From NCBI RefSeq assembly GCF_016907695.1, contig NZ_JAFBCK010000001.1, positions 2,466,001 through 2,530,000 of the forward strand: a stretch of DNA of 64,000 nt. The letters are read 5' to 3'. The DNA comes from Actinokineospora baliensis. GTDB taxonomy: Bacteria > Actinomycetota > Actinomycetes > Mycobacteriales > Pseudonocardiaceae. Shown here in pieces: positions 1-64,000 of the stretch. The notes under the pieces are model-generated. The model was not told where the DNA came from and searched no databases. It saw nothing but the letters and a program-made list of their open reading frames with translations. Both the position numbers and the translations under genes were made by a program. Each line of letters starts with the position of its first letter. The first letter of the stretch is position 1.

Positions 1-44
1 TGGCCAAGGTGCGCGCGTCCGGCAGCAGCGCCGAGATCGTCTGA
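1..44 (+). CDS. C-terminal end of an unidentified protein (partial)
   Basis: An open frame enters from the left edge and ends at a TGA at 42-44; the last residues are AKVRASGSSAEIV. Codon choice is GC3-rich as in the neighbours, which is the only support for coding. Too little is present to name the family. The next gene starts 66 bp downstream on the same strand. Confidence 0.35.
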   Translation, partial: AKVRASGSSAEIV

Positions 45-110
45 GGGTGGGAGCGAGCGCGCGCGGGTCCGGGTCGGTAGCCTTCCCGCCGTGAGTCGCA
101 CGGTGGGGCA

Positions 111-1178
111 GTGGCGGTGATCCGCCCTCGACGGTCTGATGACCTCGCGGCGCGGGCCGAGCACGACCTGGTCGGCATCATCCGCATGCCGGAGAGCAGC
201 GTCAGCCCGGTCACCTCGATCATGCGCCGGATCGTGTGGGCGCTGGTCGCGCTGTTCGCGGCCGTGCTGCTGGTCTACCTCGACCGCGACGGCTACCGCG
301 ACGTCAACGACGACGGGATCTCCTTCCTCGACGCGGTGTACTACGCCACGGTGTCGCTCTCGACCACCGGCTACGGCGACATCACCCCCTACAGCGACTC
401 GGCGCGGCTGACCAACATCCTGGTCATCACCCCGCTGCGCGTCCTGTTCCTCATCGTCCTGGTCGGCACCACCCTCGCGGTGCTGACCGAGCGCTCACGG
501 CAGGCTTTCAAGATCCAACGGTGGAGGTCGAAGGTGCGGGACCACGTGGTCGTCGTCGGCTACGGCACCAAGGGGCGGTCGGCGGTGAGCGCGGTCCTGT
601 CCGACGGGGTCGAACCCAGCCGCATCGTCATCGTCGACACCGACCAGGCCATGCTGGACGCGGCGTCGTCGCTGGGGCTGGTGACCGTGCACGGGTCGGG
701 TACCCGCGCGGACGTCTTGCGGGTGGCTGGCGTGCCCAGGGCGAAGTCGGTGGTGGTGGCCGCGAGCCGCGACGACTCCGCGGTGCTGATCACCCTCACT
801 GCGCGCGAGATGGCGCCTAGCGCCCAGATCGTCGCCGCAGTGCGGGAGACCGAGAACGTCCACCTCTTGCGGCAATCCGGGGCCAACCAGGTCGTGGTGT
901 CGAGCGAGACGGCCGGTCGGCTGCTCGGCATGGCCACCCACACGCCCACGGTCGTGGACATGGTCGAGGACCTCATCACCCCGGACGAGGGCTTGGCCAT
1001 CGCCGAGCGCGAGGTCGAGCCGGGCGAGGTGGGCGGTTCGCCGAGACACCTGCCCGACATCGTGCTCGGGCTCGTGCGGGCCGGGAAGCTCTACCGGGTC
1101 GACTCCTCCGAGGCCGACGCCATCGAGTACGGCGACCGGTTGCTCTACATCCGGAAGGTGACCCCGGCCGAGGACTGA
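111..1178 (+). CDS. Two-TM potassium channel with RCK (TrkA-N) domain
   Basis: A 355-residue K+ channel subunit of the plasma membrane. Transmembrane helices lie at about residues 40-58 and 98-120. Between them is the K+ selectivity filter, TTGYGD at residues 85-90. A cytoplasmic RCK/TrkA-N domain follows, with the nucleotide-binding loop GYGTKG at residues 150-155 and a TrkA-C-like end. This is the MthK/Kch-type arrangement, in which ligand binding to RCK gates the pore. The chosen start is GTG 111, behind a weak G-rich site. An ATG at 186 (residue 26) is an alternative but would shorten the cytoplasmic N-terminus. A candidate -10 (TAGCCT, 77-82) lies upstream. No other transport gene is linked to it. 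Confidence 0.88.
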   Translation: MAVIRPRRSDDLAARAEHDLVGIIRMPESSVSPVTSIMRRIVWALVALFAAVLLVYLDRDGYRDVNDDGISFLDAVYYATVSLSTTGYGDITPYSDSARLTNILVITPLRVLFLIVLVGTTLAVLTERSRQAFKIQRWRSKVRDHVVVVGYGTKGRSAVSAVLSDGVEPSRIVIVDTDQAMLDAASSLGLVTVHGSGTRADVLRVAGVPRAKSVVVAASRDDSAVLITLTAREMAPSAQIVAAVRETENVHLLRQSGANQVVVSSETAGRLLGMATHTPTVVDMVEDLITPDEGLAIAEREVEPGEVGGSPRHLPDIVLGLVRAGKLYRVDSSEADAIEYGDRLLYIRKVTPAED

Positions 1179-1210
1179 CGGCTCCTTGCGCGGTCTGCGA
1201 CGATCCGGGG

Positions 1211-1621
1211 ATGCGAGTCCCGTTCGCCATCCCGGCTCCCGCCTTGAAGTTGGCGGCGGTCGCGGTGTTCAGCGTCGTCGTGGCGCTGGGGCTGGCGATG
1301 GCGGGCGCCTTGGGGCACTGGTCCAGCGGTCCCACGACGGCCACGACCGTTCAAGCGACGGTCCTCGCCGGGAGCCCCTGCAACGGTGACGGCCTGGAAC
1401 GGGTCTCTTACCCCAGTGGCGGCGGTACGCAAGAGGCCCGGCTGGACGCCTGTGGGCACGAGGCGGGGGAGAAGGTGGAGGTCACCGTCGGCGACGGGGT
1501 CGTCCACCTGGCACGAGCCACGGCGGGGGCGACGGTGGACGCGCGCCCGTTCGCCGTGGTTCTCCTCATCTTCGCGGGGATCGCCGGGGCCTGGTTCACC
1601 CAGATCAAGCGCCGGGACTAA
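1211..1621 (+). CDS. Small membrane protein, DUF3592-like layout
   Basis: A 136-residue protein with a transmembrane segment at about residues 14-38, an extracytoplasmic beta-rich middle with two cysteines, a second transmembrane segment at about residues 111-129, and a basic C-terminus (KRRD). This two-helix hairpin around a small beta domain resembles DUF3592 proteins, but the assignment comes from layout only. The start is the ATG at 1211. The stop TAA (1619-1621) shares its first two bases with the TAG stop of the convergent peptidase gene, so the two genes leave no space for a terminator. Confidence 0.6.
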   Translation: MRVPFAIPAPALKLAAVAVFSVVVALGLAMAGALGHWSSGPTTATTVQATVLAGSPCNGDGLERVSYPSGGGTQEARLDACGHEAGEKVEVTVGDGVVHLARATAGATVDARPFAVVLLIFAGIAGAWFTQIKRRD

Positions 1622-2802
1622 GAGACGTCCCCTGGGGCCGCGAGCCAGGTGTTGCACGGTGTGGTCCGGTTGTTCTTGAACCCGTGCTCTTGCCACGCGC
1701 CGTAGTGCTGTGGGGAGCCGTGGTCGGGTGGAACCCCCTGCTGCCAATCGCCCCGGGTGTAACCGTCGGCGAGCATGTCCCGGATGAAGTCGTCGGTGAT
1801 AGAGCCGCCGCCGTGCTGGCCGCCCGCGAACCACATGCCGCCGAAGCACTGCGCCTGCAACTCCGAGCGCCGCGACAGCTCCAGCCCCGCCGGGGTCTGG
1901 TCGCCCGCCTCGTAGCGGGCATCCCAGTAGGCGTCGTTGATGCCGGACATCGCCTGGATGTGGTGGGCGAACTCGTGGGAGAACAGCGCCAGGTACACCC
2001 CGGCCTTGTTGCCGTACTGGTCGATCTGCAGGCCCTCGTACGGCATGTAGATCGTGTTGTCCTGGCCGCAGTAGAAAGCCGCCCACGTGGACGCGGCGGT
2101 ACCGCAGGCACTGGACCAGGTCTTACCGGGCGGGAACTTCAGCGCGGGGGTGAAGTAAGGCAGGTTCGCGCGTTGCATCACCGGCGCCCACGCCTTGTCG
2201 AAGCACGGTAGGGCAGCCGTGAAGAACGCTTGCGCGCTCTGCGGGTCACTACGCCACGCCGGGAGGTTGCAGGTGACGACGTTGACGCCATTGGTGGTGC
2301 TGAAGACGGGGTTGTCGCCTAGCGCGTGAACGGGCTGCGGGCCGGACTGCGTAGTGGTCGTTGGCTGCGAGGACCGCGTAGTACCGCGCGTCGTTGCGGT
2401 GGTCGCGGTGGTGCGGGTCGGCCGGGACGTCGTAGTGGTGGTTGTTGTCGTCTTAGAGCGTGACGGCGCTGTGGTGGTGGGGGCCGAGTAGCCGACGTCG
2501 TTGGGGCGCTTGCCCGCCAGTTGGACGTATCCGACGAAAGCCGCGCCCGCGAGTAGGAGGGTCACGAAGCTGATCGCGACAACCAGGCCGGTGTTGGACT
2601 TTGGCCGCATGGGGGCATATCCGGGCGGCGGGCCGTACCAGGTCCTTTGTGGATACTGCTGCTGGTAGTGCTGTTGTGGATAGCCCTGCTGCGGGTAGCC
2701 CTGGTGCGAGTAGGGCGGTAAGACCATCGGCGGCGGCGCCACCGGCATAGGCGGCGGGTATGGGCCATGTGGACGCCATGGACCCATGGGCGGATGGCTC
2801 AT
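1618..2802 (-). CDS. Neutral zinc metallopeptidase (YpfJ family)
   Basis: A 394-residue membrane-anchored peptidase. The first ~65 residues are Pro/Gln/Tyr-rich and cytoplasmic (repeats of GYPQQ type). A transmembrane helix follows at about residues 72-95, then a Thr/Ser-rich linker and the catalytic domain. The zinc motif is HEFAHH, and a downstream SELQAQCFGG supplies the likely third ligand Glu, as in the YpfJ family. The catalytic domain should lie outside the membrane. The ATG at 2802 is preceded by a GGGGGAACG ribosome site; an upstream in-frame start would add 18 residues without one. It is divergent from the DUF2207 gene. Substrates are unknown. Confidence 0.82.
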   Translation of the reverse strand: MSHPPMGPWRPHGPYPPPMPVAPPPMVLPPYSHQGYPQQGYPQQHYQQQYPQRTWYGPPPGYAPMRPKSNTGLVVAISFVTLLLAGAAFVGYVQLAGKRPNDVGYSAPTTTAPSRSKTTTTTTTTSRPTRTTATTATTRGTTRSSQPTTTTQSGPQPVHALGDNPVFSTTNGVNVVTCNLPAWRSDPQSAQAFFTAALPCFDKAWAPVMQRANLPYFTPALKFPPGKTWSSACGTAASTWAAFYCGQDNTIYMPYEGLQIDQYGNKAGVYLALFSHEFAHHIQAMSGINDAYWDARYEAGDQTPAGLELSRRSELQAQCFGGMWFAGGQHGGGSITDDFIRDMLADGYTRGDWQQGVPPDHGSPQHYGAWQEHGFKNNRTTPCNTWLAAPGDVS

Positions 2803-2869
2803 CGTTCCCCCGTGTCGGCTGGAGTTGGCCAATTCGGCCAGACCGGCGGTGAGCATAAGGGCGCTCGGC

Positions 2870-2875
2870 TATCGT
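2870..2875 (+). promoter_or_regulatory. Candidate -10 box for a leaderless DUF2207 transcript
   Basis: TATCGT lies 8 nt before the GTG at 2884, and no Shine-Dalgarno is present. The same box-to-start spacing occurs upstream of jetA on the other strand. This spacing argues for a transcript that begins at or next to the start codon. Confidence 0.4.
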
Positions 2876-2883
2876 TCGCTGCC

Positions 2884-4635
2884 GTGTTGAGGAAATGGGG
2901 GGTCGCCGTCGTCACCTCCGCGACGGCCGTGTTGATCGTGGGTATGGCCGCGGGCGCGGGCGCGGCGGTCCAGCCGACGTTCCCGTCCCTGCCCTCCTTG
3001 CCGCCGACAGCCCCGAGCATCGACTTCCCCATCCCGAAGCCCGGCCCGACGGGGACGGTGAAACCGCCGGTCATCGACCCGATCCCGCCCACAGGTGGCC
3101 CCACCCGGCCGCCGGGCGGCATTCAGCCGATCCTCCCGCGCAGCGTCAACGTCCAGCTCAAGGTCGAGCGCGACGGCGGGCTCACCGTGCGCGAACAGGT
3201 CATCGTGCAGGCGAAGCAGCAGATGGTCCGCGTCGCGCCGCTGCGGATCGGTGACCGGGTGTTCACCGTCCGCGACGCGCGGGTCGAGGGCAACGGCGCT
3301 GTCGACGCGACCGCCGACGCGCTCACGATCCGCCTCGGTGAAGGCGCTTCGACGGTGCACTACACCGTGGACGGCACCATCGCCGACGCCGACGACCGGC
3401 AGGAGTTCCGGTGGCAGCCCGCCAGCGGGTGGGACACCAAGCTGGCTCTCGTGCGGGTCTCCCTGCTCACGCCGCGGCCTGGCCGCGACTTCGTCTGCCT
3501 GGCGGGGCAACCGGGCACGGACCAGGTCTGCGATTCGGCCCTCACCGACGGCAGCGGCATCCTCCGGGTTGTGCAGTCCGACCTGGACACCGGAGGGCGG
3601 GTCGATCTCACCGCCCAGTTGCCCGCCGGTCTCGTCCCTGCGAATGCGCGCTTTGAGAAGGCGCCTTCCACCGCCTTCGCGGTCACGCCTCTTAGCGGTG
3701 CCGGGCTGGGGTTGGCCGCGCTCCTGCTTCTAGGCGGATTCGTCTTCCTCTGGCGTTCTCGTGAGCGCGACGCCAACGCGATCCTCGCTGAAGTAGGCCC
3801 AGTCGGGCTCGTAGTCGACAACGACGGTAAGACCACCTTCGCCTCGCCGGATGGTGTCCTACCTGGACAAGCTGGAACCGTGCTCGCGGAACGGGCTGGT
3901 GAGAACGAGCTCGCAGCCACCATTGTCGACTTGGCGGTCCGCAACTACCTCTGGGTGACCGAGTCCAGTGGTGACTGGCAGATCGTTCGCCGCAACCCCG
4001 CAGACGACGCTCTTAGCGGCTATGAAGCTGCCGTCTACACGGCCTTTCTTCCAGAGGGGACCGAGTCGGTCACTCTCTCCGCACTGCGTAATGCCCCGCT
4101 CGACCTCACTGCGGCGCGCTCGGCGCTACACGCGGACGCCGTCAATCGCGGGTGGTTCGCTCGGCACCCTGATCGACCGGGCCGCTGGCAGATCGCGGGA
4201 GCGGTAGTGCTGGCGCTTGGTGCTGTTGGGACCGTCGTGCTCGCGCTGACCGCTGGTCCTGCCCTGCTCGGCATCGCGGTGACCGTGGGAGGGCTGGGGC
4301 TCTTCATCGGCGGCCGGTTGGCGCCTGTGCGCACCAAGCGCGGTTCCGCGCTGGCCCAGAGGGTGCGTGGTGTCGCGCTGTACCTGGCGAGCGTCCAGCC
4401 GGACACGGTGGCGGCCGAACGCGAGGTCGTGTTCTCCCGGGCGCTGCCCTACGCGGTCGCCCTCGGCGAGTCCGAGCGCTGGCTGTCCGGGTTCGGCCCG
4501 ATCGACCCCGCGGCGGTCCACTGGTACGCCACCCAGGACGCCGAAGTCGCCGCTGACCAGGGGAAGTTCGTCGACCAGGTGGCGGCATTCGCCGACTCCC
4601 TGGGTCGGGTGCTGAACCCGTCGGAAAAACACTGA
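2884..4635 (+). CDS. DUF2207 domain membrane protein
   Basis: A 583-residue protein. It has an N-terminal signal or anchor helix (about residues 5-28), a Pro-rich linker, an extracytoplasmic DUF2207 beta domain (about residues 85-255), a transmembrane helix near residue 275, and a cytoplasmic part with a second hydrophobic pair at about residues 440-485. This is the usual order for DUF2207 proteins, whose function is unknown. A longer frame reaches back to an ATG at 2767, but that would overlap the divergent peptidase start; GTG 2884 fits the signal peptide and the candidate -10 at 2870. Codon use is noticeably relaxed (CTT, GTA, TCT codons) between about 3640 and 4290. Confidence 0.78.
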   Translation: MLRKWGVAVVTSATAVLIVGMAAGAGAAVQPTFPSLPSLPPTAPSIDFPIPKPGPTGTVKPPVIDPIPPTGGPTRPPGGIQPILPRSVNVQLKVERDGGLTVREQVIVQAKQQMVRVAPLRIGDRVFTVRDARVEGNGAVDATADALTIRLGEGASTVHYTVDGTIADADDRQEFRWQPASGWDTKLALVRVSLLTPRPGRDFVCLAGQPGTDQVCDSALTDGSGILRVVQSDLDTGGRVDLTAQLPAGLVPANARFEKAPSTAFAVTPLSGAGLGLAALLLLGGFVFLWRSRERDANAILAEVGPVGLVVDNDGKTTFASPDGVLPGQAGTVLAERAGENELAATIVDLAVRNYLWVTESSGDWQIVRRNPADDALSGYEAAVYTAFLPEGTESVTLSALRNAPLDLTAARSALHADAVNRGWFARHPDRPGRWQIAGAVVLALGAVGTVVLALTAGPALLGIAVTVGGLGLFIGGRLAPVRTKRGSALAQRVRGVALYLASVQPDTVAAEREVVFSRALPYAVALGESERWLSGFGPIDPAAVHWYATQDAEVAADQGKFVDQVAAFADSLGRVLNPSEKH

Positions 4636-4688
4636 CCGTCGCCAATCCATCACGCGTCCGACCTGGCATTACACACTTTCGGGGGTAA

Positions 4689-4717
4689 TTAGCGGATCAA
4701 CCATCACGCGGTGTACG
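4689..4717 (+). promoter_or_regulatory. Candidate promoter of the LPXTG gene
   Basis: TTAGCG (4689-4694) and TGTACG (4712-4717) are 17 bp apart. They would place a transcription start about 29 nt before the TTG start codon at 4753. The match to the vegetative consensus is weak. Confidence 0.25.
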
Positions 4718-4752
4718 TTTCGCCCACTTCATCGCGTGTCCTGGGAGGTCCG

Positions 4753-6225
4753 TTGCTCACGTTCGTGAAGCGCGCAGCCGTGGCAGTCGTGACCGGGTTG
4801 ACCCTGGTCGCCACCGCGGTACCCGCTCTGGCCCAGGACGACCCGGACCTGTCCTTCCCGGACTACCCGATGGACGAGGTGGTCAGCCCCACCCCGGCCA
4901 CGGTCGCCAGCATCTGCAAGAAGGGCGTGCGCTCGGTCGAGGTCAACGTGCACGACAGCGGCCCGTTCACGGTCCGCCTGGTCGGCTCCGACCTCCCGGC
5001 CAAGACCACCAAGGCCACCGACGACCCCAAGGTGACCTTCAAGCCGGTGCCCCCCGGCGAGTACACCGTCGAGATCGACGGCGCGGGCGAGAAGTCCGAC
5101 GGCCTGCCGGTCGTGGTCAAGCCGTGCACCGAGGACACCCCGTCGGACGACCCGCTCGAGGTCTCCGTCCAGTGCCGCGGCGGCTGGGGCATCGTCACCG
5201 CCAAGATCACCAACCCGTCCACCGACGAGGTGCGCGAGTACGCGATCGACATCGACCTGCCCTACACGCACTCCGGCGAGATCTCCCCGGGCGTCGCGTT
5301 CACGGTCGTCGACAACGCCTACGAGGACCGCGACAAGTACCAGATCAAGCTGCACGGCCCCGGGTTCGACCCGCCGATCATCAAGAACTTCAGCGTCAAC
5401 TGCCGCTCCGGCAACGCGCCGGGCGTGGGCACCTACGCGCAGTGCGACGCCAAGGAGAACGTCACCAGCCAGCCCACGCTGTGGGTCGAGCTCGACAACC
5501 CCAACCGCATCTCGGTGGACTACACCGTGACCGCGCACGAGGCCACCAAGACGGTCACCGTCCCCGCGGTCGCGCACGGCAGCGCCGACCTCGGCCCCGT
5601 CCCCGCGGGTGACTACAAGGTCATCGTGAAGGGCTCCGACGGCACCGAGGTCGTCACCGGCGTCTCCGTCGACTTCTGCGAGGACGTCAAGGTCGACCGC
5701 GACGGCCTGCAGGTGTCCACCCGCTGCGTCGACGAGCAGTCGGTCGTGACCATCCGGTACTACGCGGTCGGCCCGTACCCGGCCGAGCGGAAGTTCACCG
5801 TCGAGGGCAAGCCCGGCTTCGAGGAGACCGTCCGCTTCGACGGCGATGGCGTCTACCAGTGGACCCGCCACGTCGGGGTCTTCGCCGACGGCAGCTACAC
5901 CGCGCACCTGACCGGTTCCGGCCTGAACACCACCGAGAAGTTCACCGTCGACTGCGAGCGCGACACCACGCCGACGACCACACCGTCCACCCCGGACACC
6001 ACGACCGCCCCGCCGTCGACCACCGCCACCGTCGACAGCTCGGCGCCGAGCAGCACCACCACCAGCCCGGCCCCGCAGGGCGGCGTGCCCCCGACCACCG
6101 ACGACGGCTCCGGCGGCCTGCCGGTCACCGGTGCCGCGGTCGGCGGCCTGGTCCTGCTCGGCCTGGCCGCGCTCGGCGGCGGCGCCTTCCTGCTGCTCGT
6201 GCAGCGGCGCAAGCGCTCCGCCTAG
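4753..6225 (+). CDS. LPXTG cell-wall-anchored four-repeat surface protein
   Basis: A 490-residue exported protein. A signal peptide covers about residues 1-28 and ends AVPALA. Four beta-rich, Ig-like segments follow, each opened by a cysteine (SIC, VQC, AQC, TRC) and closed by another near its end. Next come a Thr/Ser/Pro linker (about residues 405-455), the sortase motif LPVTG, a hydrophobic helix, and the basic tail QRRKRSA. Sortase would cleave after Thr and attach the protein to peptidoglycan. The start is TTG 4753 because GGGAGG lies 4-9 nt upstream; the frame can also be read from GTG 4711. The Cys pairing suggests disulfides. Its partner or ligand is unknown. A strong hairpin follows the gene. 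Confidence 0.8.
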   Translation: MLTFVKRAAVAVVTGLTLVATAVPALAQDDPDLSFPDYPMDEVVSPTPATVASICKKGVRSVEVNVHDSGPFTVRLVGSDLPAKTTKATDDPKVTFKPVPPGEYTVEIDGAGEKSDGLPVVVKPCTEDTPSDDPLEVSVQCRGGWGIVTAKITNPSTDEVREYAIDIDLPYTHSGEISPGVAFTVVDNAYEDRDKYQIKLHGPGFDPPIIKNFSVNCRSGNAPGVGTYAQCDAKENVTSQPTLWVELDNPNRISVDYTVTAHEATKTVTVPAVAHGSADLGPVPAGDYKVIVKGSDGTEVVTGVSVDFCEDVKVDRDGLQVSTRCVDEQSVVTIRYYAVGPYPAERKFTVEGKPGFEETVRFDGDGVYQWTRHVGVFADGSYTAHLTGSGLNTTEKFTVDCERDTTPTTTPSTPDTTTAPPSTTATVDSSAPSSTTTSPAPQGGVPPTTDDGSGGLPVTGAAVGGLVLLGLAALGGGAFLLLVQRRKRSA

Positions 6226-6253
6226 CGGAGTTATCCACAACCCACGGGTTCCT

Positions 6254-6286
6254 CCACAGGCGGACACGCACGGTGTCCGCCTGTGG
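6254..6286 (+). terminator. Hairpin after the LPXTG gene
   Basis: Perfect 14-bp arms (6254-6267 and 6273-6286) flank a 5-nt loop. There is no T-run. It lies 29 bp after the stop and 24 bp before the next start, so it probably separates the two transcripts. Confidence 0.65.
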
Positions 6287-6297
6287 TGCACCTCCCG

Positions 6298-6303
6298 TAG
6301 GCT
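6298..6303 (+). promoter_or_regulatory. Candidate -10 box for leaderless M16 gene
   Basis: TAGGCT lies 6 nt before GTG 6310. No ribosome site is present between the hairpin and the start codon. Confidence 0.35.
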
Positions 6304-6309
6304 CGCCAG

Positions 6310-7593
6310 GTGACCGTTTCCCAGCCGTACCGCTACACCCTCGCCAACGGCCTGCGGGTTGTCCTCGCCCCCGACGACACCGCGCCGGTCGTCGGCGTCA
6401 GCGTGCACTACGACGTGGGCTTCCGCTCCGAGCCGGAGGGCAGGACCGGGTTCGCGCACCTGTTCGAGCACCTGATGTTCCAGGGCAGCGAGAGCTTGGA
6501 GAAGCTGGCGCACTTCCGGCACGTGCAATCCTCCGGCGGCACCTTCAACGGGTCCACCCACCCGGACTACACCGACTACTTCGAGGTCCTGCCCTCGGCC
6601 GCCCTGGAGCGCGCGCTGTTCCTGGAGGCCGACCGGATGCGCGCCCCCAAGCTCACCGAGGAGAACCTGCGCAACCAGATCGACGTGGTGAAGGAGGAGA
6701 TCCGGCTCAACGTGCTCAACCGCCCCTACGGCGGTTTCCCGTGGATCCTGCTCCCGCCGGTGCTGTTCGACACCTTCCCCAACGCGCACAACGGCTACGG
6801 CGGGTTCGAGGACCTCGAGCAGGCCACGGTCGCCGACTGCGCCGCGTTCTTCGACACCTACTACGCCCCGGCCAACGCCGTGCTCACCGTCGCGGGCGAC
6901 TTCACCGTCGAGGCGGCCAAGGAGCTCGTCGAACGCCACTTCGGCGACGTCCCGGCCCGGCCCCGGCCGCAGCGCCCCTCCTTCGCCGAGCCGCCGCCCA
7001 CCGCCGAGGTCCGCGCCGACCACCCGGACCCGCTGGCCCCGCTGCCCGCCGTCGCGATCGGGTACCGCATCCCGGACCCGATCGAAGAACTCGACGCCTA
7101 CCTGGCGTACCTGGTCCTCGCGGGCGTCCTCACCGACGGCGACGGCTCCCGCCTGCAGCAGCGCCTGGTCTACGGCGACCAGCTGGTCACCGAGGTCAGC
7201 GCGGGCTGCGGCATGTTCGGCCCCTTCGAGGCCCGCGACCCGGACACCTTCACCATCACCGCGATGTACTCCCCCGAGGTGGCGCTGGACCCGGTCCTGG
7301 CCGCCATCGACGAGGAACTCGAGCGCCTGGCCAGCACCCCGCCGGACCCCGCGGAACTGGCCAAGATCACCGCCCGCTGGGCCGCCAGCCTGCACAAGGA
7401 ACACGACCGCATCGTCAGCCGCACCCTGGCCCTCGGCGCCTTCGAACTCCTCTACGGCAACCCCGGCCTGGTCTACGAACTCCCCGAACGCATCAACGCC
7501 ATCACCCCCGACGCCGTCTCCGCCGCCGCCAAGGCCCTGCGCCCCGACTCCCGAGCCATCCTCACCATCACCCCCTCCGGCGGTGCCGAGTGA
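6310..7593 (+). CDS. M16 family zinc peptidase, catalytic subunit
   Basis: A 427-residue M16B (pitrilysin-like) peptidase. The inverted zinc motif HLFEH places ligands at H50 and H54 and the catalytic Glu at E53; EEIRLNV about 75 residues later supplies the distal Glu. The usual two-domain half-clam is complete through the R/Y-containing C-terminal half. A second M16 gene without the zinc motif lies downstream, matching the active/inactive pair seen in other bacteria, where the two form a heterodimer that degrades peptides. Unusually, the pair is separated by 849 bp. The gap is built from decayed copies of this gene's last ~129 bp (7465-7593). Confidence 0.9.
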   Translation: MTVSQPYRYTLANGLRVVLAPDDTAPVVGVSVHYDVGFRSEPEGRTGFAHLFEHLMFQGSESLEKLAHFRHVQSSGGTFNGSTHPDYTDYFEVLPSAALERALFLEADRMRAPKLTEENLRNQIDVVKEEIRLNVLNRPYGGFPWILLPPVLFDTFPNAHNGYGGFEDLEQATVADCAAFFDTYYAPANAVLTVAGDFTVEAAKELVERHFGDVPARPRPQRPSFAEPPPTAEVRADHPDPLAPLPAVAIGYRIPDPIEELDAYLAYLVLAGVLTDGDGSRLQQRLVYGDQLVTEVSAGCGMFGPFEARDPDTFTITAMYSPEVALDPVLAAIDEELERLASTPPDPAELAKITARWAASLHKEHDRIVSRTLALGAFELLYGNPGLVYELPERINAITPDAVSAAAKALRPDSRAILTITPSGGAE

Positions 7594-8309
7594 CGGATCT
7601 CCCCGCAGGCGCCACCCCCTTCACCCCGGCCGCTGTCGGCCTCGCACGCCCCGTTTCCCACGCCGTCGCCACCGGCGGCCTGCCCGGCGGTGGCCAGTGA
7701 TGGGCCTGGTTTGCGGGCTCGTCGAGCACGCCTCTCCTTGTGCCTCGGCTGCGGTCGGGGCCGTGGGTCCCGCTGCTCGCGTCACTGTCACTCCCTTCGG
7801 CGGTGCCGAGTGATGGGCCTGGCCTACGAGCTCTCGGAGCGCACTGCTCCCTTCATCCCGGCCGCTGTCGGGGCTGAACAGCCCGCTTCTCGTGCCATCG
7901 GCACCGTCACCCCCTTGGCGGTGTCGAGCGACGGGCCTGGTTTGCGGTTCCCCGAGTGCGCTGCTCCTTCTGCCCCGGTTGCGGTTGGGGCCGTGCGTCT
8001 CGTTTCCCGTGCCATCGGTCCCGTTGGCGGTGTCGGGTGATGGGCTTGGTCTACGAGTTCCTCGAGCGCGCCTGCACCCCAGCCGCTTTCAGGGGCCCTG
8101 CGCCCCGCTTCTCGCGCCGTCGTCACCGTCAACCCATTGGCGGTGTCGAGTAGTGGGCCTGGTCTACGAACTCCCCGAACGCGCCTACACCCCGGCCGCT
8201 GTCGGGGCCTTGCTGCGCCCCGCTTCTCGCGCCGTCGTCATCGGCTGGTCGGGCTCGGCGGTGGCGAGTGACAGTCGTGGTGCCACCGCCACCCGGCGGT
8301 GTCGTGTGA
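7594..8309 (+). repeat. Array of decayed tandem copies of the M16 gene 3' end
   Basis: The last 129 bp of the upstream M16 gene (7465-7593, protein GLVYELPER to SGGAE-stop) recur in the same orientation. Copies are at 7594-7700, 7701-7813, 7814-7931, 7932-8040, 8041-8153 and 8154-8271, with a short remnant at 8272-8309; units are about 107-119 bp. Several junctions read TGATG, so one unit's stop overlaps the next unit's ATG. Unit 2 gives a complete 37-residue frame (MGLVCGL to FGGAE). Units 3 and 4 are fused because the stop has become CGA. Unit 5 has compensating frame changes. The last unit's frame runs on to a TGA at 8444-8446 that overlaps the next M16 start. The stretch from 8310 to 8442 shows only faint similarity and ends in the AGGAGGA ribosome site. 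Confidence 0.85.
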
Positions 8310-8442
8310 TCAGCGCCGTCGCTCTCGATGCCGCGGCGGGTGCGCTCCGTGCCCCAGCGGGCATTGGCGCCGTCCGAACCATTTCCCCCGGTGCCGCGGG
8401 CGGGTCCCCGCGGTCACCCCACCTTCCCGCAGGAGGACAGCA

Positions 8443-9798
8443 GTGAGCCGCACCGCAGAGCAGATCGGGCGCACCGAGCTCGGGCCCCGACCGCTCCCCC
8501 CGCTCGGCGAGCAACGGGCGGCCACCAACCTGTCCGTTGTGGACACCGTGCTCGACAACGGGTTGCGGGTCATCGCCGTGCACCAGCCGACGGTGCCGAT
8601 GGTCGAGCTGCGGTTGCGGATCCCGTTCGCGGGCACGGATCCGGCGCACGCGCCGACCTCCGAGGTGTTGGCCGCGGCCCTGCTCACCGGGACCGCGACC
8701 CGCGACCGGGTCGCGGTGGACACCGAGCTCGCGCTGGTCGGCGGTGAGCTCAACGCCGCGGTGGACCCGGAGTTGCTCTCCCTCGGCGGCAACGCGCTGG
8801 CCAGCGGGTTCGACACGCTGCTCGCCGTGCTCGCCGACGCGCTGACGGCGGCGACGTACGCCGACGAGGAGGTGGCGGGGGAGAAGGCGCGGCTGGTCGA
8901 GCGGATCACCGTGGCCAGGTCCAAGCCCAGCGTCATCGCCCGCCAGGCGTTGCAGCGGCACCGCTACGGCGACCACCCGTTCACCAAGGAGATCCCCGAG
9001 GCCGCCGAGGTGGCCAAGGTCGAGCCAGCCGACGTCCGGGCGCTGCACCGGGCCGCGGTGCTGCCGCGGGGCGCGGTCCTCGTGGTCGTCGGTGACGTCG
9101 AGCCGGTCGAGGCTGTCGCCGGGGTCGCCGCCGCCCTGGCCGACTGGCGCGGTGACGGGGCGGCGTCGGTGCTGCCGCCGCTGCCCCCGCTCACCCCGGG
9201 CGACCTGCTGGTCATCGACCGGCCGGGCGCGGTCCAGTCGCAGATCCGGCTCAGCGCGCAGTCGATCACTCGCACCGACCCGCGCTACCCGGCCCTGCAG
9301 TTGGCCAACCTGGCCTTCGGCGGGTTCTTCTCCTCCCGCCTGGTGGAGAACATCCGCGAGGACAAGGGCTACACCTACCACGCCCGCTCCTACCCGGAGT
9401 TCACCCCGGACGGCGCGACGCTGCTCATCGACACCGACACCGCCAGCGACGTCACCGCCGCGGCGCTGCTGGAGATCCGCTACGAGCTGGGCAGGATGGC
9501 ACTGGTCGCGCCAGCGGAGTCCGAAGTGGACATCGTGCGCCAGTACGCCATCGGTTCCCTGCTCACCAGCACCTCCTCCCAGGGCGGCCTCGCCTCCCAG
9601 ATCGCCGCCCTCGCCGTCCTCGGCCTCGGCGTCGACTGGCTGGTCACCCACCCCGAGCGCCTCAAGGCCGTCACCGCAGACCAGGTCGCCGAAGCCGCCG
9701 CCGAGTTCTTCGCCCCCACCCGCTTCACCGGCATCATCGTCGGCGACGTGGCCAAACTGTCCCCCCTCACCCGCATCGGCGGCATCCGCCTCCCGTGA
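8443..9798 (+). CDS. M16 family peptidase-like protein, non-catalytic subunit
   Basis: A 451-residue M16 homologue. It keeps the two-domain fold and the C-terminal arginine/tyrosine region (YTYHARSYPEF), but where the zinc motif belongs it reads TDPAHAPTSEV, with no HxxEH. This is typical of the inactive beta-type partner that pairs with a zinc-bearing M16 subunit such as the gene at 6310. GTG 8443 is chosen because AGGAGGA precedes it; the frame stays open further upstream to 8299 only by reading through the repeat array's tail. The GTG overlaps the TGA of the last repeat-derived frame, so it could be translationally coupled to it. A hairpin follows the stop. Confidence 0.88.
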   Translation: MSRTAEQIGRTELGPRPLPPLGEQRAATNLSVVDTVLDNGLRVIAVHQPTVPMVELRLRIPFAGTDPAHAPTSEVLAAALLTGTATRDRVAVDTELALVGGELNAAVDPELLSLGGNALASGFDTLLAVLADALTAATYADEEVAGEKARLVERITVARSKPSVIARQALQRHRYGDHPFTKEIPEAAEVAKVEPADVRALHRAAVLPRGAVLVVVGDVEPVEAVAGVAAALADWRGDGAASVLPPLPPLTPGDLLVIDRPGAVQSQIRLSAQSITRTDPRYPALQLANLAFGGFFSSRLVENIREDKGYTYHARSYPEFTPDGATLLIDTDTASDVTAAALLEIRYELGRMALVAPAESEVDIVRQYAIGSLLTSTSSQGGLASQIAALAVLGLGVDWLVTHPERLKAVTADQVAEAAAEFFAPTRFTGIIVGDVAKLSPLTRIGGIRLP

Positions 9799-9803
9799 CC
9801 GAG

Positions 9804-9838
9804 CACCCCGCACTGTCCACACAGGGCAGTGCGGGGTG
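9804..9838 (+). terminator. Hairpin after the second M16 gene
   Basis: Perfect 12-bp arms, CACCCCGCACTG (9804-9815) and its complement at 9827-9838, enclose an 11-nt loop. They start 5 bp after the stop. There is no clear T-run, as is common in actinobacteria. Confidence 0.6.
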
Positions 9839-9955
9839 TGGTCCGGTTCATCCGGGCGGTGCGGAAACCGCTGCCACCGGCCATCCCTGAGTGCGTAGGG
9901 TTGGCGCCGGGTGCCGTCCCGTGCCCGTCCGACCAGTTGCCTGGGGAGGCGCTGC

Positions 9956-10927
9956 ATGACCGCCCGTGCACCGTTCCAGCTCGTCGCGCTGCCCGCGTTG
10001 TCGCGGGCCACCGCCGCTCGGGACGAGACCGCCCGCAAGGACGCGGATCGGCTTGACCAGCTGTGGAAGTCCGGTCAGGTCCTCCTGGTCGACCGGCACG
10101 GCCGCACCCCGGTCCGCGACGCCGGTACCGCTCTGGCGCCCCGCCCGGCCCAGGAGATCGCCGCCGACCGCCCCGGCGCCGCGATGCTCTTGGGCGAAGA
10201 GGGCGACACGGCTTACTGGGCGTTGTCGACCGTCGTGGATCTGCGTCCCACCAACGCCCCGCCCGGCGCCTGGGGTCTGTGGGGTGGCGCGGTCTCCGAC
10301 ACCGGCGAGGAGTGGCACGACCTGCGCGGCATCGGTGCCCTGCTCGACGACACCGCCGCGGGTTTGTTCACCACCGCAGTCGGGCTGGTCAACTGGCACG
10401 CCAGGGCCCGTTTCTGCGCCAAGTGCGGCTCCCCGGTCACCGCTTCCGCCGCCGGGTGGTCGACCACCTGCACCGGTTGCGGTCGCGAGGAGTACCCCCG
10501 CACCGATCCCGCCGTGATCTGCCTGGTCCACGACGGCGCCGACCAGGTTCTCCTGGCCCGGCAACCGATCTGGCCGGAACACCGCTACTCGATCCTCGCG
10601 GGCTTCGTCGAGACCGGCGAGTCGTTGGAGGCCTGCGTGGCGCGGGAGATCGCCGAGGAGGTGGGCGTCGAGGTGGCCGACATCCATTACCTGGGCAGTC
10701 AGCCGTGGCCGTTCCCGCGCTCCATCATGATCGGCTTCACCGCCACGGCCGACCCCGCCGCGCCGCTGACCCCCGCCGACGGCGAGATCGAGCACGCCCG
10801 CTGGGTCCCCCGCGCGGAGATCACCCAGGCCCTGGCCAACGGCGGCCAGACCCCCACCCTGATCCTGCCCGGCGAGACCTCCATCGCCCGCCAGATGATC
10901 GAGAGCTGGGTGTCGGCCCCGGCTTAG
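9956..10927 (+). CDS. nudC: NAD+ diphosphatase NudC
   Basis: A 323-residue Nudix enzyme of the NudC family. It hydrolyses NADH/NAD+ to NMN and AMP and, in characterised members, removes NAD caps from RNA 5' ends. It shows the NudC order: an N-terminal domain, a four-cysteine zinc ribbon (CAKC then CTGC), and a Nudix box running from GFVETGES to REIAEEVGV. The downstream SQPWPFPRS is the NudC hallmark motif. ATG 9956 has GGGGAGG upstream; a longer frame from 9911 lacks one. The stop TAG (10925-10927) shares its TA with the TAA of the convergent gntP gene. Confidence 0.92.
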   Translation: MTARAPFQLVALPALSRATAARDETARKDADRLDQLWKSGQVLLVDRHGRTPVRDAGTALAPRPAQEIAADRPGAAMLLGEEGDTAYWALSTVVDLRPTNAPPGAWGLWGGAVSDTGEEWHDLRGIGALLDDTAAGLFTTAVGLVNWHARARFCAKCGSPVTASAAGWSTTCTGCGREEYPRTDPAVICLVHDGADQVLLARQPIWPEHRYSILAGFVETGESLEACVAREIAEEVGVEVADIHYLGSQPWPFPRSIMIGFTATADPAAPLTPADGEIEHARWVPRAEITQALANGGQTPTLILPGETSIARQMIESWVSAPA

Positions 10928-12270
10928 AGCAGCCAGCTCAGCGGCAGGATGATCGCGATCCCGACCACCGAGATCACCGTCTCCATGATCGACCACGTCT
11001 TGACCGTGTCGCCGACGCTGAGCCCGAAGTACTCCTTCACCAGCCAGAACCCGGCGTCGTTGACGTGCGAGAAGAACAGCGACCCGGCGCCGATCGCCAG
11101 GGCGAGCAGCGCGGCCTGAGCGGGTTCCATCCCCGCCGCCAGCGGGGCGATGATGCCCGCCGCGGAGATCGTGGCCACGGTCGCGGAGCCGGTCGCCAGG
11201 CGGATGGCCACGGCGATGAGCCAGCCGAGCAGCAGCGGTGAGAAGTTGGCGTCCTTCGCCAGGCCGGTGATCACGTCACCGATGCCCGCGTCGACCAGGG
11301 TCTGCTTGAACCCGCCGCCCGCGCCGACGATCAGCAGGATCCCGGCGATCGGCGGCAGCGACGAGCCGATCGACTCGGCGAGGCGGTCGCGGCCGAAACC
11401 CCGGCCCAGGGTCACCATCCCGACCAGCACCGCGAGCAGCAGCGCCACCAGTGGCGTGCCCAGGAAGTCCAGCACGTGCCGGACGGGGTTCTGCTTGTCG
11501 AGCAGGATGTCCGCGAGCGCCTTGCCGAGCATCAGCGCGACCGGCAGCAGCACCGTCCCCAGCGTGGCCGCGAAGCTCGGCCGCTCGGTCGGCCGCTCCT
11601 GCTCGACCTCCACCTCCGGCGCGGTCACCGGCACCCACCGGGCGGCCAGGCGGGCGAACAGCGGGCCCGCGATGATCACGGTCGGGATCGCGACCAGCAC
11701 ACCGAGACCGAGCGTCAGGCCGAGGTCCGCCTTCAGCGCGTCCACTGCCACCAGCGGACCGGGGTGCGGCGGCACCAGCCCGTGCAGCACCGACAGACCC
11801 GCCAGCGCCGGGATCGCCAGCAGCATCAGCGGCCGCCCGCTGCGCCGCGCGGTCAGCAGGACCACCGGGATCAGCATGACCAGGCCGATCTCGAAGAACA
11901 TCGGCAGCCCGATCAGCGCCGCCACCAGCGCCATCGCCCAGGGCAGGCCGCGGCCGGGGGTGCGGTTGAGGATGGTGTCGACGATCTGGTCGGCGCCACC
12001 GGAGTCGGCGAGCAGCTTGCCGAGCATCGCACCGAGCGCGATCAGCACCCCGACGCCTGCCACGGTGGACCCGACGCCCTTGGTGAAGCTGTCCACCAGC
12101 GCGCCAACCGGCATCCCGGCGACCAGCCCGAGCGTGCCAGCGCCGAGCACCAGGGCCAGGAACGGGTGGAACTTGACCTTGGTGATCAGCACGACGATGA
12201 GCGCGATGCCCAGCACCGCCGCCCCGATGAGCCGGGTGTCGTGACCGGTCCAGGCCGCCGCGGTGATCAT
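10924..12270 (-). CDS. gntP: Gluconate:H+ symporter, GntP family
   Basis: A 448-residue polytopic inner-membrane permease with about 12-14 hydrophobic segments and the GntP-family length. It retains family-typical stretches such as the GLPMFFEIGLV region and the Gly-rich GAGGGFKQTL loop. Its ATG (12270) overlaps the gntK stop in an ATGA arrangement, and GAAGGAG lies 7 nt upstream. Kinase and permease are therefore translated together as a gluconate uptake operon, read away from the divergent GntR-type regulator. Related GntP permeases can carry other sugar acids; the adjacent gluconokinase makes gluconate the best guess. Confidence 0.9.
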   Translation of the reverse strand: MITAAAWTGHDTRLIGAAVLGIALIVVLITKVKFHPFLALVLGAGTLGLVAGMPVGALVDSFTKGVGSTVAGVGVLIALGAMLGKLLADSGGADQIVDTILNRTPGRGLPWAMALVAALIGLPMFFEIGLVMLIPVVLLTARRSGRPLMLLAIPALAGLSVLHGLVPPHPGPLVAVDALKADLGLTLGLGVLVAIPTVIIAGPLFARLAARWVPVTAPEVEVEQERPTERPSFAATLGTVLLPVALMLGKALADILLDKQNPVRHVLDFLGTPLVALLLAVLVGMVTLGRGFGRDRLAESIGSSLPPIAGILLIVGAGGGFKQTLVDAGIGDVITGLAKDANFSPLLLGWLIAVAIRLATGSATVATISAAGIIAPLAAGMEPAQAALLALAIGAGSLFFSHVNDAGFWLVKEYFGLSVGDTVKTWSIMETVISVVGIAIILPLSWLL

Positions 12271-12779
12271 GGCTTGGCTCCTTCGAACTCGGCGACGGCG
12301 CGCGCGGCGGCCTCGACGAGGTGGTCCGGGGATGCGGAGATGTCGAGCGCGACGCCGGGTTCGGTGTCGGTGAGCGGCTGCAGGTCGGCCAGTTGCGAGT
12401 CCAGCAGCGACACCGGCATGAAGTGCCCGCTGCGGCCGCGCATGCGCTGCGCCAGCAGGTCCCGCGAGCCGGTGAGGTGCACGAAGAACACGCGCGCGTC
12501 GGCGGCGAGCAGGTCGCGGTAGGAGTGCTTGAGCGCCGAGCAGGTGACGATCCCGCCGCCGTCGTGCCCGCGCTCGGCGATCCAGTCGGCGATCGCGGCC
12601 AGCCACGGCCAGCGGTCGTCGTCGGTGAGCGGGACACCGGAGCGCATCTTGGCGATGTTGGCCGCCGGGTGGAACTCGTCGGCCTCGGCCAGCGGGACCC
12701 CCAGCCGCGCGGCCAATGACCCGGCGACGGTGGTCTTGCCCGACCCCGCGACGCCCATCACGACCACGACTGTGTGCAT
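12267..12779 (-). CDS. gntK: Gluconokinase
   Basis: A 170-residue P-loop kinase that makes 6-phosphogluconate from gluconate and ATP, feeding the pentose phosphate and Entner-Doudoroff routes. The Walker A loop is GVAGSGKT (residues 9-16). EADEFHP and the SALKHSYRDLL motif that follows are diagnostic of bacterial GntK. The length is normal for the family. ATG 12779 is chosen over an in-frame TTG at 12797 because a -35/-10 pair positions the transcript start next to it. The gene is co-translated with gntP and probably repressed by the divergent FCD-domain regulator. Confidence 0.92.
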   Translation of the reverse strand: MHTVVVVMGVAGSGKTTVAGSLAARLGVPLAEADEFHPAANIAKMRSGVPLTDDDRWPWLAAIADWIAERGHDGGGIVTCSALKHSYRDLLAADARVFFVHLTGSRDLLAQRMRGRSGHFMPVSLLDSQLADLQPLTDTEPGVALDISASPDHLVEAAARAVAEFEGAKP

Positions 12780-12785
12780 CGACCC

Positions 12786-12814
12786 AGTGAAACCCAAAAG
12801 TACTACTTATTCAA
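12786..12814 (-). promoter_or_regulatory. gntK promoter with an operator palindrome in its spacer
   Basis: On the minus strand, TTGAAT (12814-12809) and TTCACT (12791-12786) are separated by 17 bp and end 6 nt before the gntK ATG, which suggests a leaderless transcript. The spacer contains the perfect 11-bp palindrome AAGTAGTACTT (12798-12808). Its GT-N3-AC core is the pattern bound by FadR-subfamily GntR regulators. Binding there would block RNA polymerase. TCATATGA at 12833-12840 is a second, shorter palindrome nearer the regulator gene. Confidence 0.55.
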
Positions 12815-12856
12815 GAGGGCGACACGTATTGGTCATATGAGTGAGACACTGCTCCG

Positions 12857-13534
12857 GTGACCTCAGGACTCCCCGGGCGACTGCTCGACGACCTCGGCCC
12901 GGCCATCGTCAGCGGCGAGTACCCCACCGGCGCCGTGTTGCGCACCGAAGAGTTGGAGCGCGCGTTCCAGGTCTCCCGCACCGTCGTCCGCGAGGCGCTG
13001 CGGGTCCTGGAGGCCATGCGGCTGGTCAACAGCCGCCGCCGGGTCGGGATCACCGTCCTGCCCCGCGCCGAGTGGAACCTCTACGACCCCCGCGTCATCC
13101 GCTGGCGCCTCGACGGTTCCGACCGCCCCGCCCAGTTGCGGTCCCTCACCGAACTCCGCTGCGCCACCGAACCCGTCGCCGCCGCCCTCGCCGCCGCGCG
13201 CGCGACCCCGGACCAAGCAGGCACCCTCACCGCCCTGGCCGTCGAACTCCGCTCCAGCACCCACGACCTCGACGCCTTCCTGGTGCACGACATCGCCTTC
13301 CACCGAGCCCTGCTCACCGCCTCCGGCAACGACATGTTCACCCAACTAGGCGACGTCGTCGCCGCCGTCCTCACCGGTCGCACCCACCACCACCTCATGC
13401 CCCAAACCCCCAAACCCCACGCTGTCCGCCTCCACGTGGAAGTAGCCGAAGCCGTGGCCGCGGGCGACCCGGCCCGCGCCGAAGCCGCCATGCGGGCCAT
13501 CGTCACCGAAGTCCTGGACGAGCTCCCCGGCTAG
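12857..13534 (+). CDS. gntR: GntR/FadR-type transcriptional regulator (FCD domain)
   Basis: A 225-residue regulator. A winged helix-turn-helix spans about residues 8-70 (LERAFQVSRTVVREALRVLE is the recognition region). A C-terminal all-helical FCD ligand domain contains the metal-binding style HDIAFHRALL. The gene is divergent from gntK-gntP with 77 bp between the starts, so it most likely represses that operon and is relieved by gluconate or 6-phosphogluconate; this is inference from position. GTG 12857 is the start. The stop TAG shares two bases with the jetD stop on the other strand. Confidence 0.85.
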   Translation: MTSGLPGRLLDDLGPAIVSGEYPTGAVLRTEELERAFQVSRTVVREALRVLEAMRLVNSRRRVGITVLPRAEWNLYDPRVIRWRLDGSDRPAQLRSLTELRCATEPVAAALAAARATPDQAGTLTALAVELRSSTHDLDAFLVHDIAFHRALLTASGNDMFTQLGDVVAAVLTGRTHHHLMPQTPKPHAVRLHVEVAEAVAAGDPARAEAAMRAIVTEVLDELPG

Positions 13535-14646
13535 AAGGTGAGCAGCTCCGCGACCAGGTCCGCTGCCAGGAGGTGTTCGGGGACGGACCAGCCTGCGCGC
13601 ATGGCTTCGGGGAGGGCCGGGTCCCAGGGGGCGATGAGGGGATCGGGGCCCAGGGCGGGCAGGTCGTGACCTGCGGTGAGGGCGGCGCGGTAGTCGTTGG
13701 CGGACATGCGCCAGGGGGTGCCGTTGGTGAGGGTCAGGGCTTGTTGGGCGATGAACAGGCCGTGGGCGTCGAAATCGCTGTGGATTCGGGGGGTGTGCAG
13801 CTTCGACAGGATCGTGCGGGCCACCGGGTTGAGATGTCCGGACAGGCAGATCACCGGGTGGCGGACGCCTGCGGTGATGCAGTTGTCCACAACCGCCGGA
13901 CTTGTGCACACCACGGCGTTCACCCCTGACGGGATGGTGTCGCGGATGGTCAGATGGGTGGGCAAGCCCAATTCCGTCCGCGCCTCACACCCGGGGAATG
14001 CCCATGTCAACACCGTCGTCGACACCGCGTCCAGCAGCACGCCGCTGCGCTCCCACAGTCGCCTTTCGTCCGCTGCTGCCTTCGGCACCGCCACCCCGTG
14101 CGCCACTGCCGCCGCCCGCAGCACCAGCCCGGCCAGTCGTGTTCCTCGAACCACACCGAGGTCCGACAACACAATCCACTCGGTGGGCGCGCCTTCGCCC
14201 AGGTGCAGCCGCGCGATCGCCGCAGCGGCCTTCGGCGCGACCTCGGCCAGCTCCGCGGCGGAGATCTTCGCGTACCGGCGGGCCTGATCCACCCACGCCC
14301 GCACCCAGCCGCCGCTGATCCCGTGCGCTGAGACCGCTGCCCCGAGGACGTCGTCCGCTTCCGCCGGGGCCACCACCTCGCCTGCCCGTTCCCCGAAGAG
14401 AGAGGAGAGCAATTCCCCCAACCCACAACTGAACACAGCGCGAACCCGCGCATCGAGCTCAGCGACGACGATCGTCGTCCCGATGCCCGCGGTCAGCTCG
14501 CGCCCGATCACCGCACCGACGGCCGAAGCCGCCGCCGGGTCAGGGGCCTTGTAGCCCAGCTTCACCTGCCCGCGCGCCACCGCCGTACGGGCTTGCCGCC
14601 ACAACACGGCGAACTCCGGGCGGCCCGGATCGGGGTGAGCGGTCAC
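13531..14646 (-). CDS. jetD: JetD-like nuclease subunit of Wadjet type II (TIGR02679/DUF2399)
   Basis: A 371-residue protein matching the TIGR02679 family. It has an N-terminal arm and a C-terminal DUF2399 TOPRIM-like domain related to topoisomerase VI, which in Wadjet systems cuts plasmid DNA. The TOPRIM Asp pair is present as SDFDAHG (D291, D293). The segment where relatives, from memory, carry CENPxV reads CTSPAVV (residues 247-253), so the expected catalytic Glu appears to be replaced at position 248. The GTG start (14646) overlaps the jetC TGA by 4 nt. It is the last gene of the jetABCD operon and its stop overlaps gntR. Confidence 0.85.
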   Translation of the reverse strand: MTAHPDPGRPEFAVLWRQARTAVARGQVKLGYKAPDPAAASAVGAVIGRELTAGIGTTIVVAELDARVRAVFSCGLGELLSSLFGERAGEVVAPAEADDVLGAAVSAHGISGGWVRAWVDQARRYAKISAAELAEVAPKAAAAIARLHLGEGAPTEWIVLSDLGVVRGTRLAGLVLRAAAVAHGVAVPKAAADERRLWERSGVLLDAVSTTVLTWAFPGCEARTELGLPTHLTIRDTIPSGVNAVVCTSPAVVDNCITAGVRHPVICLSGHLNPVARTILSKLHTPRIHSDFDAHGLFIAQQALTLTNGTPWRMSANDYRAALTAGHDLPALGPDPLIAPWDPALPEAMRAGWSVPEHLLAADLVAELLTF

Positions 14647-17600
14647 GGGTCGTCCCGGTCCAGGGAGGAGCCGTCCCAGGTGGTGTGGGTGCAGGCGACG
14701 CCGTGGCCGGATTTGGGGCGGAGGACGTCGTAGATGTGCATGCGGGGGATGCGGTCGGAGACGCCCCAGCCGCTGGGCCAGGTGATGATCCAGTCCATGT
14801 CGAGGTCCACCAGGAGCTCGAGCATGCGGGCGATCGTCGGGTCGTCGAGGCGCTCGAAGGCCTCGTCGAGCAGGACCAGGCGCAGCGGGGACATCGTCGA
14901 CGCCAGGCCCGCCGAGATGGCGCCGTAGAACGCGGCGGCGGCGGCGAACAGGGTCACGTACGAGATCAGGCGGGTTTCGCCGGAGGACAGCTGGCGCAGC
15001 CTGCGCGAGCGGGGCTTGCCGTCCGGGCCGGTGTCGCGGACGCGGACGGTGAAGGCGAACCAGGACCGGTAGTCCAGGGCCCGCGCCAGGATCTCGGTGT
15101 ACCCGCCGGTCGCACTGTCGCGTTCGGACTCGATCCGCTCGGTGAACACCTGCTGCAGCCGGGTGTCCTGCTCCTCGGTCCGCTGCGCGAACGGGATCCG
15201 CAGCAACCGCAGCGCCTCCAGGGTGGACTCGTCCAGCCACGCCGCGGGCTGCCAGTCCAGCCGGACGTGCACGCCCTGGCTCGACCGGGCCGTGTCCAGC
15301 ACGTCGTTCATCCGGCGGGTCAGGTCCTCGGCGACGGCGATCTGCGCCGAGAGCCGGTCGGCCAGTTCCCTGACCAGGTGCAGGGCGAAGATCCCCTGGT
15401 ACTGCTCGGTGAGGAACCCGCGCCGCTCGGCAAGCCGGGTGGCGACCCGCCTGGCCGACACCGCGACCGGGGCCGGGCCCTCCTCGGCCGAGACCACCAC
15501 GGTCAGGATCCCGGCGTGCCGCTCCGGCAGGACGTTGTGCGTCCCGGCCAGCGACGCCTGCAGGTTCTGCAGCTTGCCGAGGACGTTCTCCTCGCTGGGC
15601 AGCCGCTTGGCCTCGGCGACCGCCGTGGCCAGCACCTCCCACGCCTGGGCGTCGTCGTCCGGCCGGTCCTCGGTGACCGCGGCCTGCCACACACCCGGCG
15701 CCGACAGGGCCTCGGCAAACGCTTGCGCGGCGGATCCGGCCGCCGCGCCCTTGCCGTCGATCTCCGCGCCCCTGGTGTCGAGCAGGGTCTGCGTCTTCAC
15801 CACCTGGTTCGACAGCTCACCGGCCGTCCGCCTGGCCTCCGGCAGTTCGGCGCGCGCCGCCCGGCGGGCCTTCTCCAGCTCGCCGAGCTGCCGCGAGACC
15901 TCCTCCGCCGCGCCACCGACCGCCGCCGTCAGCTCCGCCAACGCGGCCGCCTCGCGGTGGAACGCCACGCACTTCTCGTCTGCCACCCGCTCGGCGGTCT
16001 CCCGGTCGTCCACCGCCGCGTTGTGGTCGTGCAGTGCCTCGACCAGGTCGCGCACCGTGCCGACGCACCGCTTCGCCAGCGCGTCGCGCAGGCTCTCCGC
16101 CGACCCGCGCGCCTGCGTCGCGGCCCGGTGCGCGTGCCGCAGCGCCTCCGTGTCGGCGGTCAGCCCCGCCGCGCCCGCGTCCTGCGCCAGTCCGGTCTCC
16201 ATCGCGCGGACCCGGCCCTCGGCGGCCACGTGCTCGGACCGCCGCCGCTCGGCCTTGGTCGCGGTCTCCTCGGCTTGGCGTCCCGCCTGCTCCGCGGTCA
16301 CCCTGGCGCCGATCAGCTCCCGGTCGTCGGGGAACGCGTCGAGGTGGCGGTCCCACACCTCCACCGTCCGCGACCGGTCCCGCAGTTCCGACTCCGCCGC
16401 CGACAGTTCGGTGTGCAGGACCTCCAGCGCTTCCGCCAGTTCCGCGATCGCCCGCTGCCGCGCGGCCTCGCGGGCGCCCGCGCCGACGAACTCCGCGTCC
16501 GGCTTGGTCCCCGCCCCGCGCAGCACTCCCGCCCGCCAACGCCCGTCCGGCCACACCGCGAGCCCGGCGTACTCCTCGCCATACGACACCGACGCCAACA
16601 GCCCTGCGACGACACCAGCGGGCACCGGCCCATCGGGCTCGACCGCTGGTGTCAGCACCGAATCCAACGGCGACGCCACCGCGTCGTTCACCGCCAGCGC
16701 GGCCGCGATCACCCCGGCCTGCGGTGTCTCGCCGATGCCGCCGTCCGGCCGCACCCAGGCGGTCAGCAGCCCACTGCCCTGCAGCGCCGCTTCCAGCCCC
16801 GCGCGCTCGTCCGGCGCCAGCCCGGTGAAGTCCACCAGCCGGTAGAACGGCGCACCCGGGCCTTGGTCGACCAGCCCGGGTGGGGCCGCGTCCACGCCCT
16901 TGCGCAGCTCGATCAGCCGCGCTTCGGCCGACTTGACCCGGCCGACCAGGTCGTCCACGGTCTGGCGCGCCGCGGCGACCCGCTGCCGCAGCCCGGTCAG
17001 GTGCGGCGCGGCCCACTGGCGTGCCGCGTCCCTGGCCTGCCGGGTGGCCTCTGGGCCGGTCAGCACCGCGTCCGCGGCGGGCGGGCGCGGCGGACGGGCC
17101 GCGTGGTCACCGGCGAACGGTCCGGCCGCGGTCCACGCCGCCGCCTTCTCGCACCACACCTCGGCCGCGACGGTGAACCGCTGCCTGGCCTCGTTGCGCC
17201 GCCCGGCCGACTCGGTCGCCTCGATCTGCGCGTCCCTGGCCTTGGCCTGCAGCTTGTCCAGCTCCTGCCGGTCCGCGTCGAGCGACATCGCGCGGTCGTG
17301 CAGCGACATCGCCAACGCCGCCCGCTGCGCCACCACGCTCGCCAGATCGCCCGCTCGGCCTGCGGCTGAGGCCAGCGCGGTCGACAGCTCGTCGGGCGCG
17401 ACCTGCGGCGGGGTGCGGCGCTGGATGGTCAGCGGCTCTGCCTCCGGGTCCGGCTTGGCCCGCACCCGGTCGGTCACGGTCCCCGGTACGGGTTCCGGCG
17501 CCGCGGGCACGGCGGGGCACAGCCCGGCGTCCAGCCCGGCGGCTGCCACCGCGTCTGCAGTGGACAGTGCGAGCTCGGTGGCGTCCTCGATGTCGCCGCC

Positions 17601-18773
17601 CAGCCTGCGCAGCACGGTCAGCACCGTTTCCACCGCGCGGTCGGCGTGGTTGCGCTGCACGCCAGCGTTGTCGAGAGCCGCCCCGGCGGCTTCCCGCGTC
17701 CGCTCGACCAGCTTCTCCCGGTCTTGCAGGTCGCGTAGGCCCTGATAGGCGGGCAGCGACTTGAGCGAGTCGATGCTGTTCTCCAGCTCGGCGTCCCGCT
17801 CCTCCAGCACGCCAACGCGTTCTTCCGCCTCGGCGTGCCGTTCGGCGTCGGTCAGCAGTCGCTGTTCCAGCTTGTGGATCTCGGCGTGCGCGCTGTCCAA
17901 CGCCTTCGTAGCAGCCTGCGCTTTGGTGCCAGAGGCGTGCAGAGCGCTAAGAGCGTAGCCAGAGTAGGTGGTCAGGAACGCGCTCATGGCCGAGTCGGCC
18001 GCGCTCAGCCTGCCGATGTTCTCCCGGATCGACTCGAGGTCTTCGAAGGAGGTCGCCAGCTGCTCCACCACACCGGCGTCCAACGGCGGTAGGGCGTCCG
18101 TGAGGATCTGCTCCAGCTGACCGTCTTGCACCTTCAACCCGATGTCGGGGTTGCGCAGAGTTCGCTGTAGGTGCAAGAGATCGCCATAACGCCCACCTGG
18201 CACGCCATAGACAGTTTCGGCGACCTTGGCGCGGAACGCAGCTTCGTCATAGACGCGGTCTGCGCCGAGAACCTCTCTTAGCGCCGCCGGGCCTAGAGGC
18301 ACACGATCCGCAGAAGCCAACTGGAAGTGGGTACCCACCCGCGAAGGGGTCACGAACCGCCACGAGTCGCTGATCTGCTGCGACGTCGCAGACGCCTTAA
18401 CGCCGAGACCGCAGGTGAGGTACTCGTCCCCGCCGGTCGCCGTAGTGCGGTGCAGTTCGATCCACGCGTAGCCGATGCGGTTGGGCCCACCGTCGTAGTC
18501 GTCGAGCATCAGGCGGCGGATCGACACGGTGCCCGCGCCTTTGGACCCCAGGTAGCGCAAGTCGCCGTCGAGGCACAGCGGCAGCAGCAATTCCAGGGTG
18601 CGCGACTTGCCGGACCCGTTGGTGCCCTGGAAGATCGCGCGCCCGCCGGAGAAGTCGAAGGTCTGCTCGCGGTACTGCCAGATGTTGACGATCCCACCCC
18701 GGTGCAGCCGCCACCGCCCGACCACCGGCTCGGTCGCGACCTGCTCCAGGTCGGTTTCGATCGGCTCGGTCAC
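14643..18773 (-). CDS. jetC: JetC, SMC-like ATPase of Wadjet type II (TIGR02680)
   Basis: A 1376-residue SMC/MukB-like ATPase, matching TIGR02680. Walker A is GTNGSGKS (residues 50-57). Two long coiled-coil arms surround a hinge region near residues 600-780. The ABC signature LSSGE is at residues 1262-1266 and Walker B LLDE ends at D1303-E1304. In Wadjet complexes this motor extrudes loops on circular DNA and senses small plasmids. The protein has the full length of the family with both nucleotide-binding halves, so it should be active. The GTG start (18773) overlaps the jetB stop and the TGA overlaps the jetD start, so all three are translationally coupled. Codon use is relaxed in about 17,870-18,420. 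Confidence 0.92.
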   Translation of the reverse strand: MTEPIETDLEQVATEPVVGRWRLHRGGIVNIWQYREQTFDFSGGRAIFQGTNGSGKSRTLELLLPLCLDGDLRYLGSKGAGTVSIRRLMLDDYDGGPNRIGYAWIELHRTTATGGDEYLTCGLGVKASATSQQISDSWRFVTPSRVGTHFQLASADRVPLGPAALREVLGADRVYDEAAFRAKVAETVYGVPGGRYGDLLHLQRTLRNPDIGLKVQDGQLEQILTDALPPLDAGVVEQLATSFEDLESIRENIGRLSAADSAMSAFLTTYSGYALSALHASGTKAQAATKALDSAHAEIHKLEQRLLTDAERHAEAEERVGVLEERDAELENSIDSLKSLPAYQGLRDLQDREKLVERTREAAGAALDNAGVQRNHADRAVETVLTVLRRLGGDIEDATELALSTADAVAAAGLDAGLCPAVPAAPEPVPGTVTDRVRAKPDPEAEPLTIQRRTPPQVAPDELSTALASAAGRAGDLASVVAQRAALAMSLHDRAMSLDADRQELDKLQAKARDAQIEATESAGRRNEARQRFTVAAEVWCEKAAAWTAAGPFAGDHAARPPRPPAADAVLTGPEATRQARDAARQWAAPHLTGLRQRVAAARQTVDDLVGRVKSAEARLIELRKGVDAAPPGLVDQGPGAPFYRLVDFTGLAPDERAGLEAALQGSGLLTAWVRPDGGIGETPQAGVIAAALAVNDAVASPLDSVLTPAVEPDGPVPAGVVAGLLASVSYGEEYAGLAVWPDGRWRAGVLRGAGTKPDAEFVGAGAREAARQRAIAELAEALEVLHTELSAAESELRDRSRTVEVWDRHLDAFPDDRELIGARVTAEQAGRQAEETATKAERRRSEHVAAEGRVRAMETGLAQDAGAAGLTADTEALRHAHRAATQARGSAESLRDALAKRCVGTVRDLVEALHDHNAAVDDRETAERVADEKCVAFHREAAALAELTAAVGGAAEEVSRQLGELEKARRAARAELPEARRTAGELSNQVVKTQTLLDTRGAEIDGKGAAAGSAAQAFAEALSAPGVWQAAVTEDRPDDDAQAWEVLATAVAEAKRLPSEENVLGKLQNLQASLAGTHNVLPERHAGILTVVVSAEEGPAPVAVSARRVATRLAERRGFLTEQYQGIFALHLVRELADRLSAQIAVAEDLTRRMNDVLDTARSSQGVHVRLDWQPAAWLDESTLEALRLLRIPFAQRTEEQDTRLQQVFTERIESERDSATGGYTEILARALDYRSWFAFTVRVRDTGPDGKPRSRRLRQLSSGETRLISYVTLFAAAAAFYGAISAGLASTMSPLRLVLLDEAFERLDDPTIARMLELLVDLDMDWIITWPSGWGVSDRIPRMHIYDVLRPKSGHGVACTHTTWDGSSLDRDDP

Positions 18774-20002
18774 CGCGCCCCCTCATCGTCGAACAGCGAC
18801 CACCCCGGCTCCGGTGGGATCTCTGATACCGCCACTGGGCGGCCCGGAGAATCATCCGGCTGTGGCAGCCACCGGTGCGCTGCGGGGCTGATGAGCCATC
18901 CGTCGCCCTCCGGCACCGCGAGCGTTAGGCGCACGAGCAAGTCCGTGACGTCCTCGGCCAGCGCGGCCACATCATCGGTTGCCTGCCGCGACCATGCCGC
19001 CGGGTAGTCCTCTACCAAGTTCCGGCACACCTCTAGGAGCCGTTCTTGGCTCACCGGTATCCGACCGTCCGGCCGGTACTCAGGCTCTTCGTCGGAGACG
19101 TCAGTCTGGTCAACGAGTTCCGGTAGCGCCAAGAGCGTGATCCGCGCGACCGTGCCGGTGGACGGGAACACCACGTCGGTCAGGTACTCCTCGGGGTCTG
19201 TCACCGCCACACCCTCCGCGCGGATCTCGGTGACCAGCCCGAAGCAGCGCTCGAGCACCACCGATTCCCGGCGCTGGTTGCGCAGCAGCCACTCGGCCTG
19301 GTCCGGCGGAAGATCCGCGTGCAGCGTCACCGGGTCCTCGACCAGCCTGCGCCGGACCGCGTGCTCGACCCCCAGCCGTCCCGGAGCAGAGGCCAGTTCC
19401 ACCAGTTCGTCGGCGCTCCCGGCCTCAGCAAGTGGGCCCGCGAGCAGTTGACCGAGGAGGTCCGTGTGGATGGTGATCAGCGCTTCCGGTGGTGTCTCGG
19501 AGATCAGCCCGGCCACGGTGCCGTCGGTTTCGGTGATCACGCCCAGCGTGATCAGGTGGCGCAGTGCAGCGGTCAACGCCCGTCGGTCACCCACGTCATC
19601 GACCACGTCGAGCCCGGCTTCCGAGGCGGCAGCCCTTACATCGGCCACCAGTCGCGACAACAGCACCTGGCGTCCGACACCGGTTAGCGCGGCCATTGTC
19701 AGGCAGACGTATGCGTAGGCGCGTGGTGACAGTGCTGCCTCGCCACGGGTGTGGTCCTCACCTGGACCGCTCTTATAGAGGCGCGCGAAGCGACGCTCCA
19801 CTACGAGCCGATACCCGAGCAGGCTCGCGAACATCTCTTGAAGCGAGATCCGATAGCGGTAGACCAAGGGCAGTAGGTCGCCATCGGGTCCACCCGGGCG
19901 CAGGAGGGGATGCCGCAGCAAGACCTTCGCGCACCGGGCGACGTTGGCCGCGTCGATGTCGGACAGGTCGCCTAGGACGTCGGGACGGCTCTTAACGGCC
20001 AC
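18770..20002 (-). CDS. jetB: JetB of Wadjet type II (TIGR02678/DUF2398)
   Basis: A 410-residue protein of the TIGR02678 (DUF2398) family, the MukE/kite-like subunit that bridges the kleisin and the SMC heads in type II Wadjet. It consists of winged-helix-type segments, and SLQEMFASLLGYRLVVERRF (about residues 52-71) is the characteristic N-terminal region. No catalytic motif is expected. The GTG start (20002) lies 11 nt inside the end of jetA and the TGA overlaps the jetC start by 4 nt. This tight overlap implies fixed stoichiometry of the complex. Confidence 0.88.
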   Translation of the reverse strand: MAVKSRPDVLGDLSDIDAANVARCAKVLLRHPLLRPGGPDGDLLPLVYRYRISLQEMFASLLGYRLVVERRFARLYKSGPGEDHTRGEAALSPRAYAYVCLTMAALTGVGRQVLLSRLVADVRAAASEAGLDVVDDVGDRRALTAALRHLITLGVITETDGTVAGLISETPPEALITIHTDLLGQLLAGPLAEAGSADELVELASAPGRLGVEHAVRRRLVEDPVTLHADLPPDQAEWLLRNQRRESVVLERCFGLVTEIRAEGVAVTDPEEYLTDVVFPSTGTVARITLLALPELVDQTDVSDEEPEYRPDGRIPVSQERLLEVCRNLVEDYPAAWSRQATDDVAALAEDVTDLLVRLTLAVPEGDGWLISPAAHRWLPQPDDSPGRPVAVSEIPPEPGWSLFDDEGAR

Positions 20003-21557
20003 TGCGACCCCTAGTGACGACGCGAGAGATCCCGACCACGGTGTCCCGCAGGGTCAAGGTGCCTGACGTGCTGCGAATCCGCGTGACCTGCCCTACTTGC
20101 GGTGTCAGCGTCAGGGCCAAGCCTCTTACCTGATCGGTCGCCGCCCCAGGGTCGGATGCCCCCTCGCGCTGCGCCATCGCCAAGGTAAGAAGCTCGCAGA
20201 ACGCACTTAGTGCCTCGCCGGACAACGTCGCCTCGTCCAGGTTCTCCGCCGCTGCCGCCAACTCCGCCGCTGCCGCTTCCCGCAGCTCGTCGGCTTCCCT
20301 GGCTTGGGCGAGCAGGCCCTGCTCGGTGATCGGGTCGTCCATGATCCGCGAGGTCCGCCCGCGGGCACCCCGGTCACCACGCCCGCGCACGCTGACCGAC
20401 ACGTCGATCGCCGGACCGTCCCGCCACGGCGTGTGCTCGTCGTCGCCGTCGTGCTCGGGGGCGGGCAGCAGGTTGCGCGCCGAGTGCAGCCCGAACGCCG
20501 CCGCGTACACCGCGTGCGCCCGCTTGGGCGTCGACGCGTCCAGCCAGGCCGCCAGGCGCACCAGTTCCGCGCGCCTGCTCGGCAGCAGCCCGCCACCGGT
20601 CGTCGCCCGCCGCACGGTCGCCAGCAGCGCCCCGATCGCCCTGGTCGTCGCCTCGCGCAGCGCGGTGACCTGCGAAGGGTTGCCCGGCCGGTCGACGAAC
20701 CAGTCCGTCAGCTCCTGCCAGTCGGCTTCGCCGCGTCCCCGGGTGCGCTCGACCGCGACGCCCAGTTGCTCCGCGGGCCGCAGCAGCCGCAGCACTTCCG
20801 TGCGCGACCGGGCCAGCGTCGACAACGCCGTCGCGATCGCCGGGGTGTGCCTCAGGACGTCTTCAACCACGACCTGGATGTACTCGACTAGCAGGTTGCG
20901 GAAGCCCGAGATCTCTTCCGGTGCCAGGTGGTGGCGAGTGAGGATCTGGCCGAGGTAGGCATAGAAGTCGCGAACCGTGGCAGCGAGCTCCGCGTGTTGC
21001 AGGAAGAGGGTGGTGACCCGCTCAGCCAACTGCTCGCGGGCCCGCCGCGCCGGTAGTGAGCCGGGGTCACGTTGGCTACGGGCCACGGCGACCGCTAGAG
21101 CCTCACCCAGCTCACCTAGGCCCCGCTCGATAGCGGGCAGCAGCTCGCGCGAGACCTCGCGGGCGCCTTCAGGCACCCGGAGCAACTCGTCAACATCGCG
21201 CTGAACGCGCACCGCGAGCTTGGACACCTGGTAGCGCATAGAGCCCTGTTGGAACTCCGCGATGCTCGCCGCGATCGTCTCGCGGCGGCCGTGCACGAGG
21301 TTGCCCCACTCGACCAGCTGCCGCAGCCGCGGGATCACCACGTCGATGTGCGACTCACCGATGTCGATGCGCCCGTCGCGCTCGGCGGCGGCCAACGCGC
21401 TGGACACCTCACCCGCGGACAGGTCGGCCAGCAGGGTCGAGGTGAACAGCCGCATGATCGCGAGGTAGGTGTGGTGGTGCTCACGTGGCTGCAGGTAGGC
21501 GTAGAGCTGGAGCCGTCCAGCGGCCTCTTGACCTGCGTCCCCCTGCGCGTCGTCCAC
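19992..21557 (-). CDS. jetA: JetA of Wadjet type II (TIGR02677/DUF2397)
   Basis: A 521-residue protein of the TIGR02677 (DUF2397) family, the MukF-like kleisin of type II Wadjet. It opens with a winged-helix region (YLAIMRLFTSTLLAD, about residues 32-46). A long helical middle and a C-terminal helical segment contact the JetC heads. GTG 21557 is preferred over longer in-frame starts up to 21794 because a -10 box lies 8 nt upstream and because the longer version would run into the divergent cobD gene. It is the first gene of jetABCD. The cobD start lies 100 bp away. Confidence 0.88.
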   Translation of the reverse strand: MDDAQGDAGQEAAGRLQLYAYLQPREHHHTYLAIMRLFTSTLLADLSAGEVSSALAAAERDGRIDIGESHIDVVIPRLRQLVEWGNLVHGRRETIAASIAEFQQGSMRYQVSKLAVRVQRDVDELLRVPEGAREVSRELLPAIERGLGELGEALAVAVARSQRDPGSLPARRAREQLAERVTTLFLQHAELAATVRDFYAYLGQILTRHHLAPEEISGFRNLLVEYIQVVVEDVLRHTPAIATALSTLARSRTEVLRLLRPAEQLGVAVERTRGRGEADWQELTDWFVDRPGNPSQVTALREATTRAIGALLATVRRATTGGGLLPSRRAELVRLAAWLDASTPKRAHAVYAAAFGLHSARNLLPAPEHDGDDEHTPWRDGPAIDVSVSVRGRGDRGARGRTSRIMDDPITEQGLLAQAREADELREAAAAELAAAAENLDEATLSGEALSAFCELLTLAMAQREGASDPGAATDQVRGLALTLTPQVGQVTRIRSTSGTLTLRDTVVGISRVVTRGRSGR

Positions 21558-21565
21558 GGCGGGCC

Positions 21566-21571
21566 ACGATA
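21566..21571 (-). promoter_or_regulatory. Candidate -10 box for leaderless jetABCD transcript
   Basis: TATCGT on the minus strand ends 8 nt before GTG 21557, with no Shine-Dalgarno between. The box and spacing match those before the DUF2207 gene at 2884. Confidence 0.4.
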
Positions 21572-21657
21572 GCCCGACCGGCCGACAGCCGCGCACCCCG
21601 GCCGCCCGCGGCGCTACGGTTCCCCCGCCAGGGGGAAACCGACCGGGAGGTCCGCCG

Positions 21658-22632
21658 ATGTCCGCGACGCGCGCGTTTGGCCTGCTCCTGGGGGTCGCGG
21701 CGGACGCGGCCTTCGGTGACCCCCGCCGCTGGCACCCGGTCGCCGGGTTCGGGCAGCTCGCCCAGCGCGTGGAGCGGGTCGTCCACCGGGACAACCGGGG
21801 CGCGGGAGCCGTCTACACGGCTGTTCTGGCTGGTGGCGCGGTGGGTCTCGGTGTGTTGGTCGATCGCGCGAACAACCCGATCGTGCGGATCGTGGGCACG
21901 GCGGCGGCCACCTGGGTCGTGCTGGGCGGGCGGTCGTTGGCGGCCGAAGGGTGGGCCATCGGGGCACGGTTGAGCGAGGGGGACGTCGACGCTGCCCGGG
22001 AGCGGTTGCCCCACCTGTGCGGGCGGGATCCGTCGACGCTGGACGAGGCCGGGCTGGCGCGGGCGACGGTGGAGTCCGTGGCCGAGAACACCTCCGACGC
22101 CGTAGTGGCGCCGCTGCTGTGGGGTGCCGTCGCCGGTGTACCCGGGCTTCTCGGGTACCGAGCGGTGAACACGATGGACGCCATGGTCGGCCACAAGTCA
22201 CCCCGGTACCTGCGGTTCGGCTGGGCCTCCGCGCGTTTGGACGACCTGGTCAACCTTGTCCCCGCCCGAGTCGCGGCGGCGCTGACGGTCGTAGGCGCGC
22301 CTGCCGTTAAGGGGGATCGTCAGCGCGCAGTGGAGGCATGGAGGCGGGATGCCGGGGCTCATCCGAGCCCTAACGCCGGTCAGGTGGAAGCCGCGTTCGC
22401 GGGCGCGCTCGGAGTCCAGTTGGGTGGGCGCACCGAGTACTCCTACGGCGTAGAAGAACGGCCGACGCTGGGGGAGGGGCGAGCGCCTGACGCGACCGAT
22501 GTCGCACGGGCGGTGACCCTGTCGCGGGTCGTAGGGCTGCTCACTGCTGGTCTGGCGGCTTTGATCAGCCTGAAGCGGCGCGCTCGCGGGCCTCATCCTC
22601 GGCGAGGATCTCGGCGACCGACTGGCGCTTAG
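21658..22632 (+). CDS. cobD: Adenosylcobinamide-phosphate synthase CobD/CbiB
   Basis: A 324-residue integral membrane enzyme. It joins aminopropanol (or its phosphate) to adenosylcobyric acid in late B12 synthesis. Diagnostic segments are FGDPRRWHPVAGFG near the N-terminus, SVAENTSDAVVAPLLW and RAVNTMDAMVGHKSPRY in the middle. ATG 21658 has GGGAGG at good spacing. The last ~22 residues (Arg/Pro-rich) overlap the 3' end of the convergent SURF1 gene by 68 nt, which is long for this otherwise tidy region. A cobC-like gene and a B12-receptor-like gene occur elsewhere in the window, but the pathway is not clustered. Confidence 0.92.
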   Translation: MSATRAFGLLLGVAADAAFGDPRRWHPVAGFGQLAQRVERVVHRDNRGAGAVYTAVLAGGAVGLGVLVDRANNPIVRIVGTAAATWVVLGGRSLAAEGWAIGARLSEGDVDAARERLPHLCGRDPSTLDEAGLARATVESVAENTSDAVVAPLLWGAVAGVPGLLGYRAVNTMDAMVGHKSPRYLRFGWASARLDDLVNLVPARVAAALTVVGAPAVKGDRQRAVEAWRRDAGAHPSPNAGQVEAAFAGALGVQLGGRTEYSYGVEERPTLGEGRAPDATDVARAVTLSRVVGLLTAGLAALISLKRRARGPHPRRGSRRPTGA

Positions 22633-23374
22633 GCCGGTCCTCCGTGAGCGAGCCCCCTGGCTTGATCTCGCGCCAGGTGAAGTAGAAAAGCCCTAGCAGC
22701 GCCATCGCCCCGAACGCGATCCACTGCAACGCGTAAGAGAGGAACGGGCCCGCCTCTAGTTGGGGGAGTGGCAGCGCACCGAGGACGCCCGGTGAGCCCT
22801 CCTCGAGTTGCACGTAGCCCGGCTCGATCTTCAGGTTCGCCGCGCGGCCCACTACGCCCGGGTCGATCGCATAGACCTGCCGATGGCCGTCTTCCTCGAA
22901 CGCCTCGCGCTCGGTGCTTTCCCCGCCGCGAACGCGGGCGAGCAGGTTGACCTGCCCTGCAGGCGCCTGCGCGTAGTCCGGCACGCGGACACCTTCGCCA
23001 GGACGCACGTAACCCCGGTCGACCAGGACAACGCTGCCATTGGCGAGGCGGAACGGGGTCAAGACCTCGAAGGCGGCGTTGCCTTGCACTGTCCGCAGGC
23101 GTGCCAGAGCCTCGCCCTCGGGCAGGTAGCTGCCGGTGAGGGTGACACGACGCCACGGGTCCGACGGCACCGAGCCGATCGGCGCCGGGGGAGCGTCGAA
23201 CGAGGACTGAACGGCGTCATTGGTGGCCTGGCGCTCGTCGTGCCGTTGGAACTGCCATGGCGCCAAGAGCGTGAAGCAGGTCACGGCGAAGGCCACGACG
23301 ACCAGGGCCAGCATCAGCCAGCCCGGACGCAGCAGCAGTTTCAACCGCACCCCACCACGGTAGGCCAGGCTCAT
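22565..23374 (-). CDS. SURF1 family cytochrome c oxidase assembly protein
   Basis: A 269-residue membrane protein with the SURF1 layout. The first transmembrane helix (about residues 16-37) is followed by a periplasmic-side domain opened by WQFQRHDER. VLVDRGYVRPG lies in the middle, and a second transmembrane helix is near residues 213-232 (SYALQWIAFGAMALLG). SURF1 helps insert heme a into cytochrome oxidase. The start is ATG 23374, which overlaps the TGA of the upstream kinase gene (ATGA). A longer frame from 23488 lies within that gene. Confidence 0.88.
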   Translation of the reverse strand: MSLAYRGGVRLKLLLRPGWLMLALVVVAFAVTCFTLLAPWQFQRHDERQATNDAVQSSFDAPPAPIGSVPSDPWRRVTLTGSYLPEGEALARLRTVQGNAAFEVLTPFRLANGSVVLVDRGYVRPGEGVRVPDYAQAPAGQVNLLARVRGGESTEREAFEEDGHRQVYAIDPGVVGRAANLKIEPGYVQLEEGSPGVLGALPLPQLEAGPFLSYALQWIAFGAMALLGLFYFTWREIKPGGSLTEDRPKRQSVAEILAEDEARERAASG

Positions 23375-24216
23375 GCCCGTAGTGCCGCCTGGGCTGCCGT
23401 GACCGCCTGCCGTGCGTAGCCGGAGCCGAACAAGACGGTGTGCACGAGCAGTGGGAACAGTTGGTGCAACGGAACCCGGGCACGCCACCCGTCGGCCAAT
23501 GGCCGGTGTTCGTCATAGGCGGCGAGGATCGTCTCTAGGTGCGGGCAGCCGAAGAGGGCCAGCATCGCCAGGTCGGTCTCCCGGTGACCTCCATGTGCCG
23601 CCGGATCTATGAGCCACGCCTGGTTCGACCAGACGACGTTCCCGCTCCACAGGTCGCCGTGCAGCCGCGCGGGAGGTTCTCGCGGAACGTCGATCCGGGC
23701 GCACGCCGCCTCGATCATCGAGACACCGTCGGGGTCGATCAGGTGGCGATCCGCGGCGTTGCGCAGGTACGGCTGGACGCGGTCGGCGACGTACCACTGG
23801 GCCCAGTCGGGGCTGGGCACGCACCGCATCGGCGCGAGACCGATCCACGCGTTCTCCGGGCCGGTGGACGCGCCGAACCCCTCCGCGCCCCAAGCGTGCA
23901 GGTCAGCGAGGTCCCGCCCCAGCGCCTCGGCGGCTGCCCGGGTCGGCTCCGACGGTTCGACCTGCTCCATGACCAGCCAGCGGTAGTCGTGCGCGCGCAC
24001 GTTCGGCAGCGCTACCGCTCCCGGCTCGGCCAGCCAGGTCAGCCCGGCCACTTCGGCGGTGACCGCCCCCGGCCGCGGGTCGTACTTGGCCACCACGAGG
24101 TCGCCGTCCTCGGTGTCCACCTCGAACACGTGCCCGGCGATCGCGTGCACGCCCACCGGGGTCAGCCCGGTGAGCTCCGCCACGGCCGCGGCCGGGTTCA
24201 GTTCTCCTGGACCCAC
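23371..24216 (-). CDS. Fructosamine kinase family protein
   Basis: A 281-residue protein kinase-fold enzyme of the fructosamine/ketosamine-3-kinase family, which phosphorylates glycated amines for deglycation. It has LHGDLWSGNVVW as the catalytic loop and IDPAAHGGHRETDLAM as the metal-binding DP region. GTG 24216 overlaps the end of the phosphatase gene by 19 nt; a GTG at residue 12 is an alternative start. With the LMW phosphatase upstream and SURF1 downstream it forms a three-gene overlapping unit. Confidence 0.85.
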   Translation of the reverse strand: MGPGELNPAAAVAELTGLTPVGVHAIAGHVFEVDTEDGDLVVAKYDPRPGAVTAEVAGLTWLAEPGAVALPNVRAHDYRWLVMEQVEPSEPTRAAAEALGRDLADLHAWGAEGFGASTGPENAWIGLAPMRCVPSPDWAQWYVADRVQPYLRNAADRHLIDPDGVSMIEAACARIDVPREPPARLHGDLWSGNVVWSNQAWLIDPAAHGGHRETDLAMLALFGCPHLETILAAYDEHRPLADGWRARVPLHQLFPLLVHTVLFGSGYARQAVTAAQAALRA

Positions 24217-24653
24217 CGCACCAGCCCGGGGCAGGCGGCCTCGACCATGGCCAACACCTGGTCGAACCCGTCCGGCCCGCCGTAGTAGGGGTCCGGAATG
24301 TCAAGATCCGTCTCGGCACCGGGGTCGAAAACCCGGAACAATGTCACGCGTTCGGGGTCAGGCACCCGGGACCGCAGAGCGCGCGCGTGCCCGGAGTCCA
24401 TCGCGACGAGCAGGTCGGCGTCGAGGTGGTCGGCACCCACCTGCGCCGCCACGTGCGACGTCGGGTAGCCGTGCCTGGCCAGCACCCGCGCGGTCCTCGG
24501 GTCGGCGGCTTCGCCCACGTGCCAGCCGTCGGTGCCCGCGCTGCTCACCCGCACCCGGTCGGCCAGCCCGGCCCGGCGCAGGTGTTCACCGAACACGAGG
24601 GCGGCCATCGGGGACCGGCAGATGTTCCCGGTACAGACGAAGCAGATGTGCAC
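24198..24653 (-). CDS. Low-molecular-weight protein-tyrosine phosphatase
   Basis: A 151-residue LMW-PTP, orthologous in layout to mycobacterial PtpA. The P-loop CTGNICRS starts at C7 (nucleophile) and ends with R13-S14. The general acid is in DIPDPYYGG near residue 127. The cytosolic enzyme removes phosphate from tyrosine residues. GTG 24653 is the only reasonable start, since the P-loop must lie within the first ~15 residues. The cognate tyrosine kinase is not in the window. Confidence 0.92.
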   Translation of the reverse strand: MHICFVCTGNICRSPMAALVFGEHLRRAGLADRVRVSSAGTDGWHVGEAADPRTARVLARHGYPTSHVAAQVGADHLDADLLVAMDSGHARALRSRVPDPERVTLFRVFDPGAETDLDIPDPYYGGPDGFDQVLAMVEAACPGLVRWVQEN

Positions 24654-24682
24654 GCGGTCAGACTAAGAGGAAGGGGCCTCAC

Positions 24683-24853
24683 ATGGACAAGCCGTGGTGG
24701 ACGCTCGACCCTGCTGACCCTGTCCCCGACCGCCTCCTCTTGGCGGTAGAGCACCACATAACGCTCCGCGTCTCCTCGGACGAGCTAGCGCGCCGCCGAG
24801 CCTGCCATTGGCTCCGCGCCAACGACCTGACGCCGCTCGCCGACTGCGACTGA
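24683..24853 (+). CDS. Small 56-residue protein of unknown function
   Basis: A short frame from ATG 24683 to TGA 24853, with AGAGGAAGGGG upstream. The protein starts MDKPWWTLDP and ends TPLADCD; it is acidic, has no membrane segment, and carries HxxxRR-type basic clusters. It stands alone, divergent from the phosphatase gene and just before cobC. No family is recognised. It could also be an out-of-use leader frame, but the ribosome site and codon positions favour a real gene. Confidence 0.5.
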   Translation: MDKPWWTLDPADPVPDRLLLAVEHHITLRVSSDELARRRACHWLRANDLTPLADCD

Positions 24854-24895
24854 CCTAGGCGAACACCCGCGCGCCTATAGGCCGGGCAGGCTGCC

Positions 24896-24901
24896 TAGGA
24901 T
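24896..24901 (+). promoter_or_regulatory. Candidate -10 box for leaderless cobC
   Basis: TAGGAT ends 7 nt before ATG 24909. The intervening bases are too few for a ribosome site. Confidence 0.4.
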
Positions 24902-24908
24902 TGTGGGG

Positions 24909-25928
24909 ATGACCAGCGACGACTTGCTCCGGCACCACGGGGACGTGGATGCCACACCCGGGTTGGTCGACTTCGCGGTCAACGTCCGAGGCGGACGGCC
25001 ACCGGCCTGGTTGCGGGAGCGGTTGGCGCAGGCGCTGGATCGCGTGGGGGCCTACCCGTCCGCGGCGGACGACCTCAGGGCCCGGGAGGCGGTCGCGGGC
25101 AGGCACGGGTGCGCGCCGGACGAGGTGTTGATCCTCAACGGGTCGGCGGAGGGGTTCTCGCTGCTGCCCAACCTCGGGTCGCGGAAGGCGGCGGTTGTGC
25201 ACCCGTCGTTCACCGAGCCGGAGGTGGCGTTGCGGGCGGGCGGGATCCCCGTGCACCGGGTGCTGCTGGACCAGGCGGACGGGTTCGTGCTCCACCCGGA
25301 CCGGGTGCCCGGCGACGCCGACCTCGTGGTGATCGGCAACCCGACGAACCCGACCTCGGTGCTGCACCCCGCCGAGGCGATCCGCGGGCTCGCCCACGGG
25401 CGGGCGGTGCTGGTCGACGAGGCCTTCATGGACGCCATCCCCGGTGAGCCCGAGACGCTCGCGGGGGAGGCCGGGATCCTGGTGTTCCGCAGCCTGACGA
25501 AGATGTGGGCGTTGCCCGGTCTGCGCGCCGGGTACGCCATCGGGCACCCGGACCTGCTGGCCCGCCTCGCCCACAACCGTCCACAGTGGCCGGTTGGCAC
25601 CCTGGTCCTGGAGGCCGTGGTCGCCTGCTGCGAGGCGCCCGCGCTGGCGGAGTCCGAGGTGGCCGCCCTCGACGCCCAAGCGCACCGGGAGGCTCTGCGG
25701 GAGCGGTTGGCCGGGTTCGTGGTCGGTGACCCGCGAGCGCCCTTCCTGCTCCTGGAGGTCCCCGACGGCGAGCGGGTCCGGCTGGCCCTGCGCGATCTGG
25801 GGATCGCGGTGCGCAGGGGCGACACCTTCCCCGGACTGGGGAGCGACCACCTGCGGGTCGCCGTGCGGTCGCCGCAGGAGTGCGAGCCGCTGGTCGCGGC
25901 GCTGCGTGAACTGGAGGTACGACCGTGA
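24909..25928 (+). CDS. cobC: PLP-dependent aminotransferase-fold protein CobC (Rv2231c type)
   Basis: A 339-residue fold-type I PLP protein like Rv2231c, related to threonine-phosphate decarboxylase CobD/CobC of B12 synthesis (which makes aminopropanol phosphate). The PLP lysine lies in [22 protein letters not shown] and VDEAFMD provide the cofactor contacts. The start is ATG 24909, next to the -10 at 24896; GTG 24903 is two codons earlier. The TGA overlaps the Nif3 start by 4 nt, opening a run of four coupled genes. Confidence 0.82.
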
Positions 25929-26764
25929 GCACCGTCGCCGACGCGATCCGCGTCCTGGAGGCCGCCTACCCGCCCGCGCTCGCCGAGGGGTGGGACGCGG
26001 TGGGCCTGGTCTGCGGGGACCGCGCGGAAGCGCTCACCAAGGTCCTCGTCTGCGTCGACCCCACGCGGTCCACTGTGGATGAAGCGGTCGAGAGCGGCGC
26101 CCAGCTCATCGTCGCCCACCACCCCCTCATGCTCAAGGGTGTCCACGGTGTCCCTGCCGACACGCCTAAGGGCTCTCTCGTGCACAAGCTCATCCGCAAC
26201 GGCATCGCCCTCTATTGCGCGCACACCAACGCGGACGCCGCTGACCCCGGGGTCTCCGATGCGCTCGCGGAGGCGATCGGGCTCGTAGTCACCGCACCGC
26301 TGAATCCGAACGCCGATGGCCGCACTGGCATAGGCAGGATCGGCGAGCTTCCCGAAGCCGAGCCGTTCGCGCTCTTCGTAGACCGTGTCGCGCAAGCCTT
26401 GCCCGTCACCGAAGGCGGCGTAAGAGCGGCCGGTGACCCTAGCCGTCAGATAAAGCGGGTCGCTGTCTCCGGAGGCGCGGGCGACTCTTACCTCGCTACC
26501 GCAACTGCGGCCGGAGTCGACGCCTACGTGACCGCCGACCTACGGCACCACCCCGCCGGAGAGCACCTCGCGGTACCCGGCGCTCCCGCTCTGGTCGACG
26601 TGGCGCACTGGGCCAGCGAGTGGCCCTGGTGCGGCCAGGCGGCGGGGATCCTGCGCGCCGGGCTCGGCGGTACGGTCACCGTCGACGTCTCCACACTCCG
26701 CACCGATCCCTGGACCGCCCAGTCCACCGGGGCGCCAAGCCGAACCGGGAGGTTCACCGGGTGA
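25925..26764 (+). CDS. Nif3-like dinuclear metal centre protein
   Basis: A 279-residue member of the Nif3/YbgI (DUF34) family, hexameric proteins with a two-metal site. Candidate ligands are in AHHPLM, HTNADA and [12 protein letters not shown] cyclohydrolase-type activity has been claimed for some members, but the function is unsettled. GTG 25925 overlaps the cobC stop and the TGA overlaps the next GTG. Codons are relaxed in about 26,160-26,560. Confidence 0.88.
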
Positions 26765-27498
26765 AAGCCGATCCAGCCGCCCAGCGCCGCCTGCTCGACC
26801 TCGCCGAGGTCGACACCGAACTCGGCCGGGTGCGCCACCGGCGCACCACGATGCCCGAGCTCGCCGAGATCACCGCCGCCGAGACCGCCGTGCGCGCCCG
26901 CCGCGACGCCGGGGTCGCCGTGCGCACCCAGCTCGACGACCTGGACCGGGAGGCGGCCAGGCAGGAGAAGGAGATCGACGCCGTCCGCGCCCGCGAGGAC
27001 CGCGACCGCAAGCTCCTGCAGGGCGGCACCGTCGGCGCCAAGCAGCTGGCCGACCTCGAACACGAGCTGCACTCGTTGGAGCGGCGGCAGAGCGTCCTCG
27101 AGGACGACCTGCTGGAGCTGATGGAGCGCCGCGAGGCCGTCGAGCTCGACGTCAAGCACGCCGAGGTCGAGCTGGCCAAGGCCGAGCACGTGCTCGCCGA
27201 GGCGACCGGCAGGCGCGACGAGAACCTGGCCGACCTCGACACCACCGAGGCCAGGCGCACCGCGGAGCGGGCGAAGATCCTGCCCGGCCTGCCTGCCGAC
27301 CTGCTCGCGGGCTACGAGCGCCGGGTGTCGCAGGGCCGCATCGGTGCCGCGCTGCTGCGGGCCCGCCGCTGCGGCGCGTGCAGGCTCGAGCTCGACAGCC
27401 GGGAGATCTCGCGCATCCGCGAGGCGGCCGCCGACGAGGTGCTCGAGTGCGAGGAGTGCGGGGCGATCATGGTCCGCACGCCGGAGTCCGGTCTGTGA
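26761..27498 (+). CDS. C4-type zinc-ribbon coiled-coil protein (DUF164)
   Basis: A 245-residue protein. A long helical hairpin covers about residues 15-190 (heptads rich in Glu, Arg and Leu). A C-terminal zinc ribbon carries CGAC and CEEC pairs. This is the conserved Rv2229c/YacZ-like family found beside Nif3 and RNase H genes, with unknown role. GTG 26761 overlaps the Nif3 stop (GTGA), and the TGA overlaps the RNase H start. Confidence 0.88.
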
Positions 27499-28586
27499 GG
27501 GTTCGGGTCGAGGCCGACGGCGGGTCGCGGGGCAACCCGGGGCCCGCGGGCTACGGCGCCGTCGTGCTGGCCGCCGACACCGGTGAGGTTCTCGCCGAGC
27601 GGGCCGAGGCGATCGGCGTCGCGACCAACAACGTCGCCGAGTACCGCGGGTTGATCGCGGGCTTGGAGGCCGCCGCCGAGGTCGGTGCGGACGCGGTCGA
27701 GGTGGCGATGGACTCCAAGCTCGTCGTCGAGCAGATGTCCGGCCGGTGGCAGGTCAAGCACCCGTCGATGAAACCGCTGGCCCGTCGGGCGGGCGAGCTC
27801 GCCGCCGGGTTCGAGCACGTGACCTACACGTGGATCCCGCGCGAGCGAAACCAGCACGCCGACCGGCTCGCAAACCGGGCCATGGACGGGGCCGCTGCCC
27901 CCGAACCGACCCGAGCCCCCCAGCCGACCCGTGCCTCCCCGGCCTCGTGGACCGGTGCGACCGGCAACCCGACCAAGATCCTGCTGTTGCGGCACGGGCA
28001 AACCCCGATGTCGGTCGACCGCCGCTACTCCGGCCGCGGCGACGTCGCGTTGACCGATCTCGGCGCCACCCAGGTCGAGGCGGCCGCCCGCCGCATCGCC
28101 AAGCTCGACGGCGTCGACGCGGACACCCCGATCATCGCCTCCCCGCTGACCCGCACCGCCCAGACCGCCGCCGCCGTGGCGGCGGCGACCGGCGGCACCG
28201 TGGCCACCCACGACGGGTTGCTGGAGACCGACTTCGGCCGCTGGGAGGGCATGACCTTCACCGAGGCGGCCGAGCGGGACCCGGACCTGCACCGGCGCTG
28301 GCTGTCGGACACCTCGGTGCCCGCCCCGGGCGGCGAGAGCTTCGACGCGGTGCACCGCAGGGTCAGCGCCGCGCGCGACGAGCTCGTGGAGCGGTACGCG
28401 GGCCGCACCTTGCTGGTGGTCAGCCACGTCACGCCCATCAAGTCGCTGCTGCGCCTGGGATTGGACGTCGGCCCGTCGCTGCTGTTCCGGCTGCACCTGG
28501 ACCTGGCGTCGCTGTCGATCGTCGAGTTCTACCCGGATGGCAACGCTTCTGTGCGTCTTGTGAACGACATCGGGCACCTGAACTGA
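27495..28586 (+). CDS. Bifunctional RNase HI / acid phosphatase
   Basis: A 363-residue fusion like Rv2228c. Residues 1-135 are type I RNase H with catalytic acids in EADGGSRGNPGP, AEYRGLI, MDSKLVVEQ and NQHADRLAN. A Pro/Ala linker follows. From about residue 158 comes a histidine phosphatase domain with LLRHGQT and a second histidine in VVSHVTP. In mycobacteria the phosphatase half is linked to alpha-ribazole-phosphate (B12) dephosphorylation, which would fit cobC upstream. GTG 27495 overlaps the preceding stop. Confidence 0.92.
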   Translation: MRVRVEADGGSRGNPGPAGYGAVVLAADTGEVLAERAEAIGVATNNVAEYRGLIAGLEAAAEVGADAVEVAMDSKLVVEQMSGRWQVKHPSMKPLARRAGELAAGFEHVTYTWIPRERNQHADRLANRAMDGAAAPEPTRAPQPTRASPASWTGATGNPTKILLLRHGQTPMSVDRRYSGRGDVALTDLGATQVEAAARRIAKLDGVDADTPIIASPLTRTAQTAAAVAAATGGTVATHDGLLETDFGRWEGMTFTEAAERDPDLHRRWLSDTSVPAPGGESFDAVHRRVSAARDELVERYAGRTLLVVSHVTPIKSLLRLGLDVGPSLLFRLHLDLASLSIVEFYPDGNASVRLVNDIGHLN

Positions 28587-28593
28587 GGCGGGC

Positions 28594-29166
28594 TCAGCCG
28601 GTGAGCGGCACCGGGGTCAGGTGTGCCGCCGCCGGACGCCTGCGGCGGACCGTTTCGGCGAACCCCGTCAGCACCTCACCCAGCGCAGCGGCGGCCAGCG
28701 GGCGCACGTGCGAACCCTCGTGCTCGTCGGCGATCATCTGGTCGAGCACGAAGTGACCCGCGAGCACCTTCGTGGCCCCCATGGCGAACAGCAGCGGCCG
28801 CAGCACCCCGTCTATGGCCACGAGGTGCCCCTGGGTGCCTCCAGTGGCCAGCGGCAGCACCGCCTTGCCCGCGAGGGTGCCCGAGGGCAGCAGATCGAGT
28901 AGCGACTTCACCAAGCCGCTATAGGCCGCCCGGTACACCGGGCTGGCGACGATGAGCCCGTCCGCCGCGGCCACCGCGTCGACGGCGTCGATGATCGCCG
29001 GGTCCGCGGTGTCCTCGGCGAGCAGCGCCACCGTCGGCAGGTCGCGCACGCTGAGCACCCGGGTGCTCTCCCCGAGGGCGCGCAGCTCGTCGGCGACGTG
29101 GCGCACGAGCACGCCCGCGCGCGCGGCTGGTGACGGGCTGCCGGAGATGATCAGGATCGAGCCCAC
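28594..29166 (-). CDS. ssuE: NADPH-dependent FMN reductase SsuE
   Basis: A 190-residue flavodoxin-fold reductase of the SsuE type. ISGSPSPAARAG is the FMN-phosphate loop and VASPVYRAAYSGLVKSLLDL is the family signature. It supplies reduced FMN to alkanesulfonate monooxygenase for sulfur scavenging. GTG 29166 has CAGGGAGA 5-10 nt upstream. The monooxygenase is not in the window. A leader peptide frame 45 nt upstream suggests control by cysteine or sulfur supply. Confidence 0.85.
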   Translation of the reverse strand: MGSILIISGSPSPAARAGVLVRHVADELRALGESTRVLSVRDLPTVALLAEDTADPAIIDAVDAVAAADGLIVASPVYRAAYSGLVKSLLDLLPSGTLAGKAVLPLATGGTQGHLVAIDGVLRPLLFAMGATKVLAGHFVLDQMIADEHEGSHVRPLAAAALGEVLTGFAETVRRRRPAAAHLTPVPLTG

Positions 29167-29210
29167 GGGGTCTCCCTGGGTGGAAGTGGCGTTCCTTGCC
29201 TGCGCTGGCG

Positions 29211-29288
29211 TCAGCCGCGACAGCCGCCACCGGCGAGCAGCAGGAAGTCCACGTGCCTGCGCCGCGTGAGAACTCGGTCACCGGACAT
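29211..29288 (-). CDS. Putative sulfur-responsive leader peptide of ssuE
   Basis: A 25-residue frame (MSGDRVLTRRRHVDF to GGGCRG) ends 44 nt before the ssuE start. The RRRHVDFLLLA core followed by Cys-Arg near the stop matches the short leader peptides found before sulfur-metabolism genes across actinobacteria. Ribosome stalling at the Cys codon is the presumed sensor. A -35/-10 pair ends 6 nt before its ATG, so the mRNA would begin with this codon. Confidence 0.7.
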   Translation of the reverse strand: MSGDRVLTRRRHVDFLLLAGGGCRG

Positions 29289-29294
29289 GCCCGC

Positions 29295-29324
29295 AGTAGA
29301 TCAGTCCAGGTGGCGGGCGCTCAA
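29295..29324 (-). promoter_or_regulatory. Promoter of the leader peptide-ssuE transcript
   Basis: On the minus strand, TTGAGC (29324-29319) and TCTACT (29300-29295) are separated by 18 bp. The -10 ends 6 nt before the leader ATG at 29288, consistent with a leaderless start. Confidence 0.5.
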
Positions 29325-29369
29325 CGGCGTCCACGCCATGGGACGTGCGGACCGCTGGGTGGACCCCCG

Positions 29370-29375
29370 TATCCT
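29370..29375 (+). promoter_or_regulatory. -10 box of rnpB
   Basis: TATCCT ends 7 nt before the first paired base of RNase P RNA (29383), the expected distance for a transcription start. No convincing -35 is seen. Confidence 0.55.
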
Positions 29376-29382
29376 TGTCCCC

Positions 29383-29776
29383 GCGGGCGAGTCGACAGGG
29401 CGGCCGCGGCGGTGCGCGCACCGACGAGGAAAGTCCGGACTCCGCAGGGCAGGGTGGTTGCTAACGGCAACCCGAGGTGACTCGCGGGACAGTGCCACAG
29501 AGAAGAGACCGCCCGGCCGCACAGGCCGGGTAAGGGTGAAACGGTGGTGTAAGAGACCACCAGCACCCCGGGTGACCGGGGTGGCTAGGTAAACCCCACC
29601 CGGAGCAAGGCCAAGAGGGGGTCGCGAGACCCCTGCGCAGACGTTCGAGGGCGGCCCGCCCGAGTCTGCGGGTAGGCCGCACGAGCCTGCCGGCGACGGC
29701 AGGCCTAGATGGATGGTCGCCACCCGAGACGCGGGTCTCGGGGACAGGATCCGGCTTAGAAGTCGGCTCGCCCGCC
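29383..29776 (+). ncRNA. rnpB: RNase P RNA (bacterial type A)
   Basis: The catalytic RNA of RNase P, which trims tRNA 5' leaders. The terminal P1 helix is perfect: GCGGGCGAG (29383-29391) pairs with CTCGCCCGC (29768-29776). Conserved cores are present: GAGGAAAGTCCGGACTCC near the 5' side, the AGAGACC and GTGAAA segments, TAGGTAAACCCCACC, CTAGATGGATG, and ACAGGATCCGGCTTA near the 3' end. The size (about 394 nt) is normal for actinobacteria. No T-rich terminator follows. Confidence 0.95.
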
Positions 29777-30140
29777 CTAGGTGACCCGAATGGCCCTACA
29801 CCGATTGGAGTAACTGCGCACGCGGCGCGCCGGGAATTTCTCTGTGAGATGCGTCACTCAGAGTGGTCGATGATCGCGCGTGCGGGTGAAACAGCCGCCG
29901 GACTAGGAAAATCGGGTGGTCGTGGGTCCTGACCGGCCCGCCCAGGATGATGATGGTGTGGTCAGATTGCAGCCCGACGGGACAGAGGAAGGCCACCAGG
30001 TTCAACGGAACGCATCCTCCTAGCTACCGTTAGTAATGACAACGATGTGCCGATCGTGCTGTACTCGACTGGCACCGCACAGACCTGTCGCGCGAGAGCA
30101 CCACGCCCCCGGCCAGCCCCCGCGCACTTGGGAGATCGAG
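29777..30140 (+). other. Intergenic region with candidate T4SS-operon promoter
   Basis: 364 bp without a convincing gene between rnpB and the VirB2-like gene. Frames present here have no ribosome site or recognisable product. A possible promoter is TGACAA (30037-30042), a 17-bp spacer, then TGTACT (30060-30065). It would start the T4SS-like operon about 70 nt before ATG 30141. The base composition is lower in GC than the surrounding genes, which suits regulatory DNA. Confidence 0.4.
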
Positions 30141-30434
30141 ATGACTACCCCGACCATCGCCGCCCTCATCGACTTCGCCCAGCAGCAACAACCGGATCAG
30201 ACCGACCTCGACACCAAGGGTGTGCAGGGGTGGTTGCTGGACAACATCATCCCGTTGGGCCTGCTCGCCATCGCGCTCATGCTGCTGTGGTTGGGCGGTG
30301 GAAAGGGAGACAACGCGGGCGTGATGCGCAGGCTGGGCGGCGTGATCGTCGCGCTGGCCGTGATCGGCCTGGCGATCAGCAACGACGCGGGCGAGAAGAT
30401 CGGGTCTTGGCTCGCCAGCTTGCTGACCGGCTGA
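30141..30434 (+). CDS. VirB2-like small membrane protein (pilin candidate)
   Basis: A 97-residue protein with a polar Gln-rich start and two hydrophobic helices (about residues 32-50 and 61-78) separated by a short basic/Gly loop. This size and double-helix form match VirB2/TrbC pilins of type IV secretion systems, as does its place just ahead of a VirB3-like and a VirB4 gene. There is no long signal peptide, so processing is uncertain. GGGAG precedes ATG 30141. A longer frame from 30036 has no ribosome site. It is assigned by layout and context, not by a sequence signature. Confidence 0.6.
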   Translation: MTTPTIAALIDFAQQQQPDQTDLDTKGVQGWLLDNIIPLGLLAIALMLLWLGGGKGDNAGVMRRLGGVIVALAVIGLAISNDAGEKIGSWLASLLTG

Positions 30435-30453
30435 TCAGGCGCGGGGAACAGAC

Positions 30454-30981
30454 GTGCGGATACGCACCGACGACGAGGTCTACCGGGTCGACGCCGTGTG
30501 GCTCGGCCCGCCCAAGGCCACCTTCCCGTTCCGCGCGCGGTACGTGGCGTGGGGGGTCGGCACCGTTGTCTTCCTCGTCGTGCTCACGCTGCTGCGCAAC
30601 CTCGGGGTCAGCCTGTTCTGGTCCTTCGCCTGGGGCCTGGTGGCCACCATCGCGCTGACCATGGTCATCTGCTCGCGGATCAGCCACGAGCGCCCGCTCG
30701 GCGCCGTGCTGACCATGTGGCTGCGCGAGCTCAACTCCCCCCGCGAGAGCACCTCGGGCACCGGCGGCGCCGTCAGCGCGGGCGGGCTCAAGGTGCGCGC
30801 GGAATTACCGCGGCGCGACCAGCGCGGGTCCGACCGCAGGCGCGCCAAGACCGCGCGCCGGGCCGAGCAGGCCCGCCGCCGCGCCAGGGCGGCGCGCACG
30901 GCGAACCCGCAGCCGCCCCGCACGTCCGGTTATGCCAGGAGCACGAGGAACAGGGAGGTCAGCGGTGTTCGGACGCCGTAA
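30454..30981 (+). CDS. VirB3/PrgI-like membrane protein
   Basis: A 175-residue protein with a short beta-rich start, two adjacent transmembrane helices (about residues 29-47 and 51-70), and a long, strongly basic, probably disordered C-terminal tail (RRRAKTARRAEQARRRARAA region). PrgI/VirB3 proteins of Gram-positive T4SSs have the same hairpin and dock on VirB4, whose gene overlaps this one by 17 nt. GTG 30454 follows GGGGAACAG. One TTA codon occurs near 30,804. The function is inferred from topology and gene order. Confidence 0.6.
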   Translation: MRIRTDDEVYRVDAVWLGPPKATFPFRARYVAWGVGTVVFLVVLTLLRNLGVSLFWSFAWGLVATIALTMVICSRISHERPLGAVLTMWLRELNSPRESTSGTGGAVSAGGLKVRAELPRRDQRGSDRRRAKTARRAEQARRRARAARTANPQPPRTSGYARSTRNREVSGVRTP

Positions 30982-33892
30982 GCGCGAGCGGGACGCCCTC
31001 GCGCCCTATCCGGCGGGACATCCGCACGACCGAGCACCGCAACCCGGTCGCACCAGGCACAGCGCGCGCTACCAGCAGGCCCAGGCGCCGCGCGGGGGCA
31101 AGCGCCTGCCCGGTGAGTCCGCCATCCCCAGCTACACCCCCGAGATCTCCGCCCGCACCATCGACGGGCACCTGCTGCGCACCGGCACCGACGTCTACGC
31201 CTGGTACCGCCTCGCCCCGCAGCGCTGGTCGTTCCGCTCCGACTCGCAGCGCCAGGACCTGATCGCCGCCATCGCGGGCCAGTACGCCGAGCTGGCGGGC
31301 CGCTGGCTGCACCTGCGGGTCACCACCCGGCCGTACCCGATCCGGATGTGGGCCGAGGCGCACGTGCACAACGCGGTCAACCGGCTGCCGGACGTGCCGG
31401 GCGCGTTGAGCTTCGACGACTACCTCATCGGCGAGCAGCAGCAGCTCCTCGGCCGCTCCATGGCCGAGAAGGAGGTCTACCTCGGCGTCCAGGTGCAGAC
31501 CCGCAACGTGGTCGACCGGGCCGTCGAGCGCGCCGCCCCGTTGCTGCGCAAGGTCTTCCCGGACGCGGTGGACGCCGAGCTGCTGGCCATCGAGAGCGAG
31601 GTCGAGCACCTCGACCAGGTCATCGGGTCCGCCGGGCTGGAGGGCCGCCCGGCCACCGCCGAGGAGATGTCCTGGCTGATGCACCGGTCCTGCTCGCTGG
31701 GGCTGCCCGCGCCGCGCAACATGCCCGCGGTGCCCGGGGCCGCCTGGGAGCCGGAGGACCTGGCCAGCTTCACCGACGCCGCCGACTTCCACCAGGACCC
31801 GTACGCCCCGACGGTCACCGTGCGCGGCCGAACCGGGTCCAACGCCGGGGTCACCCGGCACGTCACCGTGCTGACCGTGGGCATGATGCACGGCCTGCAG
31901 ATCCCCGAGATCGACGACCCGTGGGTCCAGCGCAGCGACCGGCTGCCCGCCTCGGTGGAGTGGTCGGCGCGGATCTACGTGCGCAAGCCGGAGGAGGTCT
32001 CCGGCGAGCTGCAGCGGCAGATGAACAAGGTCCGCTCGCAGGTCAAGCACTACACCGACGAGCACGAGCTGGAGCCGCCGCAGTCGCTGGCCAGGCAGGC
32101 GAGCCGGGTGCTGGAGATCGACGACGAGATGACCTCCGGCTTCACCGCGCTGGCCACCCGGGTCCGCTCGTGGTGGCGGCTGGCGGTGTCCGGCCCGACC
32201 GAGCGCGACGCGTTGCGGCTGGCCCAGCAGCTGCTCGACCTCTACAAGCCGAAGGTGGCCATCGAGCACCCCGAGGCCCAGTACGCGATGGCCCGCGAGT
32301 TCATCCCGGGCGAACCGCTGGCCTCCAGCGCCTACCTGCGCCGCGGGTCCGTGGTCTGGGCGGCTTCGGCGGTGCCGACCGCGACCGCCGAGGTGGGTGA
32401 CCGCCGCGGCATCCTGCTCGGCGAGACCTGCACCGCCACCCGCCGCCCGGTCGCCTGGGACCCGTGGATGGCGCAGGAGATCCGCGACGGCTCTGGGCTC
32501 ACGGCGATGGTCGCGGGCCTCGGTGGCGGTAAGTCCTTCCTCGGCGGCGGCATCGTCTACAAGACGCTGCGTGCAGGGGCGCACTGGACGATCCTCGACC
32601 CGTCCGGTCCGCTCGCCCGGCTGTGCGACCTGCCGGAGCTGCGGCCTTACGCCCGGCCGATCAACCTGCTCAACGCGCAGGCGGGCATCCTCAACCCGTA
32701 CCGGGTGGTGGCCGAGCCCAAGATCGACCACTTCCTCGACGAGGAGGATCCCGAGCGCGCTTGGCGTCGGGAGAAGGCGCTCGCCGCCGCGACCCGCCGC
32801 CGCTTGGTGCTCGACGTGCTCACCGGCTTGCTGCCCTACGAGGTCGCCCGGCTGCCGCAGAGCCGGATCGTGCTGCTGCGCGCTGTGCGGACCGTGGGCG
32901 GGCGCGCCGACGCGGACCCGAGCCTGGTGTTCGACGCACTGCGCCGCGACGCCAGCGAGCACCACGAGCACGCCGTAGTGGTCGCGGACTTCCTCGACGA
33001 GATGAAGGAGCGGATGTCGCTGCTCATCCCCGAGCGCGGCGCCGACCCCTACAACGAGCAGCGCGACGACCGGATGACCGTGCTGACCATGGCGGGCCTA
33101 ACGCTGCCCAAGGACGGCGTAGGCCGCGAGCACTGGACCGACGCGGAGTCCCTCGGCGTCGAGATGCTCAACCTGGCCGCCTGGCTCACGCAGCGCTCCA
33201 TCTACGACCGCCCCAAGGACATGCGCAAGGGCGTGTGGATCGACGAGGCGTTCTTCCTCTCCGAGGTGCCCACCGGCCGGGTGCTGATGAACCGGTTCGC
33301 CCGCGACTCCCGCAAGTGGAACGTGCGGGTGCTGCTGTCCTCGCAGATCCCGGCCGACTTCCTCAAGATCCAGGGCTTCGTGGCGCTGCTGGACTCGGTG
33401 TTCATCGGCAGGCTCGACGACGACGCCGCCCAGGCGGACGCGTTGCGGCTGCTCAAGGTGCCGGTCGGCGCGGGCTACGAGCAGGTGGTGGCCAGCCTGG
33501 GCCGCCGCCCCGGCGCGCACCGCGGCATGGTCGAGCGCGACACCGCGCCCCGGCAGTTCATCTTCGGCGACGGCGCCGGTGGTGTGGAGCGCATCCGCAT
33601 CGACCTCTCCGGTGAGCACCTCGACCACCTGCGCACCGTCATGGACACCACCCCCGACGCGCAGCGCGAGTCCGCGCGCGCCGTCGCGGCGCCCGAGCTC
33701 CCGGCGCCGACCCCGCCGAGCGAGTACGAGTTCGAGCCGCTCGACGGCACCGTCGCCACCGACGAGGAGTTCGAGCGGGCGGCGGAGTTCGAGCTGGGTC
33801 TGACCGAGGAGGACTTCGTCGGGGAGCCGGTGCCCGGCGGCGGGGACGACCCGGAGGGCAAGAAGAAGCGCGACCGCGAGGACGCGGCATGA
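30965..33892 (+). CDS. VirB4-like AAA ATPase of a T4SS-like machine
   Basis: A 975-residue ATPase. The N-terminal half (to about residue 490) is the VirB4-type dimerisation/TraC-like region. The C-terminal half is a HerA/FtsK-type motor with Walker A GLGGGKS (K523) and Walker B VWIDE (D760-E761). The tail is acidic. It powers substrate transfer or pilus assembly at the membrane. GTG 30965 is chosen because GGGAGG lies 6 nt upstream, inside the end of the preceding gene. The TGA overlaps the ATG of a 37-codon frame that bridges to the membrane gene. It is the clearest T4SS marker of the locus. Confidence 0.85.
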   Translation: MFGRRKRERDALAPYPAGHPHDRAPQPGRTRHSARYQQAQAPRGGKRLPGESAIPSYTPEISARTIDGHLLRTGTDVYAWYRLAPQRWSFRSDSQRQDLIAAIAGQYAELAGRWLHLRVTTRPYPIRMWAEAHVHNAVNRLPDVPGALSFDDYLIGEQQQLLGRSMAEKEVYLGVQVQTRNVVDRAVERAAPLLRKVFPDAVDAELLAIESEVEHLDQVIGSAGLEGRPATAEEMSWLMHRSCSLGLPAPRNMPAVPGAAWEPEDLASFTDAADFHQDPYAPTVTVRGRTGSNAGVTRHVTVLTVGMMHGLQIPEIDDPWVQRSDRLPASVEWSARIYVRKPEEVSGELQRQMNKVRSQVKHYTDEHELEPPQSLARQASRVLEIDDEMTSGFTALATRVRSWWRLAVSGPTERDALRLAQQLLDLYKPKVAIEHPEAQYAMAREFIPGEPLASSAYLRRGSVVWAASAVPTATAEVGDRRGILLGETCTATRRPVAWDPWMAQEIRDGSGLTAMVAGLGGGKSFLGGGIVYKTLRAGAHWTILDPSGPLARLCDLPELRPYARPINLLNAQAGILNPYRVVAEPKIDHFLDEEDPERAWRREKALAAATRRRLVLDVLTGLLPYEVARLPQSRIVLLRAVRTVGGRADADPSLVFDALRRDASEHHEHAVVVADFLDEMKERMSLLIPERGADPYNEQRDDRMTVLTMAGLTLPKDGVGREHWTDAESLGVEMLNLAAWLTQRSIYDRPKDMRKGVWIDEAFFLSEVPTGRVLMNRFARDSRKWNVRVLLSSQIPADFLKIQGFVALLDSVFIGRLDDDAAQADALRLLKVPVGAGYEQVVASLGRRPGAHRGMVERDTAPRQFIFGDGAGGVERIRIDLSGEHLDHLRTVMDTTPDAQRESARAVAAPELPAPTPPSEYEFEPLDGTVATDEEFERAAEFELGLTEEDFVGEPVPGGGDDPEGKKKRDREDAA

Positions 33893-34002
33893 ACCTCGGC
33901 GCGGACCCTGTCCGCGACCGTGACCGGTTGGCTAAGTTGATCAAGCTAGTGGCACTCGTGTCTGGTAACCCGAGCCCGGCGAGGTTGGTGGACGTCACAT
34001 GA
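33889..34002 (+). CDS. Possible 37-residue bridging peptide
   Basis: A frame starts with ATG overlapping the VirB4 TGA (ATGA) and ends with a TGA overlapping the next gene's ATG (ATGA). It is 37 residues, MNLGADPVRDRDR to ARLVDVT, hydrophilic then mildly hydrophobic. Exact overlaps at both ends argue for translation, at least as a coupling device. Codons such as CTA, GCT and TTG are unlike the neighbours, so the stretch may instead hold an internal promoter. Confidence 0.35.
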   Translation: MNLGADPVRDRDRLAKLIKLVALVSGNPSPARLVDVT

Positions 34003-36029
34003 TCACGCTCCTGGTGGTGGCCGCCGCCACGCTGCTGCTCGCGGCGCGGCGGCGGAGGAGACAACGCGGCGAAGCGCTGACCCGGCGCGGCTGGTCCATG
34101 CTCGCCGTCATCGGCGTGCTGACCTTCCAGGCGGTGATCGGCAGTCCCGCCATGGCGCAGGCCAACGACTCCTGCGTGCCCAACCCGGAACGCCCAGGCG
34201 CGGGCATGGTCGGCGCGCTCGACCCGCCCCAGGGCAACGGCGAGGCCGACAGCGCGTACCTGGTCTACGGGTACGCGGGCATGGTCTGGCACGTCTACGA
34301 CGAGTCGTGCGGCGGCGTCATCCCGGCTGGCATGTCCGACCCGGGCGCCACGATCGACAACTGGGCGGGCAACGAGCTGTTCAACATGGCGAAGAACATC
34401 GTCGGCGCCACGAACTCGTTGCACTACACGCTGATGAACGGCGGTGTGCTCGGCGGTCTCAACGAGCAGATCGGCAAGGCGGCCGACTCGATCTTCAACA
34501 ACATCTACACCCAGCTGTTCAGCATCTTCATGCTGCTGCTGGCCGTGCTGCTGTTCCGCCAGATCTGGAAGGGCGACCTGGCCACGGTCAGCAAACGGGC
34601 GCTGTTCGCCTTCGCGGGCATGTGGTTGGCAGCGTCGTCGGCGGTGCTGGTGGCCAACTACGACCGCGTCGACGACGTGATCGTGCGGACCACCACCGGC
34701 ATCCAGGGCGGCTTCGTCGACCCGGAGGAAGACCGGGTCGTGCGGCACATCCTGCCGACCGACCTGCACAACAAGGTCGTCTACGAGAACTGGCTGCGCG
34801 GCGAGTTCGGCGACCCGCAGTCACCGCAGGCGCGCGACTACGGCCGCAAGCTGCTCGACGCGCAGGCGTGGACCCGCGACGACCTGGTGACCGGCCGCGA
34901 CGCCGACAACGCCGCCGAGCAGGCCAAGAAGAACGAGTACAAGACGATCGCCACCCAGCTCGGCCCGGCGACCGGCTACTTCAAGGGCACCGACGGCTCG
35001 CGCACCGGTGCTGGCGTGCTCGCCCTGTTCCAGTCGATCGTGTACTCGCTGTTCCAGCTGTTCGCCAAGCTCGCCGTGCTGCTCGCGCAGCTGCTGCTGC
35101 GCGTCCTCGCGCTGACCGCCCCGGTGATCGGCCTGGTCGCCCTGGTGCACCACGACATCCTGCGCAAGGTCGGCCGCGCGGTCGGCGCCGTGGTGCTCAA
35201 CGTGCTGGTGCTGGCGGTGCTGGCGGGCGTCCACTTCAAGTTCCTCGAGCTGATCTTCTCCCCGGAGGCCAAGCTCTCGCTGCTGACCCAGATGCTGCTC
35301 GCGGCCATCGTGACCCTGGTGTTCTTCCTGGTCGGCCGCCCCGGCAGGCGCATGTGGCAGATGATGGAGCTCTCCGTCGGGGCTGCGGGCGCGTCGATGC
35401 CGGGGGCGGGCGCGGGGATCTTCTCCCGGTTCCGCCGCAACAAGCACCAGGGACCGACCCCGCAGGACGACTTCTGGGAGCACGTGCGCGACGGCGAGGC
35501 CGAGGAGGCCGCCGAGGCGGGCGCCTTGGCCCGCACCAGCGGCCGCAGGCCCCGACCGGAGGCGAGCAACCCGGTCACCGTGCACGCCGAGCGGATGGAC
35601 GTGCGCCGGACCCAGGCGGCCATCGGCGCGCCGCGGCCGAGCCTGGAATCCGCGCGCGGCGAGGTGCACGGCGAGGTCGTGCTCAACAACCTGCCAGGGG
35701 CCGCGGGCGCGACCAGGCTGGCCATCGGCAGCGGTCGGGCCAGCCGGATGGTCGACACGTCCCCGGTCGCCGACCGCGGCTGGGACCGCGGCGAGGACGC
35801 CGTGGTGATCCCGTCGATGGTGCCCAGCAGGCGCGGCGAGTTCGAGGCCCCGGTCGAGCCGAGGCCCAGCAACCCGGCGCCCAGGGTCGCCGACGTCGAG
35901 ATGGTCGCAGGCAGGCCGGTGCACGTGGTCTACCGGCCCTCGCGCGGCCTCGAAGTCGCCGACAACGCCCCGCCGCGCCGGATGCCGCTGCACGACGGGC
36001 CCCGCGAGACCGACGCGGTGGTGAGGTGA
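33999..36029 (+). CDS. VirB6/TrbL-like polytopic membrane protein
   Basis: A 676-residue protein. A first helix (residues 1-16) is followed by a basic cluster, a second hydrophobic segment ending in a signal-like AMA, and an extracytoplasmic domain with two cysteines. Further helices lie at about residues 170-190, 200-220 and 345-450. The last ~210 residues are cytoplasmic, charged and low in hydrophobic residues. TrbL/VirB6 proteins form the inner-membrane channel of T4SSs and have this central helix cluster. ATG 33999 has GGTGGA upstream. The position after virB4 supports the assignment; no signature motif exists for the family. Confidence 0.65.
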   Translation: MITLLVVAAATLLLAARRRRRQRGEALTRRGWSMLAVIGVLTFQAVIGSPAMAQANDSCVPNPERPGAGMVGALDPPQGNGEADSAYLVYGYAGMVWHVYDESCGGVIPAGMSDPGATIDNWAGNELFNMAKNIVGATNSLHYTLMNGGVLGGLNEQIGKAADSIFNNIYTQLFSIFMLLLAVLLFRQIWKGDLATVSKRALFAFAGMWLAASSAVLVANYDRVDDVIVRTTTGIQGGFVDPEEDRVVRHILPTDLHNKVVYENWLRGEFGDPQSPQARDYGRKLLDAQAWTRDDLVTGRDADNAAEQAKKNEYKTIATQLGPATGYFKGTDGSRTGAGVLALFQSIVYSLFQLFAKLAVLLAQLLLRVLALTAPVIGLVALVHHDILRKVGRAVGAVVLNVLVLAVLAGVHFKFLELIFSPEAKLSLLTQMLLAAIVTLVFFLVGRPGRRMWQMMELSVGAAGASMPGAGAGIFSRFRRNKHQGPTPQDDFWEHVRDGEAEEAAEAGALARTSGRRPRPEASNPVTVHAERMDVRRTQAAIGAPRPSLESARGEVHGEVVLNNLPGAAGATRLAIGSGRASRMVDTSPVADRGWDRGEDAVVIPSMVPSRRGEFEAPVEPRPSNPAPRVADVEMVAGRPVHVVYRPSRGLEVADNAPPRRMPLHDGPRETDAVVR

Positions 36030-36032
36030 CCC

Positions 36033-36659
36033 GTGCCGATCCGCACCAACCGCGGCCGGGCCGCGGTGTACCGCAAGCTGTGGGGCTGGCCGCTGCGCTC
36101 GCCCCGGCACTTAGGGGTCGCGGTGTTCATCGCCGCGCTCGTGCTCACCGCGGCCGGGATCGTCATCCCCAAGGTCGTGGGCACGAAGGGGGGTAACCAG
36201 GTCACCGCGGGCAGCCAGTCCTCGGTCTCCGCCACGACCACCACCCGCCCCGGTCAGGTCCCCGACGGCGGCCTGGGCACCCAGACCACCACCAGCCCGC
36301 TGCCGACCAGGCTCACCTCGACGCCGAGCCCCACCCCGCGGCCGAGCGCGCCGCAGGAGGCGCTGGACGTGGTCACCAAGTGGGCCGAGCGCTGGGTCGA
36401 CCACCCGACCGGCATCACCGCCCAGGACTGGCTGGAGCGGCTGCGCCCGTTCACCACCGACGAGTACCTCGGGGTCATGGCCAGCGTCGACCCGGCCAAC
36501 ATCACCGCGACGAAGGTGACCGGCCCGATCCGCACCGAGACCTCGTTCGCCAAGTCCGTCGAGGCGCTGGTGCCCACCGACGACAAACCGCTGCACGTGA
36601 CGGTCATCGACACCGGGCAGGGCTGGAAGGTCGCCAACTACGAGCAGGGGTCGGCATGA
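36033..36659 (+). CDS. VirB8/TcpC-like bitopic protein
   Basis: A 208-residue protein with a short cytoplasmic start, one transmembrane helix (about residues 27-49), a Thr/Pro linker, and an external domain (about residues 105-208) with the alpha-then-beta pattern of NTF2-like folds. VirB8 and TcpC subunits are built this way and link the channel to the wall hydrolase. GTG 36033 follows GTGAGGTGA, and the TGA overlaps the next ATG. The assignment is from architecture and order. Confidence 0.58.
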   Translation: MPIRTNRGRAAVYRKLWGWPLRSPRHLGVAVFIAALVLTAAGIVIPKVVGTKGGNQVTAGSQSSVSATTTTRPGQVPDGGLGTQTTTSPLPTRLTSTPSPTPRPSAPQEALDVVTKWAERWVDHPTGITAQDWLERLRPFTTDEYLGVMASVDPANITATKVTGPIRTETSFAKSVEALVPTDDKPLHVTVIDTGQGWKVANYEQGSA

Positions 36660-37663
36660 AAACGGCCTTGATCGTCGGGACCGTCGTGGTCGCCGTGTTC
36701 ACCACGGTCATCTCCACCGGAGCGATCAACCAGGTCGTCCAGCAGGACCAGGCCGCGGAGGCCAAAGCGGCCGGACTGGGCAACTGCAACGCCGCGCTCG
36801 GCCCGGCGAGCACCGGCCCCGCGGGCTCCGGCGCCGCGGACGCGGGCAGGCTCACCGAGGAGCAGCGCGGCACCGTCGCCATGATCATCGCCATCGGCAA
36901 GCAGCGCGACCTCGGCTCGCGGGCCTGGCAGATCGCGATCCAGGCGGGCATGACCGAGTCCGGCCTGCGCAGCCTCGACTACGGCGACCGCGACTCGCTG
37001 GGCATCTTCCAGATGCGGCCGTCGATGGGCTGGGGCACCCCGCAGGAGGTCACCAACCCGACCTACGCCATCAACAAGTTCTACGACGTGCTGCTCAACG
37101 TGCCCAACTGGGACACCCAGCGCCCCGGCGACTCGGCGCAGGACGTGGAGCGCTCCGGGTTCCCCGACCGCTACCACCAGTGGGAGGCCATGGCCGCCCA
37201 CCTCATCGGCGAACTCGGCCACGTCGAGAACTTCACCGGCTGCGGCACCGGCTTCGGCAACCTGCTGCCCGCGCCGACCGCGGCCGCGGGCACGGCCATG
37301 CAGTTCGCGTTGGGCCAGCAGGGCAAGCCCTACGTGTGGGGCGCGGCCACCAACCAGCAGAACTCCTACGACTGCTCCAGCCTCATGGTCCAGTCCTACC
37401 GCTCCGGCGGCATCAGCCTCCCGCGCACCTCGCGCGAGCAGTACCGGGCGGGCGCGCTGCTGCCGCTGGAGCAGGCGCAGCCGGGTGACCTGCTGTTCTG
37501 GGCCTACGACGAGTCGGACCCGACGACCATCCACCACGTGGCGATGTACCTCGGCGATGGCAAGATCGTGGAGGCCCAGCAGACCGGCGTCCCCGTGCAC
37601 ATCCGGCCGGTCTCCTGGACCGAGGGCGAGCTGATGAACCAGGCCGTGCGGCCGGGGGTCTGA
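36656..37663 (+). CDS. Peptidoglycan hydrolase: lysozyme-like plus NlpC/P60 domains
   Basis: A 335-residue exported hydrolase, VirB1-like in context. A signal anchor covers about residues 4-26. A soluble transglycosylase-like domain follows (about residues 62-190, catalytic Glu in GMTESGL, E101, then LGIFQMRPSMGWG). From about residue 213 comes an NlpC/P60 (C40) endopeptidase with catalytic C240 in YDCSS and His in HHVAMYLG (H294). The pairing of a glycan-cutting and a peptide-cutting domain is standard for Gram-positive T4SS hydrolases that open the wall for the channel. ATG 36656 overlaps the preceding TGA. Confidence 0.88.
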   Translation: MKTALIVGTVVVAVFTTVISTGAINQVVQQDQAAEAKAAGLGNCNAALGPASTGPAGSGAADAGRLTEEQRGTVAMIIAIGKQRDLGSRAWQIAIQAGMTESGLRSLDYGDRDSLGIFQMRPSMGWGTPQEVTNPTYAINKFYDVLLNVPNWDTQRPGDSAQDVERSGFPDRYHQWEAMAAHLIGELGHVENFTGCGTGFGNLLPAPTAAAGTAMQFALGQQGKPYVWGAATNQQNSYDCSSLMVQSYRSGGISLPRTSREQYRAGALLPLEQAQPGDLLFWAYDESDPTTIHHVAMYLGDGKIVEAQQTGVPVHIRPVSWTEGELMNQAVRPGV

Positions 37664-37672
37664 GGAGAACCG

Positions 37673-38155
37673 TTGAACATGTACCCACCGGGGCCGATCC
37701 CCCGCCACCCCGGACCACCGGCCTCCGGCGCGCCGGTGCGCGACTTCCTCAACTCGGCCGCGCGCCCCGGGGTCAGCGAGGGGTACGTGGTGCTGCCGCG
37801 CTCGCTCGCCGAGGCCATGCCGCTGCCCTGGCAGCAGCACATGGCCCACCTGCTGCACGAGTTCCACCAGGTCTACGCCCACCTCGACTGGCCGGAGTAC
37901 CGGGTCGTGCCGTCGCGCCGCGAGCGCCTGGTCGACCTCGACGAGGACCAGCTCGCCGAGGTCGGCTGCATGGTCGAGATCGACGCCGAGGGCGAACTGG
38001 TCTACCGCGAGCGCAACGGCCGCCGCATCGAGAACCCGGAGCGCCAGGAGGTCCTGGTGTCCTGCCTCGACCCGATCCCCAGCCAGCACCACAACGCCAA
38101 CCAGGACACCCCGCCGCGCGGTTTCCCGGTGCAGCAGTCACCCAACTGGGGTTAG
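37673..38155 (+). CDS. Protein of unknown function in the T4SS-like operon
   Basis: A 160-residue soluble protein. The start is Pro-rich and a compact central part (about residues 22-130) is rich in Trp, His and Arg. There is no signal peptide or membrane segment. TTG 37673 has GAGGAGA at proper spacing; ATG 37679 is two codons later. It lies 9 nt after the hydrolase gene and so belongs to the operon. It might be a cytosolic accessory or regulatory factor; no family is recognised. Confidence 0.6.
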   Translation: MNMYPPGPIPRHPGPPASGAPVRDFLNSAARPGVSEGYVVLPRSLAEAMPLPWQQHMAHLLHEFHQVYAHLDWPEYRVVPSRRERLVDLDEDQLAEVGCMVEIDAEGELVYRERNGRRIENPERQEVLVSCLDPIPSQHHNANQDTPPRGFPVQQSPNWG

Positions 38156-38164
38156 GTGATCGGT

Positions 38165-38362
38165 ATGACAGACGACCCGAACCCCGACCCCGGCTGGTAC
38201 TACAACACCAAGACCAACCAGGTGGAACACGGCACCCGGTCCCGCTCGGTTGACCTGCTCGGCCCCTACCCCGACCGGGCGACCGCCGAACGAGCCCTCG
38301 ACATCGCCCGCGAACGCACCGCCGCCGCAGACAAAGCCGACCGCTGGGACAACGACGACTGA
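38165..38362 (+). CDS. Small SPOR-like protein
   Basis: A 65-residue acidic protein. GWYYNTKTNQVEHG is followed by DLLGPYPDRATAERALDIA. This matches short actinobacterial proteins annotated as SPOR-like, whose role is unknown. ATG 38165 is preferred over GTG 38156 because GGTGAT precedes it. It is the last gene before a strong hairpin. Confidence 0.65.
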   Translation: MTDDPNPDPGWYYNTKTNQVEHGTRSRSVDLLGPYPDRATAERALDIARERTAAADKADRWDNDD

Positions 38363-38371
38363 CCCCACCCC

Positions 38372-38395
38372 GAGCGGCCCCATCCGGGGCCGCTC
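38372..38395 (+). terminator. Hairpin ending the T4SS-like operon
   Basis: GAGCGGCCCC (38372-38381) pairs perfectly with GGGGCCGCTC (38386-38395) around a 4-nt loop, starting 10 bp after the stop. There is no T-run. Confidence 0.65.
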
Positions 38396-38402
38396 CCGGC
38401 GT

Positions 38403-38720
38403 GGTCTCTCATGCGGGTTGGCCCCGCAGGGGGCGTTCAGCATCCCCGCCCAGCCCGCCCCGCCCGCCGCTGCGGCGACCCCGCACTCCCGGCCCGGTCA
38501 CCACATCGGTCGCGCCGTTCGGGCCTTCATCGCATGGCCGCTCAGGCGTTGTCGCGCAGCTGCCCCGCCTGCAGCTGTTCCGCCTGCTCCCGTCCCGGTC
38601 GTCCTCCCACACCACCGCAGCAGTCTCGTGCTCGCGTCCACCGCGGCACCCGACTCGCCGTCCCGATGTGCCGGTCATCAGCCTCAAGGCGCACGCCCTA
38701 GCTGCCCAGACGTCATCGCG
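38403..38720 (-). repeat. Decayed tandem copies of the M48 gene 3' end
   Basis: The 430-bp gap after the T4SS-like operon holds no gene. The segment 38540-38720 aligns, with gaps, to the last ~230 bp of the neighbouring M48 gene (38792-39022). Shared blocks include GCTCAGGCG then GTCGCGCAG, TTGTTCCGCC, CCCGATG and GCCCAGACGTC. Its flank (TCATCGCATGGCC) also matches the flank of the real gene end (TCATCGCTTGGCC). A more decayed third copy can be traced in about 38,403-38,520. Copies lie downstream of the gene's stop and in the same orientation, as at the M16 locus. Confidence 0.65.
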
Positions 38721-38792
38721 CGGCTCGGCCAGCACCGTAGGCGGACGCGCGCTATGTCGCCTCGGGTCTCATCGCTTGGCCGCCCAAGCCGC

Positions 38793-39833
38793 TCAGGCGG
38801 CGTCGCGCAGTTCGGTCAGCACCGCTGGGAGTTGTTCCGCCAGCTCCCCGTCCAGCTCGTCCTCACCCTCCACCACGGCGGGCCCGTACTCGCGCCCGGC
38901 CACCGCGTCGATCCGCTCCCGGGTGGACGGGTGCGTGGAGTCCGTCGAGTCCTCGTCCCCGATGACCACCTCGTCGAGGCCCTCCAGGCACACCAACTGC
39001 GCCGCCCAGACGTCGTCGTCCTCGCGTCGAACCGCGGCCAGCAGGTCATCCACCGCCCGGTCGCCCAGGTGCGTCTTGCGCAGCAGCGACACCAGTGCCG
39101 CCGCTCCCGCCACTCGGGCGGCCAGGTGGTCGGCGTAGAGCTCGGCACGCCGCGATGACCGCAGCAGCAGCCGATCCTGCGCCGCCATCAGCGCGAGCAT
39201 CGGGAAGGTCAGCAGCCACCTGATCGGGTGCCACAGGATCGCGAGGACGACCATGAACTCCGAGTCGGTGTCGTCCAGCGGGATGCTGAGCTGGTCCGCT
39301 CCTTGGACCAACCCGTCGAGTGAGGGGCCGATCAGCGCGGATCGCCGGGGGTCGCCGTTCGCGCCGTGGGCCAGTTCGTGGGCGAGCAGGGCCACCCTCT
39401 CCTGCGCGGTGAGCAGGTTCCACAGCGGGTAGCCCAGGGTGATCACCGGGCGCCTGCGGAACCAGATCATCCGGTAGTTGGCGTTGAACTCCGCCGACAC
39501 CTCGAACCGCCACACCCGCCGGGTGCCGAGCTCGTCGGCGATCTGGTCGGCCAGGGCGTACAAGGCGGGCGCGGACTCCCGCTGCACCACGTTGTGCTCG
39601 GCGTACAGCAGGCCCAGTCGCGGGCCGGTGGCCAGAGCCATGCCGAACAGGACCAGCGCGAATCCGTAGAGGGCGTACTTGTCGAACCCTTCCAGCGTGC
39701 TCGCCACGTAAGCCAGCCACCCGCAGAACGCCATGACCCCGGCCGTCACCAGGTACGAGAGGACAGCGAGGAGGCCTGCGGTCCGGGTGGCGGTGTCCGC
39801 GCCGGGCTTGGCAGGCAGGTCCGACTCACTCAC
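38793..39833 (-). CDS. M48-type membrane metallopeptidase (second copy)
   Basis: A 346-residue protein with transmembrane helices at about residues 19-41 and 48-66, then a cytoplasmic-facing zinc peptidase domain with HELAHGAN (HExxH) and the downstream third-ligand region RRAELYADHLA. Another hydrophobic stretch lies between them. This is the HtpX/M48 plan. GTG 39833 overlaps the end of the upstream paralogue by 8 nt; GTG 39857 is possible. The substrate is unknown. Decayed copies of its 3' end follow it. Confidence 0.8.
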   Translation of the reverse strand: MSESDLPAKPGADTATRTAGLLAVLSYLVTAGVMAFCGWLAYVASTLEGFDKYALYGFALVLFGMALATGPRLGLLYAEHNVVQRESAPALYALADQIADELGTRRVWRFEVSAEFNANYRMIWFRRRPVITLGYPLWNLLTAQERVALLAHELAHGANGDPRRSALIGPSLDGLVQGADQLSIPLDDTDSEFMVVLAILWHPIRWLLTFPMLALMAAQDRLLLRSSRRAELYADHLAARVAGAAALVSLLRKTHLGDRAVDDLLAAVRREDDDVWAAQLVCLEGLDEVVIGDEDSTDSTHPSTRERIDAVAGREYGPAVVEGEDELDGELAEQLPAVLTELRDAA

Positions 39834-40839
39834 GGCGCAGTGCGGACACGACGTCACGTGCTGCGGGGGCCAGTTCGTGGTCCGCCCGCCGCGCGTCCTC
39901 CACTGTGGACACCACAGCCGCGGGGCCGTAGGCCCGCCCGAGCAGGGCGGCGACGCGGCGATCCGTCGGCGGGTGGGTGGAGTCCGTGCTCTCCCCGTCC
40001 TCGACCACCACCGGTCCCAGGTCGGTCAGCCAGGCGCGGGAGTCGGCCCAGATGTCGGTGTCGCCTCGGGTGATGCCGGTGCGGAGGGCTCGCATGGCGG
40101 GTTCGGCGAGGTGCAGTTTGCGCAGCAGTGACACCTGGGCGTCGGCACCGGCGACGGTCGCGGCGAGGTGGTCGGCGTAGAACTCGGCTCGTTGGGACGC
40201 GGCCAGCAGCAGCTTTTCCTGCAGCCGCAGCAGCCCCAGCAGCGGGGACGACACGAGGGCGCCCAGTACCCGCGGCCCCGAGACCTCGCCGCGTCCGCGC
40301 AACGTGTGGAGACCTTCGACCAGGGCGTTGAGCGAGGGCGCGATGAGGGTGCCCCGGCTCGTGTCGCCGTTGACGCCGTGGGCTTGTTCGTGGGCCAGGA
40401 GGGCGACGCGCTCGTCCGGGTCGAGGAGGTTCCAGAGGGGGTAGCCGACGGTGAGCACCACGCGCCTGCGGAAGCCGACCACCCGGTAGGACGCGGTGAA
40501 CTCGGCGGAGACCGCGATCCGCCACACCTTGCGGCCGCCGAGCCGCGCGGTGACGGCGTCGACCACCGCGTAGGTCGCCGGGGCGGCCGGGCGCGAGACC
40601 GGGGTCGTGTCGGGGTGCCCGCGGCCGAGCCGGGGGCGGATCAGCACGGCGAAGGCGACCAGGGCGGCGGCCAGGACCCAGGCGAGCGCCGTGCGGTGGC
40701 CGGTCAGCAGCCACGCGGCCAGGACCAGCAGGCCCGCGGTGCCGAGGTAGACCACGATCGCGACCCCGGCCGCGGCTCGGGTGGCGGCGTTCGCGCCTGG
40801 TTTGGCGGTGACGTCGTCGGCCAGTGATCTTGTGGGCAC
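39826..40839 (-). CDS. M48-type membrane metallopeptidase (first copy)
   Basis: A 337-residue paralogue of the next gene with the same layout: two N-terminal helices (about residues 24-68), HEQAHGVN as HExxH, and QRAEFYADHLA as the third-ligand region. The matching C-terminus carries ESTDSTHPPTDRR where the neighbour has DSTDSTHPSTRER. The pair is a tandem duplication transcribed together. GTG 40839 is the start; AGGGAGGTGA lies about 13 nt upstream, which is rather far. It is divergent from panB. Confidence 0.8.
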   Translation of the reverse strand: MPTRSLADDVTAKPGANAATRAAAGVAIVVYLGTAGLLVLAAWLLTGHRTALAWVLAAALVAFAVLIRPRLGRGHPDTTPVSRPAAPATYAVVDAVTARLGGRKVWRIAVSAEFTASYRVVGFRRRVVLTVGYPLWNLLDPDERVALLAHEQAHGVNGDTSRGTLIAPSLNALVEGLHTLRGRGEVSGPRVLGALVSSPLLGLLRLQEKLLLAASQRAEFYADHLAATVAGADAQVSLLRKLHLAEPAMRALRTGITRGDTDIWADSRAWLTDLGPVVVEDGESTDSTHPPTDRRVAALLGRAYGPAAVVSTVEDARRADHELAPAARDVVSALRRE

Positions 40840-40985
40840 GGGGGAATGGTGTCACCTCCCTGTGAGGTCTGTCCCACGGTCTCGCCTGCCGCGACGGCCG
40901 GTGCGACGCTGGGACGGGTAAGCACCCCGCCACTACCCGGGGACCCGCGATGACGCGGGCCTCGAGGGAAGGACGGTCGACAGCG

Positions 40986-41846
40986 ATGCCAACCGAGCCC
41001 AACCCGGAAGTCGCCGCACCCTACGGCACGGGAACCACCCGAAAGCCCGTCAAGCGCGTGCGCGTGCACCACCTGCAGGAGCTCAAGGACCGCGGCGAGC
41101 CGTGGCCGATGCTCACCACCTACGACATGTACACCGCCGAGCTGTTCGACGAGGCGGGCATCCCGGTCCTGCTGGTCGGCGACTCCGCGGCCAACAACGT
41201 CTTCGGCTACGAGACCTCGCTGCCGGTGACCGTGGACGAGCTGATCCCCCTGGTCCGCGCGGTCGCGGGCGCCACCAGCCGGGCCCTGGTCGTGGCCGAC
41301 CTGCCGTTCGGGTCCTACCAGGTGTCGGTCGAGCAGGCGGTCGCCACGGCGGTGCGGTTCATGAAGGAGGGCCGCGCGCACGCGGTGAAGCTGGAGGGCG
41401 GGCGCGTGTTCGCCCCGCACGTCCAGGCGATCACCAACGCGGGCATCCCGGTCATGGGCCACATCGGGTTCACCCCGCAGAGCGAGCACAACCTCGGTGG
41501 TTACCGGGTGCAGGGCCGCGGCGAGACCGGGGACGGGATCGTCGCCGACGCGGTGGCGCTGCAGGCGGCCGGGGCGTTCGCGGTGGTGATGGAGATGGTG
41601 CCCGCCGAGGTCGCCAAGCGGGTCACCCACGAGCTGCGGGTGCCGACCGTGGGGATCGGTGCCGGGCCGGACTGCGACGGCCAGGTGCTGGTGTGGCAGG
41701 ACATGGCCGGGCTGCGCCGGGCGAAGGCGCCGCGGTTCGTGAAGCGCTACGCCAACATCGCCGACACGCTGCTCGGCGCGGCGAAGGCGTTCGCCGACGA
41801 CGTGCGCGGCGGGGACTTCCCCGCGCCGGAGCACGCTTTCCACTGA
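40986..41846 (+). CDS. panB: 3-methyl-2-oxobutanoate hydroxymethyltransferase
   Basis: A 286-residue TIM-barrel enzyme. It transfers a one-carbon unit from methylene-THF to alpha-ketoisovalerate in pantothenate synthesis. [17 protein letters not shown] opens the barrel, [18 protein letters not shown] holds Mg/substrate residues, and the KLEGG and [14 protein letters not shown] motifs are typical. ATG 40986 is favoured; ATG 40950 lies in the loop of a small hairpin (CCCGCG/CGCGGG, 40944-40959). No panC or panD is adjacent. A hairpin terminator follows. Confidence 0.93.
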
Positions 41847-41854
41847 CGCGCGCC

Positions 41855-41889
41855 GACCCCGCACGGCAGCTCCCGGGCCGTGCGGGGTC
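41855..41889 (+). terminator. panB terminator hairpin
   Basis: Perfect 13-bp arms (41855-41867 and 41877-41889) around a 9-nt loop, followed by GTTTCCCC. It starts 8 bp after the panB stop. Confidence 0.7.
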
Positions 41890-41941
41890 GTTTCCCCGCC
41901 GACCCGAGCCGCGCGCCGGTCTCTAGGGCAGCATGGGGCAC

Positions 41942-42889
41942 ATGCTCTCCTTGTACCCGCCGATCGAGCCGCACGAGCGGGGCATGCTCGACGTTGGCGA
42001 CGGCCAGCGCGTGTACTGGGAGGTCAGCGGGAACCCCCGGGGCAAGCCGGTGGTCGTCCTGCACGGCGGGCCGGGCGCGGGGACGAACCCGGTCCAGCGC
42101 AGGCACTTCGACCCGGCCGCCTACCGGATCGTGCTGGTCGACCAGCGCGGTGCGGGCCTGAGTTGGCCGCACGTCGGCGACGCGACGGCGAGCCTGGCCA
42201 CCAACACCACCTGGCACCTGGTCGCTGACCTGGAGCACCTGCGCGAGCACCTGCGCATCGACCGCTGGCAGCTGTTCGGCGGTTCCTGGGGCACCACGCT
42301 CGCCCTCGCCTACGCGCAGCGCCATCCCGATCGGGTCACCGAGATCATCCTGCGCGGCGTCTTCCTGTTGCGTAGGGCGGAACTGGACTGGCTCTATCGC
42401 GGGGGAGCGGGCGCGGTGTTCCCAGAGGCATGGGCGGAGTTCTTGCGCCTAGTGCCTGCGGGTCGTGACCCGCTCGGCGTCTACCAGGAGCTCATCGCCA
42501 GCGCGGATCCCGTAGTGCGTGCGCGTGCCGCAGAGGCGTGGAGCAACTGGGAGGGCGCAACGGTGTCTCTTGTGCCAAGCCCGGCACTAGTGGCCCAGTA
42601 CGCGGACCCGGCTTTCGCGGTCCCCTTCACCCGCCTCGCCCTGCACTACTTCGCGCACGACGGCTGGCTGGAAGAAGACCAACTCCTGCGGGACGCCCAC
42701 CTGCTGGCGGGAATCCCCGGCAGGGTCATCCAGGGCCGCTACGACATGGTGTGCCCGCCTGCCGCCGCCTGGCACCTCGCCCAGGCCTGGCCGACCGCGA
42801 AGCTGGTGATCCTGCCGCAGGCGGGCCACTCCACCGGCGACCCCGGGGTCCTCGAAGCCCTCCGCTCGGCGACGGACGAGTTCCGCTGA
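41942..42889 (+). CDS. pip: Prolyl aminopeptidase (S33)
   Basis: A 315-residue alpha/beta hydrolase that removes N-terminal proline. LHGGPGAGTNP forms the oxyanion region, GGSWGTTLA carries the nucleophile Ser, GRYDMVCPP holds the Asp and AGHS the His. ATG 41942 is chosen because family members begin Met-x-x-LYP as here; ATG 41933 is three codons earlier. TAGGGC at 41924-41929 may be the -10. The protein is cytosolic. Confidence 0.9.
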   Translation: MLSLYPPIEPHERGMLDVGDGQRVYWEVSGNPRGKPVVVLHGGPGAGTNPVQRRHFDPAAYRIVLVDQRGAGLSWPHVGDATASLATNTTWHLVADLEHLREHLRIDRWQLFGGSWGTTLALAYAQRHPDRVTEIILRGVFLLRRAELDWLYRGGAGAVFPEAWAEFLRLVPAGRDPLGVYQELIASADPVVRARAAEAWSNWEGATVSLVPSPALVAQYADPAFAVPFTRLALHYFAHDGWLEEDQLLRDAHLLAGIPGRVIQGRYDMVCPPAAAWHLAQAWPTAKLVILPQAGHSTGDPGVLEALRSATDEFR

Positions 42890-42951
42890 TTCGGTCATGA
42901 AGCCCTGGTCGGGCCACCAGCGCCTATGGTGTTCCTCACCCACGACCCGTA

Positions 42952-42972
42952 TTTTCGCCTCTGAGGCGAAAA
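42952..42972. promoter_or_regulatory. Perfect palindrome before nadE
   Basis: TTTTCGCCTC and GAGGCGAAAA form a 21-bp inverted repeat with a single central T. It ends 1 bp before ATG 42974 and 19 bp before ATG 42992. Its position over the probable promoter/ribosome region suggests a repressor operator for NAD synthesis. Which regulator binds is unknown. Confidence 0.6.
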
Positions 42973-42991
42973 CATGGTGGAGGATGAGGAC

Positions 42992-44716
42992 ATGGCACAG
43001 CTCCGGATCGCACTCGCCCAGGTCAACCCCACCGTCGGGGATCTAGACGGCAACGCGTCCGGGGGCGTGTCCTGGGCCCGCAGGGCCGCGGAGGCCGGGG
43101 CGCACCTGGTGGTGTTCCCGGAGATGGTCCTCACCGGCTACCCCGTCGAGGACCTGGCGCTGCGCCGGTCCTTCGGGGCCGCCGCCAAGGAGGCGCTGAC
43201 CCGCCTCGCCGTCGACCTCGCCGACGCGGGCTGCGGCGACCTGCCCACCTACGTCGGCTACCTCGACCACGACGCCGAGGGCCCCCGCAACGCCGCCGCC
43301 GTCCTGCACGGCGGGCAGGTCGTCGCCCACCAGTTCAAGCACCACCTGCCCAACTACGGCGTGTTCGACGAGCGCCGGTACTTCAAGCCCGGCCGCGGCC
43401 TCGACATCGTCCGCATCCGCGGCCTCGAGGTGGGCATGGTCATCTGCGAGGACATCTGGCAGGAGGGCGGCCCGATCGCCGCGCTCGGCCGGGCCGGGGT
43501 GGACCTGGTCGTCTCGCCGAACGCCTCGCCCTACGAGCGCAAGAAGGACGACGCCCGGCTGCCGCTGGTCGCCAGGCGGGCCGCGGAGGCCGGGGCGCCG
43601 CTGGTGTACGTCAACCAGGTCGGTGGCCAAGACGACCTCGTGTTCGACGGCGACTCGATGGTGGTCGCCGCCGACGGCACGCTGCTGGCCCGCGCGCCGC
43701 AGTTCGTCGAGCACCTGATGGTCGTCGACCTCGACCTGCCCGGCGGGGCCGCCAAGACCGACGCCAAGGCCGACGACGAGTTCGCCGTCCGCCGGACCAC
43801 GATCTCCGCGGACCCGGTGCCCGCCTACGAGCCGCAGCACGGCCCGACCCTCGCCGAGCCGCTTCCCGAGGAGGCCGAGGTGTGGGCCGCGCTGGTCACC
43901 GGCCTGCGCGACTACGTCCGCAAGAACGGCTTCCGCTCGGTGGTGCTGGGGCTCTCCGGCGGCATCGACTCGGCCGTGGTCGCCGCGCTGGCCGTCGACG
44001 CGCTCGGCGCCGACGCCGTGCACGGTGTCTCGATGCCCTCGGGCTACTCGTCGGAGCACTCGCGCTCGGACGCCAAGGACCTCGCCGACCGCACCGGCCT
44101 GCACTACAGCGTCCAGCCGATCGCGCGGATGGTGGACGTGTTCGTCGACCAGCTCGCCCTCACCGGCCTCGCCGAGGAGAACGTGCAGGCCCGCTGCCGG
44201 GGCGTCACGCTGATGGGCCTGTCCAACCAGCACGGTCACCTGGTGCTGGCCACCGGCAACAAGACCGAGCTCGCGGTCGGCTACTCGACCATCTACGGCG
44301 ACGCGGTCGGCGGGTTCGCCCCGATCAAGGACGTGCCCAAGACGCTGGTCTGGGAGCTGGCCCGCTGGCGCAACGCCGAGGCGGACAAGCTCGGTGAGGT
44401 GCCGCCGATCCCGGAGAACTCGATCAGCAAGGAACCCTCGGCCGAGCTGCGGCCCGGCCAGCTCGACAGCGACTCGCTGCCCGACTACGCGCTGCTCGAC
44501 GCCGTGCTCGACGACTACGTCGAGGGCGACCGCGGCTACCAGGACCTGCTCGACGCCGGGTTCACCGCCGAGGTGGTGGACCGGGTGCTGCGGATGGTCG
44601 ACCTCGCCGAGTACAAGCGCCGCCAGTACCCGCCGGGCACCAAGATCAGCTTCCGGGCGTTCGGCAGGGACCGCAGGCTGCCGATCACCAACGCCTGGCG
44701 GGAGGGCACCCGCTGA
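42992..44716 (+). CDS. nadE: Glutamine-dependent NAD+ synthetase
   Basis: A 574-residue two-domain enzyme. The N-terminal nitrilase-type glutaminase has Glu in FPEMVLTGYP, Lys in HQFKHHLPNYG and Cys in VICEDIW. The C-terminal ATP-pyrophosphatase domain has the LSGGIDSA loop and amidates deamido-NAD+. The size matches the bacterial short two-domain class. ATG 42992 has AGGATGAGG upstream; ATG 42974 abuts the palindrome. It is probably regulated through the palindrome at 42952. Confidence 0.93.
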   Translation: MAQLRIALAQVNPTVGDLDGNASGGVSWARRAAEAGAHLVVFPEMVLTGYPVEDLALRRSFGAAAKEALTRLAVDLADAGCGDLPTYVGYLDHDAEGPRNAAAVLHGGQVVAHQFKHHLPNYGVFDERRYFKPGRGLDIVRIRGLEVGMVICEDIWQEGGPIAALGRAGVDLVVSPNASPYERKKDDARLPLVARRAAEAGAPLVYVNQVGGQDDLVFDGDSMVVAADGTLLARAPQFVEHLMVVDLDLPGGAAKTDAKADDEFAVRRTTISADPVPAYEPQHGPTLAEPLPEEAEVWAALVTGLRDYVRKNGFRSVVLGLSGGIDSAVVAALAVDALGADAVHGVSMPSGYSSEHSRSDAKDLADRTGLHYSVQPIARMVDVFVDQLALTGLAEENVQARCRGVTLMGLSNQHGHLVLATGNKTELAVGYSTIYGDAVGGFAPIKDVPKTLVWELARWRNAEADKLGEVPPIPENSISKEPSAELRPGQLDSDSLPDYALLDAVLDDYVEGDRGYQDLLDAGFTAEVVDRVLRMVDLAEYKRRQYPPGTKISFRAFGRDRRLPITNAWREGTR

Positions 44717-44730
44717 CCGCGTTCACCGGT

Positions 44731-44736
44731 TAGGGT
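44731..44736 (+). promoter_or_regulatory. Candidate -10 box for leaderless RNB gene
   Basis: TAGGGT ends 6 nt before GTG 44743, with no ribosome site in the 26-bp gap after nadE. Confidence 0.4.
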
Positions 44737-44742
44737 GCGAGC

Positions 44743-46143
44743 GTGGACTCCGCGCTGAACCAGACGGGCGGGGACTTCGCGCGGGTCCGCGCCGACTTCG
44801 ACCTCCCGGACCGCTTCCCGGCCGCCGCGCTGACCGAGGCCGACCAGGCCGTCTCCGCCGGACCGCGCGGCAGCCGGGTGGACGCGACGGACGTGCCGTT
44901 CGTCACCGTCGACCCGCCCGGCGCCAAGGACCTCGACCAGGCCATGCACCTGGCCCGCCGCGACGGCGGGTACCGGCTGCACTACGCGATCGCCGACCTG
45001 GGCGCGTTCGTCGACCCCGGTGGCGCGATCGACGCCGTGGCCCGCACCCGCGGCCAGACCGTGTACCTGCCCGACGGCAACGTGCCGCTGCACCCGACGG
45101 CCCTGTCCGAGGGCGCCGCGAGCCTGCTGCCGGACCAGCGCCGCGCCGCCGCGTTGTGGACGATCGACCTGGACCACGACGGCAACCCGGTCGGCGCCGA
45201 CGTGCGGCGCGCCTGGGTCCGTTCGGTCGCCCAGTTCGACTACGAGACCGTGCACGCCGACATCGACGCGGGCCGGGCGCATCCGTCGCTGGCCCTGCTG
45301 CCCGAGGTGGGCGCGCTGCGGCGGGCTCTGGCGATCAAGCGCGGCGCGGTCGAGTTGCAGTTGCCGGAGCAGGACATCGAACGCGACGGGGACGGCTGGG
45401 GGCTGGTGCTGCGCCCGCGCACCCCGGTCGACGCCTGGAACGCGGAGCTGTCCCTGCTGACCGGCATGTGCGCGGCCCAGATGATGCTGCGCGCCGGGAT
45501 CGGCGTGCTGCGGACCCTGCCCCCGGCCGACGACGGCGCCGTCGAGTGGCTGCGCCGGTCCGCCGAGGCGTTGGGCATCGAGTGGCCCGCCGACGCCAGT
45601 GCCGCCGAGCTGCTCGCGACCCTGGACCCGACGGATCCCGCGGCTTTGGCGCTGTTCATGGACGCGACTCGGCTGCTGCGCGGCGCCGGGTACACGGTGT
45701 TCGACGGCGAACTGCCAGAGATCACCACGCACGCGGGCATCGCGGCCGCCTACGCCCACGTCACCGCGCCGCTGCGGCGCCTGGTCGACCGGTTCGGCAT
45801 CGAGATCTGCCTGGCCGTGTCGGCGGGTGAGCCGGTCCCGGAGTGGGTGCGCGAGGCGCTGCCGTTGCTGCCGGGCCTGATGGAGACCTCCGACTCGCAC
45901 GCGGCCAAGGTCGACCGGGCCTGCCTGGACCAGGTCGAGGCGTGGGTGTTGGGCGACCGGGTCGGCGCGGAGTTCGACGCGGTGGTACTGCGCGCGGAGG
46001 CGACCGTCGCGGAGATCTTCATCCCGGAACCGCCGGTGCTGGCCAAGGCGGCGGGGGAGGGGCAGCGCGAGGGCGAGCGGGTGCGGGTCCGGCTGACCGC
46101 CACCGACCCGATCCGCCGCCGGGTCGCCTTCGAGCGGGCGTGA
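44743..46143 (+). CDS. RNB-domain 3'-5' exoribonuclease
   Basis: A 466-residue RNase II/R family protein reduced to the RNB domain. The catalytic acid cluster is in VDPPGAKDLDQAMH (about residues 64-77) and the HAAKVDRA region lies near the end. It lacks the usual N-terminal cold-shock and C-terminal S1 domains, as in other actinobacterial single-domain members. It should degrade single-stranded RNA in the cytosol. GTG 44743 is the start. Confidence 0.88.
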   Translation: MDSALNQTGGDFARVRADFDLPDRFPAAALTEADQAVSAGPRGSRVDATDVPFVTVDPPGAKDLDQAMHLARRDGGYRLHYAIADLGAFVDPGGAIDAVARTRGQTVYLPDGNVPLHPTALSEGAASLLPDQRRAAALWTIDLDHDGNPVGADVRRAWVRSVAQFDYETVHADIDAGRAHPSLALLPEVGALRRALAIKRGAVELQLPEQDIERDGDGWGLVLRPRTPVDAWNAELSLLTGMCAAQMMLRAGIGVLRTLPPADDGAVEWLRRSAEALGIEWPADASAAELLATLDPTDPAALALFMDATRLLRGAGYTVFDGELPEITTHAGIAAAYAHVTAPLRRLVDRFGIEICLAVSAGEPVPEWVREALPLLPGLMETSDSHAAKVDRACLDQVEAWVLGDRVGAEFDAVVLRAEATVAEIFIPEPPVLAKAAGEGQREGERVRVRLTATDPIRRRVAFERA

Positions 46144-46187
46144 GTCGCTACCGTGCACGGCATTGGCTCTGGTGAAGGGAAACGCAC

Positions 46188-46856
46188 GTGGCGCAGTTGG
46201 GGCAGCTGAAGGTCGGAGTGCTGGGCGGGACCGGGCCGCAGGGCCGCGGGCTGGCGCTGCGCTGGGCGAAGGCGGGCATCCCGGTGGTCATCGGTTCGCG
46301 CGCGGCCGACCGGGCTGAAGCGGCCGCGGCGGAGTTGCGCGAGCTGGCGGGCGTCGAGCACGTGACGGGTCTGGACAACGCCGGGTGTGCCGCCGATGCG
46401 GACGTCGTGCTGGTGGCCGTGCCCTGGGACGGGCACCGCGACCTGCTGGAGAGCCTGCGCGACCAGCTCGCCGGCAAGATCGTCATCGACTGCGTGAACC
46501 CGCTGGGCTTCGACAAGCAGGGCCCGTTCGCGCTGCCGGTCGAGGAGGGCAGCGCCGCGCAGCAGGCCGAGCAGGTGTTGCCGGAGTCGCGGGTCACCGC
46601 CGCCTTCCACCACGTGTCCGCGGTGCTGCTGGCCGACCTGTCGGTGGCCGAGGTCGACATCGATGTCCTGGTCCTCGGCGACGACCGCGAGGCGACCGAC
46701 ACGGTGCGCGAACTCGCCGACGCCATCCCCGGCATGCGCGGCGTCTACGGCGGTCGGCTGCGCAACGCCCACCAGGTCGAGGCGCTCACCGCGAACCTGA
46801 TCGCGATCAACCGCCGGTACAAGTCCCACGCGGGTCTGCGGATCACCGATGTCTGA
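46188..46856 (+). CDS. npdG: NADPH-dependent F420 reductase
   Basis: A 222-residue Rossmann enzyme that moves hydride between NADPH and coenzyme F420. The nucleotide loop is VGVLGGTGPQGRGLA. FHHVSAVLL and the C-terminal LTANLIAINRRYKSHAGLRI are typical of the family. GTG 46188 has AAGGGAAA upstream. Its end overlaps the next gene by 8 nt. It indicates an F420-using actinobacterium. Confidence 0.9.
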   Translation: MAQLGQLKVGVLGGTGPQGRGLALRWAKAGIPVVIGSRAADRAEAAAAELRELAGVEHVTGLDNAGCAADADVVLVAVPWDGHRDLLESLRDQLAGKIVIDCVNPLGFDKQGPFALPVEEGSAAQQAEQVLPESRVTAAFHHVSAVLLADLSVAEVDIDVLVLGDDREATDTVRELADAIPGMRGVYGGRLRNAHQVEALTANLIAINRRYKSHAGLRITDV

Positions 46857-47616
46857 CGCGGTCGACGACCACGGGGGCGTCGTCGGCCGGGTCGGTTCGT
46901 TCCGCCGGGTGGTCAGCCTGGTGCCGTCGCTGACCGAGGCGGTCGAGGTGTCGGCGCCCGGCCTGCTGGTCGGTGCCACGGACTACTGCACCCACCCGTC
47001 CACTTTGGACGCCGCCAGGGTCGGCGGCTCGAAGTACCCGGACCTGGCCGCGGTGCGCGACCTGCGGCCGGACCTGGTGATCACCAACACCGAGGAGAAC
47101 CGCCTCGCCGACGCCGAAGAGCTGCGCGCGGCGGGCGTCCCGGTCTGGGTGACTGACGCCCCCGCAACGGTTCCCGCCGGCCTGGCCTCCACCCGCCGCC
47201 TCTTGTCAGGCCTAGGCGTCAGTCCCACCTGGCTCGACGAAGCAGACGCCTCTTGGTCGACCGTCGAGCCGCTATGGGCAACGGCCATCATCCCCGTCTG
47301 GCGCAAACCATGGGTGGTAGTAGGAAGAGACACCTTCGCCGGAGACGTCTTACTGCGCCTAGGAATCGCGAACGCCTACGCAGCAGACCCCGAACGCTAC
47401 CCCCGCCCCTCTATAGACGACCTCAACGCCACCACGGCCGACCTGGTCGTCCTACCCGACGAACCCTACGAGTTCACAGCCGACGACGGCCCAAACTGGT
47501 TCCCCCACAAGCGATCCGCCTTGGTAATTGGCCGCTACCTGACCTGGTACGGCCCCTCCTTGGTGACCGCCCGAGCCGAACTGACCGCCGCCCTGGCAGG
47601 GCCTGGCACTACCTAG
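46849..47616 (+). CDS. Helical-backbone metal/cobalamin receptor-like protein
   Basis: A 255-residue protein of the BtuF/FepB-like periplasmic binding fold. VVSLVPSLTEAV opens the first lobe and DLVITNTEENR lies near the lobe edge. It has no signal peptide or lipobox, so it is probably cytosolic and not a transport receptor. ATG 46849 overlaps the npdG stop. Codon use changes sharply near 47,160, the second half being richer in CTA, AGA and GTA. No ABC transporter is nearby. Confidence 0.8.
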   Translation: MSDAVDDHGGVVGRVGSFRRVVSLVPSLTEAVEVSAPGLLVGATDYCTHPSTLDAARVGGSKYPDLAAVRDLRPDLVITNTEENRLADAEELRAAGVPVWVTDAPATVPAGLASTRRLLSGLGVSPTWLDEADASWSTVEPLWATAIIPVWRKPWVVVGRDTFAGDVLLRLGIANAYAADPERYPRPSIDDLNATTADLVVLPDEPYEFTADDGPNWFPHKRSALVIGRYLTWYGPSLVTARAELTAALAGPGTT

Positions 47617-47771
47617 GCCAACCAAGGCTTGTTCCGGCCGGAACTTCTCCCTTTCTTGTGGGCGTCGTTTGCCCTGCCTCTCAACCACACCGCCCGCGCC
47701 TTCTACGACAAGGTGGCCGTCTATAGGGGTTTCATCGCCTACAGCCGCCCACTGGCCTAACCCCACGCCCG

Positions 47772-47802
47772 CCTGTGGACAACCGCACTCGTTGTCCACA
47801 GG
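47772..47802. terminator. Bidirectional hairpin between convergent genes
   Basis: CCTGTGGACAAC (47772-47783) and GTTGTCCACAGG (47791-47802) form 12-bp perfect arms with a 7-nt loop, between the receptor gene and secA2 on the opposite strand. Each arm contains TTGTCCACA, the actinobacterial DnaA-box sequence, but its placement fits a terminator better. The rest of the 275-bp gap shows no gene. Confidence 0.55.
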
Positions 47803-47891
47803 TCCCCTCGCCGCGCGCCCGAACTGTCAGCCCCCGCCCGTACTCTTGATTCGGGGGCTGCTCAGCCCAGTTCGATCTTGCCAACAGCGCG

Positions 47892-50258
47892 TCACGCCTT
47901 GGCCTTGGCCGCCTTCACCTTCTTCAGCGAGGCCCGAACCCGCTGCAGCGCCTGTTCGGCGTCCGAGTCGAACGGGTTGTCGTGCACCATGTACGTCCAC
48001 GTGGACGTCGGGCGCCGCAGTCCGGCCTGCTCGAGGTCCACCCCGTCGGCGGTCACCGTGGCCGTGGAGAACGTCTCCTCCGCCAGGTCCCCGATGTCCT
48101 TCAGCAGGCCCCGGAACTCGCTGATCGCCGCCCGGTGGAACTCGTCGATCGGTGTTTCCCGTGCGAGCGCCCGCAGGTGGATCGTTTCCCGCACGTCCGA
48201 CAGGTATGCCAGGTGCTGCGACCACCGGGTGTCCAGGTGGAACAGCAGCACGTGCCGGGCCGCCGCCTCCAGGACGTCCTCGTCGAGGTCCGCGGCCAGC
48301 TCGTCCCAGCGCTCCGGCAGCCGTTCCTTGAGCTGCTTGGCGGCCAGCGGCGTGTTCAGGACGTCGTCGCGGTAGGCCAGGACGATGCCGCGCTGGTGTT
48401 CGATCAGGCGGGTGTAGCGCCAGGTGTTGCGGTGGATGTCGAGGTTGACGCCCTCGGCGACGCGTTGGGCGTGCTCGATGAACCGGCGGGAGGTCGGGTC
48501 GTCGTGGCGGCCGTCGTCCTCGGCGTCGGTGCCCGCGGTCGCGTCCGGCGCGTACTGGGTGACCAGGTCGTCGGTCAGGCTCGCGAACACCACCGACCCG
48601 CCGGGGTCGCCCTGGCGCCCGGACCGGCCGCGCAGCTGGTTGTCCAACCGGCTGCTCGTGTAGTGCCCGCAGCCGATCACGTACAGCCCGCCGAGGTCGG
48701 CGACCTTGTCGTGGTCGGTGTCGTCGCCCTCGGCGCCGCCGAGCCGGATGTCGGTACCGCGACCGGCCATCTGCGTCGACACCGTCACCGCGTTCAACGC
48801 CCCCGCCTCGGCCACGATCGCGGCCTCCTCGGCGTCGTTCTTCGCGTTGAGCACCACGCTCGACACGCCTGCCCCGGTCAGCTTCTCGGCGATCCGCTCC
48901 GACTCGGCCACGTCCATGGTGCCCACCAGGATCGGCCGCCCGGTCTCGTGCTGGGCGACGATCTCCTTGACCAGCGCGGACTCCTTGGCCTCGACCGTGT
49001 CGTACACCCGGTCCGGCTCGTCCTCGCGCACGCACGGCTTGTTCGGCGGGATCACCGACACCTTCAGCTCGTAGAACTCCCGCAGCTGCTCGGCGACCGC
49101 CTGCGCGGTGCCGGTCATCCCGCACACCCGCTGGTAGCGGCCGACCAGGCCCTGCACCGAGATCGAGTCGAGCACCTCGCCGCTCTCGGTGGGCTTGAGC
49201 CGCTCCTTGGCCTCCACCGCCGCCTGCAGCCCGTCCGGCCAGCGCTGCAGCAGCGCGATCCGCCCGCGCGAGGTGTTGATCAGGTGGACCTTGCCGTCGC
49301 GCACGATGTAGTCGACGTCGCGCTGCAGCAGGGCGTGCGCGTGCAGGGCGGCGTTGACCGCGGCGAGCCGGTCGGAGTGGTCGCCGGAGTACAGGTCGAT
49401 GTCGCCGAGCGCCTTCTCCACGACCTTCGCGCCGCGGCTGGTCAGCCAGGCGTTGCGGTTGTCCTCGTCGCGCTCGTAGTGCTGCCCGGCGCGCAGGGTC
49501 CGCACGATCTGGGCCACCTCGGGGTCGCCCTGGCTGTCGTCGGTGGACCCGGCCATCACCAGCGGCACCCGCGCCTCGTCGACCAGCACCGAGTCGGCCT
49601 CGTCGATCAGCGCCACGTCCGGCTCCCGCTGGACCAGCTCCTCGGGGTCGACGCACAGCCGGTCGCGCAGCACGTCGAAGCCGATCTCGCTGACCGCGCC
49701 GTAGGTCACGTCCCTGCCGTAGGCCTCGCGCCGCTGCTCGGAGCTGGACTCCTGGTCGACCCAGCCGACCGACACGCCGAGCAGCTCGTACACCGGCCGC
49801 ATCCACTCGGCGTCGCGGCGCGCCAGGTAGTCGTTGACCGACATGACGTGCACCGCCCGGCCCTGCAGCGCGTACCCGGCCGCGGCGAGCGCGCCCGCGA
49901 GGGTCTTGCCCTCGCCGGTGCCCATCTCCACGATCCGCCCGTGCAGCAGCTCCATCGCGCCGACCAGCTGCATGTCGTAGGGCCGCTGGTCCAGGGCCCG
50001 CCGCGCGGCTTCCCGGCCGAGCGCGCACAGCTCGACCATCGCCTGGCTGTCCATCGACTTGCCGTCGACCTTCGCCCGCAGCGCGGCCGCCGCCTCGGTC
50101 AGCTCGGCGTCGTCGAGCTTGGCGACCCGCTCCTCACGCCACTCGATCGAGGTCAGGACCTCGGCGTACCGCTTGAGGTCGACGGTCGACGGGCGCTCCA
50201 GCAGTCGCTGGAACCCGCTCTTGACCCGTGTCAGAAACGCAGCCACGGTCCCGGCCAC
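47892..50258 (-). CDS. secA2: Accessory preprotein translocase ATPase SecA2
   Basis: A 788-residue SecA-family motor. Walker A is EMGTGEGKTLA, Walker B is ALIDEADSVLVDEAR, and the helicase motifs TQMAGRGTDIRLGG and RGRSGRQGDPG are all present. It lacks the C-terminal zinc/SecB tail of SecA1 and ends in a Lys/Ala-rich stretch. It closely follows mycobacterial SecA2 along its length, including the PTSTWTYMV ending. It exports a subset of proteins via SecYEG. GTG 50258 is preceded by GAGGGAAGAG; GTG 50246 is an alternative, and longer frames lack support. Confidence 0.93.
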   Translation of the reverse strand: MAGTVAAFLTRVKSGFQRLLERPSTVDLKRYAEVLTSIEWREERVAKLDDAELTEAAAALRAKVDGKSMDSQAMVELCALGREAARRALDQRPYDMQLVGAMELLHGRIVEMGTGEGKTLAGALAAAGYALQGRAVHVMSVNDYLARRDAEWMRPVYELLGVSVGWVDQESSSEQRREAYGRDVTYGAVSEIGFDVLRDRLCVDPEELVQREPDVALIDEADSVLVDEARVPLVMAGSTDDSQGDPEVAQIVRTLRAGQHYERDEDNRNAWLTSRGAKVVEKALGDIDLYSGDHSDRLAAVNAALHAHALLQRDVDYIVRDGKVHLINTSRGRIALLQRWPDGLQAAVEAKERLKPTESGEVLDSISVQGLVGRYQRVCGMTGTAQAVAEQLREFYELKVSVIPPNKPCVREDEPDRVYDTVEAKESALVKEIVAQHETGRPILVGTMDVAESERIAEKLTGAGVSSVVLNAKNDAEEAAIVAEAGALNAVTVSTQMAGRGTDIRLGGAEGDDTDHDKVADLGGLYVIGCGHYTSSRLDNQLRGRSGRQGDPGGSVVFASLTDDLVTQYAPDATAGTDAEDDGRHDDPTSRRFIEHAQRVAEGVNLDIHRNTWRYTRLIEHQRGIVLAYRDDVLNTPLAAKQLKERLPERWDELAADLDEDVLEAAARHVLLFHLDTRWSQHLAYLSDVRETIHLRALARETPIDEFHRAAISEFRGLLKDIGDLAEETFSTATVTADGVDLEQAGLRRPTSTWTYMVHDNPFDSDAEQALQRVRASLKKVKAAKAKA

Positions 50259-50355
50259 CTCTTCCCTCGTCCACCACGTGACGCAATTCTCGCCCTGCCA
50301 CCTAACGGTGCAGCACGGCAGGTGAGTTCCGCATCCGGGTGGCAGGATCAGCCCG

Positions 50356-51933
50356 GTGCGGAGGTCGGTCGCGAGTGCTCTGGTTGCCGCGCTCGCCCTG
50401 ACCGCGAGCGCGCTCGTGGCGTGCTCGGCGGGCCCTCCGGCGCCGGTCACCGAGCAGCGCGGTCCCCGCGGAACCGTCCCCGCCGGGCTCGAACGGTACT
50501 ACGGCCAGGCGATGACCTGGGAAGACTGTGCCCCTTACGCCAAGACCGACGCCGACCGGGAGCCGCTGCGGAGCGAGGGGGTCCGGTGCGCGCGGTTGAC
50601 CGTGCCGCTCGACTACGCCAAACCCGACGGCGACACGATCACCCTGGGGATCGTCCGAAAACCGGCAACTGAGAACGGGTCGCGCATCGGGTCGCTCATC
50701 ATCAACCCCGGCGGGCCCGGAGTGGCGGGTTTGTCCACTGCGGTGCGTTTGTCCGGTGTGGCCGGGGTCAACGCGCGGCTCGACTTCGTCGGGTTCGACC
50801 CGCGCGGTACCGGTTCGAGTGAACCGGTGGTGCGCTGCCTGACCGACGCCGAGCGCGACGCGGAGCGCGCCGACGACGACGAACTGGACGCTTCGCCGTC
50901 CGGGGTGGCCAAGGTGGAGGCCGACCAACGCGACTACGCGGCCAAGTGCGCCGACCGCACCGGGCACGGCACGGCCATGCTCGCCAACATCGGCACCCGC
51001 GACGTCGTGCGCGACATCGACGTCCTGCGGTCGGCCCTCGGCGACGAGAAGTTGACCTATTTGGGCTACTCCTACGGCACCCGGATCGGCAGCGCCTACG
51101 CCGAGGCGTTCCCCGGCAACGTCCGCGCCATGGTCCTCGACGGCGCCGTCGACCCGACCCAGGACGCCGTCGCCGAGCTCGTCGCCCAAGCCACCGGCTT
51201 CCAGTCCGCCTTCACCGACTTCATCGCCTGGTGCGTGCAGCGCCAGGACTGCGCACTGGGCAGCGACGCGACCCGCGCCCAGTCGGCCTTCCAGCGCTTG
51301 GTGCGGCCCTTGGCGACACGTCCGATCGAGACCGGCGACGGGCGGCGGCTGTCGTTCTCCGACGCGACCACCGGCGTCACCCAGGCCCTCTACTCGGAGA
51401 AGCTCTGGGAGCTGCTCAACACCGGCCTCAACGAGCTCAAGCAGAACCGCGCCCAGACGTTGATGGGCTTATCCGACGCCTACATGGAGCGCGACAGGCA
51501 CGGCCAATACACAACCACGCAAGACGCGTTCGTCGCCGTTCGCTGTGTCGACGACACCCGCATTACGGACCGGGCCGCTGTCCTAGACGCCCAACGCCGC
51601 TACAAGGCCGCCGCTCCGTTCCTCGACGACGGAGGACCGGCATCCGACGCGCTCGACGCGTGCGCGTTCTGGCCAGTGCCTCCGACCAGCACTGCGCACC
51701 TGCCGTCGGTGAAGGGCCTGCCGCCGGTGTTGGTCATCTCGACCACTGGTGATCCGGCCACGCCTTACGAGGCCGGTGTCGCTCTAGCGGGTGCATTGGG
51801 CGGCCGGTTGCTGACCTACGAGGCCACCCAGCACACCGCGTTCCTCCAGGGTGTGCGCTGTGTCGACGATGCCGGTGCCGCTTATCTCACCGAGCTGCGC
51901 TTGCCGCCGGAGGGCGTGCGCTGCTCAGCCTGA
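50356..51933 (+). CDS. Lipoprotein alpha/beta hydrolase, Hip1/tripeptidyl-aminopeptidase type (copy 1)
   Basis: A 525-residue exported serine hydrolase. The lipobox LVAC gives a lipid-anchored Cys at about residue 23. The fold has NPGGPGVAG (oxyanion), the nucleophile S239 in GYSYGT, an Asp in ISTTGDPATP and a His in TQHTAFL within a TAP-like C-terminal domain. It is the counterpart of the Rv2223c/Rv2224c (Hip1/CaeA) pair, which in mycobacteria act at the cell envelope. GTG 50356 starts it. A close paralogue follows 12 bp later. Confidence 0.85.
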   Translation: MRRSVASALVAALALTASALVACSAGPPAPVTEQRGPRGTVPAGLERYYGQAMTWEDCAPYAKTDADREPLRSEGVRCARLTVPLDYAKPDGDTITLGIVRKPATENGSRIGSLIINPGGPGVAGLSTAVRLSGVAGVNARLDFVGFDPRGTGSSEPVVRCLTDAERDAERADDDELDASPSGVAKVEADQRDYAAKCADRTGHGTAMLANIGTRDVVRDIDVLRSALGDEKLTYLGYSYGTRIGSAYAEAFPGNVRAMVLDGAVDPTQDAVAELVAQATGFQSAFTDFIAWCVQRQDCALGSDATRAQSAFQRLVRPLATRPIETGDGRRLSFSDATTGVTQALYSEKLWELLNTGLNELKQNRAQTLMGLSDAYMERDRHGQYTTTQDAFVAVRCVDDTRITDRAAVLDAQRRYKAAAPFLDDGGPASDALDACAFWPVPPTSTAHLPSVKGLPPVLVISTTGDPATPYEAGVALAGALGGRLLTYEATQHTAFLQGVRCVDDAGAAYLTELRLPPEGVRCSA

Positions 51934-51945
51934 CAGGATGGGAAC

Positions 51946-53481
51946 GTGCGTACATCCCGCGTGGGTGTGTTGGCCGCGGCCGCACTCCTCTTGAGCGCCT
52001 GCACCAGCACCATCACCGGTACCCCCACGGCGGGGCAGACCGAGCAGTTGGGTCCTAAGGGACCGGTGCCCGCTGGCCTTGAGCGCTACTACGGCCAGCC
52101 TCTTACTTGGCGTGACTGCCGTTCGTTGAGCCACGACGACGAGAGTAAGAGCGCGTTCGGCGCTAAGGGGGTCGAGTGCACGCTGCTCAGCGTTCCGCTG
52201 GACTACGCCAAGCCGGACGGACGCGCGATCTCCGTTGGTGTCCTACGCCAACGCGCCACAGGGGAGAAGGTCGGCTCGCTGCTGCTCAACCCTGGCGGCC
52301 CCGGGGCGTCGGGTATGTCCGCTGCGGTGTACATCGCAGGTAAGGCCAAGAAGACCGCGCTGGTGGAGAAGTTCGACATCATCGGCTTCGACCCGCGTGG
52401 TGTTGGGGTCAGCGAGCCCAGGATCGAATGCCTCACCGACGCGGAGATGGACGCCAAGCGGGTCCAGCCCGAGGCGGACACGGTCGCCGAGTTGGAGGCC
52501 GAGAACAAGGCGTACGCCGAGGGCTGCACCAAGCTCAGCGGCGGCCCCGAGGTGCTCGCCAACGTCGGCACCCGCGACGTCATCCGGGACATGGACGTCC
52601 TGCGGTCCGCGCTCGGCGAGGACAAGCTGAGCTACCTGGGCTACTCGTACGGCACCCGGATCGGCACCGCCTACGCGGAGACCTTCCCCGGCAACGTCCG
52701 CGCCATGATCCTCGACGGCGCGGTCGACCCGAACGAGGACCCGGCCCAGCAGATGATCGGCCAGGTCAAGGGCTTCGAGCAGGCCCTCGACGCCTACTTC
52801 GCGCAGTGCGGCCGCTGCAAGGTCACCACGAAGATCGAGCTGGAGGCCCTGCTCACGCCGCTGGAGAGCAGCCCGCTCGCCGTCGGCAACCGCAAACTCT
52901 CCCTCAGCGACGCGTCGACCGGTATCGCCGCGGCCCTCTACAACGACGAGTACTGGGTCATCCTCACCAAGGCCCTCGATGAACTCGCAGCGCGCAAGGG
53001 CGACACCTTGATGCTCCTGGCCGACGCCTACATCGGCCGCGACTCCAAGGGCGGGTACTCGAACCTCATGGCCGCCCTCAACGCGATCCGCTGTGTCGAC
53101 GAACCCCGCATCACCGACCGGGCAACCCTCGAGGCGACGTCCCAGCAGATCATCGAGGCCACCAAGGGCACCTTCATGGCCGACACCGACCCGCCCCTGC
53201 CCGCCCTCGACACCTGCGCCTTCTGGCCCGTGCCCAACACCAGCGAGCCCCACCAGCCGAAGGTCGACGGCATCCCGCCTCTCCTGGTCATCTCCACCAC
53301 AGGAGACCCAGCCACCCCGTACACGGCGGGCGTCAACCTCGCCAAGGCCCTCAACGCCCGCCTGATCACCTACAAGGCCACCCAACACACCGCGTTCCTG
53401 GACGGCTCCTCCTGCGTGGACAACGCGGGCATCGACTACCTGGTAACCCTGAGCCCGCCCCTGCAGGACATCACCTGCTAG
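51946..53481 (+). CDS. Lipoprotein alpha/beta hydrolase, Hip1/tripeptidyl-aminopeptidase type (copy 2)
   Basis: A 511-residue paralogue of the preceding gene, from a tandem duplication. The lipobox is LLSAC, the nucleophile is S234 in GYSYGT, followed by ISTTGDPATP and TQHTAFL. The order of the whole chain matches copy 1, including the PVPAGLERYYGQ start of the mature domain. GTG 51946 is the start. Codons are relaxed up to about 52,260 and strict afterwards. It overlaps the convergent GNAT gene by 11 nt. Confidence 0.85.
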   Translation: MRTSRVGVLAAAALLLSACTSTITGTPTAGQTEQLGPKGPVPAGLERYYGQPLTWRDCRSLSHDDESKSAFGAKGVECTLLSVPLDYAKPDGRAISVGVLRQRATGEKVGSLLLNPGGPGASGMSAAVYIAGKAKKTALVEKFDIIGFDPRGVGVSEPRIECLTDAEMDAKRVQPEADTVAELEAENKAYAEGCTKLSGGPEVLANVGTRDVIRDMDVLRSALGEDKLSYLGYSYGTRIGTAYAETFPGNVRAMILDGAVDPNEDPAQQMIGQVKGFEQALDAYFAQCGRCKVTTKIELEALLTPLESSPLAVGNRKLSLSDASTGIAAALYNDEYWVILTKALDELAARKGDTLMLLADAYIGRDSKGGYSNLMAALNAIRCVDEPRITDRATLEATSQQIIEATKGTFMADTDPPLPALDTCAFWPVPNTSEPHQPKVDGIPPLLVISTTGDPATPYTAGVNLAKALNARLITYKATQHTAFLDGSSCVDNAGIDYLVTLSPPLQDITC

Positions 53482-54229
53482 GCGTCCGCTGGTAGATGTG
53501 CACAGCAGGCCCCGCGCGGTAGCCCAGCCGCTCGTACCAGCCCAGGGGCCAGTCGGTCGCCTCGGCGATCAGGAACCAGGTGTCGGCCCCGGCTCGCGAG
53601 GACCGGTGCAGCGCTTCCACGACCAGTTGCCGCCCAAGGCCCTGCCCGCGCCACTCGGGCCGCACGACCACGTTCTCGAACTGGGCGATGCCGTCGCGCA
53701 CGTAGAGCTCGCCCCGAGCCACGACGTCACCGGTCTTGTCGCGAACCCCCAGGAACGTGATGTCGGCACCCTGCTCGTAGAGGGCGCACCGGTCGGCGAG
53801 CTGGACAAGGCGGTCCTCGCCCTCGTCCGGGAAGTTCGCCCGCCAGTCCGCGATCAACGACGGGCGCAGTTGCGCCAGTGACAGCGCCTCGACCCTGGAC
53901 TCCGGCTGAGCGGGCAGCACCCCCGAGTGCGCCATCGTGACGATCCGCTCGTGCACGTCGTAGTCGCCGAACGCGGCACTTGCGGCCGCTCCGCGCGCCT
54001 CGTCATCGAACTGCACCAGCCGGTGGGCGAACCCGCGACCGCCGAGCACGTCCTCGGCGGCGGCCGCCACAACGCCCGGCTCGACCGCTCCTGTCACCAC
54101 CAGCCGGTTGTGGTGCCACGACGCCGGGAACTCCGCCTGCAGCAGCGCGTAGCCCCAGCCCAACTCCACCACTTCGGAGGCCTGGGCCCGGGCGAACCCC
54201 TCCTCGAACTCGCGTATCCGCTGCCACAT
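53471..54229 (-). CDS. GNAT family acetyltransferase
   Basis: A 252-residue protein. The GNAT acetyl-CoA motif lies at about residues 185-215 (VVVRPEWRGQGLGRQLVVEAL) and GWYERLGYR closes the fold. The first ~120 residues form an additional GNAT-like or helper domain. ATG 54229 has a GGGGGAACG site upstream. It follows the P55 gene by 23 bp and may be in its operon. The substrate is unknown. Confidence 0.8.
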   Translation of the reverse strand: MWQRIREFEEGFARAQASEVVELGWGYALLQAEFPASWHHNRLVVTGAVEPGVVAAAAEDVLGGRGFAHRLVQFDDEARGAAASAAFGDYDVHERIVTMAHSGVLPAQPESRVEALSLAQLRPSLIADWRANFPDEGEDRLVQLADRCALYEQGADITFLGVRDKTGDVVARGELYVRDGIAQFENVVVRPEWRGQGLGRQLVVEALHRSSRAGADTWFLIAEATDWPLGWYERLGYRAGPAVHIYQRTPSR

Positions 54230-54252
54230 GGCGTTCCCCCCGCCGCGGGAGG

Positions 54253-55776
54253 TCACCCCGCGCTCACCTCGCGCCGCCCGCGGATCCACAGCACCGCGGC
54301 CACGACCACCCCCACCCCGCAGAGCACCGAGGTGATCAAGAAGATGTCGGTGAATTGTGTGACCAGGGCGGCCTGCAGCGCATCCAAATACTCGCGCTGC
54401 TCCCGCGCCGCCACCTCCGGCGCCTTGCCCCAGGGCAGCGGCAACGCCAGGCCCGCCGTCAGGGAGTGGAACCGGTGCAGGCCCCACGCGGACAGCGCTG
54501 CCACGCCCACCAGCATGCCCGTCATCCGAGCGACCACGACCCCGGCGGAGGCCACCCCGTGGCGTTCGGCGGGGACCACGCGCAGCACCACTGAGGACAG
54601 CGGTGCGATCACCAGGCCCAGCCCGAGCCCGGCGATCACCAGGTCCACGTCCACCCGCGACAGTCCGAACAGCGACTCGGCCGCCGCCGGGTTCGCGGGC
54701 CACCCCGCCATCAGCAGGTAGCCGCCGCCCGCGATGGCCATCCCCACGACGGTGACGGCCCATTCCCCGAACCGTCCCGCCAGCAGCCCGCCTGCGACCG
54801 CTCCGACGGGGAGCGCGATCAGGAACCGCAGCAACAGCAGGACGCCACCCTTGTCGTCCTTGCCCATCAGGGCCTGGGCGAACAGGTCCACGTCGACCAG
54901 GGTGACCATCAGGGCAGCGCCCGCTACCGCTGACACGGCGAGCGCGGCCAGGAAGGCGCGCATGTCGACGCCAGCGGGGTCGATCAGTTTCGTAGGCGTT
55001 CGGCGTTCCCACAGCAGGAACGCGATCAGCGCAACCGCCGCTCCCAAGAGCACCGGCAGACCCCACGGCGGCAGGACCGCGTTGCGCGGGTCCGGGTTGT
55101 ACAAACCCACTACGGCCAGCCCAAGAGTCAGTGCCAGCAGCAACCCGCCTACGACATCCACGCGCACCGGTGCGTCTGCCTTGCGGTGCGCGGGGACGGT
55201 GAACTGGATGGCCACCATCGCCAGCACGGCCAAGGGCACGTTGACCCAGAAGACCCCGCGCCAGCCGCTGATCCCGAAGGCGTCGCCCCACAGCGGCAGA
55301 GCTGCCAGGGCGACTCCGTAAAGCGGGCCGATCACGCTGCCCAGCTCTTGGGCGGCGCCCACGGTCCCGAGGACGGTGGAGCGGCGGCGCTCGTCCCACA
55401 GGTCGGCGGCGAGCGCCATGGTCACCGGCAGCAGCGCGCCGCTCGCCACGCCCTGCACGACCCGGCCCGCGACCAGCACCGGCAGGTCGTCGGCCAGCGC
55501 GGTCACGATCGACCCGGCCAGGAACCCGACCAGGCACAGTTGGAGCAGGAGCTTGCGGCCGAACCGGTCCGAGGCCTGCCCGAGCAGCGGCATCGCCGCG
55601 ATGTAGCCGAGCAGGTACCCGGTGATGATCGGGGTCACCTGCTCCAGGCGGTTCACCGCGATCTCGAGGTCGGCCATGATCTGCCTCAGGACGCTGACCA
55701 CCACGTAGGTGTCCAGCGCCCCCAGCAGCACGGCCAGCGCCCCAGCGCTGATCGCGACAGTGCGTCCCCTGCTCAT
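54253..55776 (-). CDS. P55-type MFS lipid/drug exporter
   Basis: A 507-residue transporter with about 14 hydrophobic helices, the DHA2-type plan of mycobacterial P55 (Rv1410c). DRFGRK between helices 2 and 3 is the MFS A motif. ATG 55776 overlaps the LprG stop (ATGA). P55 and LprG together move triacylglycerides toward the outer envelope in mycobacteria. Their conservation here suggests a comparable lipid route, although the envelope type of this organism is not known. Confidence 0.86.
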
Positions 55777-56480
55777 GGCGCGGTGATCGTCACCGGCTTG
55801 TCCACGTCGGACAGGGTCAGGTCGACCGTCGCGGTCTGGCCCTCCCCGCTCGGCAGCGTCACCGAGGCCTTGACGGGCTGCTTGTTGTCCTCGCGCACCC
55901 ACACCGTGATGTCCACATCGCTGTTCACCCCGGGCACCACGGCGCTGACCACGTCCTTGGTGGCCTTGCCGGACACCTTGTAGACCGAGGTGCCCTCCAG
56001 CGACTCCTTGCTCTCGGTCCGCGGGTTCTGGATCTTGCCGAGGACGTTGGCGATGCCCTTGTCCGGGTCGAGGATCGCGGACGGGTCGTAGATGTTGGAG
56101 CTCAGCGACGCCGGGTACTTCTGGAAGCCCCCGGTGGGGCCCTTGATGTAGAGGGAGTCGTCGACCAGCACGAACTCGCCTTCGATGAGCTGCCCGAGCA
56201 GGGTCAGCTTCACGGTGCCCTTGGCGGCGCCCGACGGCCCGCCTTCCCGGGTGAGGTCACCCTCGGCGTTCTGCACCGGGATGGCCGACACCGTGCCGTT
56301 GACCTTGAGCGTGAAGTGCGCGCTCTTGATCGCCTTCGTCGCCGTGGACGCGTCGCGCAGCAGCGCGGTCCCGTCCGGCAGGTTCCCGCCGCCACCCCCG
56401 GTCGGCTCGTCCGACGTGCACCCGGTCACCAGCGCCCCGACGAGCGCCAGCACCGCAACAACCCACCCGCGTTTGACCAT
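55773..56480 (-). CDS. lprG: LprG-like lipoprotein (LppX_LprAFG family)
   Basis: A 235-residue exported lipoprotein. A signal peptide ends with the lipobox LVTGC, followed by a Gly-rich linker and the LppX/LprAFG half-barrel that binds acyl chains. [11 protein letters not shown] and [13 protein letters not shown] are family-typical edges. ATG 56480 is chosen; an upstream frame adds 21 residues before the signal peptide. It is translationally coupled to the P55 exporter. Confidence 0.88.
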
Positions 56481-56618
56481 GGCCCAGATCGTAGGCGGCC
56501 GTCGCTGAGGGCCGCGGAAGTTGTCCACAGCGGGCGGTGACACCCGCTGTTACAAGTTTCAACCTTTCGGGTGTTGGTTTCGGAGAGTGCTTGAGTTCCC
56601 CCATTCGGGGAATCAAGG

Positions 56619-57251
56619 TTGTCCATATTGACGACGAACCGCAGCGGCAGGTGTTCATTGAGTGACGTGGCTCTCGGTCCCCAGCAGGCAAGCCCGGCGC
56701 GGGCCATCGTGTGGGCGGACCTGGTCCCCTACGCCTCCTCGGTCTTCCTCGAGGTCACCGACCGGGTGGGCCCGCTCGCCGGGCGCATGGTGAGCTACCT
56801 GGCCGCCCCCGCGAGCCGGGGCGCGACCCCGCTCGCCAGGGTCGTGGCCGAAGGACAGCTCACCTCGGCCGAGATGTCCTCGGTGGCCGGGCTGGGTTCC
56901 ATCGCCGAGGAGGGGTTCGAGGAGATCGCGGCCGTCGTCCGCCGCGCCGACCACGCCCCGCTGTTCACCAGCACCGACCTGACCCTCGCCCTGCGCAGGC
57001 GCCGCCTGGTCGCGGTGCACTGCGCCAACCCGGCGATGCGCGACCAGCTGCTCGCCTGGGTCGACCAGACCCCCTCGCTCGGCCTGCGCCGCGTCCCGTC
57101 CCGACTCGTCGAGCAGGCCGTCGGCGCCACCGCCGCCCTCGTCTGCCCCGACCACAGCCGCGACTTCGAGGACTTCCTCTACCGGTTGTCCGAGCGCATG
57201 GAGCTGATCGAGTGGAGCCTCGACCGCGACCTCACGCCGGTCCTGGTCTAG
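56619..57251 (+). CDS. Protein of unknown function
   Basis: A frame of up to 210 residues. From about residue 28 it looks like a folded alpha/beta protein without a membrane segment (VSYLAAPASRG, ALRRRRLVAVHC). The start is uncertain: TTG 56619 is the longest, while TTG 56658 and GTG 56667 lie nearer to plausible ribosome sites. Upstream are two inverted repeats (TTCCCC/GGGGAA around 56,596-56,612 and CAGCGGG/CCCGCTG around 56,530-56,550). The end overlaps the GlxA-type regulator by 20 nt. No family is recognised. Confidence 0.6.
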   Translation: MSILTTNRSGRCSLSDVALGPQQASPARAIVWADLVPYASSVFLEVTDRVGPLAGRMVSYLAAPASRGATPLARVVAEGQLTSAEMSSVAGLGSIAEEGFEEIAAVVRRADHAPLFTSTDLTLALRRRRLVAVHCANPAMRDQLLAWVDQTPSLGLRRVPSRLVEQAVGATAALVCPDHSRDFEDFLYRLSERMELIEWSLDRDLTPVLV

Positions 57252-58203
57252 GCCGGAACATCTTCCGGTAGGCCAGCGGGGACACCCCGATCGCCGACCG
57301 CAGGTGCTGGCGCAACGAGGCGGCACTGCCGAGGCCCGCCTGCTCTGCGACCTGGTCCACCGGCAGGTCGGTGGTCTCCAGGAGCCTGCGCGCCAGCCGG
57401 ATCCGCTGCTGGACCAGCCACACCCCCGGCGACAGACCCGTCTCCGCGCGGAAGTGGCGCGAGAACGTCCGGACGCTCATCGCGGCGTGCTCCGCCAGCA
57501 CCGCCAACTCCAACGGCTCGTGCAGCCTGCCCAGCGCCCACGCGCGCGTAGGGGCGACACCGTCGGACCCGCCCTCGGGCAGCGGGCGATCGATGAACTG
57601 CGACTGACCACCCTCCCGCCACGGTGGCACCACGCAGTACCGGGCGGCCCGGTTCGCGACCTCCGAGCCGAAGTCCGTGCGGATGACGTGCAGGCACAGG
57701 TCCACCCCCGCGCCGAGCCCGGCCGAGGTCAGCACGTCCCCGTCGTCGACGAACAGCACGTCCGGGTCCAGCCGCACCGCCGGGTAGAGCTCGCGGAACT
57801 CGTCGGCGAACTTCCAGTGCGTCGTCGCGGGCCGCCCGTCCAGCAGACCCGCCGCGCCCAGCACGAACGCCCCCGTGCAGATCGACATCACCCGCGCGCC
57901 CGGCCGCACGCGCGCGAGGGCCTCGGCGACGTCACCCGGAAGTGTGCCCAGCAGGCGCGGTCCGGGCGACCGAGTGCCCGGCACGATCACCGTGTCCGCG
58001 GTCTCCAGCACCTCAGGACCGTGGTCGAGCAGTGCGGTGAACCCCGTCGTCATCCGCACCGGCTTCGCGTCCACCCCGCACACCACGACCTCGTAGAGCG
58101 GCTCACCGGTCGACCCGACCGCGGCCCGCATGACCTGCGGCGGGATGGTCAGGTCGTAGCCGACGGCCTCCTCGACCGCCAGGACGACCACCCGGTGCAC
58201 CAT
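57232..58203 (-). CDS. GlxA-type AraC-family regulator with DJ-1/PfpI domain
   Basis: A 323-residue regulator. The N-terminal DJ-1/PfpI-like domain (about residues 3-180) has the nucleophile-elbow segment SICTGAFVLGAAGLLDG. A double AraC helix-turn-helix lies at about residues 225-320 (MSVRTFSRHFRAETGLSPGVW and LPVDQVAEQAGLGS). ATG 58203 is favoured; ATG 58221 lies inside an inverted repeat. It is divergent from an MFS transporter and probably controls it. Confidence 0.85.
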   Translation of the reverse strand: MVHRVVVLAVEEAVGYDLTIPPQVMRAAVGSTGEPLYEVVVCGVDAKPVRMTTGFTALLDHGPEVLETADTVIVPGTRSPGPRLLGTLPGDVAEALARVRPGARVMSICTGAFVLGAAGLLDGRPATTHWKFADEFRELYPAVRLDPDVLFVDDGDVLTSAGLGAGVDLCLHVIRTDFGSEVANRAARYCVVPPWREGGQSQFIDRPLPEGGSDGVAPTRAWALGRLHEPLELAVLAEHAAMSVRTFSRHFRAETGLSPGVWLVQQRIRLARRLLETTDLPVDQVAEQAGLGSAASLRQHLRSAIGVSPLAYRKMFRPRPGPA

Positions 58204-58213
58204 GGCCAGATTC

Positions 58214-58229
58214 TTGCACATATTGGCAA
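58214..58229. promoter_or_regulatory. Candidate operator between regulator and MFS gene
   Basis: TTGC-N8-GCAA inverted repeat in the 72-bp divergent gap, in a locally AT-rich patch. It may be the binding site of the AraC-type regulator for both promoters. Confidence 0.35.
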
Positions 58230-58275
58230 TCAGGCCACTAGGCCGAGGTGGCCCGCTGCCCGCACCCTTGACGCC

Positions 58276-59553
58276 GTGACACAGACACAGATCCGGGTCC
58301 GGCGGCCGCACTGGGCCTGGTTCGTCGCGGGCGTCGCCTTCGTCGCCCTCGTCGGCGCCGCGGGATTCCGGGCGGCCCCCAGCGTGCTCATCGATCCACT
58401 GCACAACGAGTTCGGTTGGTCCACCGCCACCATCTCCACCGCGGTCAGCATCAACCTGCTCCTCTATGGACTGATCTCGCCTTTCGCCGCCGCGCTCATG
58501 GAACGCCTAGGCATGCGCAAGGTTGTCGCGGGTGCGCTGGTGCTCGTCGCCGCGGGAAGCGGACTCACCGTCTTCATGACGGCCAGCTGGCAACTCCTAC
58601 TGCTGTGGGGAGTCCTCGTAGGTGTTGGCACCGGCTCTATGGCGCTCACCTTCGTCGCCACAGTCACCTCACGCTGGTTCGTCAAGCACCAAGGCCTCGT
58701 CAGTGGCGTTCTTACGGCGGCAGGGGCCGCGGGGCAGTTGGTCTTCTTGCCCGTAGTGGCCCAACTGGCCACCCACAGTGGATGGCGGACCGCATCCCTC
58801 GCCATCTCCTTCACCGCACTCGCTGTTGTCCCTCTTGTCCTTATCGCACTCCGCGACAAGCCCAGCGACGTTGGCACCACCGCCTATGGCGCAACCGGAA
58901 CCGAAGACCCCATCCCAGCGACCAGTGGCCGAACCGCGTCCCGCGCACTACAAGTCCTGGGCCAGGCATCACGCACTGGCACGTTCTGGCTCCTCGCAGG
59001 CGGGTTCGCCATCTGCGGGGCCTCCACCAACGGCCTCATCGGCACCCACTTCGTTCCGGCCGCCCACGACCACGGCATGCCCACTACGACCGCGGCGGGC
59101 CTCTTGGCCCTGGTCGGCCTCTTCGACGTGATCGGCACGATCGCTTCCGGTTGGCTCACCGACAAGATCGACCCGCGCTACCTGCTCGGCGCCTACTACA
59201 CCCTGCGCGGTGCGTCGCTGCTGATCCTGCCGCACCTGTTCGCCGCCACCACCGAACCACCCATGTGGGCGTTCATCGTCTTCTACGGCCTCGACTGGGT
59301 CGCCACCGTCCCGCCGACGGTCGCCCTGTGCCGGAGGGTCTACGGCCACGACGGACCCATCGTGTTCGGCTGGGTCTTCGCCTCCCACCAGGTCGGCGCG
59401 GCTCTCGCGGCCCTGGGCGCCGGACTCACCCGCGACCACCACGGCAGCTACGACCCCGCCTGGTACGTCGCGGGCGGACTGTGCGCGGCGGCGGCGCTGA
59501 TGTCCCTGCGGATCACCTCACACGGGTCAAGTAAGGCGCGCACCGCCAGTTGA
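58276..59553 (+). CDS. MFS transporter
   Basis: A 425-residue, 12-helix major facilitator. A motif-like segment ERLGMRK lies between helices 2 and 3, and a central cytoplasmic loop is at about residues 195-225. It resembles OFA/monocarboxylate-type members, but the substrate cannot be read. GTG 58276 starts it. Codons are relaxed in about 58,460-59,000. It sits beside a divergent GlxA-type regulator and ends 16 bp before glnA2. Confidence 0.85.
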   Translation: MTQTQIRVRRPHWAWFVAGVAFVALVGAAGFRAAPSVLIDPLHNEFGWSTATISTAVSINLLLYGLISPFAAALMERLGMRKVVAGALVLVAAGSGLTVFMTASWQLLLLWGVLVGVGTGSMALTFVATVTSRWFVKHQGLVSGVLTAAGAAGQLVFLPVVAQLATHSGWRTASLAISFTALAVVPLVLIALRDKPSDVGTTAYGATGTEDPIPATSGRTASRALQVLGQASRTGTFWLLAGGFAICGASTNGLIGTHFVPAAHDHGMPTTTAAGLLALVGLFDVIGTIASGWLTDKIDPRYLLGAYYTLRGASLLILPHLFAATTEPPMWAFIVFYGLDWVATVPPTVALCRRVYGHDGPIVFGWVFASHQVGAALAALGAGLTRDHHGSYDPAWYVAGGLCAAAALMSLRITSHGSSKARTAS

Positions 59554-59569
59554 TGTCTACGCTGCGCTC

Positions 59570-60913
59570 ATGGATCGCCAGCAAGAGTTCGTCCTGCGCA
59601 CGCTCGAAGAGCGCGACATCCGGTTCGTCCGGCTGTGGTTCACCGACGTGCTCGGCTTCCTGAAGTCGGTCGCGGTGGCGCCCGCCGAGCTCGAGGGCGC
59701 CTTCGCCGAGGGCATCGGCTTCGACGGTTCGGCGATCGAGGGATTCTCCCGGGTGTACGAGTCGGACATGATCGCCAAACCCGACCCGGCGACCTTCCAG
59801 GTGCTGCCCTGGGAGACCCCGGACGGCGAGCCCTACTCCGCGCGCATGTTCTGCGACATCGCGATGCCGGACGGCTCACCGTCCTGGGCGGACCCCCGGC
59901 ACGTGCTGCGCCGCACGCTGTCGAAGGCCAGCGAGGCCGGGTTCACCTGCTACGTGCACCCGGAGATCGAGTTCTTCCTGCTCAACAACCTGCCGCACGA
60001 CGGGAGCGAACCCACCCCGGCCGACAACGGCGGCTACTTCGACCAGGCCAGCCACGCCACCGCGACGCACTTCCGCAGGCACGCCATCGAGACCCTCGAG
60101 GCGATGGGCATCTCCGTGGAGTTCAGCCACCACGAGGGCGCCCCCGGTCAGCAGGAGATCGACCTGCGCTACGCCGACGCGCTGACCATGGCCGACAACG
60201 TCATGACCTTCCGGTACGTGGTCAAGGAGGTCGCGCTCACCCAGGGCGTGTTCGCGTCCTTCATGCCCAAGCCCTTCTCGGAGCAGCCCGGCTCCGGCAT
60301 GCACACCCACGTCAGCCTGTTCGAAGGCGACCGGAACGCCTTCTACGACAACGAAGACCCTTATCAGCTATCCGCCACAGGCAAGGCGTTCGTCGCGGGC
60401 CTGCTCAAGCACGCGCGCGAGATCTCCGCGGTCACCAACCAGTGGGTCAACTCTTATAAGAGGCTGATCGTCGGTGGTGAAGCACCTACCGCTGTGTGCT
60501 GGGGCCACGCCAACCGCTCCGCTCTGGTGCGAGTTCCCATGTACTCACCGACCAAGGCGTCCTCGCGCCGCGTGGAGATCCGCTCACTCGACTCGGCGTG
60601 CAACCCGTACCTGGCGTTCTCGGTGATCCTCGCCGCCGGGCTCAAGGGCGTCGCCGAGGGCTACTCGCTCCCGCCCGCGGCCGAGGACGACGTCTGGTCG
60701 TTGTCCGACGCCGAGCGCCGCGCCGCCGGTTACGCCAACCTCCCGCAGAACCTCGGCGAGGCCCTGGCCGAGATGGAGAACTCGGAGTTGCTGGCCGAGA
60801 CCCTCGGTGAGCACGTCTTCGACTACTTCTTGCGCAACAAGCGGACCGAGTGGGACACGTATCGCCGCAGCGTCACCCCCTATGAGCTGCGCACTCTCCT
60901 GCCGATGCTATAG
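59570..60913 (+). CDS. glnA2: Glutamine synthetase-type enzyme GlnA2
   Basis: A 447-residue type I glutamine synthetase fold. It matches mycobacterial GlnA2 from the first residues (MDRQQEFVLRTLEERDIRFV) on. PGSGMHTHVS and SYKRLIVGGEAPTA carry metal and substrate contacts, and the end reads NKRTEWDTYR. GlnA2-type enzymes may make glutamine or act on polyamines/D-forms; main nitrogen assimilation usually depends on GlnA1. ATG 59570 is the start. The adenylyltransferase gene glnE, which follows it in mycobacteria, is not next here. Confidence 0.9.
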   Translation: MDRQQEFVLRTLEERDIRFVRLWFTDVLGFLKSVAVAPAELEGAFAEGIGFDGSAIEGFSRVYESDMIAKPDPATFQVLPWETPDGEPYSARMFCDIAMPDGSPSWADPRHVLRRTLSKASEAGFTCYVHPEIEFFLLNNLPHDGSEPTPADNGGYFDQASHATATHFRRHAIETLEAMGISVEFSHHEGAPGQQEIDLRYADALTMADNVMTFRYVVKEVALTQGVFASFMPKPFSEQPGSGMHTHVSLFEGDRNAFYDNEDPYQLSATGKAFVAGLLKHAREISAVTNQWVNSYKRLIVGGEAPTAVCWGHANRSALVRVPMYSPTKASSRRVEIRSLDSACNPYLAFSVILAAGLKGVAEGYSLPPAAEDDVWSLSDAERRAAGYANLPQNLGEALAEMENSELLAETLGEHVFDYFLRNKRTEWDTYRRSVTPYELRTLLPML

Positions 60914-60965
60914 ACGGGTCACCTTTTCGCTCGACAGTGAGACCCACAAGCACCCGTTGAGCGAC

Positions 60966-60971
60966 TAGGTT
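60966..60971 (+). promoter_or_regulatory. Candidate -10 box for the large glycosyltransferase gene
   Basis: TAGGTT ends 6 nt before GTG 60978, with no ribosome site between, as for several other genes in the window. Confidence 0.4.
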
Positions 60972-60977
60972 GGCCGG

Positions 60978-63900
60978 GTGCCCGATGTGCCCCCCGACGC
61001 CGTGACGCCTCTGATCGCCTGCACCGCGGTGGCCGCACAGGACCTCGCCGCCGCGCGAGTGGCCGAGCGGACCTTCCTCGACCACCACCCCAGCGCCCGG
61101 TTCGTGATCCTGCTGGTCGACGGCGAACGGTCAGAGGGGGTCCTGGTCCCCGAAGACATCGGCGTGCACCCGGCGGAACTCGCCGACCTCGCGACCGGCC
61201 ACACCGCGGCGGAGGCTTGCGCGGCGCTGCGGCCGAGGCTGCTGGAATCGCTGCTGGCCAACCACACCTGCCCGGTGCTCTACCTGGCACCTTGGACGCG
61301 GGTGTACGCGCCCTTCGCGAACACCATCACCGCGGCGCTGGACGATGTCGCGCTCGTCTTGGTCCCCAGGGTGCTGCGCCCGCTACCCGCTGACGGGCTG
61401 CGCCCCACCCAACAAGAGCTGCTGGGCGCGGGCATCTATGACGACGGCCTCATCGGCGTCACCCATGGCGTCGAACCCTTCTTGCACGCATGGGCGGAAG
61501 CCTGCCTTGCGGACCCCAGCCGAGCTGGTGCGTTCCTCGACGGCGCGCCTGCCATGGTCGACCACCACGTCTTGCGGGATCCCGGCCTAGGGCTCTCGTC
61601 CTGGAACGCAGCACAACGCGCACTAGCCCGTGACTCGTCCAGCAGCCTTACTGCTGGCGGTGTTGTCCTACGCACCGCCACCTTCAAGGGCTTCGACCCG
61701 GCCAAGCCTTGGCTTCTTACGGCCGACATCACCGACGACCCGCGGGTCTTGCTCTCCGAACACCCCCTGTTGTCCGCAGTCGTCACGGACTACGCCAACG
61801 AGATCGACGACGTCTACGACCTCCCTCAGCCGACAGTGCGTTTCGGCAAGCTCGCAGATGGCACGCTGTTCCCCGCGCCACTGCGCGCCGCCTATCGCGC
61901 TGCCCGCTCCTCCCAAGACTCGCCCCCGCCCGCCGGTGTCGACCCCGCGGGCTTCTTGCGCTGGGCATGCGCACCCGAGCCAGGCACGCCAGACGCGACC
62001 AAGTGGGCTTTGGCCCTCTGGGAAGAAGACCCGGACCTGCGCGAACGGTTCCCCGATCCGTTTGGAGTGGATACCGCCGCCTATCGCGATTGGTGCGCGA
62101 CCGATGCCGTGCTCAGCGGGCGCCTGCACCAACGCGCGGTCCCCGGGCAGCACACCATCGACGTCACGCTCATCGACCAGATCGGCGTGTCCGTCATGGG
62201 CGTCGGCCCATTGGCCGACCGCGTGCGCCTAGCCGCGGAAGCGTCCGGCTTGCCCATCTCCAACGAGCCCATCTACCCGGTCGTCCTCGCCTGCGGGGGG
62301 CAGACCGGCCTGCCACGGCAGCGGCACATCATCGCCGTCCGCGATGACTTCACCCCGATCCCGTTCCGCGCCGACGAACGTTGGCTTGTCTGGCCCACCG
62401 TCGCCCCCGCCCCCGACGGCATAGCGACGCACACGGTCCCTCTTCCGCTACCTGACCCGGGCGCGCGCGACGAGGTTGCCCGCGACCAGGCCAGACATCG
62501 CCTAGGCGCAGGCGACGAGCCAACCTTCGTGGCCTTCGCGGACCGCGGCGACGACCTCTTGGCCGCGTTCGCCGCAGCCTTCCCCGACCGCGACGACGTT
62601 CGCCTGGTCCTCTTGGTGCCTTCAGCCTTCGCCCGCTCCGAAGGCGCGGAGAGACTCCGCCTCTCTGCGGGAACCGACCCCAGGGTTCGGCTGGTTTCCG
62701 AGGAGTCCGCGTTCACCGCCATCGCCGACGCGGCGACCTGGGTGCTGTCCCTGGACCAACCCGACAGCCCGGACACCGCGCGGATCAACCGGTGGCTGGC
62801 GGAGGTGTCCCTGCGCGGCGTCCCGACCATCACGCTGGCCGGGAGCACCGCTGCTGACCTGCTAGGACCCGACAGCTGTGTGCCACTGCCGACCGATGAG
62901 TTCGCGGCCGACACGATGGTTGCCGGTGCCATCCGGGACTTGGTCGACGACCACGCCACTGCGGACAAGATCGGCTCCGCGGCCCGCACCCACGTTCTCG
63001 AGCGGTTGGCACCTGCCGCCGCTGGTGCTGCGGTTCGTAGGCGCGTGGAACTCGCCTATCGCAGTTGGCGCGCAGGCCGCGCTCTTGCCGTCGCTACCGA
63101 GGACGACCCGCTACGCGCACTACGCGCCGCTAGGCACGCACTGCACCGCCGTCCCGACACAGACGTCGGTCACAAGATCCCCATGGCGCCGCAACTGCGC
63201 CGCGCGGTCCTACGCGTGCTCAACCACTACGACGCCCACCTCACCTCGGTGCTCGCATCGCTCATCGACGGCATAGAGCGCACGGCGGTTGAGCTCGTCG
63301 AACGCCAAGACAGGCTCTCTAGCGCGGGAGCGGGACTCGACACGGATCTGCTTCGCGCCGACCTCGACCTCGTCGTCGAACGGATGGGCCAACTGGGCAA
63401 GCAGGTCTCTGCCACCGGCGAGGAGGTTGTCCGCCTACGGGGGGAGACGACTGTCGGTGCAAGAGCCATTGATGACCTCGCTGCGCAGATCCGTGACATG
63501 CCCGCGCGCGAGCAGCACGACAACTCCGACGAGGTCCACAAGCTGACCGCCGCCCTAGCGGCGAGCAACGCGCGGCTCGATGCACTAGAAGCACGGCTGA
63601 CCACCCAACAAGCCGAGGCTGACAGCAGGCTCGCGATGGGCTCTTGGTCCGCTGATCAGGCTCTACGTGCGACTGACGCACTCCGCCGTGTCGTCGTCCG
63701 ACAGCATGAGCGCGCGATCTCAGTCGACGTCCCGAGCGCACCCGTCCTCTGTGACGCGGGGCTCCTACGGCTGCCGTCGCAGGACAGCATCATGTCCGCG
63801 GTCCTATCGAGCAACGGGGTCTGGGAGCCGGAGATCGCGGAACTGGTCGACTCGCTCATAGAGCCCGACAGCGTCTTCCTCGACGTGGGTGGGTACGTCG

Positions 63901-64000
63901 GCTACCACGCCATCCGGGTGCTCAGCCGCTTGGGCACCAGCGGCACCGTCGTGGTCGTCGAGCCCGACCCGGACGCAGTGAAGTTGTTGCGCCACAACGT
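60978..64000 (+). CDS. Large glycosyltransferase-coiled coil-FkbM methyltransferase protein (partial)
   Basis: An uninterrupted frame from GTG 60978 runs off the window, at least 1007 codons. Residues 1-340 resemble the GT-A-like nucleotide-sugar transferase domain with DDGLIGVTHG, FLHAWAEA and FKGFDPAKPW elements. Residues ~370-690 look like a GT-B-type half. Residues ~760-915 form a charged coiled coil. From ~residue 925 an FkbM-type SAM methyltransferase begins, with motif I FLDVGGYVGYH around D969 and VVVEPDPDA after it. Such multidomain proteins build or methylate surface glycans. No signal peptide is present. The stretch 61,380-63,700 has relaxed codon use. Confidence 0.78.
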   Translation, partial: MPDVPPDAVTPLIACTAVAAQDLAAARVAERTFLDHHPSARFVILLVDGERSEGVLVPEDIGVHPAELADLATGHTAAEACAALRPRLLESLLANHTCPVLYLAPWTRVYAPFANTITAALDDVALVLVPRVLRPLPADGLRPTQQELLGAGIYDDGLIGVTHGVEPFLHAWAEACLADPSRAGAFLDGAPAMVDHHVLRDPGLGLSSWNAAQRALARDSSSSLTAGGVVLRTATFKGFDPAKPWLLTADITDDPRVLLSEHPLLSAVVTDYANEIDDVYDLPQPTVRFGKLADGTLFPAPLRAAYRAARSSQDSPPPAGVDPAGFLRWACAPEPGTPDATKWALALWEEDPDLRERFPDPFGVDTAAYRDWCATDAVLSGRLHQRAVPGQHTIDVTLIDQIGVSVMGVGPLADRVRLAAEASGLPISNEPIYPVVLACGGQTGLPRQRHIIAVRDDFTPIPFRADERWLVWPTVAPAPDGIATHTVPLPLPDPGARDEVARDQARHRLGAGDEPTFVAFADRGDDLLAAFAAAFPDRDDVRLVLLVPSAFARSEGAERLRLSAGTDPRVRLVSEESAFTAIADAATWVLSLDQPDSPDTARINRWLAEVSLRGVPTITLAGSTAADLLGPDSCVPLPTDEFAADTMVAGAIRDLVDDHATADKIGSAARTHVLERLAPAAAGAAVRRRVELAYRSWRAGRALAVATEDDPLRALRAARHALHRRPDTDVGHKIPMAPQLRRAVLRVLNHYDAHLTSVLASLIDGIERTAVELVERQDRLSSAGAGLDTDLLRADLDLVVERMGQLGKQVSATGEEVVRLRGETTVGARAIDDLAAQIRDMPAREQHDNSDEVHKLTAALAASNARLDALEARLTTQQAEADSRLAMGSWSADQALRATDALRRVVVRQHERAISVDVPSAPVLCDAGLLRLPSQDSIMSAVLSSNGVWEPEIAELVDSLIEPDSVFLDVGGYVGYHAIRVLSRLGTSGTVVVVEPDPDAVKLLRHN

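Follow-up and report, generated by a model that had tools for sequence, protein, structure and literature searches.

Decayed copies of a gene's own 3′ end between two M16 peptidase genes may be kept open as a translated bridge in Actinokineospora

Two neighbouring M16 peptidase genes of Actinokineospora baliensis, here called A and B, are separated by 850 bp, most of which is made up of diverged copies of the end of the first gene. This raises the question of where such copies come from, and whether they are debris or have a use for the gene pair. We studied them in a stretch of 64,000 nucleotides of contig NZ_JAFBCK010000001.1 (positions 2,466,001 to 2,530,000), referred to as the window, and in the genomes of related species. 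The window's own genome is labelled G000 and that of the nearest species G015.

The repeat array and its origin

Gene A (6310..7593, + strand) encodes an M16 zinc peptidase, the catalytic subunit, with the Pfam domains PF00675 and PF05193 and the zinc motif HxxEH in the form HLFEH. Gene B (8443..9798, +) encodes, according to Pfam, a second M16 peptidase, the inactive partner subunit, in which HxxEH is absent. The product of A matched PDB entry 3amj_C, 'zinc peptidase active subunit' (E=3.8e-43), and the top PDB match of the B product was 3amj_B, 'zinc peptidase inactive subunit' (E=2.1e-31). Since these are the active and inactive subunits of the same entry, the two products very likely form one heterodimer. 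As read from the sequence, B is preceded by the Shine-Dalgarno motif AGGAGG (8431..8436, +). Of the 16 species of the genus, 13 have an exact AGGAGG at this place and the remaining three have AGGAG or GGAGG.

The final 129 bp of A (7465..7593, +) are the source of six diverged head-to-tail units of 108-118 bp in the orientation of A, followed by a short remnant. The units are u1 (7594..7701), u2 (7702..7814), u3 (7815..7932), u4 (7933..8041), u5 (8042..8154) and u6 (8155..8272), all on the + strand, and the remnant of a further unit, assigned to the D2 family, lies at 8273..8310 (+). When compared with the gene A end, none of 1000 shuffles was as good as u2, u3, u5 or u6, and one of 1000 was as good as u4, for which the comparisons with u3 and with u5 both gave 0 of 1000. 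The most decayed unit, u1, is without the first part of the unit; in the pairwise comparison with the gene A end 21 of 1000 dinucleotide shuffles scored equally well, and a profile built from u2-u6 recovered it at E=2.7e-9. The remnant gave a weak profile match (E=0.13), with 3 of 1000 dinucleotide shuffles as good against the last 129 bp of A. Identity is 62-74% to the gene A end and 61-81% between units, and the 27 nt opening u6 (8156-8182) are identical to gene A.

Among the five unit-unit junctions, three read TGATG and one reads TAGTG; the u3/u4 junction has neither stop nor start, and u3 and u4 form a single fused reading frame. All these features, namely six same-orientation units with a remnant, TGATG overlaps and fusion by stop loss, had been proposed in a preliminary description of the sequence, and they hold. 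Tandem Repeats Finder at its default threshold did not detect the array.

All units have a deletion relative to the gene A end in common and fall into one clade with an ultrafast bootstrap of 100, the alignment being only slightly longer than 100 bases. The shared deletion and the single clade suggest that the array probably arose by amplification of a single decayed founder copy. As in tandem gene-end duplication, the units stem from the adjacent gene's own 3′ end and keep its orientation.

To see how common such copies are, we compared the last 130 bp of 491 genes of this genome with the DNA downstream of each, the genes being defined in sampled parts of the genome by a simple ORF and codon-position filter and not by annotation. 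Ten genes had a downstream match with a score of at least 50, compared to 0 of 1421 mismatched pairs. By our judgement about seven of the 491, A included, carry a real stop-anchored copy of their 3′ end; for this count paralogue-like neighbours (e.g. at L211) were removed by judgement and shorter stop-anchored copies were added. At the same score, other genomes gave 0 of 207 genes (G014), 2 of 214 (G036), 2 of 233 (G005, both in one related-gene cluster), 0 of 37 (G015) and 0 of 34 (G011). At 5 of 467 gene starts the DNA upstream also reached this score, with paralogues among the matches.

Own 3′-end copies were seen downstream of a nitronate monooxygenase gene (L148, 4478-4581), an alpha/beta hydrolase gene (L159, 9534-9651) and an M48 peptidase gene (window 38542-38661). 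The same genome also holds long noncoding arrays with a 61-bp period at L154 (7774-8729, 14 in-register copies), L204 (1430-1863) and L215 (7788-8363). In G036, which belongs to the same family, a gene has a 100% identical copy of its last 71 bp 91 bp downstream (L184, 9337-10503), and this match ends one base beyond the stop codon.

Behind the 15 genus orthologues of the L148 and L159 genes, nothing comparable to their gene-end copies was found (best scores 37 and 34, respectively). At L148, the clearest case, the flank behind the stop is present three times in G000 and once in G015, G005 and G008, from which the 240-bp insert is absent. A possible remnant of this copy in G005 (score 37, 1 of 400 shuffles as good) was not counted because the downstream flank that G005 shares begins at +1. 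We dropped the idea that gene-end copies always end exactly at the stop, which would have hinted at a special mechanism and was an artefact of cutting the query there; copies run past the stop at L148, L141, L182 and L150 in alignments and at window 38793 and L216 by sequence reading, with varying boundaries.

Compared to G015, aligned non-ORF DNA is 89% identical and four-fold sites differ by 23%. The divergence of the units, 19-39%, is near or somewhat above this four-fold-site divergence from the nearest species. The proposal that the units diverged faster than the species split allows was therefore weakened, as the excess is only modest, and a loss of the array in G015 is possible. Five intergenic regions of the window are more than 150 bp longer or shorter in G000 than in G015; four of them lie between convergent genes, and the A-B gap is the sole same-strand region. 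The pattern fits ordinary tandem duplication, presumably filtered by what the genes tolerate. Judged from sequence comparison, the array is in origin a tandem duplication across the stop codon that has decayed and is lineage-specific.

These observations also suit an entirely neutral explanation. A duplication across the stop leaves the gene intact, would be tolerated, and its copies would decay; the open chain of frames described below would then be a by-product of the high GC content, with few stops, and of the copied GTGA/TGATG junction. The recurrence of this kind of duplication at about seven sampled genes including A, the lack of counterparts at the orthologues of two of them, the absence of the L148 insert from three species and a unit divergence in the range of four-fold sites all speak for it. 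We nevertheless regard this explanation as rather unlikely, because of the same gap in the other species.

Open frames across the gap in Actinokineospora

In the window, five frames link the stop of A to the start of B without a gap, and successive overlaps are 1 or 4 nt. Frame 1 (7590..7700, +; GTG start, 36 aa) begins in the GTGA that contains A's stop, a 4-nt overlap. Frame 2 (7697..7813, +) starts at GTG 7697 or ATG 7700 and codes for 38 or 37 aa, frame 3 (7810..8040, +), the fused u3 and u4, at GTG 7810 or ATG 7813 for 76 or 75 aa, and frame 4 (8037..8153, +) at GTG 8037 or ATG 8040 for 38 or 37 aa. Frame 5 (8153..8446, +; GTG start, 97 aa) runs from u6 via the remnant to B, where its TGA and B's GTG form a 4-nt overlap. 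The junctions read, in order, GTGA, GTGATG, GTGATG, GTGATG, TAGTG and GTGA, so that each has the -4 or -1 stop/start overlap of coupled gene pairs. Codon bias of these frames is weak (GC3 0.71-0.83). The chain in the window is by itself only mildly unexpected (P about 0.05-0.10), which again suits the neutral explanation.

The A gene of G015 is 95% identical to that of the window, and its A-B gap is 86 bp. The other gaps in the genus are 942, 127, 41, 439, 455, 524, 116, 134, 113, 32, 34, 62 and 47 bp, and in G012 A and B overlap directly. A DNA search of the genus, with one genome for each species and limited candidates scored per genome, found no such array in the 15 other species, and the unit profile, run on those of their gaps that exceed 40 nt, gave a best match of E=2.3. 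An array common to sister species was rejected on these grounds. Counter to strict uniqueness, the beginning of the G011 gap is similar to a 29-nt piece of the G000 remnant (86%, E=7e-4). In the first 90 nt of that gap (L032) the two opening frames end in PGGSA and PGGIA, like the GGAE of A; small gene-end units may have existed earlier, also in G011.

The gaps of G011 (period 27/108), G008 (111) and G003 (33) have tandem repeats of their own, for which no significant similarity to A's end was found. Only short pieces are common to the long fillers: G003 and G011 have stretches of 37 and 17 nt in common, and G000 and G011 the 29 nt. Furthermore, 42 nt of the flank adjacent to B are common to G000 and G015. 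Part of the G011 filler (gap positions 483-711) belongs to a dispersed intergenic hairpin-like family of ~220 bp with inverted-repeat character, for which G000, G011 and G015 each gave at least 43 matches. Part of the G003 filler belongs to another dispersed family of ~150 bp, present in G003 and G013, and the G008 filler matched its own locus only.

We defined a strict relay as a series of frames with ATG or GTG starts and overlaps of -4 or -1 only across a gap of at least 25 nt, a definition chosen once the window's chain was known. Such a relay is present in 14 of the 15 gapped Actinokineospora species (gaps 31-941 nt), or 13 of 14 without the window species, and in all five gaps of at least 300 nt. 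Ten of the other species have a single frame of 12-176 aa, G005 and G008 have two frames and G011 has three. The exception is A. fastidiosa (G001, gap of 33 nt), which has no strict relay and succeeds under a looser rule with an 8-nt overlap.

Against equal-length random intergenic DNA placed between each species' own ends, the expected number of relays was 6.74 for the 14 of 15 observed (P=5.8e-8), a test that is conditional on those ends, A's stop already lying in ATGA or GTGA in 14 of 15. For gaps of at least 300 nt the numbers were 5 of 5 and 0.63 expected (P=5e-6), with the reservation that the long fillers are not wholly independent, as short pieces are common to G003/G011 and G000/G011. 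When the discovery species was excluded, we obtained 13 of 14 with 6.69 expected (P=1.1e-6) and, for the long gaps, 4 of 4 with 0.57 expected (P=9.5e-5). Dinucleotide shuffles gave P=1.4e-6 for the full set of 15 and, without the discovery species, P=1.4e-5 for all gaps and P=1.4e-4 for the long ones. All these P values treat related species as independent, and the short gaps, which share common descent, are not informative one by one.

As a background, we counted relays in four genomes at further same-strand gene pairs separated by 25-1000 nt, leniently accepting any start within the first 150 nt. They were present at 8 of 188, 6 of 65, 3 of 76 and 4 of 79 pairs, a frequency of 4-9%; these pairs are a looser control than the shuffles, since only 20-31% of their stops lie in [AG]TGA. 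Among the same-strand pairs of the window, followed in four species, only one other gapped pair is relayed in all four, by a 37-aa frame at window 33889-34002 (MNLGADPVRDRDRLAKLIKLVALVSGNPSPARLVDVT); the intergenic DNA there is identical in G015, and the frame is probably an unannotated small gene. At the pair after 9798, a relay is seen in G015 and not in G000 or G005, and G011 can be added if any start is allowed. In G011 another pair has gained a 493-nt gap, without a relay.

How fragile the relays are was estimated with random 1-nt indels. In the ten species in which one frame bridges the gap, the relay survived in 0-4% of trials, and in the window it survived in 70%. The window array is thus robust to frameshifts because of its built-in stop-start stations, and arrays of stop-start units may be favoured for recovery after frameshift. 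The neutral explanation has to account for relays in 13 of 14 other species with largely unrelated fillers, when the background at other gaps is 2-9%, and for their persistence when a single random indel destroys at least 96% of the single-frame relays.

A second alternative is that the gap encodes a fast-evolving small protein needed with the peptidase, the overlaps being those of an ordinary operon gene. Open frames of 12-286 aa do bridge A and B in 14 of the 15 gapped species, as this would predict. However, no sequence is shared across species except in the close pair G010/G014 and in short pieces, the length varies more than 20-fold, and G012 is without such a frame; in the window the frame is broken into five separate pieces with weak codon bias. 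We consider a small protein very improbable.

Proposed role of the frames and related systems

The reading that we find likely is that the array works as a ribosome relay, and that insertions at this site are kept only if translation from A to B would be continuous. The ancestral state appears to be a direct overlap of A and B. Translation of the two genes would normally be coupled through the 4-nt overlap GTGA. In Actinokineospora the stop of A would have shifted upstream, with the gap being refilled repeatedly by any available DNA; in the window species the 3′ end of A would have been duplicated across the stop, its founder copy amplified to six units, and the units left to drift. Only fillers with unbroken frames and 1- or 4-nt overlaps from A's stop to B's start would have been retained. 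An untranslated high-GC transcript would be exposed to Rho. The relay would hold ribosomes on the transcript, by termination-reinitiation coupling and/or by protection from Rho-dependent polarity, and B would still be produced in step with A. Both the use of the frames by ribosomes and selection for coupling or against polarity as the cause are inferred from sequence.

Reinitiation is nearly abolished by ~20 nt between genes (PMC10666635), and for this reason a filler of hundreds of nt would uncouple the two subunits. Further points stand against the relay, besides the weak codon bias of its frames and the modest P value of the window chain taken alone. B has a strong Shine-Dalgarno motif of its own, and it may start unaided or have part of the work done by this conserved motif. 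In addition, five successive reinitiations would be inefficient unless every step were strong.

The alternatives of decaying debris from repeated recombination and a chain of coupled mini-frames, between which the preliminary description left the choice, appear to apply at different levels: tandem duplication for the origin, and a chain for the retention, with which the data fit. Its interpretation is in this sense partly supported. It had noticed the mini-frames and overlooked that the series is complete from A to B; A's stop lies within the GTGA that opens the u1 frame, and the last frame extends beyond 8309 to 8446, where it overlaps B's GTG. Its suggestion of different copy numbers with the same phase in sister species was not borne out, as the array was not found there. 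Taken together, the evidence favours an array that is decayed duplication debris in origin and yet has been kept open as a putative translated bridge.

The individual parts are of known kinds, namely coupling, MIRU-like insertions and tandem duplication. Our search of mainly openly accessible literature found neither a relay of frames running across gene-end copies described, nor frame continuity conserved without sequence conservation at one locus. A gene whose own 3′ end is repeated in tandem just downstream is also known from E. coli tyrT, where 178-bp tandem repeats hold the tRNA 3′ end (rtT RNA); there, the gene is a tRNA gene, the copies are nearly identical and are not known to have a role in coupling. 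Short overlaps are enriched among genes for subunits of complexes (PMC10666635), and the -4/-1 coupling treated there has the same overlap geometry and also concerns complex-partner subunits. In the available text of that source, coupling joins two genes directly, whereas up to five filler frames intervene here. At rnc-fpg1 (ETR-F/VNTR3239), the M. tuberculosis complex has direct repeats of 279-358 bp in a gap that is 1-54 nt in other mycobacteria, and how strongly the gene downstream is expressed is related to the length of the repeats (PMC2734929). Those repeats are exact and direct, and the available text of PMC2734929 describes neither gene-end copies nor a frame relay.

If the relay exists, intergenic DNA can be under a strong constraint that sequence-conservation methods do not see, since only frame continuity is kept. 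It would show a route by which insertions into coupled operons become tolerable, and would explain non-conserved small frames between subunit genes. With five frames over 850 nt, the window would be a natural experiment on the distance over which ribosomes are handed along an operon, and the actinobacterial M16 pair offers a ready test set.

The A-B junction beyond the genus

We collected 94 A-B loci from 14 genomes of the same family and 80 named records, two of which repeat G001 and G002. With ATG, GTG and TTG starts allowed, 72 loci have a direct overlap of 4 or 1 nt, 15 are bridged by a strict relay and five have the B start at 0 or +2; an alternative start calling gave 65 direct overlaps (60 at -4 and 5 at -1). 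The remaining two loci, those of A. fastidiosa and Amycolatopsis acididurans (L072), are without any of these arrangements.

Eleven of the 15 relays belong to Micromonospora, where copy number does vary in the same gap, with a different unit: a 59-bp unit, which codes for 20 aa and has GTGA or ATGA at its junctions, is present once, twice or three times in gaps of 55, 114 or 173 nt, respectively. Other Micromonospora gaps measure 49 nt (18 aa), 58 nt (21 aa) or 175 nt, the last with three copies fused into 60 aa.

MIRUs are repeats of 40-100 bp scattered across many genome loci (PMC2734929). They are intergenic, and their small frame, which overlaps the start of the next gene by 4 nt, is thought to soften the effect of insertion (PMC12548453). 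Could the array be a MIRU-like mobile repeat inserted at the A/B overlap? The logic of a small frame coupled at both sides is the same, with 4-nt overlaps at A's stop and at B's start in the window, and the Micromonospora gap is filled by one to three copies of a dispersed repeat with such a layout. However, the units derive from gene A itself. The array was also rejected as a dispersed repeat: in its own genome it matched only itself and A's end (34 of 224 first-look candidates scored), with no scatter over many loci among these. Unlike MIRUs, which form one dispersed family, the filler is locus-specific, comes from the host gene and is largely different in each species. A mobile repeat is scarcely credible as the source of the array.

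A more general view would be that the conserved element at this junction is solely the continuity of translation, with the carrier DNA being replaced wholesale by gene-end copies, dispersed hairpins or MIRU-like repeats. We put this forward tentatively, as somewhat short of an even chance.

The Micromonospora repeat (L308-L317; L096, L112, L120 and others) has the core GAGCGCGAGGAGTGAGCCGG and the 20-aa frame VSARSEPGLRAPQSRT. In the same literature search no description of this element was found. It is dispersed; three genomes contain 17, 22 and 15 exact copies of the core. We inspected 10 of these 54 copies, at eight distinct sites of which one is the A-B locus; the flanking frames are open frames, assigned by their openness and not as genes. 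Judged by its layout, the repeat is a MIRU-like family, with the MIRU arrangement in another genus. In all 10 copies the frame of the unit begins in the TGA of the upstream open frame and overlaps the following frame by 4 nt.
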